The position numbers and the translations under genes were made by a program. Of a DNA stretch of 64,000 nt, positions 1 to 64,000 are shown piece by piece. The stretch's first letter is position 1. The number at the start of each line of letters is the position of its first letter. This stretch comes from Hymenobacter busanensis (GTDB taxonomy: Bacteria; Bacteroidota; Bacteroidia; Cytophagales; Hymenobacteraceae): NCBI RefSeq assembly GCF_008727865.1, contig NZ_VTWU01000003.1, positions 1-64,000 of the forward strand, in the 5' to 3' direction. The notes beneath the pieces were generated by a model. That model had not been told where the DNA came from, made no database searches, and was given only the letters and a program-made list of their open reading frames with translations.

Positions 1-50
<50 letters not shown>

Positions 51-185
51 TAGTATATTGTCGATCTAGCCGAAGCTAGATCCATGTCGAGTGCTGATCC
101 GACCCGTATTTGACGAGCTTTATTCTTTGTACGCTGCTCGTTGCTCTACCGAAGCAGAACAAGTCTTACCAATTGTCTTTCCAGT

Positions 186-200
186 CTTTCAAAGAACTTT
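186..200 (-). promoter_or_regulatory. boxA-like element in the rRNA leader
   Basis: On the minus strand the leader reads AAGTTCTTTGAAAG, resembling the GTTCTTTGA boxA-like sequence that precedes rRNA genes in other Bacteroidota and is thought to load the antitermination complex. It lies about 140 bases before the 16S 5' end, downstream of both promoter candidates. Assignment is by resemblance only. Confidence 0.4.
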
Positions 201-354
201 CGTCGACTCCTGCCGAGCCAACTTAGCAACTGCATGAAGCAGCTAGTACCGAATCTTTTGTTTTAGACAGTGCAAGAGACAAACTCCTGTCATTATCTAA
301 TTCGTTCAAAACGTTTCAAGTTTTTTTGAAGTCGCTTTGTTCCGTTCGGGGTTG

Positions 355-384
355 CAAAAGTACGAAGCGTTTTGTGATTTGCAA
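355..384 (-). promoter_or_regulatory. rRNA operon promoter (proximal)
   Basis: On the minus strand TACTTTTG (355-362) is a perfect TAnnTTTG -7 box, and TTGC (381-384) lies 18 bases upstream as the -33 element. Transcription would begin near 350, giving a leader of about 300 bases before 16S. The surrounding DNA is AT-rich, as expected for a strong rRNA promoter. Confidence 0.7.
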
Positions 385-399
385 GAGTCGACAGAAGAA

Positions 400-1486
400 A
401 ATTTTCTCGATTTTTTTTCTGAGAGCTCTTAGCAGCACATAACCACATCATCGTGAGGCGCTACGTGTTTTATCATTTCGACTTACCCACAGGCCCGACG
501 TCTTCGGGACGACAAAGGTACGATAGAAATATGCAGAGTCGCGCTATTCGTTCCAAGATTTTTTTGGCACTTGGCGTTTAGGATGCCGTTTCTTGCTCAG
601 CTCTTCGTATTAGAAAAGTTAAATATGCATTTAAACGCAATGCGCAAGACAGTGGGTCATATTCAGTTACTGCTTGTGCCAACGACTTCACACCGGTTAA
701 GCTCTTAGCGGTACCCACAAGTTATATAGCTTATGGCACTTGGAGGTTGGGATTACCCCGAAGTAGATCTAGACAGTATTCTATCTTAAGAGGGGCTGAG
801 GTCATATGATTATAGATGCAGGAATCTTCAAGAAGCAGTTATTAAGGCTCCGGTCTGCATATTGGAACAAGTCCCAGTTTCGAATGTACCTACTATGAAC
901 CCATCCTCAGGCGCTCCTGATGTTGGTGAACAGGTGCCTGGTGCTAATGTACCTCCTTTTAGTGTAGGTATGCCCCCGGCATTTTTCGGCCTTTCACCTA
1001 TTGAAAGCAGTGTCGTTGGAAGTCGTTGGAATAAGAAGTGAAGTGGTTGTGGTCCCTTGCCGCGTCAAGTTCAGCTCCACCCAGACCATAGCACCATGAC
1101 GCAACGACACCAGTTATTTGGTGTGTGCAGGGAGTAACTGGTGATAAACTAGTGGTACTCGCTATTCAATGGAACTAGTGGCTAGTACGAAGCGCCTGAA
1201 AACCTTTAGGCAATACTTCCACGAAGAAGTTTGTCTGATTGCAGTAAGGCAGACTCTGCAACCTATAGCATCTGCGGCCAACTTAAGGGTACAGATAGAT
1301 GAGTTGCGGCAGTTGGTTACGCAACTGATTGGGGCGTTACGCTCTTTTCCGCCGGTACTCTTATTGTTACCAAGTTCCTCTCTTCTAAGCTTGGTAGCAA
1401 CAAGTGTCATTCCCCTTCTACTATGTATTACCGCAACAGAAAAGAAAGTGGCATTGCATGCTCATTCACCGGGGTTTTATGATCCT
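400..1486. other. Region without a confident gene upstream of the rRNA operon
   Basis: Base composition here is visibly lower in GC than the flanking genes. The best coding candidate is an open frame on the plus strand ending at 1041 (TGA), open back to about 790, with an ATG at 895 (49 residues, rich in Pro, Gly and Ser). The stretch before that ATG also reads smoothly (CILEQVPVSNVPT), so this may be the tail of a decayed gene. A second plus-strand frame from 1169 has one hydrophobic stretch but runs into the antisense of the DnaJ gene. I recognise neither. No tRNA or transposase was seen. Confidence 0.4.
513..520 (-). promoter_or_regulatory. Second possible rRNA promoter, -7 box (distal)
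   Basis: On the minus strand 513-520 reads TACCTTTG, another perfect TAnnTTTG box, 158 bases upstream of the proximal one. No good -33 element is visible at 17-20 bases. Tandem promoters are common before rRNA operons, so this may be a distal start. Confidence 0.4.
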
Positions 1487-2626
1487 TCAACTGCGGCAGC
1501 CAATAGTGCGCCGGGCCTGCTCGGCTGGTGGATAGCCATAACAGGCTCCCCGACGGAAAAACTCGCAGGCAGCTCGGGTGCGTCCTTGCTTTTGAGCGAC
1601 ACGACCTAATAAGAAATGAATCTGGCCGCTGGTAGGTCGAAGCAGAAGCACTTGCTGATAGTCGACTAAGGCCTTGGCGTAGTCGCCCATTTTGAAAAAG
1701 GCTAGCCCACGGTAGGTAAGCCACTTGGCCGATGGCGCTTGTTGGCCTTCGCGTTGACGAATCCCGACATTAAAGTCCCGTACGGCGGTGGGAAAACGGC
1801 GGCGTTCGAACAACCATACTTCGCCCCGCGCCAGCCACGCGCTACTGAGCGTGGTATCGAGCACCAAAGCGCGCGAAAAGGTTTGCAAGGCTACTTGGGC
1901 TTTGCCCTGACTGGTTTCGCACTGCCCGATGCGGTAAAGTAGTTGCGCGGCCGTCCGGCGGTTGCTGGTCAGGCCCAGCGCCGCTACATAGTCGGTACGC
2001 GCCTGGTGGTAGTCGTGAAAGATTAACTGCTCGATTTCGGCCCGTCGTCGCAGAGCACGGACATGTTGGGGGCGAAAATGTAGGGTTTCGGAAAAGAAGC
2101 TGTGTGCGGCACTCCAGTCGCCGTGCACGTAGGCGCGCAAGCCATCCTGGTAGTTGCTGGCGGCCGTTACGCGGTCCATCACCCACTTCAGGCTAAAGGC
2201 AAACAGCAGCATACCCACTACCAAGGCCGCTATTAATTGATAGTCGCGGCGGGTGAAGCGGACTTTGCCACGGCGCACGTAGTGGCGCTCGGCCGAGGCT
2301 GCGGGGCGGCGGGTGCACAATGGCGCGGGCGGTGGCATGGGTACGCCATACACGTGCTGGGCCTGCGGGCGGTAGGCTTGGGCCCGCCGTTGCTCTTCAG
2401 CCCGCAGGGCGGCTAGGCGTAGTTGGTGGTCGTAGGCAGCGCGGCGGTCGGCGTCGCCTAGCACTCTATATGCGGCGGCTACTATTTTAAATTGCTCCTC
2501 GTGCAGCGTGCTGCCCCCGTTACGGTCGGGATGGTAGCGCAGTGCCAATTGCTTGTAGGCGTGTTTGATGTCGGCCGGCGTAGCCGACGAAGCCACGCCC
2601 AGCACCTGGTAGAGGGTTTGACTCAC
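1487..2626 (-). CDS. DnaJ-domain membrane protein with TPR repeats
   Basis: About 379 residues. The J domain occupies roughly residues 3-66 and carries the HPD tripeptide (YHPDRNGG) needed to stimulate Hsp70 ATPase. An Arg/Ala-rich linker follows, then one transmembrane helix (LIAALVVGMLLFAFSLKWVM), then several tetratricopeptide repeats to the end. This suggests a membrane-anchored co-chaperone that recruits DnaK at the inner membrane; client and partners are unknown. I chose a GTG start at 2626, giving (M)SQTLYQVLGV, because the J domain starts immediately and a TACTTTTA -7 box lies just upstream (2645-2652). An upstream ATG at 2773 would overlap the divergent gene and add residues unlike a J protein. 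Not canonical DnaJ: no G/F or zinc region. Confidence 0.85.
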   Translation of the reverse strand: MSQTLYQVLGVASSATPADIKHAYKQLALRYHPDRNGGSTLHEEQFKIVAAAYRVLGDADRRAAYDHQLRLAALRAEEQRRAQAYRPQAQHVYGVPMPPPAPLCTRRPAASAERHYVRRGKVRFTRRDYQLIAALVVGMLLFAFSLKWVMDRVTAASNYQDGLRAYVHGDWSAAHSFFSETLHFRPQHVRALRRRAEIEQLIFHDYHQARTDYVAALGLTSNRRTAAQLLYRIGQCETSQGKAQVALQTFSRALVLDTTLSSAWLARGEVWLFERRRFPTAVRDFNVGIRQREGQQAPSAKWLTYRGLAFFKMGDYAKALVDYQQVLLLRPTSGQIHFLLGRVAQKQGRTRAACEFFRRGACYGYPPAEQARRTIGCRS

Positions 2627-2644
2627 GGGGCTCGGGAAGAAGGT

Positions 2645-2652
2645 AAAAGTAC
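2645..2652 (-). promoter_or_regulatory. -7 box for the DnaJ/TPR gene
   Basis: TACTTTTA on the minus strand differs from TAnnTTTG only in the last base and lies 18 bases before the GTG start at 2626. It supports that start over the farther ATG. Confidence 0.45.
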
Positions 2653-2793
2653 GGGGAAGTATAGACGCGCGGCCAGCTTTTCCGTATGAATGCCTCGGTC
2701 TGTACAACTCCGACCACGCAGTTGGAGTTCGACCCAACTTGCTGCTTTCTTCGCCTCTGCCCAACCTCCTCACCTAACCGACTCTGCCGCCGT

Positions 2794-3162
2794 ATGGCTA
2801 CCGACGACGACAAAACGCCCCGCAACGACTCGTTGATGAGCAACCTAATGGGCTACATCGATACGCGCATCGATTTGGTGCGCCTCGAAGTGCAGCAGAA
2901 AGTAAAAACCGCTTTTGTGGGCGCGGCCCAAGGCGTCACGCTGGCTTTGCTCGGGCTGCTGTTCCTGGTTTTCCTGAGCATCTTCGCGGGTCTGGCCCTG
3001 AACGACGCCCTCGACAGCCACTACTGGGGCTTCGGCATTGTAGCCGGTTTCTATCTGGTGCTGCTTATCATCTTTGTAGTAGGCGTGGGCAAAAAGCTCT
3101 ACCAAGGCTTGGCCGATAAGATGCTGGACGACACCATCTACAAATCAGACAAGCGTCAATAA
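2794..3162 (+). CDS. Phage-holin-family (YqjE/DUF1469-like) membrane protein
   Basis: 122 residues. A polar N-terminus (MATDDDKTPRNDS) leads into an amphipathic segment (YIDTRIDLVRLEVQQKVK) and two strong transmembrane helices separated by a short loop with ALNDALDSHYWG. This matches the holin-superfamily III / YqjE-like proteins found beside small membrane stress proteins in many bacteria; despite the name there is no phage context here. The ATG at 2794 was preferred to an upstream ATG at 2686, which would add an atypical Cys-rich leader overlapping the divergent gene. The next gene starts 20 bases downstream and pcrB follows, so the three probably form one transcription unit. Confidence 0.7.
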   Translation: MATDDDKTPRNDSLMSNLMGYIDTRIDLVRLEVQQKVKTAFVGAAQGVTLALLGLLFLVFLSIFAGLALNDALDSHYWGFGIVAGFYLVLLIIFVVGVGKKLYQGLADKMLDDTIYKSDKRQ

Positions 3163-3182
3163 CCACTTTCAACAGCTGCGCA

Positions 3183-3878
3183 ATGAGCGAATTGCATAAC
3201 CCGCTGTTCGACGACGAACGGGAGTTTCTGGAACGTCAGAAACTGGAATACGAACGCGCCCTGCTGGGCGATGTGGACCACCTCAAAGACCAAACGACCC
3301 GCGTGGGCAAATACGTGGCCATCGGGGCTGCTATTCTGGGCGGCTTCTGGATCGTGAGCAAAGTCTTGAGCAGCCACGACGATGAGGACGACTACGACGA
3401 GTTGCCGCGTCCCAAGAAAGGCAAGAAGGTTCGGCGCAAGGCCCGACTAGCCGCGCAATCCGATGATTATGGCTTCGGTGGCGGCGAGCATCCGCGGGCT
3501 CAGCTGGCTCCGGATGTGTACCACGCCACGCCCGCTGCCGACGCTGATCCTTTTCCAGCTTTTGATGCCGGTGGTCAATCTTCGGCCGTCGTACCCGTCA
3601 CGCACTACCAGCAGAAGCGCACCGGCTACCAGCGCCCTGAGCCGCAGAATTCCTTGGTCTGGGACACGCTCAAGGCGTTTGCCGACTCCGATGCGGGCAA
3701 GATGCTCATCGGTCAGGTGACGGGCGTACTCATTGCCTTGATAACGCGCAAAGTGAACGACTTGATGGAAGTAAACAAAAATTCGGACCTTGCAGCTTCG
3801 GCCACTGAGCCCGAAACCAAGGACATCGACTTTGTCATCCACCACGACGACGCGCATGCGCCTAACCCGCCTGCATGA
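3183..3878 (+). CDS. Hypothetical membrane protein, middle gene before pcrB
   Basis: 231 residues, not recognised as a named family. A charged N-terminus (residues 1-40, rich in Glu, Asp and Arg) precedes one transmembrane helix (KYVAIGAAILGGFWIVSKVL), an acidic/basic patch (DDEDDYDELPRPKKGKKVRRK), a low-complexity middle, and a second hydrophobic segment near residues 165-195 (GKMLIGQVTGVLIALI). Its architecture recalls YtxH-like or DUF883-like envelope proteins, which often travel with YqjE-type holin-like genes. Its stop lies inside the start of pcrB (23-base overlap), suggesting translational coupling. Confidence 0.7.
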   Translation: MSELHNPLFDDEREFLERQKLEYERALLGDVDHLKDQTTRVGKYVAIGAAILGGFWIVSKVLSSHDDEDDYDELPRPKKGKKVRRKARLAAQSDDYGFGGGEHPRAQLAPDVYHATPAADADPFPAFDAGGQSSAVVPVTHYQQKRTGYQRPEPQNSLVWDTLKAFADSDAGKMLIGQVTGVLIALITRKVNDLMEVNKNSDLAASATEPETKDIDFVIHHDDAHAPNPPA

Positions 3879-4629
3879 TGCTCTGTACGCCCGCCGGCAA
3901 CGCGGCCAGAAGTCCCTGGCTGTCCTGCTCGACCCCGATAACCTCGACGAGGCGGCTGGGCAGCGCATTTTAGATTTGACTGCGGCGCATGCCGTCGATT
4001 ACTTTTTCGTAGGGGGCAGCTTGGTGACCACACAGCACCAGGCTGCCCTCATTCGTTTGCTGAAAAGCGCCTCGGAAGTGCCCGTGGTGCTGTTTCCCAG
4101 CAACAGCGTGCACATCGATTCGCAGGCCGACGCCATTTTGCTGCTGTCGTTGATTTCGGGCCGCAACCCCGATTTCCTGATCGGGCAGCACGTAGTAGCT
4201 GCGCCCATCCTGCGGGCCAGTACCCTGGAGATTCTACCCACCGGCTACATGCTTGTCGACACCGGCCGCCAAACCACGGCCAGCTACATGAGCGGTACCA
4301 CCCCCCTACCCTACGACAAGCCCGGCATTGCTGCCTGCACCGCTATGGCAGGCGAACAGCTAGGCCTGCGCCTGATGTACCTCGACGGAGGCAGTGGCGC
4401 CATGTATCCCGTGGCCCCGGCCATGATTCGGGCTGTGCGCCAGGCTGTCGACGTGCCCATCATCGTGGGAGGCGGCATCAATACGGCCGAAAAGGCACAT
4501 GCTGCGCTGGCCGCCGGGGCCGACGTGATTGTAGTGGGTAACCAGATTGAGAAAGACCCGGAGTTCCTCGGCGAAGCGGCGCGCGTGGTGCACACGTTCA
4601 ACTCAGTGCTTAAAGCGGCTCTGAACTAA
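3856..4629 (+). CDS. pcrB: Geranylgeranylglyceryl/heptaprenylglyceryl phosphate synthase (PcrB family)
   Basis: 257 residues. The family joins a polyprenyl diphosphate to glycerol-1-phosphate, the first step of ether-lipid synthesis in Archaea; PcrB-type enzymes are known in Firmicutes and some Bacteroidota. The TIM-barrel signatures are clear: LLDPDN near the N-terminus, FVGGS, FPSNS, YLDGGSGA and IVGGGINT, the last two forming the phosphate-binding loops. The ATG at 3856 gives a normal N-terminus (MRLTRLHDALYARR); a longer frame upstream is antisense-like and improbable. A polyprenyl synthetase gene lies at 46.5-47.4 kb and could supply the prenyl donor. Followed by a strong terminator at 4642-4698. 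Confidence 0.9.
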   Translation: MRLTRLHDALYARRQRGQKSLAVLLDPDNLDEAAGQRILDLTAAHAVDYFFVGGSLVTTQHQAALIRLLKSASEVPVVLFPSNSVHIDSQADAILLLSLISGRNPDFLIGQHVVAAPILRASTLEILPTGYMLVDTGRQTTASYMSGTTPLPYDKPGIAACTAMAGEQLGLRLMYLDGGSGAMYPVAPAMIRAVRQAVDVPIIVGGGINTAEKAHAALAAGADVIVVGNQIEKDPEFLGEAARVVHTFNSVLKAALN

Positions 4630-4641
4630 GCGCCCGTAAAC

Positions 4642-4698
4642 CATCGATAACGAAAAAGGCCCGAACCGCAGCGGTTCGGGCCTTTTTCGTTATCGATG
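4642..4698. terminator. Bidirectional terminator between pcrB and the AraC gene
   Basis: Perfect 28-bp inverted repeat (4642-4669 and 4671-4698) centred on one base. The core GGCCCGAACCGC stem is flanked by A5 and T5 runs, so it can act as a rho-independent terminator in both directions for the two convergent genes. Confidence 0.9.
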
Positions 4699-4707
4699 CA
4701 AGGCTCG

Positions 4708-5631
4708 TTAGATGTTCATGGCCGATTCGCGGCGGCGCATCTTGCCGGCTGGAATGCCGAACATCATCTTGAAGCGGCGGCAGAAGTAAGCAGTGTCTTT
4801 GTAACCTACCTCTTTGCCGATGTCGCGGATGCTTTTCTTGGTGGTGCGCAGCAGGAACACGGCGCGCTCCATGCGCTGGTATTCGATGTAGTCCTGCGGA
4901 TTGATTCCTGTCAGCATCTTGAAGTACTGGCCCACGTAATCTTCCGACACGTTGGCCACGCTCGACAGCACTTTGTTCGACAAGTCGCCGCCGAGGTTCT
5001 CCTTGATGTAGTTGAACAAATCGATGAGGCGCGGGTCCTTGAAGTAAGTGCTGTTGGTAGCAAGTTGCTCCACAAACATCTTGTTCTTCAGAATATAGCG
5101 AATGATTTCGACCACGATATTTTCCGTGTAAATCGATACCAGACGCTCCCGGCCGGGCAGTTCCTGCAGGCTTTCTTCTACTACTTTGATGACCAGGTTG
5201 GCCAGCTTCGAGTTGCCGCTGATCAGGAACGCGGGCACGTCGAGCGAGGCGAAGAAGTTCACCGAGTCGAACACCTTGGCCTCAAACGAGACGAACGAAT
5301 GGCTTTCCTCGGCGTCGCCGATGAGGTCGAGGTCGTCGTTGGAGTGGAAAAACTTGTCCTTGTTACTGATCAGGTCGTCGTTGGTGATGACCTTGCCGCC
5401 CGTCTCGCCGTACGTGACGCGGGTAGCACGGCCGCCAGGAATGAACAACATGTCGCCCTCTTCGATGACTTGCTCGTCTTCGCCGAACGTAATGCGGCCT
5501 TTGTGCAACAGGATAAGATTGTTGCCGACGTCATAGGAATTGCGCACAGTGAAGGGCTGCTGCAACACCAAGTTTTTGGCTTTGATGTAACGGACCCCGA
5601 GGGATTCGATGACTTTATTGTAATCTTCCAT
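4708..5631 (-). CDS. AraC-family transcriptional regulator
   Basis: 307 residues. The N-terminal part (about 20-90) resembles a cupin-type sensor domain (NLILLHKGRITFGEDEQ, EEGDMLFIPGG). The C-terminal ~100 residues are a double helix-turn-helix: SNKVLSSVANVSEDYVGQYF, then YQRMERAVFLLRTTKKSIRDI and VGYKDTAYFCRRFKMMFGIP, the usual AraC signature. The middle (residues ~105-200) is a helical linker. Ligand and targets are unknown. It converges with pcrB and lies downstream of the acyl-CoA dehydrogenase on the same strand, but a hairpin at 5727-5754 separates them, so it is probably transcribed alone. Confidence 0.9.
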   Translation of the reverse strand: MEDYNKVIESLGVRYIKAKNLVLQQPFTVRNSYDVGNNLILLHKGRITFGEDEQVIEEGDMLFIPGGRATRVTYGETGGKVITNDDLISNKDKFFHSNDDLDLIGDAEESHSFVSFEAKVFDSVNFFASLDVPAFLISGNSKLANLVIKVVEESLQELPGRERLVSIYTENIVVEIIRYILKNKMFVEQLATNSTYFKDPRLIDLFNYIKENLGGDLSNKVLSSVANVSEDYVGQYFKMLTGINPQDYIEYQRMERAVFLLRTTKKSIRDIGKEVGYKDTAYFCRRFKMMFGIPAGKMRRRESAMNI

Positions 5632-5726
5632 ATTCGGCTGCAGTGGGTGGGTGGGTGTTCAGTTCGTCCGTGGGTGCGGCTGTTACTAGACAATGCAAAA
5701 GAAGATATAAAAATTCACAAAAACGA

Positions 5727-5754
5727 AAACCCAGCCAAATTTTTGGCTGGGTTT
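5727..5754 (-). terminator. Terminator after the acyl-CoA dehydrogenase
   Basis: Inverted repeat AAACCCAGCCAAA / TTTGGCTGGGTTT with a 2-base centre, 36 bases past the stop of the minus-strand acyl-CoA dehydrogenase. On the transcript the stem is followed by a U-rich stretch, consistent with intrinsic termination. Confidence 0.8.
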
Positions 5755-5789
5755 AGTGCAAGAGTTCTGACTTTAAGGCAATTCGCTTT

Positions 5790-6929
5790 CTACTTCAGGA
5801 TTTCCCGCGAGATTACAATTTTCTGAATCTCGGAAGTTCCCTCGTAAATCTGGGTGATTTTGGCATCGCGCATCATGCGCTCTACGTGGAATTCTTTCAC
5901 GAAACCGTAGCCGCCGTGCACCTGAACGGCCTCAACAGCAGTGTCCATAGCAACTTTCGAAGCGAAGAGCTTGGCCATAGCGCCCGACTTGCTGTAATCC
6001 AGGTGAGCGTCCTTGTCGTGAGCAGCCTGCAGGCACAGCAGACGGGCCGCATCGATGTTCGTGGCCATGTCGGCCAGCTTGAACTGGATGGCCTGGTGCT
6101 GCGAAATGGGCACCCCAAAGGCTTTGCGCTCCTTCGAGTATTTCACGGCCAACTCGTAAGCACCCGAAGCAATGCCCAAGGCCTGCGCCGCAATACCGAT
6201 GCGGCCACCGGCCAGCACCTGCATAGCGAACTTAAAGCCGAAGCCGTCTTCGCCGATGCGGTTTTCCTTGGGCACCTTCACATCGGTGAACATGAGGGAG
6301 TGGGTATCGGAACCGCGGATGCCCAGCTTGTTTTCTTTCGGACCAACCACAAAACCGGGCGTGTCCTTCTCCACGATGATGGCGTTGATGCCGCGGTGCT
6401 TCAGCTCGGGGTTGGTTTGGGCAATGACGAGGTAGACCGAAGCCGAAGAGCCGTTGGTAATCCAGTTCTTGGTACCGTTGAGCAAGTAATGGTCGCCTTT
6501 GTCCTCGGCAGTGGTGCGCTGCATGGTGGCATCGGAGCCGGCTTCGGGTTCCGAGAGGGCGAAGGCGCCGATCATTTCACCGGTGGTGAGCTTGGTCAGG
6601 TACTTCTGCTTCTGCTCCTCGGTGCCGTATTTTTCTAAGCCCCAGCACACCAGCGAGTTGTTCACCGACATAATAACCGAGCACGAGGCATCGACCTTGC
6701 TGATTTCCTCCATGGCCAGCACGTAGGAAACGGTGTCCATGCCGCCGCCGCCGTATTCGGGGCTCACCATCATGCCCAGAAAGCCCAACTCGCCCATCTT
6801 CTTGACTTGCTCGGCGGGAAACTTCTGGTGCTCGTCGCGCTCGATGACGCCGGCCCACAATTCGTTTTGGGCAAAGTCGCGGGCGGCAGCCTGTACGGCG
6901 AGTTGTTCTTCGGTGAACTGAAAATTCAT
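5790..6929 (-). CDS. Acyl-CoA dehydrogenase (short/medium-chain type)
   Basis: 379 residues, the usual family length. It would oxidise acyl-CoA to 2-enoyl-CoA with FAD and pass electrons to an electron-transfer flavoprotein. Visible motifs: N-terminal helical domain (FTEEQLAVQAAARDFAQ), the substrate-binding GAFALSEPEAGSDA, WITNGSSAS in the beta-domain, and near the C-terminus QVHGGYGFVKEFHVER and the catalytic base in QIYEGTSEIQ. The IYEGTSEIQ arrangement is typical of butyryl-CoA dehydrogenase-like enzymes; chain-length preference cannot be read. A perfect TACTTTTG box lies at 6981-6988, giving a leader of about 45 bases. Confidence 0.93.
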   Translation of the reverse strand: MNFQFTEEQLAVQAAARDFAQNELWAGVIERDEHQKFPAEQVKKMGELGFLGMMVSPEYGGGGMDTVSYVLAMEEISKVDASCSVIMSVNNSLVCWGLEKYGTEEQKQKYLTKLTTGEMIGAFALSEPEAGSDATMQRTTAEDKGDHYLLNGTKNWITNGSSASVYLVIAQTNPELKHRGINAIIVEKDTPGFVVGPKENKLGIRGSDTHSLMFTDVKVPKENRIGEDGFGFKFAMQVLAGGRIGIAAQALGIASGAYELAVKYSKERKAFGVPISQHQAIQFKLADMATNIDAARLLCLQAAHDKDAHLDYSKSGAMAKLFASKVAMDTAVEAVQVHGGYGFVKEFHVERMMRDAKITQIYEGTSEIQKIVISREILK

Positions 6930-6980
6930 GCGGGGAAGCGGTTAGGGAAGGGACGGGAAGCCGCTCGAAGAACGGCAGTG

Positions 6981-6988
6981 CAAAAGTA
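6981..6988 (-). promoter_or_regulatory. -7 box for the acyl-CoA dehydrogenase
   Basis: TACTTTTG on the minus strand, a perfect TAnnTTTG match 51 bases before the start codon. A TTG occurs 21 bases upstream, slightly farther than the usual spacing. Confidence 0.7.
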
Positions 6989-7072
6989 GGCACGCCTACA
7001 ACAGCTTTGCAACCCGGTGGTTAGAATCGGGCAGCATGCAACAATGATGGGCCGCTACTCGCGAGTTGTTGG

Positions 7073-7125
7073 CCTAACGGAAACGGGGCCGATGAGTTAG
7101 CATCATCAGCCCCGTTTCCGTTAGG
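7073..7125 (-). terminator. Hairpin after the zinc metallopeptidase gene
   Basis: 17-bp inverted repeat (7073-7089 and 7109-7125; CCTAACGGAAACGGGGC and its complement) 13 bases past the stop at 7138. There is no U-tract on the minus-strand transcript, so it may act as a processing or stabilising 3' hairpin rather than a classical terminator. Confidence 0.65.
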
Positions 7126-7137
7126 TTTCAAGAAGGA

Positions 7138-7830
7138 TTAGTTGCGGTTGCGGCCGCCCATGAAGATGCTCACGTAGTAAAGCAGCGTCGCCAAGGAGCT
7201 GATGGCAGCTACGACGTAGGTCATGGCGGCCCACCACAGCGCATCTTTGGCCATGGCGTGCTCCTGCGTGGTGACGATGCCGCGGCGGTCGATCCAAGCC
7301 AGGGCGCGCTTGGAGGCGTCGAACTCCACGGGCAACGTAACGAAGCTGAAGAGCGTGGTGAGCGAGAACAGCGCAATGCCGAGGCCCAGCGGAATAACCG
7401 AGGTGCGAATCATGAGTACCCCGGCCAACAAAATCCAAGGCATGAAACGCGACACCGCGCTCAGGGCCGGCACCATGGTGGAGCGGAACTGCAGCATGCT
7501 GTAGGCCGTGGCGTGTTGCACGGCGTGGCCACACTCGTGGGCGGCCACAGCCGCCGCGGCGGCCGAGCGGCCCTCGTATACCTCGGCGCTCAGGTTTACG
7601 GTTTTGTCGGCCGGGTTGTAGTGGTCCGACAGGCGGCCTTCCGTCGACACGACCTTCACGTCGTGGATGTTGTTATCGACCAGCATGAGCTCGGCAATCT
7701 GCTTGCCCGAGAGGCCCGACTGCAAACCGATGTGGGAGTACTGGGTGAACTTGCTGCGCAAGCGCCACTGAATGAGGAAGCTCACCAGGGTGAGGCCAAT
7801 CAGCAGCATGTAAAACGGGGAGAGAATCAT
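7138..7830 (-). CDS. Membrane zinc metallopeptidase, YugP family
   Basis: 230 residues. N-terminal transmembrane helix (FYMLLIGLTLVSFLIQWRL), then the zinc-metallopeptidase motif AAHECGHAVQHA near residue 95, followed by hydrophobic segments (ILLAGVLMIRTSVIPLGLGIAL, and a C-terminal helix). This matches the neutral zinc metallopeptidase / YugP membrane family of unknown substrate. It is the last gene of a minus-strand group (UPF0104 protein, rfaE2, this gene), 62 bases after rfaE2, ending in the hairpin at 7073-7125. Confidence 0.85.
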   Translation of the reverse strand: MILSPFYMLLIGLTLVSFLIQWRLRSKFTQYSHIGLQSGLSGKQIAELMLVDNNIHDVKVVSTEGRLSDHYNPADKTVNLSAEVYEGRSAAAAAVAAHECGHAVQHATAYSMLQFRSTMVPALSAVSRFMPWILLAGVLMIRTSVIPLGLGIALFSLTTLFSFVTLPVEFDASKRALAWIDRRGIVTTQEHAMAKDALWWAAMTYVVAAISSLATLLYYVSIFMGGRNRN

Positions 7831-7892
7831 GGCGTGTGAGAGTCGTTGAGAGTGGGCGGCTGGGCGACGAGCGAAGCGGCCGTTCCGCTTCC

Positions 7893-8378
7893 TTACGCCT
7901 CCAAGCCTTTAACGATGCGTTCGACAATGCGCGTGGTGCTGTAGCCTTGCACCAGCGGCACTGTGAGCACCTGCCCGCCGTTGTTTAACACAAACTCGTG
8001 GCCCACAATTCCGCTGATGGCGTAGTCGTCGCCTTTCACCAGCACGTCGGGCCGCACGAGCTGAATTAGCTCCAGCGGGGTGGGTTCGTCGAACAGCACC
8101 ACGGCATCGACAAACAAAAGCGACGCCAACACGCGGGCACGTGACACTTCGTCTTGCAGGGGCCGGCCGGGCTTGAGGCGGCTCACCGAGGCATCGGTGT
8201 TCAGGCCCAGCACTAGCACGTCGCCCAAGGCACGCGCTTTTTCGAGGTAATCGACGTGGCCGAGGTGTAGCAGGTCGAAGCAGCCGTTGGTAAACACCAC
8301 CCGGCGGCCGTCGCGGCGCCACGCCGCCAGCCGCTCCAGCAGTTGCTCGCGGCTGACAATTTTATCTTTCGTCGGCAT
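7893..8378 (-). CDS. rfaE2: D-glycero-beta-D-manno-heptose 1-phosphate adenylyltransferase (stand-alone RfaE2)
   Basis: 161 residues. The nucleotidyltransferase signature GCFDLLHLGHVDYL appears near residue 31, followed by ADP-heptose-type motifs (LVKGDDYA, QGYSTTRIV). The enzyme activates heptose-1-phosphate to ADP-heptose for LPS inner-core synthesis. In enterobacteria this is the C-terminal half of HldE; here it is a separate protein, as in many Bacteroidota. The kinase half (RfaE1) is not in the window. Its start overlaps the end of the upstream UPF0104 gene by 17 bases, indicating coupling. Confidence 0.9.
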   Translation of the reverse strand: MPTKDKIVSREQLLERLAAWRRDGRRVVFTNGCFDLLHLGHVDYLEKARALGDVLVLGLNTDASVSRLKPGRPLQDEVSRARVLASLLFVDAVVLFDEPTPLELIQLVRPDVLVKGDDYAISGIVGHEFVLNNGGQVLTVPLVQGYSTTRIVERIVKGLEA

Positions 8379-9426
8379 GCGCTACGGTCGTTTCGGCAGA
8401 ATCAAGTTTGGGCGACATCACGTTGCGGCCCGATTTCAGGACGCTGGCCACAAAGCTGATGCCGCCCATGAGCACTACCAACAGGGTTTGTGACCCGTGA
8501 ATGACTAGGGCGTAAGCCACGCCGGCTTCTTTGGTGAGGCCGTACACCAGCAGCGTGCGGCTCACCATCAGGTGAAACACGCCGATGCCGCCCTGCACCG
8601 GCGCGGCCATGCCAAATGCCCCAAAGGTGAGCACCGACAAGGCTGCCACGATACCCAAACCAGCTGTGGCTGCGAAGGCAAAGAAGGCCAGGTAATCCAT
8701 CAGGTAGTACACCAGCCACGTGAAAAACGTGTGGAACCAGAACAGCCCCTGCCGCTGCACTTTGCGCAAGCTGAACACGCCCGACAGAATGCCGCGCACG
8801 AACAGCACCGCTTTGTTGAAATATTGGTTGCGGCGCAGGCGCTCCAGGTTGCGAATGCCCAGCACCAGCAGCAGCACGCTCAGCACCACCAGAATGACGG
8901 CTATGCCCAACAGCAGGGAGCCGCGTTGCTCCAAAACGCCCGCTTTATCGGATACGGCGGAGGCCACAAAGTCCCAGAACTTGCCAAACTCCAACACCAG
9001 CACCGCGCCCAGCAGGAGAAACAACACCAGCACGTCGATGATGCGCTCGGTAATGACCGTTCCCAACGACACATTGACCGGTATCCCGCCCATACGCCGC
9101 AGCACCGAGCACCGAATCACCTCACCCATGCGCGGCAGTACCAGGTTGGCCAGGTAGCCCACCATCATGGCATGGTACACATTCCAGTACGAGGTGCGGT
9201 GGTTGGCGGCGTCGAGCTGCATCTTCCAGCGGTAAGCCCGGCTGAAGTAGCCCAGCGCCGACACCAACGCCGTCAGACCAATCCAGAAGTAGTTGGCCTC
9301 GCGCAAGGCTTGTCCGATTTTGCTCAGGTCTTGCCCGCGCACGGCGTACGCCATCAGCAAGCCCGACAACGCCAAGAGCAAGACATATTTGAGGATATCG
9401 ACGAGCTTTTTCACGCGAAACAACAC
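8362..9426 (-). CDS. Lysylphosphatidylglycerol synthase-type transmembrane protein (UPF0104/YbhN-like)
   Basis: 354 residues with about eight hydrophobic helices, e.g. LKYVLLLALSGLLMAYAV, the GYLANLVLPRMGEVIRC region typical of the family, VLFLLLGAVLVLEF, and SVLTFGAFGMAAPVQGGIGVFH near the C-terminus. The family equals the membrane part of MprF and includes YbhN and sugar/lipid flippase-like proteins; no catalytic domain is attached. A role in envelope lipid transport is an inference, supported by overlap with the LPS gene rfaE2. Confidence 0.85.
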   Translation of the reverse strand: MLFRVKKLVDILKYVLLLALSGLLMAYAVRGQDLSKIGQALREANYFWIGLTALVSALGYFSRAYRWKMQLDAANHRTSYWNVYHAMMVGYLANLVLPRMGEVIRCSVLRRMGGIPVNVSLGTVITERIIDVLVLFLLLGAVLVLEFGKFWDFVASAVSDKAGVLEQRGSLLLGIAVILVVLSVLLLVLGIRNLERLRRNQYFNKAVLFVRGILSGVFSLRKVQRQGLFWFHTFFTWLVYYLMDYLAFFAFAATAGLGIVAALSVLTFGAFGMAAPVQGGIGVFHLMVSRTLLVYGLTKEAGVAYALVIHGSQTLLVVLMGGISFVASVLKSGRNVMSPKLDSAETTVAHADER

Positions 9427-9446
9427 AAGGCAGTAGTTGGCAAAGA

Positions 9447-9475
9447 AAAGCCAGCAACCGAACGGTGCTGGCTTT
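9447..9475 (-). terminator. Terminator after panD
   Basis: AAAGCCAGCA / TGCTGGCTTT inverted repeat (9447-9456, 9466-9475) 18 bases beyond the panD stop. A short U-containing stretch follows on the transcript (TTTCTTTG). Confidence 0.75.
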
Positions 9476-9492
9476 CGAGGAATTTGGGGGTG

Positions 9493-9840
9493 TTAGACGA
9501 GCCGGTTGTGCTGATCGGGAAACACCACGGTGGGCTTATGTTCCCGCGCTACGGCAAAGTCAATCAGGGCGTAAGAGAAAATAATGACGATGTCGCCAAC
9601 CGCTACCCGGCGGGCCGCCGGGCCGTTCAGGCAAATCATGCCCGAGCCCCGTTCGCCCTTGATGGTGTAGGTTTCCAGCCGCTCGCCGTTGTTGACGTTG
9701 ACCACCGTCACTTTCTCGTTTTCCACCATGTTGGCAGCGTCGAGCAGGTCTTCGTCGATGGTGATGCTGCCCACGTAGTGCAGCTCGGCTTGGGTAACCT
9801 TGGCGCGATGAATTTTAGACTTAAGAACCTCGATGTGCAT
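9493..9840 (-). CDS. panD: Aspartate 1-decarboxylase (pyruvoyl-dependent)
   Basis: 115 residues, the normal length. It makes beta-alanine from aspartate for pantothenate and CoA. The proenzyme self-cleaves at Gly24-Ser25, visible in YVGSITID, with Ser25 becoming the pyruvoyl group. Other conserved parts: the N-terminal [27 protein letters not shown] and [13 protein letters not shown]. It follows panC on the same strand 69 bases later, but a good promoter (9869-9897) lies in that gap, so it may be expressed both with and without panC. Confidence 0.97.
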
Positions 9841-9868
9841 GGAAAAGCAAGGCCGGTAATTGAGCCGC

Positions 9869-9897
9869 CAAAGATAGGCAAAATCACTCCGGCCAAA
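9869..9897 (-). promoter_or_regulatory. Promoter for panD
   Basis: Minus strand: TTTG (9894-9897), 17 bases, TATCTTTG (9869-9876). Both elements match the Bacteroidota consensus. The start of panD is 28 bases downstream. Confidence 0.75.
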
Positions 9898-9909
9898 TCG
9901 GGGCGGCGT

Positions 9910-10749
9910 CTAGCTCGCTGGCACCACCACGTTGTCGATGAGCCGCACGCCACCCAGCCACGCAGCCAAGCAAATAACCACATCGTGCCCTGGCTCTATG
10001 GTTGGTTGCAGCGTACGCGCATCCGCTACTTCCAGATACTCCAGTTCGATTTCTGGAAACTGGTGCAGGAAGGCCGTAGCCTCGGTTTGCGCTACGGCTG
10101 GTCCCGCCACCAAGCGTTGCTTTGCCAGCTGCAACGCCTCGTAAAGCCGCGGTGCCAACGCACGCGCCTCCGCCGACAGGCGCCGATTGCGCGACGACAT
10201 GGCCAGGCCGTCGGTTTCGCGCACGGTGGGCGCCGCCACCAGTTCCAGGTCGAAGCTCAGGTCCTGCACCATTTGCCGCACAATAGCGACTTGCTGCCAA
10301 TCCTTTTGCCCGAAATAAGCCCGGTGCGGTCGGCTCAGGTGAAATAATTTGCTGACGACCGTGGCTACCCCGTTGAAATGCCCCGGTCGGTGGGCGCCTT
10401 CCATTACGCGCTCCAGGGGCCCAAAATCGAACTTAAGCACCGCAGGCTGGGGGTACATCTGCTCGGGTGTGGGGGCAAACAGCGCCGTGCAGCCCGAGGA
10501 GCGCAGCAGTTCGGTATCTGAACCGAGCACCCGGGGATACATTTTGAAGTCTTCGGTGTTGTTGAACTGCGTGGGATTCACAAACACGCTGACAATCACC
10601 ACATCGTTCTGTTGCGCCGCAGCGTGCACCAGTTGCAAATGGCCTTCGTGCAGGGCGCCCATGGTGGGCACAAAGCCGATGCGGCGGCCTTCGCGGCGCC
10701 AGGTTTCGGCGCGGGCTTGCAACGCGGCGGCGGTTTCGAGTATCTCCAT
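9910..10749 (-). CDS. panC: Pantothenate synthetase
   Basis: 279 residues. Condenses pantoate with beta-alanine using ATP. Signatures: PTMGALHEGHL (ATP-binding HxGH), VSVFVNPTQFN, GHFNGVATVVSKLF, YFGQKDWQQ and SSRNRRLS. The ATG at 10749 gives MEILETAAAL, consistent with the family; an in-frame ATG at 10806 lies inside the promoter region and is unlikely. Divergent from the GT5-like gene, sharing a compact symmetric promoter region at 10804-10821. Works directly with panD, the next gene downstream; CoaX at 34.5 kb acts on the product. Confidence 0.96.
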   Translation of the reverse strand: MEILETAAALQARAETWRREGRRIGFVPTMGALHEGHLQLVHAAAQQNDVVIVSVFVNPTQFNNTEDFKMYPRVLGSDTELLRSSGCTALFAPTPEQMYPQPAVLKFDFGPLERVMEGAHRPGHFNGVATVVSKLFHLSRPHRAYFGQKDWQQVAIVRQMVQDLSFDLELVAAPTVRETDGLAMSSRNRRLSAEARALAPRLYEALQLAKQRLVAGPAVAQTEATAFLHQFPEIELEYLEVADARTLQPTIEPGHDVVICLAAWLGGVRLIDNVVVPAS

Positions 10750-10803
10750 GAAAACAAGGGGGCTTTGCCGAGACCCTACGGGCGATATAGTGGATTTATC
10801 GGG

Positions 10804-10821
10804 CAAAATTGTTTAATTTTG
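10804..10821. promoter_or_regulatory. Symmetric divergent promoter, panC and GT5-like gene
   Basis: The 18-bp inverted repeat CAAAATT-GTTT-AATTTTG contains, on the plus strand, a perfect TAATTTTG box (10814-10821) 47 bases before the GT5-like start, and on the minus strand CAATTTTG, one mismatch from TAnnTTTG, 54 bases before panC. The two boxes overlap, so the two promoters may compete. Confidence 0.6.
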
Positions 10822-10868
10822 TGCGTCCCAATGGTGTATCCCTTTCAAAACCTCACGTTTCACCCCGT

Positions 10869-11681
10869 ATGTCGAAGCTAAGAATACTCTATGCTGCCAC
10901 GGAAATCAATCCGTTTTTGCAAACGACCCGGGTAGCGGAGTTCCTGCGGCGCCTGCCGCAAGGTATGCAGGAAATGGGGATGGAAATCCGCATTTTCGTG
11001 CCCCGTTTCGGCATTATCAACGAACGTAAGAACCGCTTGCACGAGGTGGTGCGCCTCTCGGGCATCAACATTGCCGTGGGCGAAGACGAGAAGCCGCTGA
11101 TTATCAAGGTGGCCTCGATTCCGAACGCAAAGTTGCAGGTGTACTTCATCGACAACGAGGACTACTTCCACCGCAAATCGGTACTGCGCGACAAAAACGA
11201 TCAGTTTCACCCCGACAACGACGAGCGCGCCATCTTCTTCTGCAAGGGCGTGCTGGAAACGGTGAAGAAGCTGGGCTGGTCGCCGGACATTGTGCACTGC
11301 AACGACTGGATGACGGGCCTGATGCCGCTGTACCTGAAAACGACCTACAAGAAGGACCCGATTTTCAAGGACGCCAAGAGCATCTTCACGGTCTACAACA
11401 ACGAGTTCGACTACAAATTCGACGGCAACATCATCGAGAAGGCCAAGATGCTCGACATCGACGACTCGATGCTGGCCGCGCTGCAGTCGGCTGACTTCCA
11501 GGGCTTCATCAAAATTGGCATGGAGTACGCCGACTCGGTGGTGCGCTCCGACGAAGATTTCAGCGACAACGTAAACGCTTTGTTCAGCGAGTACGCCAAA
11601 GGTCGCAACATCGGGCAGGTAGCCGACGACGAAAACCTGCTGAATTCTTACTTCACGCTGTATAATGAATTGGCCAACTAG
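10869..11681 (+). CDS. Glycogen/starch synthase-like protein, GT5 N-terminal domain only
   Basis: 270 residues against about 480 for a full GT5 glycogen synthase. It starts KLRILYAATEINPF as the GT5 catalytic domain does and keeps VHCNDWMTGLMPLYLK and SIFTVYNNEF, but the ADP-glucose-binding KTGGL stretch is replaced (FLQTTRVAEFLRRLP) and the whole C-terminal GT-B domain is absent. Bacteroidota commonly carry such short proteins beside panC and DUF4270 genes. I doubt it is a working glycogen synthase; a sugar-binding or regulatory role is possible. ATG at 10869 chosen because the promoter box ends at 10821. Overlaps the next gene by 17 bases. Confidence 0.8.
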   Translation: MSKLRILYAATEINPFLQTTRVAEFLRRLPQGMQEMGMEIRIFVPRFGIINERKNRLHEVVRLSGINIAVGEDEKPLIIKVASIPNAKLQVYFIDNEDYFHRKSVLRDKNDQFHPDNDERAIFFCKGVLETVKKLGWSPDIVHCNDWMTGLMPLYLKTTYKKDPIFKDAKSIFTVYNNEFDYKFDGNIIEKAKMLDIDDSMLAALQSADFQGFIKIGMEYADSVVRSDEDFSDNVNALFSEYAKGRNIGQVADDENLLNSYFTLYNELAN

Positions 11682-13089
11682 GCTATTTGCCTCGCGGACG
11701 TCTGTAGCCCTGCTGCTGACGTCCGCTTTGTTTTCGCTCGGTTCGTGCGAAGACCCTAACGAATTGGGCCTCGACCTGCCCGGCACCACGTCTATCAGCG
11801 CCCAGTACGAAGACCTGCCCGTGGTGGCGTCTACTATTCTGCAGGATTCGCTCCCCACGCTCAAGCGCGACTTGTGGCTGGTGGGCCAACTGCGGGACAA
11901 CAACACCGAAGCGACTACCACGGCCCGCTCGGCCTTGAACTTGGTGGTTAGCGAAGACTCGTTGCCTTCGAAGTTCACCAACGCCCGGTTCGACTCGGTG
12001 GTGATGTATCTCGGCTATAGCCGGGTATGGGGCAGTGCGACCCAGCTGGCGAATTTCGACGTATACAACCTCGCACAACCGCTGAATGACCGGGCGCTTT
12101 ACTACTCCAGCACTCCAATTCAGGTAGCTGGCAGCCCCATTGCCAACAGCGGCCCGGTGAAGCTTAACCGCGTGATTCGCAACAAGGCCAATACCGCCGA
12201 CAGCATTCAGCTGCCGTTGCGTCTGCCGTTGGCGCTGAACAATTCCAACAGCTTCTTTAGCGGGCTGTTTACCAAGCTCAACACCACGGGTTTCGATCAG
12301 GCGGCGCTCAACAGCTATTTCAAGGGGTTTGCGCTGGCCCCGGCCGCATCGATGCAAAACGCCATCATCGGCTTCAACCGCACGGCGGAATCGGAACTGG
12401 TGTTTTATTACACCGCCCCCAACGTGAAGAGCAAGCAGAAGCAGTACCGCTTGTACTTCGGGGATGCCGTAGCTGGTGGCAGCGGCGCTGCCTCGCCGCG
12501 CTACTACACCCAAATCGACTACAACCGCGCCGGTGGCCGGTTGGCTATTTTGGCCAACGACAAGGACTCGGTAACGGCCGACGTAACCGACGGCAATGTG
12601 TACACGCAGAGCGGTACGGGTTTGGCAACCAAGCTGACCATTCCGGGGTTGGCCCAACTGCGCAACCGCGTGGGCCTGATTGTGAACCGCGCCGAATTGA
12701 TAGTACCGGTGAAGGCGGGCACCAATGCCTTGTTTACGTTGCCGAACGCGCTTTTCCTCTACGAGGTGAACCGTAACAACCGCATTCTGCTGCGCACCGT
12801 CAATGCCGAACCGAAAGAGCGCGCTGTGCAGGCCGACGGGCAAAACCCGCGGGGTATCGAAAACGAAGCGGCGCTGCTTTCCGCTGAACCCACAACCGGC
12901 AACCGGCAGTTCAGTACGTCGCTCACCAGCTACGTGCAAGCCTACCTGAACAACCAGCTCGACGGCGAACGGCCGGCAGGCTTCCTGCTCACTCCTTCCC
13001 TGCGCCGGGCCGGTCAACTCTCCCTCGACCGTGCCGTACTCAATGCCTCGGGCATTCGGTTACGTGTATATTACACAACGCCTAAGTAG
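11665..13089 (+). CDS. DUF4270-family lipoprotein
   Basis: 474 residues. Signal peptide with a lipobox-like end (LLTSALFSLGSCEDPNELG), so Cys29 or so is the likely lipidated residue. The body, with EDPNELGLDLPG and repeated beta-rich segments, fits the Bacteroidota-specific DUF4270 family, of unknown function and probably exposed at the outer membrane or periplasm. Its start overlaps the GT5-like gene by 17 bases, so the two are probably co-expressed; glmS follows 88 bases later with its own weak promoter candidate. The conserved neighbourhood hints at a cell-surface sugar role, but nothing in the sequence proves it. Confidence 0.8.
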   Translation: MNWPTRLFASRTSVALLLTSALFSLGSCEDPNELGLDLPGTTSISAQYEDLPVVASTILQDSLPTLKRDLWLVGQLRDNNTEATTTARSALNLVVSEDSLPSKFTNARFDSVVMYLGYSRVWGSATQLANFDVYNLAQPLNDRALYYSSTPIQVAGSPIANSGPVKLNRVIRNKANTADSIQLPLRLPLALNNSNSFFSGLFTKLNTTGFDQAALNSYFKGFALAPAASMQNAIIGFNRTAESELVFYYTAPNVKSKQKQYRLYFGDAVAGGSGAASPRYYTQIDYNRAGGRLAILANDKDSVTADVTDGNVYTQSGTGLATKLTIPGLAQLRNRVGLIVNRAELIVPVKAGTNALFTLPNALFLYEVNRNNRILLRTVNAEPKERAVQADGQNPRGIENEAALLSAEPTTGNRQFSTSLTSYVQAYLNNQLDGERPAGFLLTPSLRRAGQLSLDRAVLNASGIRLRVYYTTPK

Positions 13090-13094
13090 CCGAG

Positions 13095-13125
13095 TTGCGT
13101 AGGCAAAACTTCGGCACGAGCTTTG
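13095..13125 (+). promoter_or_regulatory. Possible glmS promoter
   Basis: TTG (13095-13097), 20 bases, GAGCTTTG (13118-13125), one mismatch from TAnnTTTG. It sits between the DUF4270 stop and glmS, giving a leader of about 45 bases. No glmS ribozyme-like structure was noticed in the short leader. Confidence 0.4.
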
Positions 13126-13177
13126 CGCCCGGCCGCGCCTGTCATTTTCCCAGACCCATCTTTTTCCCTAACGCCGT

Positions 13178-15013
<1,836 letters not shown>

Positions 15014-15035
15014 TTCCGCATTTGCTTTTGCATAG

Positions 15036-15069
15036 AAGAGCCGCTTCGGAAGCATCCGAAGCGGCTCTT
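15036..15069 (+). terminator. Rho-independent terminator of glmS
   Basis: AAGAGCCGCTTCGGA / TCCGAAGCGGCTCTT (15-bp perfect stem, 4-base loop), followed by TTTTTG. Twenty-two bases past the glmS stop. Confidence 0.92.
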
Positions 15070-15113
15070 TTTGTTGCGCACTTGGGCGACGCCGACCTGG
15101 GGCCTAGTTCGGG

Positions 15114-15812
15114 CTACAGGGCAAACGACTCTTCCTGCTGCACCATGCGCTTGAGCAGCGGGCAGATCTTGTACCGCTCGTCGTGGGTGTCCTGCCACAT
15201 GGCTTCCAGCACTTCGTATACCCGCGCTACCCCGATGGCATTAGCCCACTCGAACGGACCTTTGGGGTAGTTGGTGCCCAGCTTCATGCCCAGGTCGATG
15301 TCGCGCACCGAGGCGGTGCCTTCCTGCAAAGTGTAGCAGGCTTCGTTGATAATCATGCAGACCACGCGGGGCGTGATGAGTCCCACACGGTCTTCCACCA
15401 CGCGGAAATCGGTGCCGAGGGCGGCGCAGGTTTCGGCGAGCTTATCGGCATCGGCGGCGTGGAGCAGGCTGGTTTCCAGCAGCGGCCGATTGATGAGCGT
15501 AGGCAGGCCGCAGAAGCCAAATACCGGGTAAACCGGGCGGTTGCGCCCGCCGAAGCGCGAAGCCAACGACTCGGTAGCACCTTCCACAAACACCACGACG
15601 CCTTCTTTCTCTTCGTAGAGCGGGCCGTAGTTGCCGAAATCGAAGACCACGTCCACCGTCGGCAGCACGTCGTCGAGTACCTGCATGGCGGCTTCGGCGT
15701 CGTCGACGAGGCGCGTGTCGGCATCGGGCACGAAAGTGTATTGGTGTTGAGGACCAAATTTCTGGCGCAGTTCCGCGGCTACGTGGTGGCCGTCGAGGAC
15801 GAGTAGGTGCAT
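15114..15812 (-). CDS. 3-hydroxyacyl-CoA dehydrogenase-family protein with reduced N-terminal domain
   Basis: 232 residues. The last ~100 (EDRVGLITPRVVCMIINEA ... VRDIDLGMKLGTNYPKGPFEW) match the helical 3HCDH C-terminal domain. The first ~125 residues would correspond to the NAD-binding Rossmann domain, but no GxGxxG loop is seen (starts MHLLVLDGHHVAAELRQKF), and the length is shorter than typical 3-hydroxybutyryl-CoA dehydrogenases (~285). It may have lost NAD binding or use another cofactor. Divergent from ridA; TACTTTCG (minus strand, about 15835-15842) is a weak promoter candidate, one mismatch from consensus. Confidence 0.75.
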   Translation of the reverse strand: MHLLVLDGHHVAAELRQKFGPQHQYTFVPDADTRLVDDAEAAMQVLDDVLPTVDVVFDFGNYGPLYEEKEGVVVFVEGATESLASRFGGRNRPVYPVFGFCGLPTLINRPLLETSLLHAADADKLAETCAALGTDFRVVEDRVGLITPRVVCMIINEACYTLQEGTASVRDIDLGMKLGTNYPKGPFEWANAIGVARVYEVLEAMWQDTHDERYKICPLLKRMVQQEESFAL

Positions 15813-15883
15813 CGTTTTGGCTAAGTTCAGGCCACGAAAGTAGGGCTTCGGCCCGCATCCTCCGTTTTCTCCCCTCGATTCCG

Positions 15884-16270
15884 ATGACCAACACCATCAT
15901 CCAGACCAGCAACGCCCCGGCCGCCATTGGGCCCTACAGCCAAGCCGTGCAGGCCGGCAGCACCGTGTACGTGTCGGGCCAGATTGCCCTCGACCCGCAA
16001 AGTGGCCAAATCATTGGCGAGGGCGACGTATCGGCCCAAACCCACCAAGTGATGCGCAACCTGCAAACCGTGTTGACGGCGGCCGGCTACGGCCTGCAGG
16101 ACGTGGTGAAGTGCAGCATTTTCGTCAAAGACCTCGGCCATTTCGGCACCATCAACGAGCTGTACGGCTCGTACTTCGGCGCCGGCCCCTACCCCGCCCG
16201 CGAAACCGTGGAGGTGAGCCGCTTGCCGAAGGACGTGCTGGTGGAAATTTCGTGCATCGCGGTAAAATAG
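15884..16270 (+). CDS. ridA: RidA-family reactive imine/enamine deaminase
   Basis: 128 residues, the usual length. Hydrolyses reactive 2-aminoacrylate-type enamines released by PLP enzymes. Signatures: GPYSQAVQAGSTVYVSGQI at the N-terminus, VVKCSIFVKDL, and YPARETVEVSRLPKDVLVEI, whose Arg after PA is the substrate-carboxylate-binding residue of RidA. Cytosolic homotrimer in known members. Divergent from the 3HCDH-like gene. Confidence 0.95.
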   Translation: MTNTIIQTSNAPAAIGPYSQAVQAGSTVYVSGQIALDPQSGQIIGEGDVSAQTHQVMRNLQTVLTAAGYGLQDVVKCSIFVKDLGHFGTINELYGSYFGAGPYPARETVEVSRLPKDVLVEISCIAVK

Positions 16271-16340
16271 CCGGGCACAATATGGTTGAGTAAAAGTCCG
16301 TTTCGAAGGCAGCTTGCGCACCAGCGCGGGCACCGCCAAC

Positions 16341-16535
16341 ATGAAAGAACTCGGACTCGGCTTGCTCCTTATCGGTTTGGTTTCGATGGTACTGCCATTT
16401 GTGCAGGGCCGCGAAACTCATTTCATTTTCCTGACCTGGATTGACCAATGGGGCCCAACGGTGGCGTGGTTGATTCGGGGCGGCATCGCGCTGCTGGGGC
16501 TGGTGCTCTGGCTAAGCTTTAAGAACCGTGACTGA
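16341..16535 (+). CDS. Small two-helix membrane protein
   Basis: 64 residues: MKELGLGLLLIGLVSMVLPF, a short loop (VQGRETHFIFLTWIDQWG), and a second helix (VAWLIRGGIALLGLVLWLSF). No family recognised. Its TGA overlaps the ATG of the next gene (TGATG), a strong sign of translation. I start at the ATG at 16341 because the upstream in-frame ATG adds a polar stretch before the helix. Confidence 0.65.
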   Translation: MKELGLGLLLIGLVSMVLPFVQGRETHFIFLTWIDQWGPTVAWLIRGGIALLGLVLWLSFKNRD

Positions 16536-17152
16536 TGCGTAAATCTGCCGCCCGCAAACCGGCCAAACCGCTGAGCAAGCCCTCCTACTTTCCAGAAGGC
16601 CAAGTGCTGACGCGCACGATGCCGCCGGAGCTGGCCGGGCAGCGCGAATTCGAGGAGTTTCACTTCATCGGCTTCGACTTCAGCCAGACCAGCCTGAGCG
16701 GCTGGCGGTTCACGGACTGTCGGTTCGAGAACTGCAACCTGGCCGGGACCAGCATTGCCAACACGGCTTTTCAGAACGTGGCTTTTGATGGCTGCAAGCT
16801 GCTGGGTCTCCCCTTTCAGGCCTGCCGCGACATGCTCTTTGCCGTGCATTTTGACCACTGCCAGCTTGCCTATGCCTCGTTTCACGGCCGCAGCCTGCCC
16901 AATACCCGCTTTGTGGGCTGCTCCATGCAGGAAGTCGATTTCACCCACGCCGACCTCACGCAGGCGGTCTTTCAGGACTGTCAGCTACGGCGCGCGGTGT
17001 TTCGCCAGTCCAAGCTCAACGGCACCGATTTCAGCACCGCCCAGGAAGTGACGCTCGACCCGGCGCTGAACGAGGTGAAGAACGCCCGCTTTGCGCTCAG
17101 CAGCCTGCCCGGCCTACTCACGCAGTTTGAGCTGGATATCGTGAATAACTAA
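16535..17152 (+). CDS. Pentapeptide-repeat protein
   Basis: 205 residues. After a basic N-terminus (MRKSAARKPAKPLSKPS) come tandem five-residue repeats with a hydrophobic centre (FTDCRFENCNLAGTSIANTAF; VDFTHADLTQAVFQDCQLRRAVF), which fold as a right-handed quadrilateral beta-helix. Resembles Qnr/YjbI-like proteins, but no gyrase-protection function can be inferred; Cys is frequent at the stacking positions. Starts within the stop codon of the small membrane protein, so the two are coupled. Confidence 0.85.
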   Translation: MRKSAARKPAKPLSKPSYFPEGQVLTRTMPPELAGQREFEEFHFIGFDFSQTSLSGWRFTDCRFENCNLAGTSIANTAFQNVAFDGCKLLGLPFQACRDMLFAVHFDHCQLAYASFHGRSLPNTRFVGCSMQEVDFTHADLTQAVFQDCQLRRAVFRQSKLNGTDFSTAQEVTLDPALNEVKNARFALSSLPGLLTQFELDIVNN

Positions 17153-17228
17153 ATGGTCGACCCACTGGCAAATTCTTCCAGTCTAGCTGGACAATCAACC
17201 CTTTAACAATTTAGCCGTTCCCTTCCCG

Positions 17229-17236
17229 TACCTTTG
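17229..17236 (+). promoter_or_regulatory. -7 box for gltX
   Basis: TACCTTTG, a perfect TAnnTTTG match, 51 bases before the gltX ATG. No convincing -33 element at the normal distance. Confidence 0.6.
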
Positions 17237-17287
17237 CGCCGCGTTTTGGCCCCGGCAGTTGGTTGGGGCCGACATTGTCGTTTTCGT

Positions 17288-18841
17288 ATGGAAAGAGAAG
17301 TTCGGGTGCGGTTTGCACCCAGTCCTACCGGCCCGCTGCACATCGGCGGCGTGCGCACTGCGCTCTATAACTACCTGCTGGCCCGCAAGTTGGGCGGCAA
17401 GATGCTGCTGCGTATCGAGGACACCGACCAGAACCGCTTCGTGCCCGGCGCCGAGCAGTACATCATGGACTCGCTGCGCTGGTGCGGCATCGAGATTGAC
17501 GAAGGCATTGAGCAGGGCGGCCCGCACGCCCCCTACCGCCAGAGCGAGCGGAAACCCATGTACCGCCAGTACGCCGACCAGCTCATCCGGGACGGTTACG
17601 CCTACTATGCCTTCGACACGCCCGAGGAGCTGGACGCCATGCGCGCCCGCCTGACGGCCGCCAAGGTGCCCAACCCGCAGTACAACAGCATCACGCGCAC
17701 CCAGATGCGCAACTCGCTTACGCTGCCCGAAACCGAGGTGCAGCAGCTGCTCGACGCGGGCGCGCCCTACGTGATTCGCCTGAAGGTGCCGCGCAAGGAA
17801 GAGGTGCGTTTCAACGACCTGATTCGCGGCTGGGTGGTGGTGCATTCGTCTTCGATTGACGACAAGGTGCTGATGAAGTCGGACGGCATGCCGACGTATC
17901 ACTTGGCCAACATCGTGGACGACCACCTGATGGAAATTACCCACGTCATTCGGGGCGAAGAGTGGCTGCCCTCGGCGCCGCTCCACGTGCTGCTGTACCG
18001 CTACCTGGGCTGGGAAAGCACCATGCCGCAGTTTGCCCACTTGCCGCTGCTGCTCAAGCCCGACGGCACCGGCAAGCTGAGCAAGCGCGACGGCGACAAG
18101 CTGGGCTTCCCGGTATTCCCGCTGGAATTCCACGGCACCGACGCCGAAACCGGCCAGCCTACCGTGAGCAGCGGCTACCGCGAATCGGGCTACCTGCCCG
18201 AAGCGTTCATCAACTTCCTGGCCTTTCTGGGCTGGAACCCCGGCACGCAGCAGGAAATCTTCTCGATGGACGAGCTGATCGAGGCCTTCTCGATTGAGCG
18301 CGTAAGCAAGTCGCCGGCCCGCTTCGACCAGAACAAAGTGCGCTGGTACAACGAGCAATACCTGCGCGCCAAGCCCGACGCGGAGTTGGCCCAGTACCTG
18401 CTGGAGGCGCTGTCGAAGCAGGGTATCGGCAACGTGCCCGCCGACAAAGCCGAGCAGATTGCCGGTTTGGTAAAAGAGCGCGCCACCTTCCCGGCCGACC
18501 TAGCCAAGGAAGCCCAGTTGTTCTTCCAGCGTCCAACGGGCTACGACGAGCAGGTTATCAGCAAGAAGTGGAACGCGCAGGTTGCCGGTGCCCTCGCCGC
18601 TTTTGCCCAGGAGTTGCCCGCTGCCGCCGACACCACACCCGACGGCATCAAGGCCCTGCTCACACAGGTGGTCGAAGGCCAGGGCATGAAGCTGGGCCAG
18701 GTGCTGCAAGCTTTGCGCGTGGCCGTGACGGGTGCCGCCGCCGGCCCCGACCTCATGGCCATCATGAGCATTCTAGGGCCGCAGGAAACAGCCCAGCGCA
18801 TCCAGGCAGCTGTGGAACAGCTAGCAGGGTCGGCGGCGTAA
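17288..18841 (+). CDS. gltX: Glutamyl-tRNA synthetase
   Basis: 517 residues. Class I synthetase: the HIGH-equivalent HIGG follows RFAPSPTGPLHIGGVRTALY, and KLSKRDGDK supplies the KMSKS-type loop. The catalytic domain carries MLLRIEDTDQNR; the helical anticodon-binding region forms the C-terminal third. The ATG at 17288 follows the promoter box at 17229-17236 and yields the typical MEREVRVRFAPSPTG start; an upstream in-frame ATG at 17234 overlaps that box. Whether it also charges tRNA-Gln depends on gat genes not in the window. Confidence 0.97.
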   Translation: MEREVRVRFAPSPTGPLHIGGVRTALYNYLLARKLGGKMLLRIEDTDQNRFVPGAEQYIMDSLRWCGIEIDEGIEQGGPHAPYRQSERKPMYRQYADQLIRDGYAYYAFDTPEELDAMRARLTAAKVPNPQYNSITRTQMRNSLTLPETEVQQLLDAGAPYVIRLKVPRKEEVRFNDLIRGWVVVHSSSIDDKVLMKSDGMPTYHLANIVDDHLMEITHVIRGEEWLPSAPLHVLLYRYLGWESTMPQFAHLPLLLKPDGTGKLSKRDGDKLGFPVFPLEFHGTDAETGQPTVSSGYRESGYLPEAFINFLAFLGWNPGTQQEIFSMDELIEAFSIERVSKSPARFDQNKVRWYNEQYLRAKPDAELAQYLLEALSKQGIGNVPADKAEQIAGLVKERATFPADLAKEAQLFFQRPTGYDEQVISKKWNAQVAGALAAFAQELPAAADTTPDGIKALLTQVVEGQGMKLGQVLQALRVAVTGAAAGPDLMAIMSILGPQETAQRIQAAVEQLAGSAA

Positions 18842-18874
18842 CATTCGCCGCCCGCTATTTTTTGCATCCGTAGG

Positions 18875-18914
18875 CCGGGCCGTTGCGTAGTTGGTAAGCT
18901 ACGCGGCGGCCCGG
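18875..18914 (+). terminator. Hairpin after gltX
   Basis: 16-bp stem (18875-18890 with 18899-18914, two G-U pairs) around CCGGGCCGTTGCGTAG, 34 bases after the stop. No U-tract follows directly, though TTTTTG occurs 6 bases later. Confidence 0.65.
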
Positions 18915-18985
18915 TTCGGTTTTTGGCCCGGCAGTTACGCCGCGTGGTTTCCACCCTGACTCATTTGCCGTTCGGCGCGACCCTC

Positions 18986-19354
18986 ATGGCCAAGAAACCC
19001 GTCAAGAAAAAGCAACAAGACCCCGACAAAAAGCCGCGGGTACACAAGGAGCTGGAAGGCTTCGAAATCAAGGTAAACCCGCTGGGCGAAATCACCTCCA
19101 GCTACTCCATCGAGCAGATCAACGAGTTTCTCAACCGCCACGTGCGCGACAAGAAATTGGTGAACCGCGACGGACAGTTTGGCGAGAAAGTGGAGGAAGA
19201 AGAGGAGTTTCCGGTGGAAGAAGGCCACGCCGAGGAGCCCGAGGAGTCGGATGAGGATTTCATGCGCCGCACTTCCAAAGAAGCCAAGAAAAAGAAGTCG
19301 GCCGAGGACGACGACACGGCCCTGCCGCCGGCGACTTCGGTCGAAGCCGACTAG
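18986..19354 (+). CDS. Conserved-looking acidic hypothetical protein
   Basis: 122 residues. Basic N-terminus ([21 protein letters not shown]), a short ordered-looking core ([37 protein letters not shown]), then a long acidic, Glu-rich and probably disordered tail with a Lys patch ([13 protein letters not shown]). The core reads as a real fold and suggests a small soluble protein with disordered arms. Function unknown. Followed by a large hairpin at 19373-19443. Confidence 0.7.
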
Positions 19355-19372
19355 TCGTTTTCCAACCCATGT

Positions 19373-19443
19373 GTGCCGCCGGCGGGCGGGTGCCCTCTGC
19401 CCAAGCGAAACTTCAGGCAAGGGAGCCTGCCCGCCGGCGGCAC
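19373..19443 (+). terminator. Extended hairpin after the acidic protein gene
   Basis: Outer stem GTGCCGCCGGCGGGC / GCCCGCCGGCGGCAC (15 bp, 19373-19387 with 19429-19443) enclosing an inner partly paired region. No U-tract; a GC-rich transcript 3' end of the type seen repeatedly in this window. Confidence 0.6.
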
Positions 19444-19496
19444 GCATTTATAGCTACTTCGTTATACTTGCCGCGTCATCTTCCATCCTTTTTCCC

Positions 19497-20279
19497 ATGA
19501 ACTCCCACGACGTCGATTACCGCATCCTCGGCCACGATATTCAAGTGCTTGAAGTTGAGCTAGACCCCGGCGAAACCGTTATTGCCGAAGCTGGCACCAT
19601 GGTATACATGGAAGAAGCTATTGCCTGGGATACTCGCATGGGCGACGGCTCGGAGCCTGATCAAGGGTTTTTCGGCAAGCTCTTGTCAGCTGGGTCGCGC
19701 CTCATCACGGGCGAGTCGTTGTTTATGACGCACTTCACCCACGCCGGCTCGCACGGCAAGGCCAAAGTTGGCTTCTCGGCCCCCTACCCCGGCACCATCA
19801 TGCCGCTCGATTTGCGCAGCCTGCCGCAAGGCCTCATTGCCCAAAAAGACGCGTTTCTGGCCGCGGCCCGTGGCACCAAGCTGGCCATCCACTTCAACCA
19901 GCGCTTGGGCGCGGGCTTCTTCGGCGGCGAAGGCTTCATTCTGCAAAAGATTACCGGCGACGGCAAAGCCTTCATCCACGCCGGCGGCACCGTGATTGAG
20001 CGCACCCTGCGCAATGAGATGCTGCGCGTCGACACCGGTTGCGTGGTGGCCTTCGAGCCCAGCATCGATTTCAGCGTGGCCCGCGCTGGCAACCTCAAGT
20101 CGATGATTTTTGGGGGCGAAGGGCTGATGCTGGCCACGCTGCGCGGCTCGGGTCGCGTGTGGCTGCAGTCGATGCCGGTGAAGAAGCTCATCCAAGCTCT
20201 GGCGCCCAACGGCGGCAACGCCCGCAAGGAAAGCGGCAGTGTCCTCGGCAACCTCGTCGGCGGCATTCTGGACGAATAA
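19497..20279 (+). CDS. TIGR00266/AIM24-family protein
   Basis: 260 residues. Begins [34 protein letters not shown], the family's opening, and has the long beta-rich body with [17 protein letters not shown] and [13 protein letters not shown]24-family proteins form trimeric beta-barrels; the bacterial role is unclear. A C-terminal Gly-rich tail ([10 protein letters not shown]) resembles membrane-associating ends of other members. The ATG at 19497 was chosen because it lies just before the conserved start; TATACTTG (19463-19470) is a weak promoter candidate. Ends at a perfect hairpin. Confidence 0.88.
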
Positions 20280-20300
20280 CGCCTGTACTTGCCCGCAAAC

Positions 20301-20342
20301 GCCAAGGGCCCGGCCACTGTCAGCAGTGGCCGGGCCCTTGGC
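20301..20342. terminator. Terminator between AIM24-family gene and 20371-20589
   Basis: Perfect 19-bp stem GCCAAGGGCCCGGCCACTG with a 4-base loop, between convergent genes. It lacks a U-tract in both directions. Confidence 0.75.
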
Positions 20343-20370
20343 TTATAGAGTAATGGCAGAACGAGGCAGG

Positions 20371-20589
20371 CTATTCCGTGCTGGCGACGCTGGAATATTC
20401 GGCGTTATCGGAGCCGGCTTGCGAGGCAATGACCCCCAAACTGACCAGCAGGATGACGATGAACAGGCCGAGGAGGCCGGCTACGGCACGGGAGCTAAGC
20501 GTGGGCTTGGGTTCTGAGAGGCGGTGGCGCTTCCGGCGCGAGGTGTACGGGCGGGAAGCCTGGGACGAGGAAACAGTTAAGGTGGACAA
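20371..20589 (-). CDS. Small single-helix membrane protein (hypothetical)
   Basis: 72 residues: a basic, Ser/Arg-rich N-terminus (RPYTSRRKRHRLSEPKPTLSS), one strong transmembrane helix (AVAGLLGLFIVILLVSLGVIA), and a short acidic tail. The positive-inside pattern suggests N-in orientation. No family recognised. Upstream lies an AT-rich stretch (20600-20700) suitable for a promoter, but no perfect -7 box was found there. Confidence 0.5.
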   Translation of the reverse strand: MSTLTVSSSQASRPYTSRRKRHRLSEPKPTLSSRAVAGLLGLFIVILLVSLGVIASQAGSDNAEYSSVASTE

Positions 20590-20711
20590 AGGACGCGACC
20601 GTTAGGTGGAAACAGTTGCACTAATCTATATTATTTTATTAAAAATACCATAACGCATTAAAATATTTTAGTAACCATATTAACAATCAGTAGTCGAATA
20701 TATCTACGTGT

Positions 20712-21221
20712 TTAGCGGGCTACGCGCTGGAGCGTAGTTCCTTCCAAAACGCCATTGTTGTATTGCTCAACCGCTGTAACCTGGCCGTGGTCGTCACGCC
20801 GTTGCCAGGTTCCGAACCAGTAGTAATGCACAGTATCTGCCGTGAATACCAAGCGGGCCTGCCCCCGGGCAGCCAACTGACCATTCGGGTGAAAGTCCTC
20901 AATCAACACCAGGCCGTGCCGCCGATACCGTTCGGTGCGTGAGCGGTACCCGTCGGGATGCGCATAGGTCCAACGGCCTACGGGGCGACCGTGGCGGTAA
21001 CGGCCGCGGGAAATGCACATTGTCTGAGCCGAATCGTAGTACTCGCGCCAAGGCCCTTCACGCAGGCCCGCTTTGCCAAAGCGGTTGCGCGACCAGAAAC
21101 CGATAGGCACGCGCGTGCTCTGGCAGCTACTCAGCAGCACGAACAGTAGCAGAAAAGGCCAACTCCAGCGCACTATCGTGCGGACACGACGCAGGCGGTT
21201 TATCGGCAATGCGGTTGGCAT
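20712..21221 (-). CDS. MORN/YwqK-type repeat lipoprotein
   Basis: 169 residues from the ATG at 21221. An N-terminal hydrophobic segment ending in a lipobox-like site (LLLFVLLSSCQS) suggests a lipoprotein. The rest carries YwqK/MORN-type repeats: GLREGPWREYYDSAQ, HGRPVGRWTYAHPDG, LIEDFHPNGQLAARGQ and VEQYNNGVLEG. Such repeats occur in proteins once annotated as antitoxins, but no toxin partner is visible. An upstream ATG at 21260 would extend it without a better signal peptide. Confidence 0.7.
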   Translation of the reverse strand: MPTALPINRLRRVRTIVRWSWPFLLLFVLLSSCQSTRVPIGFWSRNRFGKAGLREGPWREYYDSAQTMCISRGRYRHGRPVGRWTYAHPDGYRSRTERYRRHGLVLIEDFHPNGQLAARGQARLVFTADTVHYYWFGTWQRRDDHGQVTAVEQYNNGVLEGTTLQRVAR

Positions 21222-21263
21222 AAGACTGACGGCAGTGACGGATGAATGTCCTGCCGCCAATCT

Positions 21264-21283
21264 ATAACTAATATTTTAGTTAT
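21264..21283 (-). terminator. AT-rich hairpin after the GH3 gene
   Basis: ATAACTAA / TTAGTTAT perfect 8-bp stem, 4-base loop, ending 3 bases before the GH3 stop at 21286. Weak but placed at the 3' end; it may instead be part of the promoter of the lipoprotein gene. Confidence 0.4.
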
Positions 21284-21285
21284 GC

Positions 21286-22821
21286 CTATGCCGGCGCCAG
21301 CAATTCGTCGACCAACTCTCGGGAATTGCTTAGGCGGGGTACTTTGTGCTGGCCACCGAGCTTGCCCCGACGGGCCAGCCAGCCAGAAAACGTACCGGGC
21401 TCCACTACCGTCAGCACGGGCGGCTGCAGGGCGAGGTTGCGGTGGCGCTTGGCGTCGTAGTCGGAGTTGAGCTGGCGCAGGGTAGTGTCGAGCACGGCGG
21501 CGAACTGCGCGGCATCGGCGGGTGGCTGGGCAAACTCAATCAGCCACTGGTGGCCGCCGCGGGAGCCGGCGCCGGCTTCGAAGTAGATGGGTGCGGCCGT
21601 GAAGTCGCGCACGAGGGCACCGGTAGCTTCGGCGGCGGCGGCCACGGCAGCTTCGGCGTTTTCCACCACTACTTCCTCGCCGAATGCGTTCAGAAAGTGC
21701 TTGGTGCGGCCCGAAATACGGATGCGGTAGGGCATTACCGACGTGAAGCGTACGGTGTCGCCGATGCGGTAGCGCCACAGGCCGGCGTTGGTGCTGATGA
21801 TGATGGCGTAGCTCGGGCCGACTTCCACCTCGGCCAGGGTGAGCGTGCGGGGCTGCTCGCGGTCCAGCTCGTCGGCAGGAATGAACTCGTAGTAGATGCC
21901 GTGGTCGAGCAGCAACAGCAGGTCGGGGCAGTCGGGCTGGTCCTGAAAGGCGAGGTAGCCTTCGGAGGCGTTGTAGATTTCGAGGTAGCGCATGTGCTCC
22001 GCCGGAATCAGCTGGCGGAATACTTCGCGGTAGGGCCCGAAGGCCACGGCCCCGTGCAGAAACAGACGCAAATTGGGCCAGACTTCGGTGATGGGCACAC
22101 CACCGGCCAACTCCGACACGCGCCGCAGCAGCAGGATCATCCAGGTGGGCACACCCGCCAGCGTCACCACGTTTTCGTGCAGCACGTGCTGGGCCATGCG
22201 CTCCAGCTTCTCCTCCCACTCGTCGAGCAGGGCCAGTTCCAGCGGCGGGGTGCGGCGGTTTTGGGCCCAGCGCGGCAGGTTGTGCATGATGACGGCCGAT
22301 ACGTCGCCCACGTGCGAGTCAGGGTCGTCGGGGCGGAAAGGATTGGGGGCGTGCGAACCGCCAAGGGCCAGGGTTTTGCCGCGCAGTACGCCGGCATCGG
22401 GGTAGAGCGTGTTGGCCAGGGCCACCATGTCGCGGCCGGCGCGGTAGTGGCCGTCTTCCAGCGCCTCGGCCGTAACGGGTATGTACTTGGAGCGGGCGTT
22501 GGTGGTGCCCGACGACTTGGCAAACCACTCCACCCGGCCGGGCCAGAGCACGTCGGCCTCACCGTGTAGCACTTGCTCGATGCGCGGGTACAGCTCCTCG
22601 TAGCTGCTTACGGGCACGCGCCGGGCAAATTCCGTGGCCGTGAGGCCCTCGGCGTAACCGTAGTCGCGGCCCCAGGCGGTGTGGCGGGCGGTGTGCACGA
22701 GGTAATGCAGCAGTTGCTCCTGCAGTTCGTGCGGACGGGTGCGCACGTCGTCCAGGCGCGCGAGGCGTCGCTTCAGGGCCCAGCCCAGAATGGCAGATGC
22801 TGCAGTTTCAACGGATTTCAC
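21286..22821 (-). CDS. GH3-family (auxin-responsive promoter-like) acyl-adenylate enzyme
   Basis: 511 residues. The ATP-binding loop SSGTTNARSKYIPVT (near residue 108) and ASEGYLAFQ, YRIGDTVRF and SGRTKHFLNAFGEE match the adenylate-forming GH3 family. Plant members conjugate amino acids to hormones; bacterial members are of unknown substrate, though several sit in lipid or secondary metabolite contexts. Here the neighbours give no clear pathway. Typical of Bacteroidota chromosomes. The repeat element at 22967-23063 lies upstream, outside the coding region. Confidence 0.9.
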   Translation of the reverse strand: MKSVETAASAILGWALKRRLARLDDVRTRPHELQEQLLHYLVHTARHTAWGRDYGYAEGLTATEFARRVPVSSYEELYPRIEQVLHGEADVLWPGRVEWFAKSSGTTNARSKYIPVTAEALEDGHYRAGRDMVALANTLYPDAGVLRGKTLALGGSHAPNPFRPDDPDSHVGDVSAVIMHNLPRWAQNRRTPPLELALLDEWEEKLERMAQHVLHENVVTLAGVPTWMILLLRRVSELAGGVPITEVWPNLRLFLHGAVAFGPYREVFRQLIPAEHMRYLEIYNASEGYLAFQDQPDCPDLLLLLDHGIYYEFIPADELDREQPRTLTLAEVEVGPSYAIIISTNAGLWRYRIGDTVRFTSVMPYRIRISGRTKHFLNAFGEEVVVENAEAAVAAAAEATGALVRDFTAAPIYFEAGAGSRGGHQWLIEFAQPPADAAQFAAVLDTTLRQLNSDYDAKRHRNLALQPPVLTVVEPGTFSGWLARRGKLGGQHKVPRLSNSRELVDELLAPA

Positions 22822-22966
22822 GGGGGCAAGAAGCGCGGCTACGGGTGGAAGGTGTGCGGTAAGACGCGCGGCGGGCGTATTTGGTTGGCGAAACGGGCCG
22901 ATGGGTTAGCGGGCGGCCTGGGTAGCCGATGGTAAGCAGTGGTTTTGCTGCTGAAAGCCAGTCGCC

Positions 22967-23063
22967 CGTCATGCAAAGCGTGAGCGAAGCATCTCGCGTG
23001 TTTGGCCCGATAGTAAATTCAACATCAGCACGCGAGATGCTTCGCCTGCGGCTCTGCATGACG
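22967..23063. repeat. Palindromic intergenic repeat, copy 1
   Basis: Begins CGTCATGC and ends GCATGACG; inner arms AAGCATCTCGCG and CGCGAGATGCTTCG, with a central unpaired part containing GATAGTAAA. Two more copies occur at 46219-46323 and 50911-51007 in the same orientation. Size, ends and intergenic placing suggest a REP- or MITE-like element. It lies between the GH3 start and the lptB stop. Confidence 0.85.
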
Positions 23064-23096
23064 TCCAATACTCATCGAAAGCCACTCCGCGCACAC

Positions 23097-23828
23097 TTAA
23101 ATCTTGCGCTTGTACTCGAAGTGCTTGCCCAGGTATACGCGGCGCACGGTTTCGTCGGCGGCCAGTTCTTCGGCGGTGCCGGCTTTCAGCAGCTTGCCCT
23201 CGAAGAGCAGGTAGGCGCGGTCGACGATGCTAAGGGTCTCGTTCACGTTGTGGTCGGTGATGAGGATGCCGATGTTCTTGTGCTTGAGCTTGGCCACAAT
23301 GCCCTGGATTTCCTCCACCGCAATGGGGTCGACGCCGGCAAAGGGCTCGTCGAGGAGCACGAACTTGGGGTCGACTGCGAGGGCGCGGGCAATTTCGGTG
23401 CGGCGCCGCTCGCCGCCGCTCAGCACCCGGCCCAGGTTTTTGCGCACGTGCGTGAGGCTAAACTCGTTCAGCAGCTCCTCCACCTTGTCGCGCTGGGCCT
23501 GCTTGCTCATCTTCGTCATTTCGAGCACCGAGAGAATGTTTTCCTCCACCGACAAGTCCCGAAACACCGAGGCTTCCTGCGCCAGGTAGCCGATGCCGAG
23601 GCGGGCGCGCTGGTAAATGGGCAGGGTGGTAATGTCTTTATCGTCGAGGAATACCTTGCCGGAGTTGGGCTTCACCATGCCCACCGTCATGTAGAACGAG
23701 GTGGTTTTGCCCGCCCCGTTGGGGCCCAGCAAGCCCACGATTTCGCCCTGCTCCACGTGCAGGCTCATGTCGTTGACGACGGTGCGTTGCTTGTATTTCT
23801 TGACGAGGTGTTCGGCGCGCAGAATCAT
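23097..23828 (-). CDS. lptB: LPS export ABC transporter ATP-binding protein
   Basis: 243 residues. Energises LPS extraction from the inner membrane with LptF/G/C. Walker [11 protein letters not shown]-loop [17 protein letters not shown], signature LSGGERRR, Walker [12 protein letters not shown] and the switch histidine in ILITDHNV; the [12 protein letters not shown] segment is typical of LptB. The ATG at 23828 aligns with the family start. A perfect TACCTTTG box lies only 6 bases before that ATG, so the mRNA would be almost leaderless. LptC is at 32.6-33.2 kb. Confidence 0.95.
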
Positions 23829-23834
23829 GGGGGG

Positions 23835-23842
23835 CAAAGGTA
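23835..23842 (-). promoter_or_regulatory. -7 box for lptB (near-leaderless)
   Basis: TACCTTTG on the minus strand ends 6 bases before the ATG at 23828. If used, transcription begins at or within a base or two of the start codon. No clear -33 element. Confidence 0.5.
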
Positions 23843-23941
23843 ACGCGTCGTTTGGGATGGGGCTGATTTGGGCGTACGCGTCAGCGGAACGAACACGCAC
23901 GGGTTTTCGCCTATCCGTTTTTCTGCTACGCCCCAATACTC

Positions 23942-25816
23942 CTACCCCTTCTGGCCCAGCAGTTGGCGGCGCAGGGCCTGCTGGGCAGGCGTGGCGTCGG
24001 GGTTGGGCTCCAGCAGGTTCTTGATTTCGACTTCGTAAGCCTTGGGCCGGGCTTCGCGCTCCACGGTGGGGGCGGTGCCGCGGCGGTAGGTGAGGCGGGC
24101 GGGGGCCTCCACGGCGCCCAGCAGGGGGCGCAGCAGCTGCTCGGCGGTTTGCAGCGTCACGGGCTGGCCGTTCACGGCCACAATGGCGTCGCCGTTCTGC
24201 AGGCCGAAGGCGTTGTCGGCGGCGTCGGTTTCGGCGGCCTCAAACTGTTCCTTGCTTTGGTTGTAGCGGAAGCCGATTTTGCCGAAGGCCATGACGCGGC
24301 GCGGCGTGCGGGCAGCGTAGTTCCACCCGATTTTGCCGATGTACTCGGTAAGCGGCAGAGGCTGGTCGCCCACTACGTAGGCGTCGAAGAACTGCTGCAC
24401 CTGCGGGTGCGTGAGGGCCACGATTTCGGGAATCAGCTGCGCGTCTTCAAACGAGCGGGTGGGACCGTACTTCTGGCGCAGGGCCAGCAGCACGTCGCGC
24501 AACGTCTGCTTGCCCTGGGTCAGCTCCTGAATGCGGATGTCGAGCAGCCAGCCGATGAGGGCGCCTTTCTGGTACACGTTGTCGTACATCTGGTCGTAAG
24601 GCTTCTCCAGAATGCGGCGGCTCATCTCGGTAAACGACACGGTGGGGTACTTCTGGGTGCCCTCAATCTTCTCGCGCATGGTCTGGCGGAACTGTTCCTC
24701 AGTGGTGAGGCCGGCGCGCACCTGCGCCAGGTGGGCGAAGTACTCCGTCACGCCCTCGTAGAGCCACAAATGCTGCGACATGCGGGGGTTGCGGAAGTCG
24801 AACTCCCCGATTTCGCGCGAGTGGATGTTAAGCGGGGCTAGCATGTGCAGAAACTCGTGCGAGGAAATCTCGCGCACCATCTCGCTCAGCTGCTCCGGCG
24901 TTTGCCGCTCGGGCATGAAGTACAGCGACGAGTACGAGTGCTCCATGGCCCCGTAGGAGCCGCTTTGCCGGTTCACCACCCGCGAGGTCTGAAAGTCGGG
25001 GAAGTACATCAGGAAATAGTACCGAGGCACCGGCATCTGCCCGAAAAACTGCCCCAGCGCCTCGGCCATGGGCCGCAGAATCTCGCGCACCTGCCCCGCG
25101 TGCACCTTGCCCGACTCCGACACCACGGCCACGTGAATGCGCGCCCCGCCCACGCTCAGGCTGGCCGTATCGGCCGGAGCGTAGAGAATGGGGCCGTCGG
25201 CTAGGGTCACGTAGCTGTCGGCCGTGAATACGTCCTGCTCGGCGCCGTGGCGGGTGGGCAGGGCGGTGGCGGCATACAATGTGGGCGCGTGCTGCACCGT
25301 CACCTCGTAGGGCCGCATTTTGTAATTCTGGGTGGCACCTTCGAGGTAGCCGTAGAGGCCGTAGTGGTTGAGCACCAGGTTGGGTTGGGCGGCGCCGGCG
25401 TCGAAGTTGGTGCCGCCGGGCTGAAACACGTAGTTGTCGGTGAACGAGGCGTCCCAGGTATCGTCCACGCGGTATTCCAGCCGGGCCAGGTTCTGGGCCT
25501 TCTCAATCACGAAGAGGTTGGGCCCGTCCTGGCGCACTTTCAGCTTCTTGCCCTTGGCATCCAGGGCCTGAAAACCCTGTACGAAGCGGCCGTAGTCTTT
25601 CTTGGAGTAGGAACCGGGCACCACGCTCGGCATCACGTAGGTCACCTGGCTTTCCGCCACCGGCGGCGTGTCGATAGTAATCCTAAGTTGGTCGGAGGTG
25701 GCGGCCGGCCGGGTATCCACGTTGATGCGGTAGCCCGGAGCCGCGGCGGGCGTTTGGGCGTGGCCCGGCGAGGTCAGCAGCAGGCCCAGGCCGGCGGCTA
25801 CGAGTAGTGCTTTCAT
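23942..25816 (-). CDS. M61-family aminopeptidase with PDZ domain
   Basis: 624 residues. Signal peptide ([21 protein letters not shown]), then the M61 fold: the zinc motif [14 protein letters not shown] with the distal Glu in [16 protein letters not shown], and a C-terminal PDZ-like domain with [19 protein letters not shown]61 enzymes (glycyl aminopeptidases) act in the periplasm. I start at 25816 because the preceding in-frame sequence is Arg-rich nonsense and a TACCTTTA box lies at 25855-25862. The product probably trims peptides in the envelope. Confidence 0.9.
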
Positions 25817-25854
25817 CGGGAAGTGGGCGCGGGCAGAGAGCAAGCCGCGCTGCT

Positions 25855-25862
25855 TAAAGGTA
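25855..25862 (-). promoter_or_regulatory. -7 box for the M61 peptidase
   Basis: TACCTTTA on the minus strand, one base from TAnnTTTG, 38 bases before the ATG. Confidence 0.45.
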
Positions 25863-25935
25863 CCGCAAACGGCGCTGCCGTTGCAGGGAAACAACGACCA
25901 ACTCTTCTCCTTTTCTGGCAGCTTTCTGGCTACTG

Positions 25936-27657
25936 CTAGTTCCAGCCGATGTCCTTCAGGCGCAGCTGCAGGGTTTTCTGACCGCGGTACTCGTTCACGT
26001 CCACGGTGTAGCACACACTGAAGTGCTGGCCGCGGGTAATCCGGTCGTAGTGGTCGGCGAGGCCGAAGCCGATGGCTTCTACATTGCCCGAGCCTTCCTG
26101 CGTTAGGGTGAGCTTGAGGTGCGAGTTGCCCACCACCTTGGCCGAGCCGGGCACAATGCGCACGTCGGTCGACTCGAACACCGGGTTGGTGTTGCCGGGG
26201 CCGAAGGGCTCCATCTGGTGCAGCAGGTTGTAGAAGCTCCACGAAATATCTTCCAGCCGCAGCGGCAGGTCGATTTCCACCGGCGGAATCGTCTGCTCGT
26301 CGGTGAGGCGCGCGGCCACCACCTGCTCGAACCGTTCGCGGAAGGCCTTCACGTTTTCGAGCGGCATGGTGAGGCCGGCCGCGTACATGTGCCCGCCGTA
26401 CTGGTCGAGCAAATCGGCGCACTCCACAATGGCCTGGTGCACATCGAAGCCCACCACCGAGCGGGCCGAGCCGGTGGCCTTGCCGTTCGATTCGGTGAGG
26501 ATGACCGTGGGACGGTAGTACTTGTCGAGGCAGCGCGAGGCCACAATGCCGATGACGCCCTTGTGCCAGTCCTGCTTGAAGAGCACCGTGGCGCGGGCGT
26601 TGCGCAGCATCTGGTCGGCTTCCAGCATCTGCAGGGCCTCCTCGGTAATGCGGGTATCGAAGCCGCGACGCTCGGTGTTGGTTTTGTCCACCACGTTGGC
26701 CTTGGCCAGCGCTTCTTCCGCCGATTCGGCCAGCAGCATCGACACGGCCCGCTTGGCGTCGCCGAGGCGGCCGGCGGCATTGATGCGCGGCGCGAAGCCG
26801 AACACGAGGCTGCTCACCGTGAGCGGGCCTTCGCGCAGGCCGGCCAGCTGGCGCAGGGCGTCGAAGCCGGCGCGCGGGGAGCGGGTACGGTCGTTGAGGC
26901 GCTTGAGGCCGTGGTACACCAGCGTGCGGTTTTCGCCCGTAATGGGCACGATGTCGGCGGCAATGCTCACGGCCAGCAAATCCATCAGCTCGTGCAGCGG
27001 GGCCTCATCGAAACCCTGGGCCTGGCACAAGGCCTGCATCAGCTTGAAGCCCACGCCGCAGCCGGATAGCTCCTTGAACGGGTACGCGCAGTCGGCGCGC
27101 TTGGGGTCGAGCACGGCCACGGCGGCGGGCAGCTCGGCGCCCGGCAGGTGGTGGTCACAAATGATGAAGTCGACGCCCCGCTCGTTGGCGTAGGCCACCT
27201 TGTCGACCGATTTCACGCCGCAGTCCAGCGCCACAATCAGCTTGAAGCCGTTGTCGGCGGCCCAGTCGATGCCCTGGGTGGAAATGCCGTAGCCCTCGGT
27301 GTAGCGGTCGGGAATGTAGTAGTCGATGCGGGCCGGGCCGAACAAGGGGCGCAGGTACGAGTACACCAAGGCCACGGAGGTGGTGCCGTCCACGTCGTAA
27401 TCGCCGTACACCAGCACTTTTTCTTCCTGAAACAGCGCCTCGGTGAGGCGCTGCACGGCGCGGTCCATGTCGCGCATCAGCAGCGGGTCGTGCAGGGTAT
27501 CCACGGCCGGCCGGAAGTAGGCCTTGGCTTCGTCGAAGGTACAGATGCCGCGCTGGCAAAGCAGGGCAATAACAGCCTCGTTGACGCGCAGGGCGGCCGC
27601 CAGGTCGCGTACGTGTTGCGGATCGGGGGCGGGCTTACGAATCCAGCGTTTTAACAT
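25936..27657 (-). CDS. recJ: Single-stranded-DNA-specific exonuclease RecJ
   Basis: 573 residues. DHH-phosphoesterase motifs: VYGDYDVDGTTS (motif I), ALDCGVKSVD, ICDHHLPG (DHH) and FAPRINAAGRLGDAKRAV; the DHHA1 part contains GHMYAAGLTM, and the OB-like C-terminus ends with LQLRLKDIGW. Acts in recombination and repair by 5'-3' degradation of ssDNA, alongside RecF in the window. ATG at 27657 gives MLKRWIRKPAPD; a perfect TACTTTTG box lies at 27694-27701. Confidence 0.96.
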   Translation of the reverse strand: MLKRWIRKPAPDPQHVRDLAAALRVNEAVIALLCQRGICTFDEAKAYFRPAVDTLHDPLLMRDMDRAVQRLTEALFQEEKVLVYGDYDVDGTTSVALVYSYLRPLFGPARIDYYIPDRYTEGYGISTQGIDWAADNGFKLIVALDCGVKSVDKVAYANERGVDFIICDHHLPGAELPAAVAVLDPKRADCAYPFKELSGCGVGFKLMQALCQAQGFDEAPLHELMDLLAVSIAADIVPITGENRTLVYHGLKRLNDRTRSPRAGFDALRQLAGLREGPLTVSSLVFGFAPRINAAGRLGDAKRAVSMLLAESAEEALAKANVVDKTNTERRGFDTRITEEALQMLEADQMLRNARATVLFKQDWHKGVIGIVASRCLDKYYRPTVILTESNGKATGSARSVVGFDVHQAIVECADLLDQYGGHMYAAGLTMPLENVKAFRERFEQVVAARLTDEQTIPPVEIDLPLRLEDISWSFYNLLHQMEPFGPGNTNPVFESTDVRIVPGSAKVVGNSHLKLTLTQEGSGNVEAIGFGLADHYDRITRGQHFSVCYTVDVNEYRGQKTLQLRLKDIGWN

Positions 27658-27693
27658 AGAAAGCAGCAGTACAGGCGCGGCAGCGGTATACTT

Positions 27694-27701
27694 CAAAAGT
27701 A
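27694..27701 (-). promoter_or_regulatory. -7 box for recJ
   Basis: TACTTTTG on the minus strand, perfect TAnnTTTG, 36 bases before the ATG. Confidence 0.65.
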
Positions 27702-27743
27702 CAAAGAAAACCCCGCGTTCCGGCGTGCAGAGCCGGGTCTGCG

Positions 27744-27751
27744 TATCTTTG
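27744..27751 (+). promoter_or_regulatory. -7 box for the 37-residue membrane protein
   Basis: TATCTTTG, perfect TAnnTTTG match, 26 bases before the ATG at 27778. It is divergent from the recJ promoter 43 bases away. Confidence 0.6.
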
Positions 27752-27777
27752 CGGCCTCTCCTGCCCTCTTCCGGCCC

Positions 27778-27891
27778 ATGCAACGCCTCCGCGACTTTTA
27801 CCAGCGCTACAAGCAGTACATCCTCAGCGACGGGCTGATGTACCTGGCGTTTATTCTGGCGCTGGTGCTCATGTTCGTGTTTTTCGGGTAG
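27778..27891 (+). CDS. 37-residue single-helix membrane protein
   Basis: MQRLRDFYQRYKQYILSDGL, then one transmembrane helix (MYLAFILALVLMFVFFG) and stop. The basic N-terminus and hydrophobic C-terminus suggest N-in, C-out insertion. Evidence for a true gene: perfect promoter box just upstream, clean ATG, and a strong terminator at 27952-27993 downstream. No family recognised; too short for most gene finders. Function unknown. Confidence 0.6.
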   Translation: MQRLRDFYQRYKQYILSDGLMYLAFILALVLMFVFFG

Positions 27892-27951
27892 GGCTGAAAG
27901 CGCCTGCCTTTTCTTCGCTTCGTTCGCAACGACCGGCGCGGCATAGCCAAA

Positions 27952-27993
27952 CGAGCCTGACAAACCGAAGCTGTTTTCGGTTTGTCAGGCTCG
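27952..27993. terminator. Terminator between the 37-aa gene and the TPR gene
   Basis: Perfect 18-bp stem CGAGCCTGACAAACCGAA with a 6-base loop, between convergent genes. It probably serves both. Confidence 0.8.
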
Positions 27994-28092
27994 TCAAGTT
28001 TCTACCTTCGAAAAGGCCCTTTTGCTTGCCTTCGTCTTCCTTCGGGTCACGTTGCGCGCAATGGCAAGCATGCGCCCTTCGCCTCCGCAATG

Positions 28093-29973
28093 TTACTGCG
28101 GTACGGCGTCGCCGCGGAGCTTGCGGACGTGCTTGCGGGCATCGGCTACGTAGATGCTGCCGGGGTACTTGATGAGCAGCTTGGTGTAAAGCTCCTGCGC
28201 CGCTACGCGGTCCTGGCGGTTTTCTTCCTCAATCTGAGCTGTCAGATACAGTGCGTCGTCGGAGAGGATATCGTACTTGGGGTTTTCGGTAATGCGCTGG
28301 AGGGTGGCTACGGCACCAGCGTAATCGCCCATGCGGCGCTGCAGCTGGGCTTTGAGGTACCAGCTTTCGTCGGTGAGGGCGTGGCCGGGGTATTTCAGCA
28401 GCAGCGCATCGAGGGCTTTCTGGGCTTCGGGGAGCTTGTTCTGAAACACCAGCAGCTCGGCGGCGGCGTAGTCGCGCAGAGCTACCCCGGCGGTGTCCAT
28501 GGCCGTATTGTCGCCGATGAGCAGGCTGAGCTGCATGGCGTCGTTGGCAATTTCGCGGCTGGTGGCCAGCTTCAGAATGTCGAGGTGCGACTGAGCCAGC
28601 TTAAAGTCGCCGGCGAAGTAGCTCAGGCGGGCGTTGCGCAGCTTGGCCTCGTAGCCCAGCGGTGAGTCTTTGTGCGACTTCTCCACCTGCGAATACAGCA
28701 GCGTGGCTTCCCAGGGCTCGGCGCGCAACAGGTAAATGTCGCCCAGCGCAATCTTGGCCTCGTCCACCAGCGTAGCGTCGGCCCGCGGCAGGTCAATGAC
28801 CTCTTGCAGCAGCTTCATGCCCTGCTGCTTGTCGTCGAGCTGGAAAGCGTAGAGCAGGGCCAGGTTGCGGATGGTTTCGGCCGTTTGGGCCGTGCGGCCG
28901 TAGTCGGTCAGCAGCTGCTGGTAGTCGACCACCAGGGCCTGCAGCTTGGCTTTATCCACGGGGAAAGTGTTGCGTACCTGCTCTTCGCGGGCCAGGATAA
29001 CGCGCTGCTGGGCCAACTGCCCAAACTGGCCACTGCGGTACTCGCGGCTCACGTACTGGTAGCCTTCGATGGCCGCGTCGTAGTCTTTGTTGCGTTGGGC
29101 CACGGCAGCCACATCCATCACGCGGCTGCCCTCGGTGCGTTGGCGCCGGTCGAGGGCGCGGGCCTGTACCAAGGCGCCGGTGAAGTCGCGGCGCTGCAGG
29201 TAAAGCCACAGCAGCAGCTCGGCGTAGCCAGCACGGTCGGGCTGCTGTTGCGCGCGGGTGAGCAGCAGCTTCTCCAGCGTGTCAAAATCCTGGTCGGTGC
29301 GCAGGCTGTTTTGCAGCATGTTGCGCACAAAGGGCAGCTGCTGCTCGTCCTGGTCGACGAGGCGCAGGGTTTCGCTGAGTAGGCCGGCGGTGTTGCCGGT
29401 GCGGGTATAGAGCTGCACCAGTTGCGGGCTGTACTCGGCGTCGTTTTTGGCCAGCTCGCGGCCGCGCAGGTAGGTGCGCTGCACCCAGCGCGGCAGCTCC
29501 CGCTGCTGAAACTCGGTGGCCACCGGCACCACCTGCTCGGGTGTAAGGCGGGCCAATACTTGGCTGTATTGTTTGCTGGCGGTAGCGGTGTCGCCGCTGG
29601 CGGCGTACACGCTGCCCAGGGCCACGGCCAAGGTCGGTTCGTTGGGGTTGCGGCGCAGGGCTTTCTTGGCCAGCTTCTCGGCGTCCTTGTACTTCTTCAG
29701 CTCCACCAGCACGCGCAGGTACTCGGGTAGCACGTTGGGTGCCTGCTGCACGTCGTTGGGCAACTCCTCAAACATAGCTTCGGCTTTCAGCCACTCGCCG
29801 CGACGGGCAAAGTAGCGGGCCATGCTCAGGGGCGAGCCGTCGGTGGGCGGCCGCACAGCTGCTGGCTCCAGGTCCATGCCGGGTACTTGGGCCGCTACCG
29901 GTCCGGCCACCAGCAACGCGGCGGACAGCGCCGCCCAGCGGCTGTATTTCTGCACTTCAGGAAGCAAACGCAT
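28093..29973 (-). CDS. Secreted tetratricopeptide-repeat protein
   Basis: 626 residues. Signal peptide (SRWAALSAALLVAGPVAAQVP), then TPR units over almost the whole length, e.g. AEKLAKKALRRNPNEPTLAVALGSVYAASGD (several units by eye), ending in a basic tail (YVADARKHVRKLRGDAVPQ). The last repeats resemble outer-membrane assembly lipoprotein-type TPRs, but no lipobox is present. ATG at 29973 chosen because earlier in-frame residues lack signal-peptide character. Likely a periplasmic scaffold. Confidence 0.85.
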   Translation of the reverse strand: MRLLPEVQKYSRWAALSAALLVAGPVAAQVPGMDLEPAAVRPPTDGSPLSMARYFARRGEWLKAEAMFEELPNDVQQAPNVLPEYLRVLVELKKYKDAEKLAKKALRRNPNEPTLAVALGSVYAASGDTATASKQYSQVLARLTPEQVVPVATEFQQRELPRWVQRTYLRGRELAKNDAEYSPQLVQLYTRTGNTAGLLSETLRLVDQDEQQLPFVRNMLQNSLRTDQDFDTLEKLLLTRAQQQPDRAGYAELLLWLYLQRRDFTGALVQARALDRRQRTEGSRVMDVAAVAQRNKDYDAAIEGYQYVSREYRSGQFGQLAQQRVILAREEQVRNTFPVDKAKLQALVVDYQQLLTDYGRTAQTAETIRNLALLYAFQLDDKQQGMKLLQEVIDLPRADATLVDEAKIALGDIYLLRAEPWEATLLYSQVEKSHKDSPLGYEAKLRNARLSYFAGDFKLAQSHLDILKLATSREIANDAMQLSLLIGDNTAMDTAGVALRDYAAAELLVFQNKLPEAQKALDALLLKYPGHALTDESWYLKAQLQRRMGDYAGAVATLQRITENPKYDILSDDALYLTAQIEEENRQDRVAAQELYTKLLIKYPGSIYVADARKHVRKLRGDAVPQ

Positions 29974-30098
29974 GCTCGGGAAATCGGTAAAAGGCCGGCC
30001 CGCCGGGCGGGTACCGCTGGTAACACGGCCGCTGTCGTTTTCATTCAGCCGGGCGGCAGCTTCGAAAGATGCCGGAATTGCCACACGGTTGCGCACAA

Positions 30099-30134
30099 AA
30101 AAGGGCCGTATCTCGGGTAAGATACGGCCCTTTT
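30099..30134 (-). terminator. Terminator after the ppiD-like gene
   Basis: AAAAGGGCCGTATCT / AGATACGGCCCTTTT, 15-bp perfect stem, 17 bases beyond the stop at 30151. On the minus strand the stem is followed by TTGTGCG, so the U-run is partly inside the stem. Confidence 0.82.
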
Positions 30135-30150
30135 GGCGAAGCGGGTTTGC

Positions 30151-32256
30151 CTAGAAGAAGCGTACCCGCTCGTCTTTCACGTCGGCTTTTTCGCGTACGG
30201 CTTCGTAGATGGCGCCGGTAGCGCGCGAGCTGCGCATACCCTGCAGCTGGGTGCGGGCCGTTTTCAGGTCCTGGCCGGCCGGGGCGGGCGTGGTATTCAC
30301 CAGCTCTACCACCAGCACGCCCTGCTCACCCTGAATGGGGGCCGAACGCTGACCGGGCTTTAGACCAAAAACAGTACCCACGGCTACCGGCTCGGCGCCA
30401 AGGCCGGGAATCACGCCTTGGCCAAGGGCCACGTCGTTGGCGGTGCGCACCTGGGCCGTCGAGCCGTAGGCCGACGCCATTTGCTCAAGCGAGCTGCCTT
30501 TCAGCTTGGCTATGATCTGCTTGGCCTTTTCCTCGTTGCGCACGAAGGTCGATACCTCGGGCTTCACGCTGGCTACGTCGGCGGTACCTTTCTCGCGGGT
30601 GCCGGTTACGGCCGCAATTACGTATTGGTCGCCGATAGTAAACACGTCGGACACGCCGCCCACCTCGGTTTTCTTGTCGTAGGCCCAGCGGATGATTTCG
30701 CGGGCGTTGGGCACGTTGCCCACGTTCTGGTCGGACTTACCCACGCCTTTGGCTTCCTGCTTCTGCAGGGTTTTGTCGGCGGCCACGGCTTTGCGGAAAG
30801 CTTCCAGGTCCGAGGCTTTGCCTTTCAGCTCCTGGGCGCGCTGGTAGGCCACGTCGTTGGTTGCGTCGGAAGGCGTGATGCTCTTCGTGACGGTGGCTAC
30901 ACGGTAGGTCTGGTTGGTTTTGGGGGCGGTTACCTTGATGATGTGGTAGCCGAACGAGGTTTTGGTGAGCGTGGGCAGCAGGCCGGCCGAGGTAGCGCCG
31001 AATACGGCTTTCTCGAACTCGGGTACCATGCGGCCCGACGTGAACCAGCCCAAGTCGCCGCCGAGCGGAGCGGTGCCGTCGGTGCCGTACTGGCGGGCCA
31101 GGGTAGCAAAATCGGCGCCGCCCTTGATCTGGTTCAGAATACCCTGGGCTTTGGCTTTAGCCGCCGCATCGGCTTCCGGCGTAGCACCGTCGGCTTTGAT
31201 GAGGATGTGGCTGGCGCGAGCGGCCGAGGTGGTACCGGCTTTGGCGCCGGTTACTTTGTAGAGAGAGAAGGTGCCGTTTTCAGCAAACGGGCCGTATACC
31301 TTGCCCTGCTCCAGAGGCAATTGCTGACGCAGCTTTTCGGGCAGATCGGCCGGCGAAACGAAGGTGCCGTTGTAGGGTTGGTCGGATTGGGCGCGCACGA
31401 ACAAGGAGTCGTTCGGGGCAGTCTGGAACTGCTGGGCCAGCTCGTTCACGGTCTGGCGTACCGAGGCCGAGTCTTCCTTCGACGCCGTTACGGGAATCAC
31501 TACGTATTCCAGGTCGCGGCCGTCCTGCACTTTGTAGCGGGCCTTGTTGCGCGAGATGTAATCCTGCAGCTGCGCGTCCGATACCTTCACGGCCGAATCG
31601 GAGATGCTGAAGTAGGGCACAAACAGGTAACGAATGTTGGCTTTGGCGGCTTGGGCCTCGGCGTAGCGTTGGGCTTCGGCCGTGGTCACGTACTCCGAGT
31701 TCTTCATCAGGGCGTAGTACTTATTGCCCATGCGCTCCTGCGGGAGGTTCTGCTCGAAGGTGTACCACGCAGCTTGCTGCTGCGGCGGCATCTTGTCGAG
31801 GTTGCGCAGGTATTCCAGCACCTTGGCGCGGTCGAACTGGCCTGTCTTGGGGTCGGTAAAGGCCTGCTTGATGGTGGGGTGAATGTTGCGGCCCTGCACC
31901 ATGTCGGTCAGCTCGTCGTCGGTTACCTGCAGGCCCAGTTTGTCGAACTCGGGCTGGAAGGCACGGCGGAACACAATCTGGTTCCACGCCTGGTCGCGCA
32001 GGCCCTGCAGTTCCTGCTCGGTGGGCTGGCGGCCGTTCTGGCTTACGTAGGCTTCTTTCGATTGCTCCAGAATGGCGTTGAACTCATCGAGGTTCACGTC
32101 GTCGCCGTTGACGGAGCCGACGGTAGTATCCTGGCGGTTGAAGAGGCGGTTTTGACCTCCAATAAGGTCACCGCCTACGATGAACAGCAGCATCCCGACG
32201 GCGACGGTGCCCACGGCCCAGCCTGATTTTTCCCGGATGGTGTTGATTAAAGCCAT
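30151..32256 (-). CDS. PpiD/SurA-like periplasmic peptidyl-prolyl isomerase
   Basis: 701 residues. N-terminal membrane anchor (SGWAVGTVAVGMLLFIVGGDLIGG), SurA-type chaperone segment (residues ~40-200, with VTDDELTDMVQ), then one parvulin domain: SAARASHILIKADG, LARQYGTDGTAPLGGDLGWF, VPEFEKAVF and FGYHIIKVTAP. The SurA_N plus parvulin plus long tail architecture is that of PpiD in Bacteroidota. It helps fold newly exported envelope proteins. Promoter at 32299-32329; the upstream gene cluster ends with a different promoter unit. Confidence 0.88.
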   Translation of the reverse strand: MALINTIREKSGWAVGTVAVGMLLFIVGGDLIGGQNRLFNRQDTTVGSVNGDDVNLDEFNAILEQSKEAYVSQNGRQPTEQELQGLRDQAWNQIVFRRAFQPEFDKLGLQVTDDELTDMVQGRNIHPTIKQAFTDPKTGQFDRAKVLEYLRNLDKMPPQQQAAWYTFEQNLPQERMGNKYYALMKNSEYVTTAEAQRYAEAQAAKANIRYLFVPYFSISDSAVKVSDAQLQDYISRNKARYKVQDGRDLEYVVIPVTASKEDSASVRQTVNELAQQFQTAPNDSLFVRAQSDQPYNGTFVSPADLPEKLRQQLPLEQGKVYGPFAENGTFSLYKVTGAKAGTTSAARASHILIKADGATPEADAAAKAKAQGILNQIKGGADFATLARQYGTDGTAPLGGDLGWFTSGRMVPEFEKAVFGATSAGLLPTLTKTSFGYHIIKVTAPKTNQTYRVATVTKSITPSDATNDVAYQRAQELKGKASDLEAFRKAVAADKTLQKQEAKGVGKSDQNVGNVPNAREIIRWAYDKKTEVGGVSDVFTIGDQYVIAAVTGTREKGTADVASVKPEVSTFVRNEEKAKQIIAKLKGSSLEQMASAYGSTAQVRTANDVALGQGVIPGLGAEPVAVGTVFGLKPGQRSAPIQGEQGVLVVELVNTTPAPAGQDLKTARTQLQGMRSSRATGAIYEAVREKADVKDERVRFF

Positions 32257-32298
32257 TTAGTTGAGTGTAAGCAGCAAAGAAAATGTCGGAAAGACGCG

Positions 32299-32329
32299 CA
32301 AAATAACCCGTTTCCGGCCAATAGTCAAA
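32299..32329 (-). promoter_or_regulatory. Promoter for the ppiD-like gene
   Basis: Minus strand: TTTG (32326-32329), 19 bases, TTATTTTG (32299-32306; one mismatch from TAnnTTTG). The ATG is 43 bases downstream. Confidence 0.6.
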
Positions 32330-32344
32330 AGTTGAGGGCGGGGT

Positions 32345-32605
32345 TTAGCCGTTGCGGCGGGCTTTGCCCCCGGCCTTGGGCTTGCCCGTTTTGCCCTTGG
32401 CAGGCGGCGCCGGGGGTGTATTTTCTTCTACGGGGCGCAACTGGCGGTATATCAGCAGGCACACGGCCGAGAGCATGAACAGCCAATAATTGCGGGGCAA
32501 ACTATTTTCGAGCACCGTTTGGTAGAGGCCGATAATCATAAAGACCACGGCTAGGGAGAACAGCACGGTGCGCAGCAGGCCGCGGTCGGGAGCGGGAGTT
32601 TTCAC
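32345..32605 (-). CDS. Small two-helix membrane protein after lptC
   Basis: 86 residues: two adjacent hydrophobic helices (LLRTVLFSLAVVFMIIGLYQ; NYWLFMLSAVCLLIYRQL) and a Pro/Lys-rich basic C-terminus (PPAPPAKGKTGKPKAGGKAR). No family recognised. Only 15 bases after lptC, so likely in the same operon (coaX, OMP, lptC, this gene). Confidence 0.65.
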   Translation of the reverse strand: MKTPAPDRGLLRTVLFSLAVVFMIIGLYQTVLENSLPRNYWLFMLSAVCLLIYRQLRPVEENTPPAPPAKGKTGKPKAGGKARRNG

Positions 32606-32620
32606 GGACGAAAGCGGGGG

Positions 32621-33181
32621 TTATTCCCCAAGGGGTTGGTCGACGGTGAACACGCCGGTGGGCTTGAAGATGCGGTAGCGCGAGAAGTCCTCGTTGGCTT
32701 CGAGCCCCAACCCCGTCAACAGTTCGGTGGGCGTTTGCACGCGCACACTCTCTTGGGGCTGGGTGTAGATTTTGGCTTTGGCGCGGTCGTAGAACAGCTC
32801 CTCGGTTTCCAAGCTCTGTTGCTTCACTTCGTTGCGCACCCGCACGTCGCCGCGCACCACGTAGAGGTTGGTGCTGCGGGTGTAGCGGCCGTATTTGCCG
32901 CGCAGGGTGTTCACCACGGTGGTGCCGTCTTTCTCGAAGAACGTGGCCGTAACCCCGTTGGGGTAAACCAGGTCGCCGTTGTCGAACTGCTGCTCCAGTG
33001 GGGCCTGCAACTTTACCTGCAGCCGGGCCGAGTCGCTGAAGAGGGTCGTGACGTTCGTCGTTTCCAGAATGGGGCCGGTGTACACCTGCTTGCTCTTGGG
33101 GTCGGCGGTTTTCTCCTGGCAGCCCGCCAGCAGCATCCCGCACAGCCCCGCGGCCAGCCACCAACTCCGCCCCTGCTGCAT
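32621..33181 (-). CDS. lptC: LPS export ABC transporter periplasmic protein LptC (lipoprotein form)
   Basis: 186 residues. Lipobox-like N-terminus (LAAGLCGMLLAGCQEK) suggests a lipid-anchored form. The beta-jellyroll of LptC is indicated by VTTLFSDSARLQVKLQAPLEQ and LRGKYGRYTRSTNLYVVRGDVRV, where the OstA-like repeats lie. It would pass LPS from LptBFG to the periplasmic bridge; lptB lies at 23.1 kb. It begins 2 bases after the OMP gene stop. Family assignment is good, partner details inferred. Confidence 0.82.
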   Translation of the reverse strand: MQQGRSWWLAAGLCGMLLAGCQEKTADPKSKQVYTGPILETTNVTTLFSDSARLQVKLQAPLEQQFDNGDLVYPNGVTATFFEKDGTTVVNTLRGKYGRYTRSTNLYVVRGDVRVRNEVKQQSLETEELFYDRAKAKIYTQPQESVRVQTPTELLTGLGLEANEDFSRYRIFKPTGVFTVDQPLGE

Positions 33182-33183
33182 CC

Positions 33184-34518
33184 CTATTCTACTTTACGCT
33201 TGAGGAACCAGCGGTTGTTGAGGGATATGCCCAACTGCACCCGCACGTAGTCCTCCTTAATGTTGCGCTGCGCGGTGCCGCTCACCAGGTCCTGATTGCC
33301 GCGCTGCCCGTAGGTAAACGCCAGATTCATCGACGTGGCATCGAGCGGCGAAGCGGTGGGGAACGGGAACATAAAGCCCCAGCTGATGGCGCGGTCGTAT
33401 TGGGTGACGCCACCCGGGCGGTATGGCAACTGGGCCACGCTCACCCCAAAACGGTACGACACGCGCTTGAAGTAGCTGTCGACCGAACCGGGGTCCGGCG
33501 TCAGTTCACCGCCCAAAGCCCCCCGCCAGGTATCTTGGTAGAGCGGCGTGGCCGGCTTCACTTCCGACGGCAAGCGGAACGCTTCAAACTTCGACCACTG
33601 CTGGCGCGATACGTCGGCGTTCAGGGTCCAGGTCTTGTTGTTGTCGAGACCCAGGCCAATCTGCAGGTTCGAGGGCACCACCGTTTGCCCGCGCGAACTG
33701 GGGTCGAGCTGCAGGCTTTCGATGGTGATGCCGTTGACGTCCTGCCGTTCTACGCGCCGTTCGCGGTAGCCCTTCATGTCCGATTGCAGGGTGTATACAG
33801 CCCCTAGGTTGAGGTTGTACTTCGAACTCAGCTCGTAGCGGTAGTGCGAACCTAAACGGATGGTCAGGTCGGAGTACTCGGTGTGCCGGATATCGGCCGA
33901 ACGGCTCAGCGACTCCGCCGTTTGCCCTTCGGCCACCAGCAACGCGGTAGTCGATTGGTCTACCGAGCCGAATACGTAAGAAGTTGTAACGCCCGCGCTC
34001 AGGCCCTTGGCCAGCCGTACTCCTTGCGAGAGGTACACTTCCGACAACCCGCCGCTGCCGGTGTATTCCTCCAGCACTTGCGCGTCGGTAGTGCCTTGCA
34101 CCGGGCTGATGATGGCCGTTTTGTAATCGACGGTGCTGTAGGGCTTGAGGCCGGCGGCCAAGCCCCAGCGGCGCGAAATGGGCACCGCAAACGCCAGGTA
34201 GCTTAGCGAAGCGCCGCCATCGACCTGCGAGGCCGAACCGCTGCGCAACCGCTTGAGCTGTCCAATGGCGGCCACCTCGTAGGTTGTGCGGTTGTTGTAG
34301 TAAATCAGCGCGGGGTTCAGCTCGTTTACCTGCGCGGTATTGGGGGCGGCAACGCCCACGCCGCCCATGCCTTGCTGGCGGACGCCGCCGGTATTGGGGT
34401 TGACGTCGCCCAGGCCCAGGCGCGAGTACGGGGAGTTTCCCAAGCCCTGCCCCGTAGCCGACGAAGCGGCTCCGAGCAGACCTAGCAGGCCCAGCGCAGT
34501 CAGTTTGTTAAGCAGCAT
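33184..34518 (-). CDS. Outer-membrane beta-barrel protein, FadL-like (hypothetical)
   Basis: 444 residues. Signal peptide (LTALGLLGLLGAASSATGQG) then the Bacteroidota opening NSPYSRLGLGDVNPNTGGVRQQ, AVPISRRWGLAAGLKPYSTVDY, and repeated aromatic-ended beta strands, with a C-terminus VRVQLGISLNNRWFLKRKVE. Proposed role in passive uptake of hydrophobic compounds is inferred. It overlaps coaX by 11 bases and precedes lptC by 2. Confidence 0.75.
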   Translation of the reverse strand: MLLNKLTALGLLGLLGAASSATGQGLGNSPYSRLGLGDVNPNTGGVRQQGMGGVGVAAPNTAQVNELNPALIYYNNRTTYEVAAIGQLKRLRSGSASQVDGGASLSYLAFAVPISRRWGLAAGLKPYSTVDYKTAIISPVQGTTDAQVLEEYTGSGGLSEVYLSQGVRLAKGLSAGVTTSYVFGSVDQSTTALLVAEGQTAESLSRSADIRHTEYSDLTIRLGSHYRYELSSKYNLNLGAVYTLQSDMKGYRERRVERQDVNGITIESLQLDPSSRGQTVVPSNLQIGLGLDNNKTWTLNADVSRQQWSKFEAFRLPSEVKPATPLYQDTWRGALGGELTPDPGSVDSYFKRVSYRFGVSVAQLPYRPGGVTQYDRAISWGFMFPFPTASPLDATSMNLAFTYGQRGNQDLVSGTAQRNIKEDYVRVQLGISLNNRWFLKRKVE

Positions 34519-35245
34519 TATGCACCAGTATGTGGTGAAGCCCCAGCAGCACGAGCTCGGGAACTACAAAGGTGCGGCCTTTGAGCCGCGATTCAAAAAA
34601 CGCCGCGTCGCCGCCGGTTAGCACTACGGCCAAGTCCGGAAACTGTGTGCGGTACTCAGTCACCACTCCGTTGAGCTCGGCTGCGGCACCGTTGAGGGCA
34701 CCGCTGAGCATGGCCGAACGGGTATCGGTTCCCATCAAAGGTAACGCGTCGGCCGTGGCGGCGGCACCCGTGGGCAACGGCAACTCCGGCAGGCGCCCCG
34801 TGAAGGCGTGCATGGCCTGCAGGCGCATGCGCAAGCCGGGCGCAATGCTGCCGCCGTGGTAGGTGCCGTCAGCCGTCACCAAGTCACATTTCAGGCAGGT
34901 TCCGGCATCTACCACCAGCACGTTGCGCCCCGGCAGCAAGTAGGCCGCCCCCACGGCCGCAGCCAGCCGGTCGGCCCCGAGGGTCTGGGGCGTGGCGTAG
35001 GCGTTGTGCAGCGGCACCGGCGTGCTGCCCGGCCGAAACACCACCGTGGGCATCGTGGCTTGGGCGGCCCACTCGTCGGCGGGAGCAGCCACTGAAGCCA
35101 CCAAGGCTTGAGCGGCGCCCTTGTCCAGCACCAAGCTTGCCCACTCCGCCGGCGTCGTCACCACGCCGGTTGCCACCAGCAGATGGTCCTGGAAGCAGCC
35201 GTATTTGGCGGCCGTGTTGCCGATGTCGAGAACCAGAGCAGTCAT
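34508..35245 (-). CDS. coaX: Type III pantothenate kinase
   Basis: 245 residues. First step of CoA synthesis from pantothenate; insensitive to CoA feedback in known members. ASKHA-type nucleotide-binding DIGNTAAKYG at the N-terminus, GADRLAAAVGAAYL, VDAGTCLKCD and GGSIAPGLRMRL. Its product chain continues PanC/PanD output. First gene of the group running through lptC. Confidence 0.94.
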   Translation of the reverse strand: MTALVLDIGNTAAKYGCFQDHLLVATGVVTTPAEWASLVLDKGAAQALVASVAAPADEWAAQATMPTVVFRPGSTPVPLHNAYATPQTLGADRLAAAVGAAYLLPGRNVLVVDAGTCLKCDLVTADGTYHGGSIAPGLRMRLQAMHAFTGRLPELPLPTGAAATADALPLMGTDTRSAMLSGALNGAAAELNGVVTEYRTQFPDLAVVLTGGDAAFFESRLKGRTFVVPELVLLGLHHILVHNAA

Positions 35246-35253
35246 GTCAGAGG

Positions 35254-35288
35254 AAAAGCGAAGCAGGCACGGAGCCTGCTTCGCTTTT
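35254..35288 (-). terminator. Terminator after the rluB-type gene
   Basis: AAAAGCGAAGCAGGC / GCCTGCTTCGCTTTT perfect 15-bp stem, 5-base loop, 37 bases past the stop at 35325. On the minus-strand transcript the 3' arm ends in UUUU. Confidence 0.85.
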
Positions 35289-35324
35289 AGATAGAGCCGC
35301 GTAAAGACAACGCAGGTTGCGTGC

Positions 35325-37112
35325 CTACATGAAATATTTCAGACGGATTACCTCTTTTTCGGTGAGGTAGCGCCAGTTGCCGCGGGCCAAGTCTTTCTTA
35401 GTTAGGCCCGCGTATTGCACGCGGTCAAGGGTCTTCACGTCGTAGCCCAGGTGTTCGAAAATCCGGCGCACGATACGGTTGCGGCCAATGTGAATTTCGA
35501 TGCCCACGAAGTGCAGGTTACCGGCTACCGCCGCTACGTCGTCGACCTCGGCTTTGCCATCTTCCAGTTCAATGCCTTCGGCAATCTGCTTCAGGTGCTC
35601 TTCGGTAATGGGCTTGTCGAGCTCTACTTGGTAAATCTTCTTGTTGCGGTGCGAGGGGTGGCTAAGTTTCTGGGCCACTTCGCCATCGTTGGTGAACAGC
35701 AGCAACCCGGTGGTGTTGCGGTCGAGGCGGCCCACCGGGAAGATGCGCTCCTTCGAGGCCGTGCGTACCAGGTCCATTACCGTTTTGCGGCCCTCGGGGT
35801 CGTCGGTGGTGGTCAGGAAGTCCTTCGGCTTATTGAGCAGCACGTACACGAGCTTCTCGCGCTTCAGATTGGTTTTGCCGTAGTGCACCGTGTCGTTGGG
35901 CTGCACTTTGTAGCCCAGTTCGGTCACCACTTCCCCGTTCACCCGTATTTCGCCCGACTCAATCAGCACATCGGCTTCCCGGCGCGAACAGATGCCGGCG
36001 TTGGCAATGTAGCGGTTCAGGCGCACCGAACCGTCGCCTTCCGGCTCGTCGCGGCGGCGCTTGTTGCCGCGGGTCTTGTCTTCCTCGTAGTGCTTGAGGT
36101 TGTGGTACGACGGCGCCTCCCCCATAGACTCGGTGCGGGCGGGCCGCTCGCGACGGTCGGCAAACGGCTTGGCCGGACGCTCACGGCGCTCAAAGCCGGG
36201 CCGCTCGGGCCGGCTGCCCCGGTCGTTCCGCTCGGCTCGGTCGCCACTAAAGCGGCTGGCGCTGCTGTTGCGGTCAGTGTCGCGGCCGAACGCGGGTCGC
36301 TCGGTGCGGCTCGGGCGTTCGTCACGCTCAAAGCGGCCAGCGCCTCGCGTACCGGAGGAATTGGGTCGGTCGTTGTCGCGGCGGCCAAAGGCACCGGGCG
36401 TGCGGTCGTCGCGCTCAAAGCGTTGCGGCGCGTCGCCACGGTCGAAACCTTGGTCGCGGCGGTCCACGTAGCGGGCGGGGCGCACCGGGCGGTCGTCGCC
36501 GCCTTTCAGCTGCTTGGGCCGGTCGCCGAACTCGTCGTCACGCGGAGCGCCAAACGAGCGGCGTTCCTCACCGAAACGATTATCACGCGGCGGGCCGAAC
36601 GAGCGACGCTCTTCGCCAAAGCTGCTACGGCCTGCGGGCCGACGGTCACGGTTGTCACCATCGGGGCGCGAGCTAAAGCGGCGCGGAGCTTCGCCCTCGG
36701 GTGCGGCTGGGCGCGGCGGCTTGTTGAAACGGCCGCGGATGAATTCGTCAGCGTCATCGCGCTCAGCAGGCTTCGGTTTGAAGGGGCGCTGCGGACGGCC
36801 AAAGCTGCGGTCGTCGTTGCCGCCAAAGCGGCTGTTGCCACCAAACGGACGCGGGGCCGAGCTGTTGCCGAAACGACGGTCGTCGCCTCCGCCGTTGCCG
36901 AAGCGCCGCTCGCTGCCTTCGGGTCGGCTGCCAAAGGCAGGCTTGCCGCCGGGTCGCCCAAACGAAGGCCGGGAATTGAAATCATTGTTGCCTCCTTCGC
37001 GGCGCGGGGCCGGGCGACGGTCGTCGCCACCAAAGGAAGATTTGCCGCCGCGTTGCGGGGCGGAATCGGGACGGCGGTTGCCGGAGCCGGAGGGGTGCTG
37101 CTTCTTGCCCAT
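35325..37112 (-). CDS. RluB-type pseudouridine synthase with long Arg/Gly/Asp-rich extension
   Basis: 595 residues. The last ~235 form a standard RsuA/RluB enzyme: S4 RNA-binding domain (SVRLNRYIANAGICSRREAD) and catalytic domain with the Asp in VGRLDRNTTGLLLF (about residue 464), LNKPKDFLTTTDDPEGRKTV and HLGYDVKTLDRVQYAGLTK. The first ~360 residues are low-complexity, rich in Arg, Gly, Asp, Ser and Phe, probably disordered; this is much longer than common RluB. Such extensions resemble RNA-binding RGG tails. Two ATGs at 37112 and 37133 are both possible. Acts on 23S rRNA (large-subunit specificity inferred). Confidence 0.9.
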   Translation of the reverse strand: MGKKQHPSGSGNRRPDSAPQRGGKSSFGGDDRRPAPRREGGNNDFNSRPSFGRPGGKPAFGSRPEGSERRFGNGGGDDRRFGNSSAPRPFGGNSRFGGNDDRSFGRPQRPFKPKPAERDDADEFIRGRFNKPPRPAAPEGEAPRRFSSRPDGDNRDRRPAGRSSFGEERRSFGPPRDNRFGEERRSFGAPRDDEFGDRPKQLKGGDDRPVRPARYVDRRDQGFDRGDAPQRFERDDRTPGAFGRRDNDRPNSSGTRGAGRFERDERPSRTERPAFGRDTDRNSSASRFSGDRAERNDRGSRPERPGFERRERPAKPFADRRERPARTESMGEAPSYHNLKHYEEDKTRGNKRRRDEPEGDGSVRLNRYIANAGICSRREADVLIESGEIRVNGEVVTELGYKVQPNDTVHYGKTNLKREKLVYVLLNKPKDFLTTTDDPEGRKTVMDLVRTASKERIFPVGRLDRNTTGLLLFTNDGEVAQKLSHPSHRNKKIYQVELDKPITEEHLKQIAEGIELEDGKAEVDDVAAVAGNLHFVGIEIHIGRNRIVRRIFEHLGYDVKTLDRVQYAGLTKKDLARGNWRYLTEKEVIRLKYFM

Positions 37113-37313
37113 GTGAGGGTTGTTCAGGCGCACGGCATCGCTGCCGGGCAGTATAAGGTGTAACGGGTTTCAGCGCTAACGCCGGCAGCCCGGTAATTGG
37201 TGCAATGCAGTAGCACATTGCAGAAAACAGTGCCCGGATTCGGCGGCGGCACTGCCCCGGTGGGGCGAAGTACCGACCGGCAAATCCGGGCGGCTGCAGG
37301 TAGCGGCAGCGGC

Positions 37314-37697
37314 TTAGTCGCGGCGCGCCATTTTAGCTTCGATGGAGTGCTGGGTGTGAGGCACAGCACGCAGGCGCTCTTTGGCAATGAGTTTACCCGT
37401 GCCGATGCACACGCCGTAGGTTCCGTTTTTGATGCGGATCATGGCGTTTTCCAGCTGCTGAATAAACTTCATCTGGCGCGAGGCCAACTGGTTCAGGCTT
37501 TCCTTTTCGGCAGTGTCGGCGCCGTCTTCCAGCATCTTCGACTGCGAAGCAGTGTTATCCGTACCCGAATCGTTGCGACGGCTCAGGGTTTCTTTGATGA
37601 ACGCTACTTCCTTGCGGGCTGCGGTCAGCTTTTCCTGGATAATGGCCTCAAACTCAGCCAGCTCTTCCCGGGAGTAGCGTAGGGGTTCTTCACTCAT
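37314..37697 (-). CDS. DksA/TraR-family protein with degenerate zinc site
   Basis: 127 residues. Long coiled-coil-like middle (EELAEFEAIIQEKLTAARKEV ... ASRQMKFIQQLENAMIRIKNGTYG) as in DksA, where it inserts into the RNA polymerase secondary channel. The usual four-cysteine zinc site is reduced: GVCIGTGKLIAKERLRAVPHTQHSIEAK keeps one Cys, with G and H in other positions, a pattern I know from other Bacteroidota. So it may act without zinc. The ATG at 37697 is 177 bases after a strong promoter (37874-37901). Confidence 0.85.
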   Translation of the reverse strand: MSEEPLRYSREELAEFEAIIQEKLTAARKEVAFIKETLSRRNDSGTDNTASQSKMLEDGADTAEKESLNQLASRQMKFIQQLENAMIRIKNGTYGVCIGTGKLIAKERLRAVPHTQHSIEAKMARRD

Positions 37698-37873
37698 GGT
37701 AGGGGCAGGAAAACAATGTAAGTTATTCGCAGTAAATGAGTTGCCGAGTATTCTTAGTTCCAGAACATCATCAACTGAAACTCCAACACTCACAGGACCG
37801 TATTAGTTGCCCTTTTTGCGTGCGGTAATTCCCTGCTAATGAACCTTGGAGCTTGCACCCCGGCTTTCGGCCG

Positions 37874-37901
37874 CAAAGCTACGGGTTTGACGTCACTTCA
37901 A
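37874..37901 (-). promoter_or_regulatory. Promoter upstream of the DksA-like gene
   Basis: Minus strand: TTG (37899-37901), 17 bases, TAGCTTTG (37874-37881), both matching the Bacteroidota consensus. The leader would be about 170 bases, long enough to hold regulation; no riboswitch structure recognised. Confidence 0.65.
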
Positions 37902-37922
37902 CTATGGTTGGGTTTTCACCAC

Positions 37923-38399
37923 TTAGAAACCCAACATGTGAATGGCCGTTACTGCCGCTTCCACCCCTTTGTTGCCGTGCTGCCCACCCGCTCGGTCCCA
38001 AGCCTGGGCTTCGTTTTCCGTCGTGAGTACTCCGAAGATAACGGGCTTGTTGAACTTCAGGCCCACGTTCATCAGGCCCTGGGCTACGGCGTGGCTGATA
38101 AACTCGTCGTGACGGGTTTCTCCTTTGATGACGACGCCCAGGCAGATAACCGCGTCGATTTCCTCGTGCTGGGCCAGCAGCTGCGCGCCCAAGCCTAGCT
38201 CGAAGCTGCCGGGCACGGTATTGCGGTAAATGTTGTCGGGGTTGGCGCCGTGCTTGATGAGCGTTTCATAGGCGCCTTGGGCCAGCGTGTCGGTAATGGC
38301 ACGGTTCCATTCGGCCACCACCAGTCCGAAACGCTTGTCGCTGATATCGGGGAAGTGGTCGGAGGTATAGTCGCTCAGATTTTTCAGGGTCGAGGCCAT
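37923..38399 (-). CDS. ribH: 6,7-Dimethyl-8-ribityllumazine synthase
   Basis: 158 residues. Condenses ribityl-aminouracil with dihydroxybutanone phosphate in riboflavin synthesis. Signatures: FGLVVAEWNRAITD (substrate-binding Trp), VPGSFELGLGAQLL, CLGVVIKGETRHDEFIS (His catalysis) and PVIFGVLTTENEAQA. Family assembles as pentamers or 60-mers. Other rib genes are not in the window. Confidence 0.96.
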   Translation of the reverse strand: MASTLKNLSDYTSDHFPDISDKRFGLVVAEWNRAITDTLAQGAYETLIKHGANPDNIYRNTVPGSFELGLGAQLLAQHEEIDAVICLGVVIKGETRHDEFISHAVAQGLMNVGLKFNKPVIFGVLTTENEAQAWDRAGGQHGNKGVEAAVTAIHMLGF

Positions 38400-38496
38400 T
38401 CAGTTCAGGCTTGGGTTATCGAGACAGGCCGCAAATATCCGCTTTCCTGCGGCATCGGTTCTATTCCTGTCGACTTGCGTTTTACGTGCTTGCCAA

Positions 38497-38538
38497 AAAC
38501 ACGAGCGCCGTCCCCGGGTGGGAGCGGCGCTTGTGTTT
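38497..38538 (-). terminator. Terminator after the TPR gene 38558-39343
   Basis: AAACACGAGCGCCG / CGGCGCTTGTGTTT (14-bp stem with one G-T pair) around a GC-rich loop, 20 bases beyond the stop at 38558. Confidence 0.7.
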
Positions 38539-38557
38539 AGCAACGTGAGCTGCGCTA

Positions 38558-39343
38558 TTACTTGGCGGCGGTGCCGGTCATGGCTTGGGCGCGAGCCCGC
38601 ATGATCTTGGCGTCGTTCACTTCCGCAGCTGTAGGGTAGTCGTTCACGATTTTATCGTAGGCGGCTACGGCACCAGCGTTATCCTTGGCCATTTCTTTGG
38701 CCGTGGCCAGCTTCATCAGGTAGCCCGGCGTGAAGTAGTCGTTGGCTTTGTGGTCGGCGGCCTTCTGATAGTAGTCAGCCGCTTCCTTGTACTTCTTCAG
38801 TTCCATGTTGGCGTCGCCGATGAGGGCGTAGGCACGGGCCTGAATCAGCATGTCATCGGAGCTGAAGTCTTCGAGGTAGTCGATGGCCTGGGCGTACTGG
38901 CCTTCTTTCAGGGCAGCAGCGCCAGCGTAGAAGTTGGCCAGGTTGCCAGCTTTGGTCCCGCTGTACTCCGAGGCAATGGTTTCCAAACCGTCGTACTGAC
39001 CGTCGCCTTTCAGCGCCTTTTTCACGGAGTCAGCCTCCCAGTAGTTTACCGCCTGGAACATGGCAGCCTGCGCTTTTTCGTCCTGCGACTTGCGCCAGGT
39101 GTAGTAGCCGAAGCCAGCCACGATGGCCAGGACGAGGGCAGCCAGCACGCCAAACAGAATGTTCTTGTTGCGGCGCACAAACTCCTCCGATTCGCCAAGG
39201 CGGGCCGCCAGCGCGTCGGGGTCTTCCAGCAAAGGGTGCTCCACGGGAGCGTTCAGGTCCGGCTGACCTGCGTTGGGTTGCTGCTGCGGCACTTGGCCCT
39301 GCCGCGCTTGCGGCGACTGGCCCGTGTAGGGAATCTTAGACAT
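38558..39343 (-). CDS. Membrane-anchored tetratricopeptide protein
   Basis: 261 residues. Pro/Gln-rich start (residues 1-40), one transmembrane helix (ILFGVLAALVLAIVAGFGYYTW), then TPR-type repeats (FYAGAAALKEGQYAQAIDYLEDF; ALIGDANMELKKYKEAADYYQKAADHKANDYF). It resembles the YfgM/BamD-like periplasmic TPR proteins. Preceded by pdhA 51 bases upstream on the same strand. Confidence 0.85.
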   Translation of the reverse strand: MSKIPYTGQSPQARQGQVPQQQPNAGQPDLNAPVEHPLLEDPDALAARLGESEEFVRRNKNILFGVLAALVLAIVAGFGYYTWRKSQDEKAQAAMFQAVNYWEADSVKKALKGDGQYDGLETIASEYSGTKAGNLANFYAGAAALKEGQYAQAIDYLEDFSSDDMLIQARAYALIGDANMELKKYKEAADYYQKAADHKANDYFTPGYLMKLATAKEMAKDNAGAVAAYDKIVNDYPTAAEVNDAKIMRARAQAMTGTAAK

Positions 39344-39394
39344 GTAGAAGAAAAAGCGCCGGCAACCATTCGGCCGGCAGTCGGCTGGCTGTGG

Positions 39395-40597
39395 TTACTC
39401 GCGGATGAAAGGATAATCCTCCTGCACGTACACGTCACGGTACAGCTCCTCGGCAGGCGGATACGGCGACTGTTCGGCAAACTCGACCGACTCAGCCACA
39501 ACGGCCTTCAGTTTTTCGTCGATGGCGTTCAGCTCATCTTCGGTGGCCATGCCCTGGGTCAGGATGGTGTGGCGCACGTTCTCGATGGAGTCGCGCATGC
39601 GGTACTCCTCTACTTCTTCCTTGGTACGGTACTTGGCCGGGTCCGACATGGAGTGGCCTTTGTAGCGGTAGGTTTTGAACTCCAGGAACGAAGGCCCCTC
39701 GCCGGCGCGGGCACGCTCGGCGGCACGGGCTACGGCGTTGTGTACCTCTTCTACGTGCATGGCATCCACTGGCTCCGAGGGCATGTCGTAGGCTTCACCA
39801 ATGGTGTAGAGCTCCGTCACGTTCGACGTACGCTGCACCGAGGTACCCATGGCGTAGCCGTTGTTTTCTACCACGAAGATGACCGGTAGCTTCCACAGCA
39901 TGGCCATATTGAAAGCCTCGTGCAGGGCACCCTGGCGCACGGCGCCGTCGCCCATGTAGCAGATGCAGAGGTTGCCGGTCTTGTTGTATTTCTCGGCGAA
40001 GGCAATGCCGGCACCCAGTGGCACCTGGCCGCCCACGATGCCGTGGCCCCCGATGAAGTTTACGCTCTTGTCGAAAATGTGCATCGAGCCGCCCTTGCCT
40101 TTGGAGCAACCTGTCTGCTTGGCAAACAGCTCGGCCATGATGGCATTGGGCGAGGTACCCAAGCCCAACGGGTGGGCGTGGTCACGGTAAGCAGTAATGT
40201 ACTTGTCGCCCTGGCGCAGAGCCGATACGGCACCTGCCACGCAAGCTTCCTGCCCGATGTAGAGGTGGCAGAAACCTTTAATCTTCTGTTGGCCGTAGAG
40301 CTGACCGGCCTTCTCCTCGAAGCGGCGCATGAGCAGCATGCTTTCAAACCACGTCATGTATGTCTCCTTCGGGAAGGAGCCTTTGCTGGCCGGTTGCTGG
40401 GCGGTCTTGCTGGCTTTGGCACCCGCAGCCTTTTCGGCTCCGGGTTGCACGGCCTCTACCGGCTCGGGTTGCTGCCGCTCGGCGGCGGACACGGCGGCTT
40501 TGCCGTTCGACTTGCTGGTCGAGTTCTTGGGCGTGGGTTTCGCTTTGCCAGCCGAATTGGATGCCTTCGAGGCAGCCTTTACTTTCGTATCCGCCAT
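39395..40597 (-). CDS. pdhA: Pyruvate dehydrogenase E1 component, alpha subunit
   Basis: 400 residues. Thiamine-diphosphate-dependent decarboxylase half of the PDH complex. TDP motif GDGAVRQGALHEAFNMA...NN, GQEACVAGAVSAL, GGSMHIFDKSVNFIGGHGIVGG, and the phosphorylation-loop-like YRYKGHSMSDPAKYRTKEEV. The first ~72 residues are an Ala/Lys/Ser/Pro-rich low-complexity extension not found in typical E1-alpha (~330 residues). PDH beta and E2 genes are not in the window. Divergent from recF; TACTTTCG (minus, about 40629-40636) is a weak promoter candidate. Confidence 0.95.
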   Translation of the reverse strand: MADTKVKAASKASNSAGKAKPTPKNSTSKSNGKAAVSAAERQQPEPVEAVQPGAEKAAGAKASKTAQQPASKGSFPKETYMTWFESMLLMRRFEEKAGQLYGQQKIKGFCHLYIGQEACVAGAVSALRQGDKYITAYRDHAHPLGLGTSPNAIMAELFAKQTGCSKGKGGSMHIFDKSVNFIGGHGIVGGQVPLGAGIAFAEKYNKTGNLCICYMGDGAVRQGALHEAFNMAMLWKLPVIFVVENNGYAMGTSVQRTSNVTELYTIGEAYDMPSEPVDAMHVEEVHNAVARAAERARAGEGPSFLEFKTYRYKGHSMSDPAKYRTKEEVEEYRMRDSIENVRHTILTQGMATEDELNAIDEKLKAVVAESVEFAEQSPYPPAEELYRDVYVQEDYPFIRE

Positions 40598-40672
40598 TAG
40601 TAGCTGTTCTTGTTCGCGTTTTGGAATGCGAAAGTACGTAAAAGCATTGCAACTCCGAAACGCCCTTTCTGC

Positions 40673-41782
40673 ATGACCCTGGACTCGCTGCACCTCCTTT
40701 TCTTTAAGAACTACGACGAGGCCACCCTAAGTTTCTCTCCCCACATCAACTGCTTTGTGGGCGAGAACGGCAGCGGCAAGACCAACCTGCTCGACGCCAT
40801 TCATTACCTGTCGCTCACGAAGAGTGCTTTCTCCTCGGCCGATGCGCAATGCATTAAACAAGGTGCCGATTTCTTTGTCGTCAAAGGCAAGTTCACAGTC
40901 CCTGACTCCAGTTCGGCCGATACCATTCAGTGCAGCCTGCGTCTTGGCCAAAAGAAGGTCATTACCCACGATAAGCAACCGTATGAGCGCATATCCGACC
41001 ACATTGGCCGGTACCCAGTTGTCTTGATTTCTCCCTACGATACCGATATAATCCGGCAGGGCAGCGAGGAGCGTCGCAAGTACTTCGACAGCCTCATGTC
41101 GCAGCTCGACCACGGATACCTGGAACTACTGATCCAGTACAGTTTCCTGCTCCGCCAGCGCAATGCTTTGTTGAAGCAGTTTGCGGAGCGTCATACCTTC
41201 GACCGCGACTATTTGCAAGTGCTGGATGAGCAACTAGTACCGGCCGGTGAGAGGCTGGCGCAGCTCCGGCAAGAGTTTCTTACTGCTTTCGTTCCTGTTT
41301 TCCAGCGGCACTATGTAGAGCTTTCAGAAAGCCGCGAAGAGGTTACTCTCGACTACAAGAGCCAGTTGCCTAACGAAGACTTTGCCTCCCTCCTACGGAC
41401 CAATGAGCGCAAAGATCTGGCCTTGCAGCGTACCACTATCGGCCCGCACAAAGACGATTATACTTTCCTGATGAACGGGCTTTCGGTGAAGCACTTTGCC
41501 TCCCAGGGCCAGCAGAAGTCGTATGCTATTGCCTTGAAGCTGGCGCAGTTTGAGGTGACGGCTGAACGCAAACAACACAAGCCGCTGCTGCTGCTCGACG
41601 ACATTTTCGACCGCCTGGACGAGCGGCGCATTACTCGTTTGCTCCAGCTGGTAGCCAACCACACATTCGGCCAGATTTTCTTGACCGATACCCACCTTGA
41701 CCGCACCGACCGCGTGCTGGTCGGACTGTCGGAACAAATAGCTCGATTTCGGGTAGAACAAGGCGTTGTCACGCCGGTTTAG
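40673..41782 (+). CDS. recF: DNA replication/repair protein RecF
   Basis: 369 residues. SMC-like ATPase that loads RecA at gaps with RecO/RecR. Walker A VGENGSGKTN at about residue 30, LHLLFFKNYDEATLSFSP at the start, SQGQQKSYAIALKLAQF as the signature region and LLLLDDIFDRLDERR as Walker B. The ATG at 40673 gives MTLDSLHLLFFKNY, the family start. Followed by dciA on the same strand; both belong to DNA metabolism. Confidence 0.95.
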   Translation: MTLDSLHLLFFKNYDEATLSFSPHINCFVGENGSGKTNLLDAIHYLSLTKSAFSSADAQCIKQGADFFVVKGKFTVPDSSSADTIQCSLRLGQKKVITHDKQPYERISDHIGRYPVVLISPYDTDIIRQGSEERRKYFDSLMSQLDHGYLELLIQYSFLLRQRNALLKQFAERHTFDRDYLQVLDEQLVPAGERLAQLRQEFLTAFVPVFQRHYVELSESREEVTLDYKSQLPNEDFASLLRTNERKDLALQRTTIGPHKDDYTFLMNGLSVKHFASQGQQKSYAIALKLAQFEVTAERKQHKPLLLLDDIFDRLDERRITRLLQLVANHTFGQIFLTDTHLDRTDRVLVGLSEQIARFRVEQGVVTPV

Positions 41783-41796
41783 GACAGGCACAGGTG

Positions 41797-41804
41797 TACC
41801 TTTG
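41797..41804 (+). promoter_or_regulatory. -7 box for dciA
   Basis: TACCTTTG, perfect TAnnTTTG, 51 bases before the dciA start. -33 element unclear. Confidence 0.55.
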
Positions 41805-41854
41805 CCGATGGGTCTTGCCTGCTAAGATCCGCGCATTATTGTAACCTTTTCATC

Positions 41855-42172
41855 TTGAAAAACCGCACAAAACCTGAGAATTCCCGGCAAGCGGACATCG
41901 TCCCGCTCAAGGATGGTATTCAGGCATTGCTCAAGGCCTATCGGCTTAAGGGCAAGCTCAACGAGGTCTATGTCGTATCTAGTTGGGAGCGGATCATGGG
42001 CCGTGCGGTAGCGTTGAAAACCCAGGAGGTATTCTTTCGCAACGGCAAGCTGTTTGTGCGACTCACCTCGTCGCCGCTCAAGCACGAGCTGTTTATGGCC
42101 AAGTCGAAGGTGGCTGATATCATCAACAAGGAAGTTGGAGAGCAACTCATCCAAGAAGTGGTTTTTCTGTAA
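41855..42172 (+). CDS. dciA: DciA-family protein (DUF721), replicative helicase operator
   Basis: 105 residues. DUF721/DciA proteins load the replicative helicase in bacteria that lack DnaC. The N-terminus (QADIVPLKDGIQALLKAYRLKGKLNEV) and VVSSWERIMGRAV, KTQEVFFRNGKLFVRLTSSPLKHELFMAKSKV match the family. The start codon is TTG at 41855 (no in-frame ATG upstream). Together with recF and the parS site it marks a DNA-maintenance neighbourhood. Followed by a clear terminator. Confidence 0.88.
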   Translation: MKNRTKPENSRQADIVPLKDGIQALLKAYRLKGKLNEVYVVSSWERIMGRAVALKTQEVFFRNGKLFVRLTSSPLKHELFMAKSKVADIINKEVGEQLIQEVVFL

Positions 42173-42208
42173 GAACCTCTTCTCCCCTATTACCCTGCAC
42201 CTACACTT

Positions 42209-42236
42209 GCCCGGCCCTGATGAGCCGGGCTTTTTT
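42209..42236 (+). terminator. Rho-independent terminator of dciA
   Basis: GCCCGGC / GCCGGGC stem (42209-42215, 42224-42230), 8-base loop, then TTTTTT. Confidence 0.9.
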
Positions 42237-42244
42237 GCACCCCT

Positions 42245-42586
42245 GTAGTTCAAGATAAGCTCAGCTACTCCAAGCTTGATCGGACCAGTACCCCACCGAA
42301 TTCTCTGGCGACTAAGCAGGGTGTGTCGGTGGGACATGAAGCTTGTTGCGGCCTGCTAGTTGAGACTCTTGGGTGGGCATTCGGGCAGGTGCATTCAGTT
42401 GGTTTCACGGCTTTCTTTTAGCTGGCTTCATTCCCTCCTATTAAGCCAAGTTGCCCCACAAGCGCAGCTTCGTTGTTGGCTTCATGCCCTTCTTTCTGTA
42501 TGCGTTGTGCACTCCTGTTGAGCCAGCCTTATTATGCCTATTGGGCTACGGCTGTCTTCAGCGCTTGTTACAGAGTAGAGGCAAAA
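42245..42586. other. Intergenic region upstream of parS, nothing recognised
   Basis: Neither strand shows a convincing gene; a 60-codon frame across 42451-42633 is interrupted conceptually by the parS site. A half-parS-like GTTTCACG occurs near 42399. The region is lower in GC than the genes. It may belong to the partition region. Confidence 0.4.
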
Positions 42587-42602
42587 TGTTCCACGTGAAA
42601 CA
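42587..42602. promoter_or_regulatory. parS: parS centromere-like site (ParB-binding)
   Basis: TGTTCCACGTGAAACA matches the conserved bacterial parS consensus TGTTNCACGTGAAACA at every position. ParB binds it and, with ParA, separates origin regions. It lies between dciA and the HTH gene. A near-match, TGTTCCACGGGAAACA, is at 52078-52093. parS sites cluster close to the replication origin in known genomes. Confidence 0.92.
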
Positions 42603-42609
42603 TTGCTGT

Positions 42610-42984
42610 TCACTTCGGACCGTACAGCTTTAACAAAAGCTCATTGTGAGCCTCTAAAAGGGCAATGTACTTCGCTTGAAGGGCCATTAAAGCCTTTGTA
42701 CAGTCTTGATCCACAGAATGTAACACAGAAGAGCGAACAGGCGCAACAGGCGTTACAGCAGCGGGTGTAAAGTGAAGCTGAGACTGAACAGGTGTATCAA
42801 AATCATTTGTAAAGTCGTGCTGTATCAGCTCACCAACACGCTTTACAAAGGTGTAATCAAGTGTTGTCTCTTTGAATTTACGATATATAGTGGGTCGTGT
42901 AATACCCAGCTCCTGCACAAGGCGGCTAATAGAAATACCGCTGTTTTTAACCGCTTCCTGCAGGATTTCGCCGTGGTGTGCCAT
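42610..42984 (-). CDS. Small helix-turn-helix DNA-binding protein beside parS
   Basis: 124 residues. N-terminal HTH around residues 8-45 (VKNSGISISRLVQELGITRPTIYRKFKE), a middle with Pro/Val/Ala, and a C-terminal coiled-coil-like end (CTKALMALQAKYIALLEAHNELLLKL). Similar small HTH proteins are known in Bacteroidota, but I recognise no named family. Its DNA is visibly less GC-rich than neighbours, and the coding sequence itself holds seven TGTAA/TTACA pentamers; more lie in front of it. An inverted repeat GTGTAA-AGA-TTACAC at 43008-43022 sits 24 bases before its ATG, so self-regulation is likely. Confidence 0.8.
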   Translation of the reverse strand: MAHHGEILQEAVKNSGISISRLVQELGITRPTIYRKFKETTLDYTFVKRVGELIQHDFTNDFDTPVQSQLHFTPAAVTPVAPVRSSVLHSVDQDCTKALMALQAKYIALLEAHNELLLKLYGPK

Positions 42985-43007
42985 TCAAAGGGGTGTTTCG
43001 CAATAGG

Positions 43008-43022
43008 GTGTAAAGATTACAC
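43008..43022. promoter_or_regulatory. Palindromic operator candidate
   Basis: GTGTAA-AGA-TTACAC, a perfect 6-bp inverted repeat with a 3-base spacer, 24 bases before the HTH gene start. It uses the same pentamers as the surrounding cluster and may overlap the HTH promoter. Confidence 0.6.
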
Positions 43023-43254
43023 TTTTGTTTGATGCAACAAAACACGACACTGTAACATTTTCACGCAACAGCAACATGTGTAACGCAACACGAATACACG
43101 TGCAACACATTACATGTTTACATTACACGTAATACTGAAACACAGTGATACACGTTACAGCGAACAAACCATATACCCCCACTACGCTAAATCGACTAAT
43201 TTCTGGCTTCTCGCCCGGCGTGTAAAAGACACGTCTGTTTCTGCGTAATAAATG

Positions 43255-43285
43255 AGCCCGTGCTACCGGGTTGGCGGCACGGGCT
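43255..43285 (-). terminator. Hairpin after the glycerophosphodiesterase gene
   Basis: AGCCCGTGC / GCACGGGCT 9-bp stem with 13-base loop, 37 bases past the stop at 43322. Confidence 0.65.
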
Positions 43286-43321
43286 TGGGGCAGGTTGTCG
43301 TAGTTGAGTGACTAGGCTGCG

Positions 43322-44152
43322 TTACAGATTGAATACTGTAGCGGCACGGTTCGGATAGTCGGTGGTAAGGCCGTGTACGCCAAGGGTGGCGAGGCGCAAT
43401 AGGTCGGCTTCGGTGTTGACGGTCCAGGCGATGATGGGGAGGCGGGCCTGCCCGCAAGACCAAAGCAAATCGTCCGTCAACAAGGTGTAGCTAGGGCCGA
43501 GGAAAGTAGGCTGAAAGCCGAGGCGCCGCAGGTGCTCGGGCAACGGCAGATCGTCTTCGGTGAGCAGGCAGGTTGGTGTACCGGGCACCATAATGTGAGC
43601 TGCCTGGAGCACGCGATGGTCGAAGGAAAGCCAGGTCGTTCGGCTTAGCATTTGGGCCTGTAGTACGACGCGCAGAACGGCCGCGAAGAAGGCATCGGGC
43701 GTGGGGTGATAGAGCCCGTCGCCGGCGGGGCTGCTCTTGAGTTCTATGCTAAAGCGAGGCAATGGCAAACCTTGCACGCGGGCATAGGCATCGACGGCGG
43801 CAAACACCTCGCGCAGCAACGGTTTGTAGGCTGGCTGGCTGCGTTGATCGGGAAACAAAGGATGTTGCAGGAGGCCACAATCACAGCGTTGAATGAGTTC
43901 GTAATACTGCTGATAAAGGTTGAAGTCGTGGCCTTCCTCGGCAGTAAGTAGCTGGCCTGCGGGGCCGGTGCAAATGAGATGGTTCAGCCAAGGCTCGTGC
44001 GACACCACCACTTGCCCGTCGGCCGACAGCACAACGTCGAGTTCCAGGCCATCGACGGCCCAATCAAGGGCGTGCAGAAAGGCGGGCAGCGTGTTTTCGG
44101 GGCGCAACCCGCGGCAGCCGCGGTGCCCGAAGATGAGAGGCCTGTTGCGCAT
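43322..44152 (-). CDS. Glycerophosphodiester phosphodiesterase
   Basis: 276 residues from the ATG at 44152. GDPD TIM barrel: PLIFGHRGCRGLRPENTLPAF (first catalytic His), GLELDVVLSADGQVVVSHEP (metal-binding Glu/Asp and second His), SIELKSSP and WTVNTEADLLRLATLGVHGLTTDYP. It would release glycerol-3-phosphate from deacylated phospholipids. An in-frame ATG at 44203 would add AYAYAGCCLAFLLSA, a weak hydrophobic stretch; if used, the protein could be exported. Confidence 0.9.
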   Translation of the reverse strand: MRNRPLIFGHRGCRGLRPENTLPAFLHALDWAVDGLELDVVLSADGQVVVSHEPWLNHLICTGPAGQLLTAEEGHDFNLYQQYYELIQRCDCGLLQHPLFPDQRSQPAYKPLLREVFAAVDAYARVQGLPLPRFSIELKSSPAGDGLYHPTPDAFFAAVLRVVLQAQMLSRTTWLSFDHRVLQAAHIMVPGTPTCLLTEDDLPLPEHLRRLGFQPTFLGPSYTLLTDDLLWSCGQARLPIIAWTVNTEADLLRLATLGVHGLTTDYPNRAATVFNL

Positions 44153-44356
44153 GGCAGAGAGAAGAAAGGCTAAACAACAGCCTGCATACGCATACGCAAG
44201 CAAGGCGGCAGAGCATAAGGGCCGCTATGCACCTGTGCGGGGCTGACAACCTACCTGAACCGTTTAAACCGGCTAGGGCGTCAGGCAAAAGATGGTGCCG
44301 CGACGCAGTGGGCTATCGAAAGTGAGACCCGGCGCGTGGCGCTGGCAACAAAGGGA

Positions 44357-44364
44357 TATTTTTG
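44357..44364 (+). promoter_or_regulatory. -7 box for the DUF2939-like gene
   Basis: TATTTTTG, perfect TAnnTTTG match, 25 bases before the ATG at 44390. Confidence 0.6.
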
Positions 44365-44389
44365 GCCCTCGAATTCTAACTCCTACAAC

Positions 44390-45022
44390 ATGAAACGACT
44401 TTGGGTAGTGTTGCTGCTGGTAGCCTTGGTGGCAGGCGGCTATTGGTTCTACCACAATCTGACAACCGGGCCGAAATACGCGCTGGGGCAAGCGGCCAAG
44501 GCGGTACACGACCACGACGTGGCGGCGTTTGAGAAATACGTGAACGTGGAAAGTGTGACCGGCAGTTTGGTAGATCAGGTGACGGCGCAAAGCAGCGTGT
44601 TGGGTCTGCTGAATCCGGCGGGCTTTCTGACGCGAGGAGCCCTGGGCCTGGCCAAACCACAACTGGCCAAGGCCGCCCGCAAAGAAGTGCAACGGTTTGT
44701 AGAAACGGGCTCGTTGGAAGAGGCCGCCGCCAGCTCGCCCAAGCGCACGGTGAAGGTGTCGTTAGCGGGACTGGCCAGCAAAGTCATCAGCCCGGAGAGC
44801 AGCTTCAAGGGGGTGAAGTACGTGAACGAGCAGGGCGAGCAGGCCTTGGTGGGGCTGGAGTTTACGCAGCCCAAGTTCGACACGACGATGGTGCTGGAAG
44901 TGAAGATGCGCGACCGGGGCGACTACTGGCAGGTGACGGAAGTAACGAACATGGGCGAGGTGCTCAAGCACGTGGCGCGGCTGCAAAAGAACAAGTTGCT
45001 GAGCGGCGGCACTGCCGACTAG
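44390..45022 (+). CDS. DUF2939-like membrane-anchored protein
   Basis: 210 residues: one N-terminal helix (LWVVLLLVALVAGGYWFYHNL), GPKYALGQAAKAVHDHDVAAFEKYV, then a soluble domain. The start pattern, with ALxQAAKAVxxHDVxxFEKYVDVxxVxxSLVDQ, is that of DUF2939, function unknown. Ends at a strong bidirectional terminator. ATG at 44390 follows the promoter box directly. Confidence 0.7.
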   Translation: MKRLWVVLLLVALVAGGYWFYHNLTTGPKYALGQAAKAVHDHDVAAFEKYVNVESVTGSLVDQVTAQSSVLGLLNPAGFLTRGALGLAKPQLAKAARKEVQRFVETGSLEEAAASSPKRTVKVSLAGLASKVISPESSFKGVKYVNEQGEQALVGLEFTQPKFDTTMVLEVKMRDRGDYWQVTEVTNMGEVLKHVARLQKNKLLSGGTAD

Positions 45023-45050
45023 CTTTGCCCACAAAGCTCGAAACAAGTAA

Positions 45051-45093
45051 AACGCAAAACGGCCCGGTGCGAGACACCGGGCCGTTTTGCGTT
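45051..45093. terminator. Bidirectional terminator
   Basis: AACGCAAAACGGCCCGGTG and its complement form a perfect 19-bp stem with a 5-base loop, between convergent DUF2939-like and PLDc_N genes; A- and T-runs sit in the outer arms. Confidence 0.85.
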
Positions 45094-45111
45094 TCTGAAT
45101 GGGCTTCGTTG

Positions 45112-45387
45112 CTACGATTTGCCGCGGCCCGAAAGCAGGTAGTAAAGAATCAGCCCCAGGACGGGCAAGAAGTAGATGATGGCAATCCAGAGAATCTTTT
45201 TGCCCAAAGACCACGGCTGACGCAGGGCATCAATCATGGCTACTACGTCGAGGATGAGGATGAGGGCACCCCAGATGGTGTAGGAGCCGTAATCGTCGCG
45301 GCGAGAGCAGCTGCTGAGGGTGAAGCTGGAAATAGCGGCCAGCAGCAGGGCCAGTGGGCGGAAGGAAGTGGTGAGTGCGCGGTTCAT
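45112..45387 (-). CDS. PLDc_N-type small membrane lipoprotein
   Basis: 91 residues from the ATG at 45387. Hydrophobic signal ending in a lipobox-like FTLSSCSRRD, then the PLDc_N pattern of two helices (YTIWGALILILDVVAMIDALR; ILWIAIIYFLPVLGLILYYLLSGR). This motif forms the membrane part of cardiolipin synthases but here stands alone; such proteins are common and of unknown function. Confidence 0.75.
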   Translation of the reverse strand: MNRALTTSFRPLALLLAAISSFTLSSCSRRDDYGSYTIWGALILILDVVAMIDALRQPWSLGKKILWIAIIYFLPVLGLILYYLLSGRGKS

Positions 45388-45500
45388 GCGAATTGGTTGC
45401 GTTTGTGGTGTGGGAAGGAATTTGCCACTTCTACGCAAGCATTCGACAATGGATATAAAGAGGAGCTTTTGCAGTACATAATGTATTGACAATCAGTAAA

Positions 45501-46133
45501 CTAACGCAAAAAGTTACTAATTTCCTGCGCAAACGACAGCGCTGTTTCGGGTAACACGATGAGCGTGAGGACGATGCCGTAGAGGGCACCGTAGAGGTGG
45601 GCATCGTGGTTGATGCCGTCGGCGGCGATGCGGCGGGACTGGTAGTAGGTATAGGCCAGGTAAACGAAGGCCCAGATGAAGCCGGGGATGGGAATGGGCA
45701 GGGGAAAGACAATCATCTTGGCGGTGGGCTCGAAGAGGATGCTGGCGAAGATGACGGACGAGACGCCGCCCGAGGCACCGAGGCTGCGGTAGTCGGGGTC
45801 GTGGCGGTGCTTGAAGTAAGTGGGAACGTCGGAGAGGACGATACCGCCGAGGTAGAGCAGCAGGAACAGCAGCAGGCCCGTGGTGGGCCCGAAGGCATCG
45901 GCGAAATAGTAGCGGGCGGGGCGGCTCAGCGAGTAAAACGCGAGCATATTGAAAGCCAGGTGCGAGATGTCGGCGTGGAGGAAGCCGGAGGTGAGGAAGC
46001 GGTGCCATTCGTTACGCTTGCGCACGAGGTAGGGCGACATGACCCAGCTTTCGGTGAGGCTGGGGTTGGACCAGGCGTAGACGGAAGCAGCGCAGGTTAC
46101 GCCGATAAGGATGAGGACGGCATCGATATGCAT
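45501..46133 (-). CDS. Rhomboid-family intramembrane serine protease
   Basis: 210 residues with about six helices. Catalytic serine in LGASGGVSSVIF and histidine in NHDAHLYGALYGIV, with the conserved RFLTSGFLHADISHLAFNML before them. Cleaves single-pass membrane proteins within the membrane. Short relative to GlpG; no extra domain. Lies before the repeat at 46219-46323. Confidence 0.9.
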   Translation of the reverse strand: MHIDAVLILIGVTCAASVYAWSNPSLTESWVMSPYLVRKRNEWHRFLTSGFLHADISHLAFNMLAFYSLSRPARYYFADAFGPTTGLLLFLLLYLGGIVLSDVPTYFKHRHDPDYRSLGASGGVSSVIFASILFEPTAKMIVFPLPIPIPGFIWAFVYLAYTYYQSRRIAADGINHDAHLYGALYGIVLTLIVLPETALSFAQEISNFLR

Positions 46134-46458
46134 GAGGGCGAGGGAGGGGCTGAACGGGGGCTCAGCGGTGAAGGGAAGAAGGAGCGGGTAAAGCCGATGG
46201 GGAAAGGGGCAGAAAGGGCGTCATGCAGAGGCGCAGCCGAAGCATCTCGCTTGTTTGGGCGGATAGTAAAGTCAGTACCTGTCGTCAGCACGCGAGATGC
46301 TTCGGCTACGCCTCTGCATGACGTTCTAGAGGAGCGGTAGAGATGCTTCGCTTACGCTCTGCATGACGGGCTGGGGAAGCGGTAAAAATGCTTGGCTACG
46401 CCGACCTTCGGTTCGACTGTACTCAGCATCATAGGCTATTCAGCCTATATGAACACGG
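46134..46458. other. Intergenic region with palindromic repeat
   Basis: Holds repeat copy 2 (46219-46323) and two degraded right-arm-like fragments at about 46334-46367 and 46379-46432. No gene or clear promoter box was seen. Confidence 0.6.
46219..46323. repeat. Palindromic intergenic repeat, copy 2
   Basis: Same termini (CGTCATGC...GCATGACG), arms AGCATCTCGC and GCGAGATGCTTCGGC, and central GATAGTAAA as copies at 22967 and 50911. The unpaired centre is longer by about 8 bases. A right-arm-only fragment follows at 46334-46367. Confidence 0.85.
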
Positions 46459-47436
46459 CTAACTCTCGCGCTCCATGAGCTGCAGAGCGAGGCCGCGGAG
46501 GAGAGCTTTGCGGGCGGTGGGAGCGGCTTGGACGGCGTCGAGGTGGTAGAGGGCGTCCTGGAAGTACTCGTTGATGAGGGCTTCGGTGCGGGTACGGATT
46601 TGTAGCTCGTCGTATACGGCCGTAATGGCCTGCACCTTGGCTTCAGCGGTTTCGGGGGTGTTCAGCCCTAGCCAATGGTGTAGCGTGGCTTTCTGGGCCT
46701 CGTTTGCGCCTTCCAGCGCGGTGAGGAGCAGGTAGGTCTTCTTGCCCGACACAATGTCGCCGCCGACGCGCTTGCCGAAGGTGGCCGCGTCGCCGTAGAC
46801 GTCGAGGAGGTCGTCGCGCAGCTGGAAAGCCAGGCCAATGTCGGTGCCGAAGCGGCGGAGGTGGTCGGCATCGTCGGGGGAAGCGCCGCCGAGGCGGGCG
46901 CCCAGCTCCAGGGCGAAGCCGAGGAGGACGGCCGTTTTCAGGCGAATCATGTCGAGGTACTGCGGGATGCTCACGTGGGCTTCGGTTTCGAAGTTCATGT
47001 CGAGCTGCTGGCCTTCGCAGACTTCGGCGGCGGTTTGGCTGAAGCGCTGGAGCAACTCGCGCAGCAACGCGGGCTCAATGTCGAAGAGCAGCTCGTAGGC
47101 GCGCACCACCATCACGTCGCCCGAAAGGATGGCCACGTTGGGGTTCCACTGGACGTGCACCGTGGGCTGGCCGCGGCGCAGCGGGGCCTGGTCCATGATG
47201 TCGTCGTGGAGCAGGGTGAAGTTGTGGAAGACTTCGACGGCCAGGGCGGGCTTCAGGGCCACCTGCCAGTCGTCGGTGAAGAGGTGGGCGCCGAGCAGGG
47301 TGAGCAGCGGGCGGATGCGCTTGCCGCCCATGCTCATGCTGTAGCGGATGGGCTCGTAGAGTTCCTGGGGGGTTTCGCCGTAGCGCAGGTCGGCCAGGGC
47401 AGCGGAGAGGGCAGCAGAGAAATCGGAAAGATCCAC
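46459..47436 (-). CDS. Polyprenyl synthetase (isoprenyl diphosphate synthase)
   Basis: 325 residues. Elongates isoprenyl diphosphates for quinones or undecaprenol-type lipids. First aspartate-rich motif LLHDDIMDQAPLRRG, second QLRDDLLDVYGD, and GGKRIRPLLTLLGAHL. I use the GTG at 47436 ((M)DLSDFSAAL), because homologues start near LYEPIRYSMSMGGKR; a TTG at 47466 would fall inside the TACCTTGC promoter-like box (47463-47470). Chain length is not predictable by eye. Could supply pcrB. Confidence 0.9.
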   Translation of the reverse strand: MDLSDFSAALSAALADLRYGETPQELYEPIRYSMSMGGKRIRPLLTLLGAHLFTDDWQVALKPALAVEVFHNFTLLHDDIMDQAPLRRGQPTVHVQWNPNVAILSGDVMVVRAYELLFDIEPALLRELLQRFSQTAAEVCEGQQLDMNFETEAHVSIPQYLDMIRLKTAVLLGFALELGARLGGASPDDADHLRRFGTDIGLAFQLRDDLLDVYGDAATFGKRVGGDIVSGKKTYLLLTALEGANEAQKATLHHWLGLNTPETAEAKVQAITAVYDELQIRTRTEALINEYFQDALYHLDAVQAAPTARKALLRGLALQLMERES

Positions 47437-47506
47437 GGAGGAAGGCGGCGAGAATGTGGGGTGCAAGGTACGGAGGCGCGGCGCAGGCTGGGGGTTGCGC
47501 AGGCGG

Positions 47507-47800
47507 TTATGGAGCTAAACACGAAAGGGGCGTTTTAGGCTTGGAGAAATTGTGACCGGAGCTGGAACGACTGAAACCATGCCCGGAACGGGTGCGGTTG
47601 GTGCCGGAAGCATGAGTGCCGAACCCGGAACGACCGAAACCATACCTGGAACTGTTGGGACCGGACCCGGAACGACTGCGCCCGGTGCCGGAGCGGCCGG
47701 GACCATAGCCGGAACGCCCGCGGCCGGTGCCGGAGCGGCCGGGACCAGTGCCGGAGTCGTTGGGACTGGTGCCGGGGATTTGGGAGCAAAAACGGCGCAT
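47507..47800 (-). repeat. Tandem GC-rich repeat with a possible Arg/Gly/Ser reading frame
   Basis: A block of imperfect repeats of about 15-21 bases (unit around CCGGAACG/CCGGAGCGGCC). One 24-bp segment is repeated exactly at 47682-47705 and 47724-47747. Several frames are open; the minus-strand frame reads GTGPGRSGTGRGRSGYGPGR-like, resembling the basic, Gly-rich C-terminus of RNase R just upstream in the transcript, but in a different frame and after a terminator. It could be a small protein (97 residues from the ATG at 47800) or only a repeat. Confidence 0.45.
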
Positions 47801-47811
47801 GTTGGAACGCG

Positions 47812-47848
47812 AAACCGCCCCGCCGGCACGGGGCTGGCGGGGCGGTTT
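47812..47848 (-). terminator. Terminator of RNase R gene
   Basis: AAACCGCCCCGCC / GGCGGGGCGGTTT stem (13 bp) with an 11-base loop, 66 bases beyond the stop at 47914. Followed by TTCGCG on the transcript, without a long U-run. Confidence 0.75.
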
Positions 47849-47913
47849 TGTCTTGAAGCAGGGGGGTCTGGGCGGGCGTCAGCAACGACGGAACCACGCC
47901 AGTGGCAAGTTGG

Positions 47914-50517
47914 CTAGCGGTGGAAGCCGCTGCGGCCGCCTTTCTTGCCGCCGCCGGATTTACCGCCCGACTTGCCGCCGGGGCGGCCGGAGCCGTCGCC
48001 ACTGCGGCTGCTGCCGCCACGCGGGCCGCGGTCGTCGCGGGAGCGGCCGGCGTAGCCGTCGGATTTGGCGCGACCCTCGCGGCGCTGGTTGCTGCCGCGG
48101 CCTTCGGTTACCAGCTCCAGGTCGATGGTGCGGTCGAGCAGGTTGGCGGCTTTGATGATGACCTCCACCTTGTCGCCGAAGCGGATGATGCGGCCGGTAT
48201 TGCGGCCGATGACGCGCAGGTTCTCCTTGTCCAGCTCGAAGAAGTCCTCCGGAATGTCGGCCAGGCGGGCCATGCCTTCGCTCTTGGTTTCGCCCATCTC
48301 CACGTACATGCCCCACTCGGTGAGGCCCGACACGACGCCGGTGAACTTCTCGCCCACGTGCTCGGCCATGAACTCGACCTGCTTGTACTTGATGCTGGCG
48401 CGCTCGGCCTGAGCAGCCCGCTTCTCGCGCTCCGAGGAGTGCTTGCAGTCGGCTTCCAGCTCGTCCACGTCGGCGCTTTTGCCGCCGTGCAGGTAGTGCT
48501 CCAGCAGGCGGTGGGCCATCATGTCGGGGTAGCGGCGGATGGGCGAGGTGAAGTGCGAGTAGTGGTCGAAGGCGAGGCCAAAGTGGCCCAGCGGCTCGGT
48601 AGTGTAAATGGCCTTCGACATGGAACGCACGGCCAGGGCCTGAATGACGGACTGCTCGGGCTTGCCCTCTACCTCGGCGGTGAGCTGGTTGAGTTGCTTG
48701 CTGATGTCGGAGCCTTCGGCGAAGTTGAGCGAGTGGCCGAACTGGCGGGCAAACTGGGCGAAGTTTTCGAGGCGGTCGGGGTCGGGCGCGTCGTGGGTGC
48801 GGTACACCATCGTGAGGCGCGGCTTGCGGGGCTTGAGGCGGAACACGTAGTCGGCCACCTTGCGGTTGGCCAGCAGCATGAACTCCTCGATGAGCTTGTG
48901 GGCGTCTTTGCGCTCCTTGATGAACACGCCCACCGGCTTGCCTTCCTCGTCGAGCTTGAACTTGACCTCGGGCGCCTCGAAGCTGATGGCGCCCTTGCGG
49001 AAGCGTTCGGCCTGCAGCTTTTTGGCAATGCGGTTGAGCAGGTTGATGTCGTCGGCGTAGTCGCCCTCGCCCGACTCGATGCGCTCCTGGGCCTCTTCGT
49101 AGGTGAAGCGGCGGTCGGAGTGAATGACGGTGCGGCCAAACCAGGAGTCGTAGAGCTTGCCTTTCTCGTCCAATTCAAACACGGCCGAGAAGGTGAGCTT
49201 GTCCTCGTGGGGGCGCAGCGAGCAAAGCCCGTTGGAGAGGCGCTCGGGCAGCATCGGAATGGTGCGGTCGACGAGGTACACCGAGGTAGCGCGGTGCTTG
49301 GCTTCCTTCTCCAGGCGCGTGCCGGGCAGCACGTAGTGCGTCACGTCGGCAATGTGCACCCCGATTTCGTAGTGGCCGTTGTCGAGCGTGCGCAACGACA
49401 GGGCATCGTCGAAGTCCTTCGCGTCGACGGGGTCGATGGTGAAGGTGGTGACGGGGCGGAAGTCGCGGCGCTTGGCAATTTCGGCAGGGCTGATGCTGGC
49501 CGGAATGGCGTCGGCTTCCTTCTCCACTTCCTCGGGAAACTCGAAGGGCAGGCCGTACTCGGCCATGATGGCGTTGATTTCGGCCTCGTGGCCACCGGCG
49601 GGGCCGAAGGTGCGCACCACTTCGCCCACGGGCTGGCGGCCGGCCTCGGTGGGCCACTCGGTAATCTTCACCACCACTTTGTCGCCGTTCTGAGCCTCGC
49701 CCAGCGCGTGGGGCGGCACAAACACATCGAAGTAAAGCTTCTTGTAGTCGGGCTGCACAAAGCCAAAGCCGGCCTGCATCTGAATGCGGCCCACGACTTC
49801 CTCCTTCACGCGCTCGAGTACTTCCACCACGTCGCCGGTAGGCTTCCCGTCACGGTTCTGACCGATGCGCACCTTCACCGTGTCGCCGTCCATGGCAAAA
49901 GCCAGACGGTCGGTAAACACGCGCAGGTCCTCGGGCAGCTCGTCGCTCACGATGAAGGCGAACTTGGTGTTGGCCAGGTCCACGGTGCCGGTAATGTAGT
50001 TGCTGCCTTGCTCGCGGTGCTCACGCAGGCTGCCGGGGCGGCGGTTGCGCTCGGGCCCGGGGCCGGGCATGTCGAAGCCGGCCGAGCGGCGGCGGTGCAC
50101 GATGGGGTCGTGGGGCTGCTGCTCGGTGAGGTTTTCGAGGGGACGGCGGTTGCGGGGCTGGTAGCCAGCAGCCGGGGCCTCGCTCCCACCGTCGGCGGGC
50201 TGGTCCTGGGCGGGGCGCTGGGTGGCGTCGGTACGGCCGGGAATTTCCACCAAGCGGTAATCGTCGTTTTGGAGCAGGGCCACGTGGCCGCTTTTCTTGA
50301 GGCTCTTGAGCACGTCGAACAGGCTTTCGCGCTGCTCTTTGTCGACCACGCCGAGGCGGCGGGCGAGCTGGCGGTAGTTGAACACCTTGCCGGGGTTGTC
50401 GGCGAAGATGCGGAAGACGAGGGTCTTGTTGATGACGGCCGACGGGGCGGCTTGGTCACGGCGGCGGGCCGGGTCGCGCTGCGGGCGCGGGGCATCCGAG
50501 TTGTTGTTTCTCTTCAT
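47914..50517 (-). CDS. rnr: Ribonuclease R
   Basis: 867 residues. 3'-5' exoribonuclease. N-terminal basic tail and HTH-like region (residues ~20-80), cold-shock domains, RNB catalytic domain with the metal-binding aspartates in DPVDAKDFDDALSL and YVLPGTRLEKEA, and an S1 domain (FTGVVSGLTEWGMYVEM). The C-terminus is rich in Arg, Gly, Ser and Lys (GGSSRSGDGSGRPGGKSGG). Start ATG at 50517 gives MKRNNNSDAPRPQ; earlier in-frame codons lack family features. Confidence 0.95.
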   Translation of the reverse strand: MKRNNNSDAPRPQRDPARRRDQAAPSAVINKTLVFRIFADNPGKVFNYRQLARRLGVVDKEQRESLFDVLKSLKKSGHVALLQNDDYRLVEIPGRTDATQRPAQDQPADGGSEAPAAGYQPRNRRPLENLTEQQPHDPIVHRRRSAGFDMPGPGPERNRRPGSLREHREQGSNYITGTVDLANTKFAFIVSDELPEDLRVFTDRLAFAMDGDTVKVRIGQNRDGKPTGDVVEVLERVKEEVVGRIQMQAGFGFVQPDYKKLYFDVFVPPHALGEAQNGDKVVVKITEWPTEAGRQPVGEVVRTFGPAGGHEAEINAIMAEYGLPFEFPEEVEKEADAIPASISPAEIAKRRDFRPVTTFTIDPVDAKDFDDALSLRTLDNGHYEIGVHIADVTHYVLPGTRLEKEAKHRATSVYLVDRTIPMLPERLSNGLCSLRPHEDKLTFSAVFELDEKGKLYDSWFGRTVIHSDRRFTYEEAQERIESGEGDYADDINLLNRIAKKLQAERFRKGAISFEAPEVKFKLDEEGKPVGVFIKERKDAHKLIEEFMLLANRKVADYVFRLKPRKPRLTMVYRTHDAPDPDRLENFAQFARQFGHSLNFAEGSDISKQLNQLTAEVEGKPEQSVIQALAVRSMSKAIYTTEPLGHFGLAFDHYSHFTSPIRRYPDMMAHRLLEHYLHGGKSADVDELEADCKHSSEREKRAAQAERASIKYKQVEFMAEHVGEKFTGVVSGLTEWGMYVEMGETKSEGMARLADIPEDFFELDKENLRVIGRNTGRIIRFGDKVEVIIKAANLLDRTIDLELVTEGRGSNQRREGRAKSDGYAGRSRDDRGPRGGSSRSGDGSGRPGGKSGGKSGGGKKGGRSGFHR

Positions 50518-50910
50518 GTTGAAAAGGGTCGCCGCCGGGCTGCGTTGGGTATTTCTGACGGGCGGCGAGTTAGCGGAAAAAAGCAGGCCAATGCGCACCG
50601 CGTTTCGGGCGGGCCTGCAGGGTGAATATGGACGCCGGCGCATTTTGGTTGCGCCCGACGAGGGGAAAGTGGTCTAGTGTTCGAAACCCGACCGACTTAA
50701 GTTGTGCGAAAGATCAGAACTTCTGAATACTTCACGGAAAGTTGACGTGCTGCGGGTGGCAGGTGGGCAGCACGTCTGGCAAGCAGCGGGTTTTTAGCCG
50801 CTATACGCTACGCACGAGGTTTGGGGCGTGGCGGAAATGGTTTGGAAGTGGTGATACGCTTAAAAGGGCTGAAATGACGTGCGCGAATAATTACCGGGTT
50901 GAATAAAGAC
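50518..50910. other. Intergenic region upstream of RNase R, no gene seen
   Basis: No coding frame stands out and no perfect TAnnTTTG box was found on the minus strand. It must hold the rnr promoter, but I cannot place it. Confidence 0.35.
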
Positions 50911-51007
50911 CGTCATGCAGAGCGTAAGCGAAGCATCTCGCGTGTTTAGTCAGATAGTAAAATCACTCATCAGCACGCGAGATGCTTCGCTTACGCTCTG
51001 CATGACG
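50911..51007. repeat. Palindromic intergenic repeat, copy 3
   Basis: Starts CGTCATGCAGAGCGTAAGCG and ends CGCTTACGCTCTGCATGACG: the outer 20 bases are perfectly complementary. Inner arms AAGCATCTCGCG / CGCGAGATGCTT and central GATAGTAAA as in the other two copies. A degraded half copy follows (about 51015-51056). The most symmetric copy of the three. Confidence 0.9.
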
Positions 51008-51065
51008 TTCACACGAAGCGGTAGAGATGTTTCGACTGCGCTCAGCATGACGGGCTGCTATCCAC

Positions 51066-53054
51066 TTACACCAACTCCCTACGCGCAACGGCGGCCCGGA
51101 TGTCGGCGGGCTCGTCTTTGGGAATGGCGGCCAGCAGACGCTGGGTGTACTCGTGCTGCGGGTTGGCGTAGACCTCGGCGGCCGGGCCCTGCTCCACGAT
51201 TTGGCCCGCGTTCATCACCAGCAGCCGGTCGCTCATGAAGCGGGCTACCGACAAGTCGTGGGTGATGAAAAGGTAGGTGATGCCGAAGTCGCGCTTGAGG
51301 TCGTTGAGCAGGTTGAGCACCTGCGCCTGCACCGATACATCCAGCGCCGAGACGGATTCGTCGCAGATGATGCATTTCGGCTGCAAGGCCAAAGCGCGGG
51401 CAATGCAGATGCGCTGGCGCTGGCCGCCGCTGAACTCATGCGGGTAGCGCAGGTAGTGTTCCTCTTTCAGGCCCACGGTGCGCAGCAGCTCCAGCACGCG
51501 GTCTTTTTGCTGCCGGCCGTTGCCGCCCACGTTGTGCACGCGCATCGGCTCCAATATTGCTTCGCCCACGGTCATCATCGGGTTCAGAGCCGCGTACGGG
51601 TCCTGAAAAACCATCTGAAAATCCCGGCGACGACGACGCAGCTCCCCGGTTGGCAGCCTGGCCCAGTCATCCCCATCGAACAGAATGCTGCCCGAAGTTG
51701 GTTCCACCAGCCGCAGCAGCGTGCGGCCCAGCGTAGTCTTGCCGCAGCCCGATTCGCCCACCAACCCCACAGTTTCGCCGCGGTTGATATCGAAGCTCAC
51801 GCCATCGACGGCCCGCACGACCTCGGTAGCGCGGCCGAAGAAGCCCTTGCGGATGGGGAAGTGCACGTGCAGGTTCTGCACGCTCAGCAGCAGCTCGCCG
51901 GTGGAGGCGTGGTACGGGGCGGTGTGCGTTCCGTCTACTGGTACGTCGGCCGCAGCGGCTTCGGCGGGCGCAGCGGCTACCGGCGAGGTGGCAGCATTGG
52001 GTACGGGCTGTCCAGTTTCAAGTAGCGGGGCGGTTTCGAAGCCAATTAAAGCATCGGCCGAGTGTGGAACATCGGCATGTTCCACGGGAAACAATTTGGC
52101 GGTGTCAGGTTCGTTTTTAGGAGCAGCGCCCTTCAGGGCAGCATCTTCGTTTGCAGGACTTTGCAGCGAAACCGCCTCGGTGCTGAAAAAGCCTCCGGTG
52201 GCGTCTTCGCGCATGAAGTCGGCCACCGTGGGCAATCTTTTTTTACCAACCGACAATTTTGGGCGGCACGCCAGCAGGCCCTTCGTGTACGGGTGCTGGG
52301 GGTTGGTGAAGATGTCGAGCACGCGGCCCTGCTCCACCACTTTGCCGCGGTACATGACCAGAATGCGGTCTGCAATTTCGGCCACCACACCCAGGTCGTG
52401 GGTGATGAAGAGGACTGCCGTGTTGCGCTGCCGGCGCAAGTCGTCGATGAGCTGCAGGATGCGGGCCTGCACCGTTACGTCGAGGGCGGTGGTGGGCTCG
52501 TCGGCAATGAGGATGGCGGGCTGGCAGGCCATGGCCATGGCAATCATCACGCGCTGCTTCTGCCCGCCGCTGATTTCGTGCGGGTAGGCCTTGAAGATTT
52601 TCTCGGGCCGCGGCAGCTGGGCTTCGGTAAACAGCTCAATGGTGCGGGCCGCGGCTTCCTGCTTGCTTAGCGTGGTGTGCAGCCGCAGGGCCTCCACCAC
52701 TTGCGCCCCGCAGGTGTGCACGGGGTTCAGCGAAGTCATCGGCTCCTGAAAAATCATCGAAATTTCGTTGCCGCGCACCTTTTGCAGCTCTTTCTCCGAC
52801 AGCCGGAGCAAATCCACCTCGCCGCCCAGCGCCTCCGACTGAAACCGTGCCTCTCCCCCACTCAACTGGCCGGGCGGCATCGGAATCAGCCCCAGCAGCG
52901 CCAGCGACGTCACCGACTTGCCTGAGCCCGATTCGCCCACAATGGCCACTGTTTCGCCCGCGCTGAGCTGAAACGACACGTTTTCGACCGCGCGGGTATT
53001 GCCGCGGTGCGAAGCGAAGTCGATGGTCAGGTTGCGGACGTCTAAAAGGGCCAC
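51066..53054 (-). CDS. Fused OppD-OppF-type peptide ABC transporter ATPase
   Basis: 662 residues from the GTG at 53054. Two complete ABC domains. First: Walker [21 protein letters not shown], Walker [13 protein letters not shown]. Second: [30 protein letters not shown]. They are joined by an Ala/Pro-rich linker of about 130 residues. Opp/Dpp ATPases energise uptake of di- and oligopeptides or nickel; the permease and binding-protein genes are not nearby. The longer frame from 53171 begins over the promoter region, so I prefer GTG. The linker encodes the parS-like site at 52078-52093. Confidence 0.88.
52078..52093. promoter_or_regulatory. parS-like sequence inside the ABC ATPase gene
   Basis: TGTTCCACGGGAAACA, one base different from the perfect parS at 42587-42602 (T to G in the centre). 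It codes for LFPVEHA-type residues in the linker between the two ABC domains, where sequence is free to vary. Could be a second, weaker ParB site. Confidence 0.5.
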
Positions 53055-53142
53055 GGATTCAGCAGGTTTAGCGGATTGCACGGATTTCGTGAACGATTGT
53101 AGGGGCACGTTGCACGCGCCCACCAGCAAAAAGGATGGTAAG

Positions 53143-53171
53143 CAAAGGTTGCGTAGCTGCAAGAACGGCAA
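53143..53171 (-). promoter_or_regulatory. Promoter for the ABC ATPase
   Basis: Minus strand: TTG (53169-53171), 18 bases, AACCTTTG (53143-53150; one mismatch from TAnnTTTG). It covers the upstream ATG at 53171, which argues for a start farther downstream. Confidence 0.5.
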
Positions 53172-53188
53172 CGTTCCGCGTAAAAATT

Positions 53189-53220
53189 CAACAGCCCGCG
53201 GTTTCGGCCGCGGGCTGTTG
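53189..53220 (-). terminator. Terminator of lspA
   Basis: CAACAGCCCGCGG / CCGCGGGCTGTTG stem (13 bp, 6-base loop), 39 bases past the lspA stop; a U-rich stretch (TTGAATTTTTA) follows on the transcript. Confidence 0.85.
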
Positions 53221-53258
53221 GAATCCAGAGCTTTTAAAAAGTGGCTAATAGCAGCTCC

Positions 53259-53909
53259 TTAAGCCACCTCAGCCGCTTCGGCATCGGGCCGGTGCTGGCT
53301 AGGCTCGGGCTGGTGCACGTGTTTCCGCTCCTCGTGGTGCTGGAAAAACTTGCTCTGGTTGATCAGAATGAAGACTACGCCGAGGAAAATGGCAGCATCA
53401 GCCACGTTGAAAATCGGCCAGAGCGAGACGTGCATGTTGCCAATCAGCGGCCACGAGGCGGGCAGGAAGCCTTCGTAGAGGTCGAGGTAGAACATGTCGA
53501 TAACCTGGCCGTGGAACCAGGGCGTGGGCGCACCGAAGGGGGCGTTGTCGTAGATCTTGCCGTAGCCGATGGAGTCGATCAGGTTGCCGATGGCGCCGCC
53601 CAAAATGGCTCCAACGCACCAAATAAGGCCTTTCGGGGCACCGCTTTTCCACAGGCGGTAGATATAGTAGGCAATACCCGACACGGCAATCAGGCGGAAC
53701 GTGGTCAGCAGGATCTTGCCGTAGGGCGGCGGCAGCTCCACGCCGAAGGCCATGCCGGGGTTCAGCGTGTAGTGCAGCTTAAACCAGTCGCCGAGGAGCG
53801 GGATTTCGCCCGGCATGCCCGGTTGCATGTAGGTGTGCACGGCCCATTTCACCATTTGGTCGATGACGATGACCAACAATGCGAGCAGGTAGTATTTCCA
53901 ATACTTCAT
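53259..53909 (-). CDS. lspA: Lipoprotein signal peptidase (signal peptidase II)
   Basis: 216 residues, four transmembrane helices. Cleaves lipoprotein signal peptides before the lipidated Cys, serving the many lipoproteins in this window. Catalytic aspartates are in GNLIDSIGYG and FNVADAAIFLG, and the conserved LLALLVIVIDQMVKWAVH opens the protein. The C-terminal tail (FFQHHEERKHVHQPEPSQHRP...) is His- and Glu-rich and longer than in the usual ~165-residue enzymes. Confidence 0.94.
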   Translation of the reverse strand: MKYWKYYLLALLVIVIDQMVKWAVHTYMQPGMPGEIPLLGDWFKLHYTLNPGMAFGVELPPPYGKILLTTFRLIAVSGIAYYIYRLWKSGAPKGLIWCVGAILGGAIGNLIDSIGYGKIYDNAPFGAPTPWFHGQVIDMFYLDLYEGFLPASWPLIGNMHVSLWPIFNVADAAIFLGVVFILINQSKFFQHHEERKHVHQPEPSQHRPDAEAAEVA

Positions 53910-54068
53910 GGTGAGGCTGATGTGGCTGCTTTCTGGAATTGCACTGTGAATGGCACAACATCACACTCCAATTACATACTCGGCAGCATAAAATTCCGCT
54001 GAGCTTTGTGCTGATGGAATCGGCCGGGCGGGGCCGGAAATGAGGATTTTGAACTGTTTCAGACTACG

Positions 54069-54126
54069 CCGGCGCAATTATATGCGCCGGTGTGCCGGGC
54101 GGCGAAATTACGTCGCCGCCCGGCAC
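54069..54126 (-). terminator. Double hairpin after ileS
   Basis: Two stems: CCGGCGCA/TGCGCCGG (54069-54090) and GTGCCGGGCGGCGA/TCGCCGCCCGGCAC (54092-54126). Together they lie 8 bases past the ileS stop. Both lack a U-tract. Confidence 0.7.
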
Positions 54127-54133
54127 CTGTGGC

Positions 54134-57100
54134 TCAGCTTTTTACGACTTCCAGGCGAACGGGCACCTTGTACTCGTCGAATTCCAGCTCGGCGCCGTCG
54201 CTCAGGCCATTGGCCAGATCAAGCGACAGGGCCTGCGTTTCGGTGCGGATGTAGTCGCCGTAATTCTCCACGGCCTGCACCAGCTCGGGCTGGTCGGCGC
54301 CGAGGGTGACGCGGATTTTGTCCTGCACTTCCAGGCCCGAATCCTTGCGCAGGTTCTGCAGGCGGTTCACCAGCTCGCGGGCCACACCCTCGTGGCGCAG
54401 CTCGTCGGTGAGGGTCACGTCGAGGGCCACAGTGAGCGGGCCGTCGGTGGCCACCAGCCAGCCGGGCAGGTCCTCGGTGCGGATTTCTACGTCGTCGGGC
54501 GAGAGCGTTACCGACTGACCTTCAACTTCTACCGCCAGCTGACCGGCTTTTTCGAGTTGGCTGATTTCCTCCGGCGTCATCTGCTGAATGCGGGCGGCCA
54601 CAGCCTTCAGGCGCGGGCCGAACTGCTGACCGAGGCGCTTGAAGTTGGGCTTCACCGACTTCACCAGCACCCCGCTGGTGTCGTCGAGGAACTCCACGTG
54701 CTTCACGTTCACCTCGGCGCAGATCAGGTCTTCCACCTTGCCGACCTGCTCCCGCGTCGTCTCCGTCAGCACCGGCACCAGGATGCGCTGCAGGGGCTGG
54801 CGCACCTTCAGCACCGACTTCTTCCGCAGCGAGTGGGTGAGCGAGCTGATGCGCTGGGCCAGCTCCATGCGCTCCTCCAGGGCCTTGTCGATGAGGTTTG
54901 CATCGGCCTGCACCAGCTCCGTGAGGTGTACCGATTCGTAGCGCAGGGGCGTGTTTTTCTGCACGGCCTCGTCGCGCACGGCGTCGGTCATGTTCTTGTA
55001 GAGCCACTCTCCGAAGAAGGGCGCGATGGGCGACATCAGCTGGGCCACCACCACGAGGCACTCCTGGAGCGTCTCGAACGCGGCTTTTTTGTCGGCCGTC
55101 AGCTCGCCTTTCCAGAAACGGCGGCGCGAGAGGCGCACGTACCAGTTGGAGAGTTGGTCGGTGACGAAATCCTGGATGGCGCGGGCGGCTTTCGTGGGGT
55201 CGTAGTTGTCGAAATGGCCCTGCACTTCAAGGATGAGCGACTGCAGCTTTGAGAGAATCCAGCGGTCCAGCTCCGACAGCTCGGCCACGGGCACGCGGTC
55301 GAATTCGCGGGCCTGAAACTCGTCGAGGTTAGCGTAGAGGGCGTAGAACGAGTAGGTGTTGAACAGCGTGCCGAAGAAGCGGCGCTGCACCTCCGTGATA
55401 CCGGCGAGGTCAAACTTGAGGTTGTCCCAGGGCTGGGCGTTGGCAATCATGTACCAGCGCGTGGCGTCGGGGCCGTACTGGTCGATGGTCTTGAACGGGT
55501 CGATGGCGTTGCCGAGGCGCTTCGACATCTTGTTGCCGTTCTTATCGAGCACCAGGCCGTTGGCAATGACGTTCTTGAACGCCACCGAATCCTCCAGCAT
55601 CACACCCAGCGCGTGCAGAGTGAAGAACCAGCCGCGGGTTTGGTCAACGCCTTCGGCGATGAAATCGGCCGGGAAATTCTTCTCGAACTGCTCTTTGTTT
55701 TCGAGCGGGTAGTGCCACTGCGCGTAGGGCATGGCGCCCGAGTCGAACCACACGTCGATGAGGTCCGTCTCGCGGTACATGGGCTGGCCGCTGGGCGAAA
55801 CGAGGAAAATATCGTCCACGTAGGGCCGGTGCAGGTCGGTCATTTCCCCGGTTTTGATGGGGTTATGCGTCATCACCTCGGCGGCCACGGCCTTGTCGAT
55901 TTCGGCGCTCAGCTCGGCGATGGAGCCGATGCACAGCTCCTCCGAGCCGTCCTGGGTGCGCCAGATGGGCAGCGGGGTGCCCCAGTAGCGCGAGCGGCTC
56001 AGGTTCCAGTCGACCAGGTTTTCCAGCCAGTTGCCGAAGCGCCCGGTGCCGGTGCTTTCGGGCTTCCAGTTGATGGTTTTGTTGAGCTCGATGAGGCGGT
56101 CCTTCACGGCCGTGGTCTTGATAAACCACGAGTCGAGCGGGTAGTAAAGCACGGGCTTATCCGTCCGCCAGCAGTGCGGGTAGGTGTGCTCGTACTTCTC
56201 CACCTTGAAGGCCCGGCCGCGCTCCTTGAGCCGCACGCTGATGTCCACATCGAGGGTGCGGTAGTCGGCGGCCGATTCGTCGTGGCCGTCGTAGTTTTTC
56301 ACCCAGCGCCCGCCGAATTCGCCCATCTGCGCCACGTAGCGCCCGGTGCGGTCCACGATGGGGCCGAGCTTGCCCTGGTCGTCGCTGACCAGCAGGGCCG
56401 GCACGTCGTTTTGCTGGGCTACCCGGAAGTCGTCCGCGCCGAAGGTCGGCGAGATGTGCACGATGCCGGTGCCGTCTTCGGTGGTCACGAAGTCACCCAC
56501 GATGACGCGGAAGGCCCGCTCCTCCCCTTCGAAGGCCGGGAAACCAGCCTGCTGGTTGAACAGTCGCTCGTACTTGATGCCGGCCATCTCAGCGCCGCTG
56601 AACTCACCCAGCTGCCGCCAGGGCAGCACTTTGTCGCCGGCTTTGTAGCCGTCAAGCTCGGCCTGCGCGCCCTTCTCGGTGAAGTGGCGGCTCACCAGGT
56701 CCTTGGCCAGCACCACCACCTGCGGCTCGTAGGTGTAGGGGTTGAAGGTCCGCACGACGGCGTAGCGGATGTTCTTTCCTACGGCCAGACCGGTGTTGGC
56801 CGGCAGGGTCCAGGGCGTGGTCGTCCAGGCCATGATGAACACGGGCAGGCCGTCGGCCAGGGCAAACAGCTTGTCTGACTGCTCATCCCGCTTCACCTCG
56901 AACTCGGCCACGATGGTCGTGTCCTTCACGTCCTTGTAGGTGCCGGGCTGGTTGAGCTCGTGCGAGGACAAGCCGGTGCCGGCGGCCGGGGAATACGGCT
57001 GGATGGTGTAGCCCTTGTAGAGCAGGCCCTTGTCGTAGAGCTTCTTGAGCAGGGCCCAGCAGCTTTCGATGTACGCCGGCTCGAAGGTGATGTAGGGGTC

Positions 57101-57538
57101 CGAGAGGTCCACCCAGTAGCCCATCTTCTCGGTCAGCTTGTCCCACTGGTGCTTGAAGCGCATCACCGTTTCGCGGCAGCGCTGGTTGTACTCCTCGACG
57201 CTGATTTTCTTGCCGATGTCCTCCTTGGTGATGCCCAGCTCCTTTTCCACCTGCAGCTCGATGGGCAGGCCGTGGGTGTCCCAGCCGCCTTTGCGGTGCA
57301 CCTGCTTGCCGTTGAGTGTCTGGTAACGGCAGAAAATATCCTTCACCGTCCGGGCCATCACGTGGTGAATGCCGGGGGCGCCGTTGGCCGAGGGCGGGCC
57401 TTCGTAGAACACGAAGGTTTCCTTCCCCTCGCGGGTGGTCACGCTTTTCTCGAAAATGCCGTTCTGCTTCCACCATTCGAGGATGTCGGAGCCGACTTTG
57501 GCGTAGTCGAAGGGCTGTTTGTATTCGGGGTATTTCAT
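54134..57538 (-). CDS. ileS: Isoleucyl-tRNA synthetase
   Basis: 1134 residues, the long class-Ia form. HIGH-type loop GAPGIHHVMARTVKD, KMSKRLGNAID as KMSKS loop, editing (CP1) domain with GTGIVHISPTFGADDF, and a long C-terminal anticodon-binding region with ESTGTGRFGNWLENLVDWNLSRSRYWGTPLP in the catalytic core. The RFGNWLENLVDWNLSRSRYWG motif is typical of IleRS. ATG at 57538 gives MKYPEYKQPFDYAKVG, as in other Bacteroidota. Confidence 0.97.
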   Translation of the reverse strand: MKYPEYKQPFDYAKVGSDILEWWKQNGIFEKSVTTREGKETFVFYEGPPSANGAPGIHHVMARTVKDIFCRYQTLNGKQVHRKGGWDTHGLPIELQVEKELGITKEDIGKKISVEEYNQRCRETVMRFKHQWDKLTEKMGYWVDLSDPYITFEPAYIESCWALLKKLYDKGLLYKGYTIQPYSPAAGTGLSSHELNQPGTYKDVKDTTIVAEFEVKRDEQSDKLFALADGLPVFIMAWTTTPWTLPANTGLAVGKNIRYAVVRTFNPYTYEPQVVVLAKDLVSRHFTEKGAQAELDGYKAGDKVLPWRQLGEFSGAEMAGIKYERLFNQQAGFPAFEGEERAFRVIVGDFVTTEDGTGIVHISPTFGADDFRVAQQNDVPALLVSDDQGKLGPIVDRTGRYVAQMGEFGGRWVKNYDGHDESAADYRTLDVDISVRLKERGRAFKVEKYEHTYPHCWRTDKPVLYYPLDSWFIKTTAVKDRLIELNKTINWKPESTGTGRFGNWLENLVDWNLSRSRYWGTPLPIWRTQDGSEELCIGSIAELSAEIDKAVAAEVMTHNPIKTGEMTDLHRPYVDDIFLVSPSGQPMYRETDLIDVWFDSGAMPYAQWHYPLENKEQFEKNFPADFIAEGVDQTRGWFFTLHALGVMLEDSVAFKNVIANGLVLDKNGNKMSKRLGNAIDPFKTIDQYGPDATRWYMIANAQPWDNLKFDLAGITEVQRRFFGTLFNTYSFYALYANLDEFQAREFDRVPVAELSELDRWILSKLQSLILEVQGHFDNYDPTKAARAIQDFVTDQLSNWYVRLSRRRFWKGELTADKKAAFETLQECLVVVAQLMSPIAPFFGEWLYKNMTDAVRDEAVQKNTPLRYESVHLTELVQADANLIDKALEERMELAQRISSLTHSLRKKSVLKVRQPLQRILVPVLTETTREQVGKVEDLICAEVNVKHVEFLDDTSGVLVKSVKPNFKRLGQQFGPRLKAVAARIQQMTPEEISQLEKAGQLAVEVEGQSVTLSPDDVEIRTEDLPGWLVATDGPLTVALDVTLTDELRHEGVARELVNRLQNLRKDSGLEVQDKIRVTLGADQPELVQAVENYGDYIRTETQALSLDLANGLSDGAELEFDEYKVPVRLEVVKS

Positions 57539-57684
57539 CGGGAATTGGGGCCTGACTTCCTGGCTTGTCTATAGTTGCGTATGCAAAAATCGGCTCGTGC
57601 AGGCGGCCGCGGTTGGCTCGGAAAGTCGGTTATCGAAAGCAAACAAAAATGGCGGCAAAAACGCTCAGACGCAGGTGTTAAGGG

Positions 57685-60156
57685 TTAACTCAACTCGTTG
57701 GTGGGCGGCAGCTGAGCGGCGGGCAAGGAAGCGCCCGGCTTCACCTGAATGCGGTTCAGGTTCAGCTCGAGGTCGTCGTCTTCCTCGTGGTACTGCTCGT
57801 CGTAGTGCTGTATCAGGGCGCTGTCGATGGTTTCGTCCTTGCCGTGCTCGAAGGTGACGAGCAGGGCCGGCAGCAGAATCAGGTTCGAGAAGTTGGTAAT
57901 CAGCAGCGACGCCGACATGAGCAGACCCAGCGCCTTGGTGCCGCCGAATTCGGAGAAGGCGAAGATGCTGAAGCCCACGAACAGCACGATGCTGGTGTAA
58001 ATCATGCTGGTGCCGGCTTCCGAAAGCGTGGTCGATATAGCGGCCTTCACGCGGCGGCCGTTGGCGGCCATTTCCTGCCGGAACTTAGCCAGCAGGTGAA
58101 TGGAGTTGTCCCCATCAATGCCCAGCGCAATGCAGAAAATCAGGGCCGTGGCGGGCTTCAGGGCAATGCCGAAGAAGCCCATGATGCCGGCCGTGAGCAG
58201 CAAGGTCACGAAGTTCGGCAGCAGGGTGAAGAACACCGAGCGAATGGAGCGGAACAGAATCAACACGATCAGGCCGACCAGTGCAAAGGCCAGCACCAGG
58301 CTTTCCTTCAAGGTGCCGATGACGTACTCGTTGCCCTTGGTGAAGAGGATGGTGGTACCGGTCATTTTCACCTCCATGCCCGTGCCGGTGAAGATTTCAT
58401 TGATCTGCGGCTGGATTTTGGTGATGAGCAGGGTATCGAGGTTGCGCGAGCCGATGTCGGCAATCTTGAGCGAAATGCGGGCTTTCTGACCGGTAGAGTC
58501 GGTGAAGGAGCGCAACAGCTTGCTGTCCATGCTGGCCGATTTGCCTTGCGCGCTTTGCGAGCGGGCCAGATAGCTCAGAATGAAGTTGCGCTCGGAGTTA
58601 TCGGGCAGGCGGTAGTAGCTCGGGTCGCCGTTGTAGAAGGTCTGGGTGGCCGCTTTCAGGAACGTGACGATGCTGATGGGCGAGGTGAGGACCGGCTGGG
58701 TGCGCAGGTAGTTTTCCAGCCGGTCGATGCGCTCCAGGTTCTTAAGCTTGAGAATACCGCGCTTCTTGCCCGTGTCTACCACGATTTCCAGCGGCATTAC
58801 CCCGTTGAAGTGCTCCTCAAAGAACTTCAGGTCAGAATTGACGGAGGAATTTTTGGGCAGATCATCGACCATGTACGACACCGATTGCAGCTTGCTGGCC
58901 CCCAGCGCGCCTAGGGCGCAGAGCACCAGCGCAATGCCGTAGACCGTGCCGCGGCGCTCCAGCACGAGGTAGTCGAAGAACTCCAGCAACTTGGTTAGCG
59001 GCTTGGCGTCGAGGTGCTCCAGTTGCTTGGGCGTGGGCGGCGGCAGGTAGGTGAAGACTATCGGGACGAGGATAATCGAGATGAAAAACGCCGCGAAAAT
59101 GCTGATGGTGGCCACCCAGCCGAACTGGTAGAGAATGGCAATGTTGGTGAAACAGAACACGAAGAAGCCAATGGCCGTCGAGGTGTTGTTCATCAGGGTT
59201 ACCAGCCCGATTTTGCGCACCACCCGCACCATGGCCAGCACCTGGTTGCCCGAAATGCGGTAATCATAGTGGTAGCGGGAGAGCAGGTAGGTACAGTTCG
59301 GAATGCCGATAACGATGAGAATACTCGGAATCAGGCCCGTAAGCAGGGTGATTTTGTAGCCCAGCAGCACGATGGTGCCCACGCACCAGATGACGGCCAC
59401 GCCCACAATGAGCAGCGGAAATACCACCGCCGACCACGTGCGGAAAAACACCAGCAGCGTGACGCTGGTCACCAGGGCGGCCAGCATCAGGAAGAATTTC
59501 ATTTCGCCCGCCACCTTGGTTGTCATGGTAGAGCGCACGTAGGGCAGGCCGGCGTAGTGCAGGCGGATGTTGGTTTTCTTGGTAAACCGCTCGGCGTGGC
59601 CCAGCACTTCCTTCATCACGGCCTGCCGCTTCGAGGAATTCAGGTACTTCGGGTCCATGGTGAGGGCCAGCAGCGTGGCCCCGGTGGTGGGGCTGATGAG
59701 CTGGCCCTTGTAGAACTCCTGCCGGTTCACGATGCGCATGAGCGAATCGAGTTCCTGCTGGGTTTGCGGAAAGGTGTGGAAGATGGGCGCGGTGGCAAAG
59801 CGCTGGTTGGCGGTGTCCTTGGTGAGCTGGATGAGCTTGGTAACCGACAGCACCCCGCTCACGCCTTCCACCTTGCTCAGGGTATCGGTAAGCAGGCGCA
59901 GCTCGTTGAAGTTGCCGAGCTTGTAGACCGAGCTGTCCTGCAGGCCGAGCACGAGCACGTTGCCGTCTTCGCCGAAGGTCTTTTTGAACTGCTGGAAGTA
60001 CACCATGTCCGGGTCGTCGGGCGACACCACCTGGGCAAAATCGTAGGTCATTTCCACGTCCTTGGCCTTCCAGGCCATAAACGCGGTGATGATGGCCAAG
60101 AGCCCAACGAGCAGGCGGCGGTTTTTGATAATCAGCAGGGCGAGCTTACTCCACAT
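57685..60156 (-). CDS. RND/MMPL-family transporter (sterol-sensing-domain-like)
   Basis: 823 residues, twelve helices in two halves with large periplasmic loops after TM1 and TM7. N-terminus MWSKLALLIIKNRRLLVG; VSPDDPDMVYFQQFKKTFGEDGNVLVLGL is the first loop. Repeated helix clusters contain ILIVIGIPNCTYLLSRYHYD and IFCIALGIDGDNSIHLLAKFR (the RND proton-relay region). Family members move lipids, hopanoids or heavy metals; substrate unknown. Acidic C-terminus (QYHEEDDDLELN). ATG at 60156 follows a perfect promoter box. Confidence 0.88.
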   Translation of the reverse strand: MWSKLALLIIKNRRLLVGLLAIITAFMAWKAKDVEMTYDFAQVVSPDDPDMVYFQQFKKTFGEDGNVLVLGLQDSSVYKLGNFNELRLLTDTLSKVEGVSGVLSVTKLIQLTKDTANQRFATAPIFHTFPQTQQELDSLMRIVNRQEFYKGQLISPTTGATLLALTMDPKYLNSSKRQAVMKEVLGHAERFTKKTNIRLHYAGLPYVRSTMTTKVAGEMKFFLMLAALVTSVTLLVFFRTWSAVVFPLLIVGVAVIWCVGTIVLLGYKITLLTGLIPSILIVIGIPNCTYLLSRYHYDYRISGNQVLAMVRVVRKIGLVTLMNNTSTAIGFFVFCFTNIAILYQFGWVATISIFAAFFISIILVPIVFTYLPPPTPKQLEHLDAKPLTKLLEFFDYLVLERRGTVYGIALVLCALGALGASKLQSVSYMVDDLPKNSSVNSDLKFFEEHFNGVMPLEIVVDTGKKRGILKLKNLERIDRLENYLRTQPVLTSPISIVTFLKAATQTFYNGDPSYYRLPDNSERNFILSYLARSQSAQGKSASMDSKLLRSFTDSTGQKARISLKIADIGSRNLDTLLITKIQPQINEIFTGTGMEVKMTGTTILFTKGNEYVIGTLKESLVLAFALVGLIVLILFRSIRSVFFTLLPNFVTLLLTAGIMGFFGIALKPATALIFCIALGIDGDNSIHLLAKFRQEMAANGRRVKAAISTTLSEAGTSMIYTSIVLFVGFSIFAFSEFGGTKALGLLMSASLLITNFSNLILLPALLVTFEHGKDETIDSALIQHYDEQYHEEDDDLELNLNRIQVKPGASLPAAQLPPTNELS

Positions 60157-60179
60157 CGGCAACAGCAGGAAAATTGGGG

Positions 60180-60187
60180 CAAAGGTA
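60180..60187 (-). promoter_or_regulatory. -7 box for the RND transporter
   Basis: TACCTTTG on the minus strand, perfect TAnnTTTG, 23 bases before the ATG. Confidence 0.65.
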
Positions 60188-60353
60188 CACAATGGCCTGT
60201 GCGCTATTTTTTCGGGCTTATTGTACCGAAGCAGGAATTTTCAGTAATAGAACAAGTATCTGTAACTCAATATGTTGAAGTCTCCGTATAAGCCGTAGTT
60301 TTCGCCGCCAGCCGATGCAACCCACCGTATGCCGAGGCTGCTCTTCGTTTCAG

Positions 60354-60758
60354 ATGACCCTCTACTATTCCCCGGATGCTTCGTTGAGCTACAACGCAGC
60401 GGCCGACACCCTGCATTTGAGCTTCAACGCTACCCGGCTGGATTTGTCGTTTGGCATTGCCTACCAGCACGCGCTGGAAGAAATGCTGAAGCAGAACGTG
60501 GGCAAGCTGCTGCTCGACCTGAAGCGCAACGCGCCCTCCGACGAAAACCAGGAAGAGCTGCTGCTCGAGCCGCTCACCCGCTGCCTGGTGCAGCCGCTGG
60601 CCCGGCCCATGTTTATAGCGGCGGTGCTCACCGAAGGCCAGTACCAGTACCAGATCAGCAACTGCCCGGCCAGCGGTACCACGTTCGTGCCCGGCCAGGT
60701 CGAGTTCAACTACTTTACCTCCCGCCGCGAAGCCACTGCCTGGCTCAGCGGGCAGTAG
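60354..60758 (+). CDS. Hypothetical small protein (STAS/SpoIIAA-like impression)
   Basis: 134 residues from the ATG at 60354: MTLYYSPDASLSYNAAADTL, then alternating beta/helix segments (LSFGIAYQHALEEMLKQ; VGKLLLDLKRNAPS; EELLLEPLTRCLVQPLARPMFIAAVL). The pattern, with LLLDLKRN followed by LVQPL-type helices, recalls STAS-related (SpoIIAA-like) proteins common in Hymenobacter; I cannot confirm it. Followed by a classic terminator. Confidence 0.6.
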   Translation: MTLYYSPDASLSYNAAADTLHLSFNATRLDLSFGIAYQHALEEMLKQNVGKLLLDLKRNAPSDENQEELLLEPLTRCLVQPLARPMFIAAVLTEGQYQYQISNCPASGTTFVPGQVEFNYFTSRREATAWLSGQ

Positions 60759-60806
60759 CTGCCCGCCGCGAAATACTTTTGACGTGCCCTGATGCGTTGA
60801 GCTTGG

Positions 60807-60832
60807 CAAGCACTATATAGTGCTTGTTTTTT
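60807..60832 (+). terminator. Rho-independent terminator
   Basis: Perfect 20-bp palindrome CAAGCACTATATAGTGCTTG followed immediately by TTTTTT. It ends the 60354-60758 gene and lies only 11 bases before the start of the next gene. Confidence 0.9.
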
Positions 60833-60842
60833 GCTCGGCATC

Positions 60843-61979
60843 ATGGCACGTTTTTCCATTCTTTTCCTGCTCGTCTGCGCCTGGGTTTCGGTGCGGGCCG
60901 CAGTTCCTACCGACTTGCTGACGGCCGTGCAGGCCCGCCAGGTTGAAATTGGGTCGTTGGCCGTGGGCGGGCTGGGCGCCGACAACCTGCAGTGCCGCCT
61001 CCGCAACCTGACCCAGCACGAACTGACCGTGACGGTGCCCGCGGGCTTGCATTTCAGCAGCCGAAACGCCGAAACGCAGGAAATGATGACCTACCAACTG
61101 CTGGTGGTGACCCTAGCGCCGGAAGCCACCGAGAAAGTACGCCTGCAGGGATTTTGCATGAACCGGCTCCGCCACGCCCCGTCCGGCAAGGCCATTTTCT
61201 TTCTCCGAGGCTTTGCACCCCAGCCGGTCAAGCAACTCGGCGACTCGCTGACCAAGTACCCGGCTTTGGCACCCAGCTACGGGCAAATGCTGGTCTGGGC
61301 CCTCACCGACAACCAGCCGCTGTTCGATCTGGAGGTAGAGCCGGAGCTGGTGCGCGGCGCCCGCAATACGGTGCAGTACGTGAGCCGGCAGGCCGGCCTG
61401 CCGGTGGTAGCGGTGCGGGCGCGCTCGAAAAACAAACCGGCGACGCCCACGGTCAAGACGTTTTCGCAAACCTCGGCCCTGCTCTACCACCTCCCTACTG
61501 CCCAGGTACTCACCCTGAAAATGGTAGACCCGCAGGGCCACGTGCGCTCCACGCTCTTCGATAAGAAGCTGGTGAAGCCCGGCGTGCAGAACTACGCGTT
61601 TGGCATCAACGAAACCGTGCGCTCCACCGACCAGCCCGTCTATTTCGTGCGGCTTTCCGACGCCACCGGCCGCGTGCTGAAGGAAGTGCGCGTAGACGAG
61701 CGCACCGAGCCCGATACCACCCAGCCGCGCCACCGCGAGTTCGACTTTCGGTTTTCCCTCACCAAGCCCGTGAAGAAGGTTTATTTCCGGCTGCGCCTGC
61801 CCGACGGCACGTTGGTGGAGGAAATCATGCAGCGCCCCTACCTGCCTCCCGGCAGCTTCCTCTTCAAACTAGCCTTCAACTACCTGCAAGCGCCCAATAC
61901 GGCCTTCGTAGCCCGGCTCGAAAGCGAAACCGGCCAGGTGTACCACGAGCAAAAGCTGGGCCCCGACTCCCCGAAATAG
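60843..61979 (+). CDS. Secreted hypothetical protein
   Basis: 378 residues. Signal peptide MARFSILFLLVCAWVSVRAAVP. The rest is beta-rich and soluble (ARQVEIGSLAVGGLGADNLQCRL; VTVPAGLHFSSRNAETQEMMTYQ; VYHEQKLGPDSPK end), possibly several Ig-like domains. No named family recognised. The start directly follows the terminator of the previous gene, so its promoter must lie inside or before that gene. Confidence 0.7.
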   Translation: MARFSILFLLVCAWVSVRAAVPTDLLTAVQARQVEIGSLAVGGLGADNLQCRLRNLTQHELTVTVPAGLHFSSRNAETQEMMTYQLLVVTLAPEATEKVRLQGFCMNRLRHAPSGKAIFFLRGFAPQPVKQLGDSLTKYPALAPSYGQMLVWALTDNQPLFDLEVEPELVRGARNTVQYVSRQAGLPVVAVRARSKNKPATPTVKTFSQTSALLYHLPTAQVLTLKMVDPQGHVRSTLFDKKLVKPGVQNYAFGINETVRSTDQPVYFVRLSDATGRVLKEVRVDERTEPDTTQPRHREFDFRFSLTKPVKKVYFRLRLPDGTLVEEIMQRPYLPPGSFLFKLAFNYLQAPNTAFVARLESETGQVYHEQKLGPDSPK

Positions 61980-61998
61980 GCGGCATATTCACTCCGCG

Positions 61999-62054
61999 GC
62001 TAAACGCATCGAGCCCCGAAACCACAGCAGGTTTCGGGGCTCGATGCGTTTAGC
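61999..62054. terminator. Bidirectional terminator between the secreted protein and glyS
   Basis: 25-bp perfect stem (61999-62023 with 62030-62054) around GCTAAACGCATCGAGCCCCG and its complement, 6-base loop. One of the strongest hairpins in the window. Confidence 0.88.
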
Positions 62055-62070
62055 TGCATGAAAAACCGCT

Positions 62071-63582
62071 CTACAGCTGCTCGAAAATGCGCGAGAGGCT
62101 CACGGCTTCGCCGATGTAGCCGCGCAGCTCGCTGATAGGCATGCGCGTCTGCTCGCGCGAGTCGCGGTGGCGCACCGTCACGGTGTCGTCTTCCAGCGTC
62201 TGGTGGTCGACGGCAATGCAGAAAGGCGTGCCGATGAGGTCTTGGCGGGTGTAGCGCGTGCCGATGCTGTCCTTCTCCTCCACCACCAGGCGGAAGTCGT
62301 GGCGCAGCGCGTTGTAAATTTCGTTGGCCTTGTCGGGCAGGCCGTCCTTTTTCACCAGCGGGAAAATGGCGGCTTTCACGGGCGCCACGGCCGGGTGCAG
62401 CTTCAGGAACTTGCGCGTCTTGGTCTGCTCGCCTTCGGTAATGGTTTCCTCCTGGTAGGCCTGGCAGAGCGTGGCCAGGAACAGACGGTCGGCGCCCACG
62501 GAGGTTTCCACCACGTAGGGCACGTAGTTGCCGTAGGGCTTGCCCGTTTCGGGGTTCACGTCGTTGTCGAAGTACTGCTGTTTCTTCCGACTCAGCGTCT
62601 GGTGCTGGGTCAGGTCGAAGTCGGAGCGGGAGTGGATACCCTCGATTTCCTTGAAGCCAAAGGGGAATTCGTACTCAATGTCGACGGCGGCCTTGGCGTA
62701 GTGGGCCAGCTTGTCGTGGTCGTGAAAGCGCAGCTTCTCGGCGGGCAGGCCCATCACCTCGTGCCAACGGCGGCGCGTGGCTTTCCAGTGCTCATACCAC
62801 TCGCCCTCGGTGCCGGGGCGCACGAAGAACTGCATTTCCATCTGCTCGAACTCTCGCATGCGGAAGATGAACTGGCGGGCCACAATCTCGTTGCGGAAGG
62901 CCTTGCCGATCTGGGCAATGCCAAACGGCACCTTCTGGCGCGCCGATTTCTGCACGTTCAGGAAGTTGACAAAAATGCCCTGGGCGGTTTCGGGCCGCAG
63001 GTAAATCTGGCTCGAATCTCCGGCTACGGCGCCCACCTGCGTCGAAAACATCAGGTTGAACTGGCGCACATCGGTCCAGTTGGCCGTCTTGGAAATCGGG
63101 CAGAGGATTTTCTCATCGAGAATGAGCTGCTTGACGCCGGCTAGGTCTTCGGCCGTAAGCAGGCGGCCCATTTCAGCCAGCAAGGCGTCGGCGCGGGGCT
63201 TGTCGCCGGCGTTTTCGTACTCGGCGGCTTTCTCCTCGATGAGCACGTCGGCGCGGTAGCGCTTCTTGCTGTCGAGGTTGTCGATGAGCGGGTCGGAAAA
63301 GCCGTCGACGTGGCCGGAGGCTTTCCAGGTGAGCGGGTGCATGAAGATGGCCGCATCGATGCCCACCACGTTCTGGTTGAGCTGCGTCATGGCCTTCCAC
63401 CACAGTTGCTTGAGGTTATTTTTCAGCTCCACGCCGTTGGGGCCGTAGTCGTACACGGCGGCCAGGCCGTCGTAGATTTCGGAGGAGGGGAACACGAAGC
63501 CGTATTCCTTGGCGTGCGACACGATATCGGCCAGCGTATTTTCGGCCGTATTGGCGGCGGTTTTCTGCGCGGGGTTGCTCAT
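62071..63582 (-). CDS. glyS: Glycyl-tRNA synthetase (class II, homodimeric type)
   Basis: 503 residues. Motif-2-like FRNEIVARQFIFRMREFEQMEMQFF, YDYGPNGVELKNN at the start, GLPAEKLRFHDHDKLAHYAKAAVDIEYEFPFGFKEIEGIHSRSDFDLTQH in the body (motif with GIHSRSDFDL), motif 3 YVVETSVGADRLFLA, and the C-terminal anticodon-binding domain. The single-polypeptide eukaryote/archaeal-like type (alpha2), as usual in Bacteroidota. A perfect TACTTTTG lies only 7 bases upstream of the ATG. Confidence 0.96.
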   Translation of the reverse strand: MSNPAQKTAANTAENTLADIVSHAKEYGFVFPSSEIYDGLAAVYDYGPNGVELKNNLKQLWWKAMTQLNQNVVGIDAAIFMHPLTWKASGHVDGFSDPLIDNLDSKKRYRADVLIEEKAAEYENAGDKPRADALLAEMGRLLTAEDLAGVKQLILDEKILCPISKTANWTDVRQFNLMFSTQVGAVAGDSSQIYLRPETAQGIFVNFLNVQKSARQKVPFGIAQIGKAFRNEIVARQFIFRMREFEQMEMQFFVRPGTEGEWYEHWKATRRRWHEVMGLPAEKLRFHDHDKLAHYAKAAVDIEYEFPFGFKEIEGIHSRSDFDLTQHQTLSRKKQQYFDNDVNPETGKPYGNYVPYVVETSVGADRLFLATLCQAYQEETITEGEQTKTRKFLKLHPAVAPVKAAIFPLVKKDGLPDKANEIYNALRHDFRLVVEEKDSIGTRYTRQDLIGTPFCIAVDHQTLEDDTVTVRHRDSREQTRMPISELRGYIGEAVSLSRIFEQL

Positions 63583-63589
63583 AGTGAGG

Positions 63590-63597
63590 CAAAAGTA
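63590..63597 (-). promoter_or_regulatory. -7 box for glyS (near-leaderless)
   Basis: TACTTTTG on the minus strand ends 7 bases before the ATG at 63582. If used, the leader is almost absent. No clear -33 element. Confidence 0.55.
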
Positions 63598-63703
63598 CGG
63601 CTTCCGCCAAAAGCCTGCGCACTAAACTTTTTATAGAAGCAATGGTACAAGGCCTGTGCTTGCAGCACGGTCGAGCCCCGGTTCGGATAACAATTTCATA
63701 ATC

Positions 63704-63733
63704 TTGCGCCCCCCTGGTGCTGCAGTACTTTTG
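63704..63733 (+). promoter_or_regulatory. Promoter for the phosphate transporter
   Basis: TTG (63704-63706), 19 bases, TACTTTTG (63726-63733): both elements match. ATG is 35 bases downstream. Confidence 0.75.
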
Positions 63734-63768
63734 GCCGGCCTAACTTTTGCTCACCTAATTTCCCCTAT

Positions 63769-64000
63769 ATGTTTGGCTTAGAGCCTCAAGTGCTCCTGCT
63801 GCTGCTGGTGTGCCTGGTTGCTGCTTGCGCGTTCGAATTCGTCAACGGCTTCCACGACACCGCCAACGCGGTAGCAACCGTCATTTACACCAATACCCTG
63901 CGGCCGTGGGTAGCCGTGGTGTGGTCGGCGTTCTGGAACTTCATCGGCGTGTTTGGCGGCGGCATCACCGTGGCCATGGGCATCGTGTACCTGCTGCCCG
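63769..64000 (+). CDS. pit: PiT-family inorganic phosphate transporter, 5' part (runs off the window)
   Basis: At least 77 residues: MFGLEPQVLLLLLVCLVAA, then FEFVNGFHDTANAVATVIYT, the signature of PHO4/PiT symporters (the Asp and Asn of FHDTANA are conserved), then VVWSAFWNFIGVFGGGITVAMGIVYLLP. Low-affinity Pi uptake coupled to proton or sodium. The end is beyond the window. Confidence 0.92.
   Translation, partial: MFGLEPQVLLLLLVCLVAACAFEFVNGFHDTANAVATVIYTNTLRPWVAVVWSAFWNFIGVFGGGITVAMGIVYLLP

Follow-up and report, generated by a model that had tools for sequence, protein, structure and literature searches.

Palindromic repeats in the window

The window, a stretch of 64,000 nucleotides of Hymenobacter busanensis (contig NZ_VTWU01000003.1, positions 1 to 64,000), carries three intergenic palindromes of about 100 bp, which the original prediction had joined into one family. 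Their coordinates, arms, centre and termini were all confirmed (Table 1). Each is a dimer of two short REP-type units, which carry their CGTC tags outward and are inverted about a core of approximately 30–45 nt. Read from the tag, the unit in the window has the form CGTC-ATGCnGA-loop-GA(A/G)GCAT-CTC (n and A variable); a GA/GA interruption splits the stem, after which comes CTC. In the best copy, the arms at 50908–50944 and 50974–51010 are 37 nt long and 97% complementary, and this copy ranked first among the best 25 of the 151 inverted repeats in the window. The arm word GAGATGCTTCG occurred seven times in the window, compared with 0.03 expected occurrences, and a combined arm and core pattern was matched four times genome-wide, three of them inside the window, with no match of the reversed control pattern. 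The worn core of the own genome comprises GATAGTAAA and some remnants; sister species have a palindromic core of the GATAGTAATTCTCTCGTTGAACGAGGAGGTTACTATC type.

Two single CGTC units and one interrupted unit, absent from the original prediction, were also found beside the dimers. The 20-nt insert GGCTACGCCGACCTTCGGTT of the interrupted unit recurred at L156, L207, L210, L231, L251, L261, L263, L266, and other loci. Inserts of this kind were present at 27 distinct places (450 loci; up to two mismatches to a loose consensus), 25 of them preceded by TT, and 21 were flagged in REP units (9 CGTC and 12 GTAG). The insert looks like a tiny repeat inserted into the tips of REP units of both classes.

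Table 1. Coordinates of the CGTC-tagged elements in the window
Feature	Position	Strand	Remark
Best copy: CGTC-tagged REP dimer made of unit, core, and inverted unit	50911..51007	+	hairpin z −13.6 as DNA
Left unit of best copy, CGTC-ATGCAGA-GCGTAAGC-GAAGCAT-CTC	50911..50939	+	
Spacer separating the paired arms of best copy, contains GATAGTAAA	50945..50973	+	
Right unit of best copy, inverted	50979..51007	-	
Single CGTC unit adjoining best-copy dimer	51024..51052	-	
Second dimer	22967..23063	+	site without unit in 7/7 congeners
Third dimer	46219..46323	+	site without unit in 7/7 congeners
Single CGTC unit adjoining third dimer	46340..46368	-	
Degraded CGTC unit (by eye), interrupted by 20-nt insert at 46394-46413	about 46386-46430	-	

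Copy number and distribution

A BLASTN search of the own genome (G000, 4.89 Mb, with the window at C5:1-64000) with the best copy, the check proposed in the original prediction, revealed a genome-wide family with at least 87 two-strand matches at no fewer than about 40 places. These figures were obtained by scoring 40 of 66 first-look candidates, and more copies are possible. Among the fetched stretches, 31 inverted unit pairs were parsed, and 29 distinct dimers were retained after two composite stretches had been left out. Single CGTC units also occurred besides the dimers.

Of 58 genomes searched, all eight of the same genus (own genome included) and all six of one other genus of the family gave matches at E ≤ 1e-6, and none of the 44 other relatives did so at this threshold. 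The largest number of first-look candidates among the 14 element-carrying genomes, 197, was found in G011. A pattern scan of named genomes gave at least 119 stretches; among the 80 listed, 79 were from Hymenobacter and one was from a Hymenobacteraceae MAG. Plasmid matches were confined to three records, all of Hymenobacter volaticus. These palindromes belong to a small and probably mobile DNA repeat of Hymenobacter-type bacteria. In the literature search, Hymenobacter was not found together with REP, REPIN, or palindromic-repeat terms, and it is unmentioned in the available text of RepRanger 2025 (PMC12306157).

Folding and ends of the elements

Stems were analyzed in 67 CGTC dimers, of which 44 (88 units) could be parsed and 23 remained unparsed. 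All three variable stem pairs were kept in 74 of the 88 units; the AT at the start of the stem is largely a result of how units were selected. The stem types included GTC/GAC, GCT/AGC, and TCC/GGA, which were found 43, 15, and 14 times, respectively, these counts being sequences and not independent events. The arms differed in stem type in half of the dimers (22/44), and 34 of the 44 units in these dimers still kept all three pairs. Since the stems covary even in dimers with unlike arms, the palindrome of the unit itself is kept, beyond the pairing of one arm with the other. The tip of the CGTC strand was C-GNA-G in 59 of the 88 units, and GNA loops are very stable in DNA.

A lone unit of the best copy folded no better than shuffled sequences (z of +0.57 as DNA and −0.88 as RNA, + strand); the whole dimer gave z of −13.6 and −14.8, respectively, with an RNA fold of −72.3 kcal/mol. 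On the + strand, the DNA hairpin z values of the three window dimers were −13.6, −7.7, and −9.7.

Base preferences were also seen outside the tags. Among 128 CGTC arms of the relatives, position −3 was G in 117 and position −4 was A in 90, and positions −2 and −1 were variable; the first tag position was C in 121 arms, the remaining tag being fixed by the search. Typical ends are therefore AGNN-CGTC ... GACG-NNCT. G at −3 was present on both ends in 49 of 59 dimers, and AG on both ends in 26 of 59. RAYT transposases were reported to cut their REP substrates at CT (CA is a second site for one of them), with the CT site proposed to be selected, or guided, by the AG within GTAG (parts of PMC8266576). 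The AG..CT at a fixed distance outside the CGTC tags resembles this cleavage signal, a likeness that is suggestive only. The elements do have inverted ends. The flanks gave no support to the proposal that they are MITEs, in the sense of target-duplicating DDE elements: in many copies, the dinucleotide outside the tag is not the same at both ends, and the common AG..CT is present in inverted orientation rather than as a duplicate.

Occupancy of orthologous sites

The original prediction had suggested a search for empty sites. The gene beside each window copy was present in all seven congeners searched, and 330–480 bases beside this neighbor gene were read. No unit was found at the 22967 and 46219 sites in any of the seven; the comparison at 22967 was anchored on one neighbor gene, the left neighbor possibly not being the same in all species. 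At the 50911 site, no unit was found in G002, G004, G005, and G007, whereas G003 carried a CGTC dimer whose arms differ and whose core contains an additional unit, G001 carried a GTAG-type dimer, and G006 carried two single CGTC units. One pattern match each in L269, L271, and L282 was disregarded as chance.

Collinear segments, which were 87–92% identical, contained more differences of this kind, one example being G003, with 146 nt including a CGTC element where G001 has 23 nt. The intergenic flanks failed to align and are too diverged, so that the insertion boundaries are approximate only. The copies thus behave as insertions that are present at different sites in different species, and insertion is the simplest reading because one spot holds different elements in different species. 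These observations, together with the REP-type units, their arrangement as inverted dimers, and their genome-wide copies, support the earlier suggestion that the repeats are REP elements and mobile.

At about 3186360–3186600 of G004:C1 (L290, L292), one GTAG dimer apparently sits within the core of a second one, an arrangement that whole-unit insertion of dimers would produce.

A core common to CGTC and GTAG dimers

When the 14 element-carrying genomes were searched for the full core palindrome GATAGTA..TACTATC, 38 places were found, all of them in the seven congeners G001–G007; the own genome and the other genus had no match. With the reversed control, the congeners were free of matches, and single places turned up in G016 and in G028. 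A search with longer gaps gave additional places and a few control matches. Among 91 distinct GATAGTA..ACTATC cores, 67 lay by CGTC arms (63 of them on both sides), 20 by GTAGCGCG (GTAG) arms, four by neither arm class, and none by both. GTAG dimers with a similar core were located on both sides of a RAYT gene in G005, one copy being degenerate, and on one side of a RAYT gene in G004.

The resemblance extends to the core interiors, which lie outside the selection pattern. The comparison of 52 CGTC with 20 GTAG interiors gave a mean of 9.31, and 20 shuffled sets gave a mean of 7.13 with a maximum of 7.40. Spacers picked by their arms alone behaved similarly: 83 distinct CGTC spacers from other Hymenobacter genomes gave 11.86 versus 10.22 against the GTAG cores (shuffle maximum, 10.53). 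The signal resides in 51 spacers with a length of at least 31 nt (13.24 versus 11.02; shuffle maximum, 11.43), and it was marginal for the 32 shorter ones (9.66; shuffle maximum, 9.53). The 29 spacers of the own genome gave 11.93 versus 10.33 (maximum, 10.86). The CGTC core thus resembles, beyond shuffles, the spacer of GTAG dimers, some of which flank a RAYT gene, and this finding seems to be new: a spacer common to the CGTC and GTAG superfamilies is not mentioned in the available text of Di Nocera et al. (2013, PMC3733652). We read the resemblance as common descent of the two kinds of spacer; other routes may be possible for short palindromes.

The presence of the core in two repeat classes could have another reason, namely that it is a binding site for a chromosomal protein. 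In Escherichia coli, REP/BIME sites are bound by nucleoid proteins, and the core of the sister species is palindromic and present in both classes, as would be expected of such a site. However, the core is very variable in length and sequence, both from copy to copy and from species to species, and the other species do not retain the three window sites, which makes this explanation very improbable. The variation of the core was read in part from 81 dimers of the at least 119 named-genome stretches, dimers close to a locus end having been omitted.

A GATAGTA..TACTATC palindrome without REP arms was observed at L217 (G003:C12:195930); it was absent from the matching stretch of G001.

Search for a linked transposase

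The original prediction had proposed a check for a RAYT gene, and the search covered Y1 transposase genes. The own genome has two such genes, each surrounded by other repeats; the second protein scored 71.7 bits, under the NCBIfam cut-off of 80. No CGTC unit adjoined any of 22 PF01797 loci from two genera (own genome included), for 12 of which flanking repeats were listed. At the 30 loci scanned of 35 belonging to the RAYT family NF047646, CGTC units adjoined the gene only at L171; single units lay more than 1 kb from the gene at L165 and L127/L170, and matches at L137 and L143 (L168 and L169 in the RAYT-family scan) were disregarded as chance. In G020 and G032, elements were present with no RAYT-family match at E ≤ 0.001, and one PF01797 match in G032 was below the cut-off and had an internal stop. 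Linkage of CGTC dimers to RAYT genes was accordingly not supported, the only case among the scanned loci being the one-sided L171.

Two loci merit description. At L171 (G028:C13:16017-16613), several CGTC units follow just downstream of a RAYT-like gene, on one side only. At L006 (G000:C6, about 59086–59610), a RAYT gene of the own genome lies approximately 1.7 kb from a CGTC dimer (C6:57330-57430) and has 57-nt inverted repeats of a different type on its flanks.

A RAYT-like protein family keeps the HUH motif plus a tyrosine aligned with that of RAYTs, which we take to be the catalytic tyrosine. Scores above 200 bits for this family were obtained in G001–G007, G016, G024, and G028; the 44 relatives without elements reached 77 bits at most. 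It was not found in G000, G020, and G032, and G011 gave only a distant match (115 bits); all four genomes carry elements. The 350 nt on each side of seven RAYT-like genes yielded two simple hairpins but nothing resembling a REP pair in a scan for perfect 9-nt hairpin arms, which is so coarse that it missed the CGTC units of L171. The distribution at the genus level is suggestive, and we do not claim the family as the missing enzyme because it was not found in these four of the 14 element-carrying genomes. Its members may act in trans on the elements, or the family may have no connection with them.

The own-genome copies look old, because no full GATAGTA..TACTATC core and no member of the RAYT-like family were found there. 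The CGTC dimers might even be immobile relics that were spread by a now-extinct transposase, present differences between species reflecting loss and decay and the similar spacer reflecting a common origin with GTAG dimers instead of a common enzyme today. This is consistent with the failure to find a linked transposase, with the lack of any full-pattern core in the own genome, and with the statement, in the part of PMC3733652 concerned, that CGTC REPtrons may have vanished early. The full-pattern cores of G001–G007 and the different elements borne by one site in different species argue against relics, and we regard the explanation as doubtful.

Gene context and RNA

According to our own ORF calls, 21 of the 29 own-genome dimers lie between co-directional genes, six between convergent genes, and two between divergent genes. 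The 3′ end of a gene was present on at least one side of 27 dimers, a figure given without an intergenic base rate. Among the dimers between co-directional genes, 10 had a core with at most one mismatch to GATAGTAAA; six of these cores ran with the genes and four against them, the three window copies being among the latter. The corresponding numbers were two and four with no mismatch and eight and nine with up to two mismatches. The common orientation claimed for the three window copies therefore holds for these but not genome-wide, and core orientation, in this small sample of 10 dimers, gave no support for a strand-specific role of the RNA.

A search of positions 45900–51300 against Rfam gave nothing above the gathering score. 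Six sub-threshold matches had E ≤ 1, the best being AaHKsRNA41 (E of 1.1e-6; 39.8 bits versus a gathering score of 97), and all were taken for an effect of the long hairpin.

A transcribed hairpin may affect mRNA ends, and the palindromes could have been kept as structures that protect or end mRNAs, as in the earlier proposal of a 3′-end RNA structure. The nearness to gene 3′ ends, which stands for 27 of the 29 dimers, and the highly stable fold of the best copy as RNA agree with this proposal. It is weakened by the lack of a clear orientation bias and of an Rfam match above the gathering score in 45900–51300, and a conserved RNA function is unlikely to be the primary reason for the palindromes because the three window sites are not common to the congeners. 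We therefore consider transcript 3′-end hairpins an unlikely explanation.

Discussion

The window elements are a family of CGTC-tagged REP dimers, which work like REPINs without the linked RAYT of the latter, and the CGTC-tagged REP dimer is the closest known kind. CGTC-tagged REPs were reported without a linked or dedicated transposase (Di Nocera et al. 2013, PMC3733652), with a stem of 8–9 bp beginning with AT, a loop of 4–5 nt, and a tail that is mostly CCA. As far as that description is available, our elements agree with it in the outer CGTC tag, the head-to-head dimers, the conserved spacers, the intergenic location, and the absence of a linked transposase (for Y1 genes, L171 excepted). 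Their stem also starts with AT, largely as a result of how units were selected. They differ from it in the tail, which is CTC instead of CCA (typical but not stated to be universal), in the stem broken by GA/GA, and in the core similar to that of GTAG dimers. Hymenobacter is absent from the main text of that article.

REPINs, in the parts of Bertels and Rainey (2011, PMC3116915) relevant here, likewise consist of two inverted REPs and a spacer that can form a long hairpin, and the dimer is a putative insertion unit in both; however, a REPIN has a cognate RAYT gene with the same REP on its flanks, and no such link was found here. The GTAG RAYT REPtrons (parts of PMC8266576 and PMC6006769) have the same AG/CT at the foot, and the GTAG dimers of the sister species, some by RAYT genes, share a similar core, whereas the window elements are tagged CGTC and have no adjoining RAYT.

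We favor, with slightly better than even confidence, the explanation that the repeat is a small non-autonomous mobile CGTC dimer moved by a Y1/HUH transposase, probably a RAYT-type enzyme, whose gene lies at another locus. The dimer would fold while its site is in single-stranded form, such as on the lagging strand; the transposase would recognize the folded units, cut at the outer CT, and paste the dimer into another intergenic spot. We regard a RAYT-type enzyme as probable because RAYT-linked GTAG dimers in sister species carry a similar spacer. The suggestion that the elements are moved by a RAYT is not supported as regards gene linkage and retains an indirect link through this spacer.

The results suggest, without proving, that one Y1 (HUH) machinery moves the CGTC and GTAG classes in trans. 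A more specific version, in which the GTAG-linked RAYT or the RAYT-like family moves the CGTC REPs and the similar core and the AG..CT foot are the parts recognized, is tentative and less likely than not. Against the favored explanation stand the lack of CGTC units adjoining the scanned RAYTs except at one side of L171, the lack of a RAYT-family match at E ≤ 0.001 in G020 and G032, and the failure to find the RAYT-like family in four of 14 genomes, including the candidate-rich G011. AG on both ends in less than half of the dimers, the weak fold of the lone unit, the marginal resemblance of spacers shorter than 31 nt to GTAG cores, and the approximate insertion boundaries also count against it.

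The original description of CGTC-type REPs (PMC3733652, in the available part) did not settle how they spread. Their spacer likeness to RAYT-linked GTAG dimers makes this question testable with purified enzymes and oligonucleotides, and the genus Hymenobacter allows sites with the element to be compared with sites without it.
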